DNA of 5,463 bases, from contig DAOVMD010000235.1 of NCBI GenBank assembly GCA_030630935.1, forward strand, positions 1-5,463. The letters run 5' to 3'. Within the stretch, counting starts at the first letter, position 1. Each line of letters opens with the position of its first letter. The DNA comes from Candidatus Mcinerneyibacteriota bacterium. Its GTDB lineage: Bacteria > AUK180 > JAQVHJ01. Below, piece by piece: positions 1 to 5,463 of this stretch. A program made the position numbers and the translations under genes. The notes below the pieces were generated by a model. That model saw only the letters and a program-made list of their open reading frames with translations, was not told where the DNA came from and ran no database searches.

Positions 1-48
1 GAAAACAGTTGTTTTATAGATAGTAGATAATAGTTTATCTTATTGTTC

Positions 49-120
49 AGTAAGAGTATGAGTATGAATAAGAGACGTTTGAGATAAAAAACTCCCCGAT
101 TAGGGGAGCTAACTCTTACT
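49..120. repeat. 9-bp inverted repeat flanking the minus-strand terminator
   Basis: AGTAAGAGT at 49-57 is the exact reverse complement of ACTCTTACT at 112-120. The terminator hairpin at 90-110 sits between the arms, nearer the right one. A weaker outer pair, AACAGTT (4-10) with AACTGTT (130-136), lies in the same nested arrangement. This could be an extended fold at the 3' end of a minus-strand transcript or a remnant of a small palindromic element. The arms are exact, but their function is unknown. Confidence 0.45.
86..110 (-). terminator. Rho-independent terminator, minus strand only
   Basis: Read on the minus strand, this is AGCTCCCC, loop TAATC, GGGGAGTT, then a run of T (complement of the six A at 86-91). 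The stem is 8 bp including one G-U pair, with four consecutive G-C pairs next to the loop. On the + strand no T tract follows the hairpin, so it should stop transcription only in the minus direction. No minus-strand gene is visible between it and trkH, which makes it an orphan. It could end a small RNA, or it could remain from a lost gene. Confidence 0.7.
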
Positions 121-134
121 TCTTACTCAAACTG

Positions 135-154
135 TTGTTTGCGAGAGCAAACAA
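135..154. other. 8-bp hairpin with GAGA/TCTC loop
   Basis: TTGTTTGC (135-142) and GCAAACAA (147-154) pair perfectly around a four-base loop. As + strand RNA the loop is GAGA, a GNRA-type tetraloop. On the minus strand it lies 25 bases upstream of the terminator and would be part of the same transcript. No T tract follows it on either strand, so it is unlikely to be a terminator itself. The role is unknown. Confidence 0.5.
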
Positions 155-273
155 TGCCACTACTGATGCATTCTAATATATAATGCAAAGTCATTTAGGC
201 ACCAAACCACCCAATGTATTGCCTGGTTAATTTTTTATTTTTTTTATCCCCTACATCCCATTCTTAAATAATT

Positions 274-392
274 TTGTTGCTTGAACAGAGCGCTGAGAGC
301 AGAGAACAGAGAGTCGAGAGCAGAGAACAGAGAGTAGTCGTTTCACTCACGACCGCAACCTAGATCTTGCTTCGCTGTGATGTGCAATGACA
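274..392 (+). repeat. Composite dispersed repeat, copy 1 (left arm of hairpin missing)
   Basis: The order of blocks is TTGTTGCTTGA (274-284), a purine-rich tract, AGTCG followed by CTCAC, TAGATCTTGCT (361-371) and GCAATGACA (384-392). The same blocks recur in the same order at 3154-3272. Inside the purine tract, GAGAGCAGAGAACAGAGAGT occurs twice (295-314 and 316-335), a 21-base tandem repeat. The 3' part resembles the widespread short palindromic repeats that end in GCAATGACA. It is non-coding in all frames and lies just upstream of the trkH promoter. Confidence 0.7.
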
Positions 393-442
393 AACAAATG
401 TTGGTAGTAATTATTTATTATATACCTTAACAAAAATTATCC

Positions 443-473
443 TTGACAATTTCCTTAAAATTTGGTACTTTTA
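443..473 (+). promoter_or_regulatory. Candidate promoter of the trkH-trkA-lipoprotein unit
   Basis: A perfect TTGACA (443-448) is followed by a 17-base spacer and TACTTT (466-471). The latter is a poor sigma-70 -10 box, but TACTTTTA (466-473) fits seven of eight positions of the Bacteroidota -7 element TAnnTTTG, as known for that phylum. Transcription would begin near 479, leaving a leader of only about 16 bases before ATG 495. A perfect TATAAT at 476-481 lacks a properly spaced -35 box. The assignment is by pattern only. Confidence 0.5.
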
Positions 474-494
474 TATATAATATGTGAGAAAAAC

Positions 495-2036
495 ATGAGT
501 GTTAGAACCAAGGCATATTTCAAAGTTAGAATCTCTGGGGTTTTCTACTATATCTCGACTGTCCTGATTATCGGTGGATTATTCCTCTTGTTACCTTTTA
601 TTATAGGTTTAATTTATGGTGAGTCAGGTAACACCATCGACCTGATTAAATCATTCGTTGTACCTGGTGTCGTTATCTTTTTTTTAGGTTTAATTTTAAA
701 ATACCGCTCAACAAAGAATCGAATATCTCTCAAGGATTCGATGTTCATCTGCAGTTTCTCCTGGATAATATTAACTATCATAGGGGCAATACCTTATGTA
801 GTAATGTTAAAAACGGGATATATCGATGCATTATTTGAGGCGATGAGTGGATTTACAACAACCGGTGCAACAATCCTTACAGGCCTTGATGAAATGCCCA
901 GGTCAATTCTGTTCTGGAGAGCATTCACTCAATGGATTGGTGGTTTGGGAATATTAAGTATGTTTATCTTAATTGGATTTAAAGGCGGGGCAGCAGCAAA
1001 TAAACTTTTTATTGCAGAGAGTCATAAAATTGCAGGGAAGAAACCTTCACCCGGAGCTTTTCATACTGCTAAGGTCTTATGGGAACTTTATATTGGCTTT
1101 ACACTTGCTCTAATAATTATTTTAAAAATTTGCGGCGTAGGTCTATTTGATGCAATGACTCATTCTTTCACAACCATCTCAACCGGCGGCTTTTCAATTT
1201 ATGATAATTCAATTACTCAATTCCAAATTTTAGGGTATCAATACCATCATATAATTGAAATTGTTATTATATTCTTCATGATCTTAGGCGGGATGAACTT
1301 TTTTATTCATTCCAGGATCCTGAAAGGAGATATCAAGTCGCTTTGGGATAGTACAGAAGTCCGTTATTTCTGGGGAATAATTTTGGGTTCGACATTATTG
1401 ATTCTTATAAGTTATTCAATCAGTAAGGGGCTTTCTTATGAAGCTATAAATGGAGAAGTAATTACCGGGGTTAATGCAGTATTGCTGCATTTAAAGGATA
1501 CAATATTTCAGGTAGTGTCAATTTTAACCACAACAGGATATGCAACAAGGGATATAAATTCAGGATACTTTACTCCATTTGCAAAACAGTTATTTCTAAT
1601 ACTTATGTTAATAGGTGGTTGTGCAGGATCTACATCAGGAGGTTTTAAAGTAATTAGGGTTGCCGTTTTATCAAAACTTGCAAAGAATAAAATTTATAAA
1701 TTAAATTCGAGTTCTTTTACTCGAGCACCTTTGACAATTGATAATGAAAAGATTGAGATGGAGGAGATTACCAGGATTACTGTGATCCTATTCCTTTGGA
1801 TTTTATTGTTAATAATTGGAGGAGCCGCAACTGCATTCTTTTCAAAATTATCAGCCTGGCAGAGTATATCCGGTATGTTCTCGGCACTAGGAAATATCGG
1901 CCCGTCATTTATTTCTGTACAGGAGATGATAGAGCTTAATCCAATTATTAAGTTGGTTTATATATTCGGTATGCTGGCAGGGAGATTAGAGATCCTGCCG
2001 GTTTTAATAATATTTAATAAGAAATTTTTCAAGTAG
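495..2036 (+). CDS. trkH: TrkH/KtrB-family potassium uptake channel subunit
   Basis: This is the ion-conducting subunit of a Trk/Ktr K+ uptake system in the inner membrane, 513 residues against about 485 in characterised TrkH. All four pore-loop repeats of the superfamily are present with their filter glycines: TTTGAT near residue 121, STGGFS near 229, TTTGYA near 345 and GGCAGSTSGG at 374-383. Each is flanked by hydrophobic membrane helices. The SALGNIGPS segment near 463 and the GRLEI motif near 496, typical of the fourth repeat, are intact, so the channel looks functional. A longer reading from TTG 462 would add 11 residues but would start inside the predicted promoter. ATG 495 is preferred, though its ribosome site (GTGAG) is weak. 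The RCK partner gene follows directly, so K+ flux should be controlled by nucleotide binding to that subunit. TrkH and KtrB are not separable with certainty. Confidence 0.95.
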   Translation: MSVRTKAYFKVRISGVFYYISTVLIIGGLFLLLPFIIGLIYGESGNTIDLIKSFVVPGVVIFFLGLILKYRSTKNRISLKDSMFICSFSWIILTIIGAIPYVVMLKTGYIDALFEAMSGFTTTGATILTGLDEMPRSILFWRAFTQWIGGLGILSMFILIGFKGGAAANKLFIAESHKIAGKKPSPGAFHTAKVLWELYIGFTLALIIILKICGVGLFDAMTHSFTTISTGGFSIYDNSITQFQILGYQYHHIIEIVIIFFMILGGMNFFIHSRILKGDIKSLWDSTEVRYFWGIILGSTLLILISYSISKGLSYEAINGEVITGVNAVLLHLKDTIFQVVSILTTTGYATRDINSGYFTPFAKQLFLILMLIGGCAGSTSGGFKVIRVAVLSKLAKNKIYKLNSSSFTRAPLTIDNEKIEMEEITRITVILFLWILLLIIGGAATAFFSKLSAWQSISGMFSALGNIGPSFISVQEMIELNPIIKLVYIFGMLAGRLEILPVLIIFNKKFFK

Positions 2037-2041
2037 GAGGT
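2035..2041 (+). promoter_or_regulatory. Strong ribosome binding site of trkA, overlapping the trkH stop
   Basis: AGGAGGT begins on the second base of the trkH TAG stop (2034-2036) and sits 4 bases before ATG 2046. Ribosomes finishing trkH are placed at the trkA start, which suggests translational coupling and balanced production of the two channel subunits. Confidence 0.85.
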
Positions 2042-2045
2042 CCAG

Positions 2046-2720
2046 ATGTATATTATCATTGCAGGTGGAGGAACACTGGGGTCGGAAATAATTTGTAAGC
2101 TGGTAGAGAAAAAAAGAGAGATTGCTGTAATTGAAAAGAACAGAGAAGTCTGTGATGAATTATTTACAGCTTACGGGATTGAAACAATTAATGGAAGTGC
2201 TACGAAGATCACAGTCCTGAAAGCTGCAGGGATTGAGAAAGCAGATGTTGTGGTGGCAACAATGCCGAACGATGCTGATAACCTTGTCCTTGCAGTTTTA
2301 GCTAAAAGCTTTTCTGTTCCTGAGATTATTGTGTTGATGCGGAAGAAAAATTATTATGAGGCGTATAAAACCGCGGGTGTAACGAAGATTTTAAATATTG
2401 TTGATATTTTAGTCAGGGATGTTATTTACCAGATTGAGAAACCTGAAGTTGAAAGGATTGCACAACTTGGCAATGGAGCGGTTGAGATATTTATAGTTAA
2501 GATTCCTAAAGGAGCAAATATTGTTGGGAAAACAATTTCAGAAATTGCTTCCGGAAAACAACTTACTGAAGAGAGTATTATTGCAGGGATCTTCGATGAG
2601 ACTGAAAACGAATTCAAAGTTCCGCGCGGTAATACGAAAATACCAATCGGTGCTAACTTATTTGTAATTACAAAACCTGAACTTGTTAATAAGACTGCAA
2701 AGTATCTTTTAGATAAGTAG
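2046..2720 (+). CDS. trkA: TrkA/KtrA-type RCK potassium channel regulator, single RCK unit
   Basis: This is the cytoplasmic gating subunit that binds the TrkH channel and controls K+ uptake in response to nucleotides. Residues 1-120 form the RCK_N Rossmann domain. The dinucleotide/nucleotide motif AGGGTLG spans residues 6-12, and acidic E30 ends the second strand. The family segment around TKITVLKAAGIEKADVVVAT (53-72) follows. Residues 135-224 match an RCK_C/TrkA_C domain, a known small-ligand site in this family. At 224 residues it has one RCK unit, like Bacillus KtrA, not the tandem pair of about 458 residues in E. coli TrkA. By analogy it should build an octameric ring from identical chains. 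The start is set by the strong ribosome site 4 bases upstream. Whether it prefers ATP/ADP or NAD(H), and whether RCK_C binds c-di-AMP, cannot be read from the sequence. Confidence 0.93.
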   Translation: MYIIIAGGGTLGSEIICKLVEKKREIAVIEKNREVCDELFTAYGIETINGSATKITVLKAAGIEKADVVVATMPNDADNLVLAVLAKSFSVPEIIVLMRKKNYYEAYKTAGVTKILNIVDILVRDVIYQIEKPEVERIAQLGNGAVEIFIVKIPKGANIVGKTISEIASGKQLTEESIIAGIFDETENEFKVPRGNTKIPIGANLFVITKPELVNKTAKYLLDK

Positions 2721-2766
2721 ATTCAGAGAACTAGTCTGGTTTTAATTATTAAACAAAGGAGACTTT

Positions 2767-3144
2767 ATGAAAAGGTTAAGTGTCTTTTTTATTTTTATAA
2801 TATTAATATGTCTGTTATTTACTTCTGCATGTTCACGGGAAATTACACTCGAGAAAAGGTTTTTAGGGAAGTGGCAGGTAGAGGATGAAAAGGATACTTT
2901 TCTTTACCTGAGTGAAGATGGACATTTGTATGTTCGGAATGATAAGCATATTAACACAACTTATAAAATTACTGAGCAAAACGAGCTAAACAGAAAGATC
3001 ACATGTCGTGTAATGAATCTTGATACTAAAGAGGAAATGATTTGGAGTTTTACTTTTTCAGAAGATTATAAAAAGATGACACTTGAAAGTAAAAAAGAAG
3101 GTACTGTTAAATTCCTATTTATTGATGGAACACAGACACCTTAG
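2767..3144 (+). CDS. Small lipoprotein with lipocalin-like fold features
   Basis: The protein has 125 residues. MKRL is followed by a hydrophobic stretch (5-18) and TSAC with cysteine 22, a signal peptide with a plausible but non-standard lipobox (no leucine at -3). The mature part is about 104 residues and contains LGKWQVED (33-40) and a run of alternating strand-like segments (YLSEDGHLYVRND, WSFTFSED, KKMTLES). A GxW motif followed by repeated beta strands and 'SEDxxKMTL' is typical of small lipocalin-like lipoproteins of Bacteroidota and relatives. The fold is an inference and no ligand is known. It starts 46 bases after trkA with a good AAAGGAG site 5 bases before ATG, and no strong terminator intervenes, so co-transcription with the K+ channel is likely. 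Its stop codon lies inside a perfect hairpin belonging to a dispersed repeat, so its last residues may be repeat-derived. Confidence 0.8.
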   Translation: MKRLSVFFIFIILICLLFTSACSREITLEKRFLGKWQVEDEKDTFLYLSEDGHLYVRNDKHINTTYKITEQNELNRKITCRVMNLDTKEEMIWSFTFSEDYKKMTLESKKEGTVKFLFIDGTQTP

Positions 3145-3172
3145 TCAAGCAACTTGTTGCTTGACTAAGGTG
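3137..3172 (+). terminator. Perfect 16-bp hairpin overlapping the lipoprotein stop codon
   Basis: CACCTTAGTCAAGCAA (3137-3152) pairs perfectly with TTGCTTGACTAAGGTG (3157-3172) around the loop CTTG. The TAG stop of the lipoprotein gene (3142-3144) is in the left arm. No T run follows on the + strand and no A run precedes it for the minus strand, so it is not a classical intrinsic terminator. It may act as an RNA 3' end that blocks decay or limits read-through. The inner part, CAAGCAA with TTGCTTG, recurs in the repeat copy near 5297-5313. Confidence 0.55.
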
Positions 3173-3278
3173 CAGATATCAGAGAACAGAGAGTAGAGAA
3201 CAGATACCAGAGAGCAGTCGCTAAGCTCGCGGACGCTTCGTTAGATCTTGCTCTTCCCGATTTGCAATGATAATCTGA
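3137..3278 (+). repeat. Composite dispersed repeat, copy 2 (with complete hairpin)
   Basis: This copy shares with copy 1 (274-392) the blocks TTGTTGCTTGA (3154-3164), AGAGAACAGAGAGTAG (3181-3196), AGTCGCTAAGCTCGCG (about 3216-3231), TAGATCTTGCT (3242-3252) and TGCAATGATAATCT (3263-3276), in the same order. Spacing between blocks differs, so it is a degenerate repeat, not a recent exact copy. It is non-coding in all frames and begins within the 3' end of the lipoprotein gene. Confidence 0.7.
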
Positions 3279-3305
3279 CGTTCTTATGCGCACCAACGCT
3301 ATTTA

Positions 3306-3345
3306 TCATCGCGAGAAGAGCACGGAGTACTCGACGTGGCGATCT
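3306..3345 (-). repeat. Short palindromic repeat unit, inverted and degenerate
   Basis: TCATCGCGAG at the left and GTGGCGATCT at the right match, with changes, the common intergenic unit that begins TCATTGCGAG and ends GGCAATCT. This orientation is opposite to the two units that follow at 3394 and 3484. A linked fragment CAGAGCGAAG (3351-3360) is the reverse complement of part of CGCTTCGCTCTG seen at 3424-3435 and 5117-5128. Confidence 0.5.
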
Positions 3346-3393
3346 CTGAGCAGAGCGAAGTCTTAATTAAATATATAATATTTTTTTTAAGCC

Positions 3394-3454
3394 AGATTGC
3401 CGCGGTCGCTATGTTAGTTCCTCCGCTTCGCTCTGGATAAACTCCATGACAATC
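3394..3454 (+). repeat. Short palindromic repeat unit AGATTGCC...GACAATC, copy A
   Basis: The unit begins AGATTGCCGCGG, contains CGCTTCGCTCTG (3424-3435) and ends CATGACAATC. Its ends are complementary (GATTG at 3395-3399 with CAATC at 3450-3454), so it can fold on itself. Such units are widely scattered in intergenic DNA of many bacteria. The origin is unclear here, and no transposase of the REP-associated type is in the window. Confidence 0.6.
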
Positions 3455-3483
3455 AAGAGCTCTTTGAAAAGGAGCATGCTCCC

Positions 3484-3560
3484 AGATTGCCGCATTTTGC
3501 TTTAGCGCGTGGCTGGAGTGGAACGGAAGTCATCCCGACGCGTCGGGACAATGACAATCT
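3484..3560 (+). repeat. Short palindromic repeat unit AGATTGCC...GACAATCT, copy B
   Basis: The unit begins AGATTGCCGC and ends AATGACAATCT. The terminal 7 bases AGATTGC/T and ACAATCT are complementary except for their inner ends. Near the right end it carries the perfect 16-base palindrome TCCCGACGCGTCGGGA (3533-3548). It lies 29 bases after copy A in the same orientation, but its internal sequence differs, so the two are not a recent tandem duplication. Confidence 0.6.
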
Positions 3561-3640
3561 AACGTTTTTTAAACGGGTTATCAAACCGATTCCATAGTAT
3601 AATTAAAATTTAAATAGTTTAATATTTAAAAATAAATTAC

Positions 3641-3669
3641 TTGATAATATGATAAATATCATTTATAAT
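3641..3669 (+). promoter_or_regulatory. Near-consensus sigma-70-type promoter with palindromic spacer
   Basis: TTGATA (3641-3646), a 17-base spacer and a perfect TATAAT (3664-3669) give one mismatch from the bacterial housekeeping consensus. Transcription would begin near 3676, leaving a leader of about 108 bases before ATG 3784. The spacer contains ATGATA-AA-TATCAT (3649-3662), an exact inverted repeat between the two boxes, where a bound repressor would block polymerase. The very high A+T content here raises the chance of a random match. Confidence 0.55.
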
Positions 3670-3767
3670 AAAGAAAAGAAAACAGTTTACATAAAGAATT
3701 AAGAACTGATTTTTTAAGATAACTCGGACTGCGAATTTCAAATAGTTCAATTCCGGAGCATCATATT

Positions 3768-3774
3768 TGGAGGT
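3768..3774 (+). promoter_or_regulatory. Ribosome binding site that decides the GNAT-like start
   Basis: TGGAGGT directly touches the first possible ATG (3775), leaving no spacing for initiation there. The in-frame ATG at 3784 lies 10 bases from the GGAGG core, which is workable. ATG 3784 is therefore the better start, shortening the protein by three residues. Confidence 0.7.
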
Positions 3775-3783
3775 ATGAAGTTT

Positions 3784-4497
3784 ATGACCGAGAATAAATT
3801 AATAGGACAAATTCTTGAGATTAAAAAACTAACCCCAAAGATGACCGAGGAAATATTTACATTATATACAAAATATTTTTTTATTAAGAAAGAAGCTTTT
3901 GATAAAGACCTTAAAGAGAAATCCTGGATAATTCTAATTTTAGATACAAAAACAAATGAGATAAGGGGATTCTCCACTATGATGCTGCTAAAGACATTGA
4001 TCCAGGGTAAGGATATCCATGCAATATTTTCCGGTGATACGATTGTTGAAGAAGATAGCAGTAATGAATCAGTTTTAATGAGAATGTTTGCCAGGTTCAC
4101 ATTAGAATTATCAAAGAAATACGATAATTTATATTGGTTCCTACTCTCGATGGGATATAGAACATATCGGTTCCTACCAATGTTCTTTTATGAATTTTGG
4201 CCGCGGTTTGAAAAGAAAACACCGCTTTTTGAGCAGAGAGTTATTGATTCTCTTGCGGTAAAGAAATTTGGAGATTTTTATAATCCGGATAAAGGTATTA
4301 TCTATCCGCAAATGGGTTGTCACCTTAAACCCGAATTTGCACAGATTCCAACTAAGAGATTGAAGAATCCACACGTAATGTTTTTTCTGGAAAAAAACCT
4401 GGGTTATATTAAAGGTGACGAACTTGCGTGTATAACAGCTCTATCTAAGGAGAATTTTAAACCTGAAATTCTAAGACGATTGGGCTTGGATATCTAA
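3784..4497 (+). CDS. Uncharacterised protein with GNAT-like (acyl-CoA N-acyltransferase) features
   Basis: The protein has 237 residues, is soluble and has no signal peptide or membrane segment. The N-terminal half reads as alternating helices and strands (WIILILDTKTNEIRGFSTMM near 48-67, then IHAIFSGDTIVEE near 78-90), in the manner of the GNAT fold, where a strand precedes the acyl-CoA site. The canonical acetyl-CoA loop Q/RxxGxG/A is not evident. Conserved-looking blocks are LSMGYRTYRFLPMFF (121-135) followed by EFWPRFEKKTP (137-147), KFGDFYNPDKGII (161-173) and NPHVMFFLEKNLGYIKGDEL (195-214). From memory, similar blocks occur in uncharacterised bacterial proteins, but I cannot name the family. 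Substrate and reaction are unknown. It appears monocistronic, preceded by its own promoter and followed by a 104-base gap. Antisense ORFs across it are shadows. Confidence 0.8.
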   Translation: MTENKLIGQILEIKKLTPKMTEEIFTLYTKYFFIKKEAFDKDLKEKSWIILILDTKTNEIRGFSTMMLLKTLIQGKDIHAIFSGDTIVEEDSSNESVLMRMFARFTLELSKKYDNLYWFLLSMGYRTYRFLPMFFYEFWPRFEKKTPLFEQRVIDSLAVKKFGDFYNPDKGIIYPQMGCHLKPEFAQIPTKRLKNPHVMFFLEKNLGYIKGDELACITALSKENFKPEILRRLGLDI

Positions 4498-4515
4498 TAA
4501 ATCATATAATACCGG

Positions 4516-4546
4516 ATTAAATTTATAAGTTTAATAAAAATTTTTT
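4516..4546 (+). terminator. Weak AT-rich terminator candidate
   Basis: ATTAAATT (4516-4523) pairs with AGTTTAAT (4528-4535), with one G-U pair, around TATA. Five A and six T (4541-4546) follow. The stem contains no G-C pair and the T run is five bases away, so termination would be inefficient. The next gene may receive read-through from the GNAT-like gene. Confidence 0.25.
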
Positions 4547-4547
4547 C

Positions 4548-4574
4548 TTTGATTTTTCAACGCTTTTATTTTAG
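4548..4574 (+). promoter_or_regulatory. Possible Bacteroidota-type promoter for the 4602 gene
   Basis: TTTG (4548-4551) and TATTTTAG (4567-4574) resemble the TTTG and TAnnTTTG elements of Bacteroidota, with one mismatch in the second. The spacing of 15 bases is shorter than usual. In such AT-rich DNA a chance match is likely. Confidence 0.25.
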
Positions 4575-4601
4575 AAAGTAATAAAAAAAAGGAGGTTTAT
4601 T

Positions 4602-5096
4602 ATGGTTAATGAAATTCCAAGTGATGCAAAAGCCACACCGACATTAAAAGAATCACAAAGTCAACTGGATAAAAAGACCGCAAGTAATTTAAAGACTGCT
4701 CAAAACCAAACTGTTTCTCCACCAACTCAATCTGCAGCCGGAACAACTCTTGTTTCATTTGATGGAACAAAAGATACTTCTGTTTATTCATATCAAAATG
4801 TCCCGACCAATGTTCTTGCTCAGAAACTGGAGATATTCTTCAATGGTAAAAAATATAAATTGGAAGAAGGTACCATTGAAAAAGGAGTTTATGGAATAGG
4901 TAACCCAATCTTGAGAATTATCTTAGGAGCATTTATAAAAAGGTACAAATTTAATTTCTCTATTACAGAATCATCCGGAAAAACTACTTTGGAATTTTCA
5001 AAAGGAATGACTGGAGCTATGGGCGGAGTTATTGGTTACTCTCAAATGAACAATGAATTTCAAAGGCTGACTGAAGAGATAAAGATATTAATTTAA
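4602..5096 (+). CDS. Hypothetical cytoplasmic protein, disordered N-terminus plus small alpha/beta domain
   Basis: The protein has 164 residues and I do not recognise its family. Residues 1-60 are rich in S, T, Q, K and P with no hydrophobic stretch, so they are probably disordered and there is no signal peptide. Residues 68-164 look folded: a helix (VLAQKLEIFF), a short strand (KYKLEEGTIEKGVYG), a basic amphipathic block (ILRIILGAFIKRYKFNFSI, 103-121), a strand pair (GKTTLEFS) and a glycine-rich turn MTGAMGGVIGY (136-146) before a final helix (NNEFQRLTEEIKIL). The KRYKF and GAMGG blocks look like conserved positions. The start is secure: AAAAGGAGG sits 6 bases before ATG 4602. It follows the GNAT-like gene by 104 bases and may be transcribed separately. 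No function can be assigned from sequence or neighbours. Confidence 0.8.
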   Translation: MVNEIPSDAKATPTLKESQSQLDKKTASNLKTAQNQTVSPPTQSAAGTTLVSFDGTKDTSVYSYQNVPTNVLAQKLEIFFNGKKYKLEEGTIEKGVYGIGNPILRIILGAFIKRYKFNFSITESSGKTTLEFSKGMTGAMGGVIGYSQMNNEFQRLTEEIKILI

Positions 5097-5160
5097 AAAC
5101 ATAAAAAATATAGCATCGCTTCGCTCTGCAAAAAAGAGTTCAAGGCATGCTTCGCAGGCG

Positions 5161-5178
5161 TTCAAGTGTTCAAGTGTT
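5161..5178 (+). repeat. Short tandem repeat of TTCAAGTG
   Basis: TTCAAGTG occurs twice in direct succession, followed by TT. A further GTTCAAG lies 22 bases upstream (5138-5144). The repeat is embedded in DNA that also carries fragments of the dispersed repeats, so it is probably part of the same degenerate repeat landscape. Confidence 0.5.
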
Positions 5179-5261
5179 ATCGTTTCGCTTTGCTCAGATC
5201 GATGTTTCTTAACATAAAATGTTTTAATTACCCTTAATTATCAAATGAAGGCAAATTCTTT

Positions 5262-5313
5262 TCTGTTCTCTGTTCTCAACTATCTGCTCTCTGCTAAAGC
5301 AACGGAGTTGCTT
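5262..5313 (-). repeat. Composite dispersed repeat, copy 3 (inverted)
   Basis: Read on the minus strand, this is a 7-bp hairpin AAGCAAC-TCC-GTTGCTT (5297-5313) followed by a purine-rich tract with GCAGAGAGCAG and GAGAACAGAGAACAGA (5262-5295). This is the same order, hairpin then AGAGAACAGA tract, as in the copy at 3137-3196. The hairpin arms match the inner part of the 3137-3172 hairpin. The downstream TAGATCTTGCT and GCAATGACA blocks are not found next to this copy. Confidence 0.6.
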
Positions 5314-5463
5314 GAGCATGGCATGTCTCGTTGAAATAATTTAAGAACAAAACAATAAAAACTTTGGACATTCTGTTAATGAAAAAAAAGTAACATTATT
5401 GATAAAACTTTCTTCTGTCTCCAAAGAAATGTATTTTCCAAATTTATCAAGAGTGTTCCGTTA

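Follow-up and report, generated by a model that had tools for sequence, protein, structure and literature searches.

The BOX element of Streptococcus pneumoniae has terminal inverted repeats and target duplications and measures 67–637 bp in all (PMC3049150). Like BOX, the repeat described here, termed family A, is modular and intergenic, with an end module, variable tandem middle units and another end module; both number around 100 copies or more, are placed among other repeats, lack a transposase of their own and often form the 3′ ends of genes, whereas family A carries a hairpin at one end only, has 7-nt units where those of BOX are larger, and shows no duplication (PMC3049150). REP and REPIN sequences linked to RAYT or TIRYT proteins are also short, intergenic, palindromic and abundant, with Y1 genes in the genome (PMC3733652, PMC3116915), and CGTC REPs occur without a dedicated transposase (PMC3733652). 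Family A differs from them in being absent at Y1 genes, in a palindrome without GTAG or CGTC tag and in a stem whose sequence is not conserved; close pairs are inverted in REPINs, whereas nearby family A copies are direct (12 to 1). It differs from MITEs in having neither terminal inverted repeats nor a target-site duplication. The small dispersed repeats of Nostoc, reportedly described by Elhai and colleagues in 2008, are said to be mobile, 21–27 nt long and found inside other repeats. To our knowledge, their means of movement is unknown and they have no heptad tract; family A, equally very short and set inside other repeats, does have one. Lacking the REP and MITE hallmarks tested, family A is a small dispersed repeat that is new and restricted to one taxonomic family, and its unusual part is the flank-derived stem. 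The open question addressed is by what means short bacterial repeats spread when no transposase matches them.

The window, 5,463 nt, spans contig C197 from end to end; the draft genome it belongs to comprises 3.16 Mb in 471 contigs, is 80% complete and is the single genome sampled for its genus. Of the relatives searched, only one further genome shares its family and five more its class. Loci were picked via the repeat itself, and genes were called as simple open frames. The window encodes TrkH, TrkA, a small lipoprotein-like frame, a weak GNAT-like frame and an unknown frame; in the collection of named genomes, the closest TrkH relative (57% identical) belongs to ‘bacterium isolate Zod_Metabat.86’. 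The original prediction described a composite repeat of hairpin and purine tract in three intergenic copies, one of them inverted. All three score with the family model (E 1e-10 to 8e-17), and 274–356 and 3154–3236 are 76% identical without gaps. A further, truncated copy lies at the contig start (position 6, E 0.0025; Table 1). Several details of the prediction needed correction: the exact 13-nt purine tract is present at 301, 322 and 3181 only, with the inverted copy reading GAGAACAGAGAACAG; the TTGCTTG arm is replaced by GTTGCTTTAGC in that inverted copy; and copy 1, whose left arm (TTAAATAATTT) has decayed, has no intact hairpin.

Table 1 Repeat features of the window and the evidence for each
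Feature	Position	Strand	Evidence
Family A fourth copy, 3′ tail (CAGTTGTTTTATAGAT), cut by contig start	1..22	+	R1 model match 1-21, E 0.0025; other full copies have the same tail
Family A copy 1: decayed left arm, right arm GTTGCTTGA, ~7 heptads	257..341	+	R1 257-320, E 1.3e-10; heptad array
Family B module (AGTCGTTTCACTC...TAGATCTTGCTTCGCTGTGATGTGCAATGACA)	336..392	+	81% to B consensus, positions 11-67
Hairpin of family A copy 2, 17-bp perfect stem	3137..3172	+	Arms 100% complementary; family consensus comparison
Heptad purine tract of family A copy 2	3173..3217	+	R1 3138-3205, E 6.3e-13; tandem repeats
Family B module (TAGATCTTGCT, TTTGCAATGA blocks) joined to copy 2 at AGTCG	3216..3278	+	Aligned with 274-392, 74% over 117 bases
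Family A copy 3: GCTCAAGCAACTCCGTTGCTTTAGC hairpin and tract; CAGAAAAGAATTTGCC in place of usual tail	5256..5322	-	R1, E 8.3e-17
Module C without A insertion, an empty site (...ACACTCTTGATAAATTTGGAAAATACATTTCTTTGG...)	5345..5463	-	At other loci the module carries A here

Family A is about 72 nt long and consists of a hairpin (11–12 bp, 3-nt loop), four to five purine heptads (CAGAGAR) and a tail, CAGTYGTTTTATAGAT. Full copies read ATTCTCAAGCAAC-TYY-GTTGCTTGA ACAGAGA RCAGATA TCAGAGA ACCGAGA RCAGTYGTTTTATAGAT; conservation falls off on either side of this text, and the element has no coding capacity. A covariance model built from 42 copies (R1) found at least 150 places in the genome, all at E ≤ 7.6e-8, which bears out the predicted dispersed, non-coding element on both strands and speaks against a repeat of few copies. 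Seventeen of these places have a contig start within 250 nt, as fits repeats that break assembly. An exact search gave 47 occurrences of AGAGAACAGAGAG and none of its reversed control, so chance does not account for the number. The main hairpin core is present at 82 sites and, among the sites listed, nearly all overlap R1 matches, indicating that hairpin and tract form one unit. Length takes a single value in 41 of 52 full copies and differs by multiples of seven in most of the others; the lengths 59, 66, 73, 81, 87 and 94 nt ascend in steps of about 7. Neighbouring copies within 600 nt lie on the same strand in 12 cases and on opposite strands in one. The only inverted repeat met is the one-ended hairpin, with no terminal inverted repeats, and matching flanks of k ≥ 3 were in no excess over shuffled pairs among 79 copies, giving no sign of a target-site duplication. 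The consensus at the hairpin foot is ATTCTC, and GTAG appears in neighbouring modules only.

The blocks TAGATCTTGCT and TGCAATGA, predicted to be shared by two copies in the same order, are present but belong to a second repeat family mostly found without the hairpin and purine element. This family B (AGATTGCCGC...TAGATCTTGCTTCGCTGCGATGCGCAATGACA) occupies 43 places of its own, mostly without A, and breaks into sub-blocks. When 274–392 was searched against the genome, the 44 places hit fell into pieces 1–70 (family A) and 63–119 (family B). The predicted composite is thus not a unit; two independent families are in contact, meeting in copies 1 and 2 at the letters AGTCG, which occur in both the A tail (CAGTCGTTTT) and B (CAGTCGCTACGCTC), and the junction was therefore likely formed through these shared letters. 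More generally, family A sits in mosaics of other short repeats, with about ten kinds of left and six kinds of right neighbours in many combinations. A fused-pattern search for empty sites caught three copies and exposed the one in module C, which carries A at one place in several copies and lacks it in others, including that at the right end of the window; composites, therefore, also spread as units.

Gene-context counts, which covered orientation relative to genes as proposed, revealed no orientation preference for family A, and a directional terminator reading was rejected on this ground. Among 122 testable tracts, 22 lie no more than 45 nt past the stop of a 100-codon open frame, a stop that in several cases comes from the element itself.

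A loop-3 hairpin with at least 9 of 11 pairs lies directly 5′ of 65% of 186 tracts, compared with 4.5% of 2,000 random positions drawn from the same loci; about one tract in three lacks a good hairpin. The phase from hairpin apex to heptads is constant in 113 of 121 copies, although the right arm takes 44 different 11-mer forms. Because of this fixed register, our first view of a free junction between hairpin and tract was dropped for most copies. In the 42-copy alignment, 8 of 12 stem pairs have changed on both sides, a result reached in none of 500 shuffles; pairs 4–8, 10 and 11 exceed all of 1,000 shuffles and pairs 13–16 do not. Among copies with a common inner core, stems of at least 12 bp numbered 23, compared with a mean of 15.2 and a maximum of 22 when left flanks were exchanged (1,000 rounds). 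All these stem counts include related copies and are not numbers of independent events. Most family A stems are inherited consensus forms. Covariation of this kind could also come from selection on the hairpin; within a genome, it can arise without proving an RNA function.

Individual copies show where other stems may have come from. The left arm of window copy 2 is the end of the open frame at 2767–3144, including its stop codon, and its right arm, CTAAGGTG, replaces the first heptad plus one letter at equal length, after which the next heptad, CAGATATC, resumes in register. A similar replacement was found at L271. Stems of 20, 18 and 12 bp at L303, L209 and L296 consist of locus-unique sequence, flush with the tract and outside the usual register, and gene stops lie inside the left arm in the window and at L134, L136 and L137. 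At L250, from a related genus, GAGCCAATTTTTGC-TTT-GCAAAAATTGGCTC is followed by heptads, and a tRNA-Asn gene identified by ARAGORN has GAGCCA as its 3′ end. Since the tRNA end is fixed by its own function, the right arm is the copy, and at this locus the left flank served as its template. Together with the gene stops, this points to a left arm that was there beforehand. More broadly, family A hairpin arms seem to be re-copied from whatever DNA adjoins them. Quasipalindrome template switching rewrites one arm of an imperfect inverted repeat from the other and extends their pairing (PMC7202029, PMC8604942). Fold-back switching of this type gives the pattern seen here, and we infer it as the cause; it is known as sporadic mutations, whereas here it would act on many copies of a whole repeat family. 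Selection on the hairpin accounts for the covariation, not for the extension into flank and heptad.

Among relatives, R1 found four copies in the same-family genome of a different genus (G001), which combine a hairpin that differs (TTCAAACGACACAGTCGTTTGAA) with a tract of the same kind. In the five genomes from another family of the class it matched nothing convincingly; weak matches in G004 and G005 do not have the same structure. G002–G004 contain heptad tracts of the form (AGTGAAC)n, some of them beside the end of a gene or tRNA, and these adjoin few hairpins or none; of the more distant genomes, a single one has such tracts. From these searches, tracts extend across the class and the hairpin-plus-tract arrangement is confined to one family. 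Exact-pattern scans of other bacterial genomes and viral contigs returned no match. The orthologous trkA/trkH region of G001 (L311, 2200–3348) has a flanking spacer with other modules and a Y1 gene and without family A.

As predicted, no transposase lies in the window. The suggested link to a REP-associated transposase did not hold: the genome has three Y1 genes, and across 30 Y1 loci (these and 27 sampled from seven other genomes) R1 gave only two weak, AT-rich matches (19 and 18 bits) without hairpin or heptads, so a RAYT connection is rejected on present data. Two of the genome's own Y1 genes are flanked by repeats of their own (GGGACGGT...; GACAGAAGACAGAGGCCGGCACCC), which were seen elsewhere near A and are not A. 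The Y1 transposase loci L032, L033 and L330 carry the flanking repeats GGGACGG..., GACAGAAGACAGAGGCCGGCACCC and GGGGACAG, the last of which fits the GGGGWSAS motif of TIR-flanked tyrosine transposases (PMC3733652). A search for RVT_1 reverse transcriptases found none in the 80%-complete genome, and mobilization by such an enzyme (retron, group II, DGR) was set aside; the text at L031 1–350 is reminiscent of a group II intron 3′ part (GAGCCCGTTGCGGGAAAACCGCACGGCGGGTTCTG) despite the absence of RVT_1. No transposase family recurs beside A that could be a hitch-hiking gene, save for two Y1 genes fetched on purpose, and other recurrent proteins there appear to be diverged paralogues or short frames read from repeats.

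We favor, with somewhat better than even confidence, a reading of family A as a non-autonomous small dispersed repeat of BOX-like layout, in which fold-back template switching rewrites the stem. The 3′ end of a DNA strand would fold on a 3-nt loop and the left flank would be copied into the right arm, so that each locus would get its own near-perfect hairpin; heptad number would change by slippage, and new copies would form through single-strand or replication-associated joining beside other intergenic modules, with no dedicated cut-and-paste transposase involved in the spread. With at least 150 copies, a fixed register and flank-derived stems, family A would then record fold-back copying at gene ends directly in its sequence. 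A doubtful extension is that an active process joins the heptad-tract element to a folded-back DNA 3′ end, insertion building the hairpin from the neighboring gene; the tRNA-Asn 3′ end in one genus and the protein stop codon in another could, tentatively, be instances. If true, neither terminal repeats nor target duplications nor a dedicated transposase would be needed for short repeats to spread. It is unlikely that family A is instead a REP-like element that a Y1 (RAYT/TIRYT) single-strand transposase, acting in trans, recognizes by the hairpin and moves: the subterminal hairpin, the missing target duplication, the three Y1 genes and the GTAG-headed palindromes adjoining A tails would suit such an enzyme, but the 30 Y1 loci hold no convincing A, the genome's own Y1 genes are flanked by other repeats, neighbouring copies lie in direct and not in inverted orientation, and the 44 right-arm sequences are more than a hairpin recognized in one fixed form would tolerate.

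Selection with compensatory changes on a functional RNA or DNA structure, such as a transcript end, processing site or protein site, would explain the strong covariation and the frequent position at gene 3′ ends (a stop within 45 nt for 22 of 122 tracts). We consider it quite unlikely, as stems of 17–20 bp reach into locus-unique flank and overwrite the first heptad, orientation is unbiased, the hairpin is missing from a third of tracts and is not followed by a T run, and an Rfam scan of the window gave no match. The flush junction between many different hairpins and the tract could also mean that hairpins came first and the tract was inserted on their 3′ side, in the manner of group IIC introns and other hairpin-seeking elements. 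This is very unlikely: the core, present at 82 sites, is accompanied by a tract at nearly all of those listed and so moves together with it; stems of 7–20 bp would all need recognition at the base; a hairpin that already drew on the last six bases of a tRNA gene is improbable; and the genome has no RVT_1. Fold-back rewriting of the stem remains our preferred account.

Further repeats were noted in and around these loci. Family A forms part of a head-to-tail composite array with a period of about 77 nt (GGGGGACGTACATGG plus A) in contig C425 (L012, 1–240), and in L028, L056, L265, L266 and L278 a second hairpin (CTCATATACCACGTAGGGTATACGAC) is inserted inside the loop of its hairpin. In the window, the intergenic stretch 3290–3575 is filled by two more B-like repeats (AGATTGCCGC...CAATGACAATC) and other palindromes. 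The GCATTCTAATATATAATGC hairpin module at 165–187 is found elsewhere 3′ of A tails in 17 of 79 full copies, and the GTTCAAGTGTTCAAGTG tandem at 5158–5178 has related GAACACTTGAACAATTGAAC tracts at many loci. Positions 49–150 hold a hexad tract, AGTAAGAGTATGAGTATG, and an inverted partner around a ACTCCCCGATTAGGGGAGC hairpin; the same set recurs in L054 and L062, and it is another hairpin-plus-short-tandem family.
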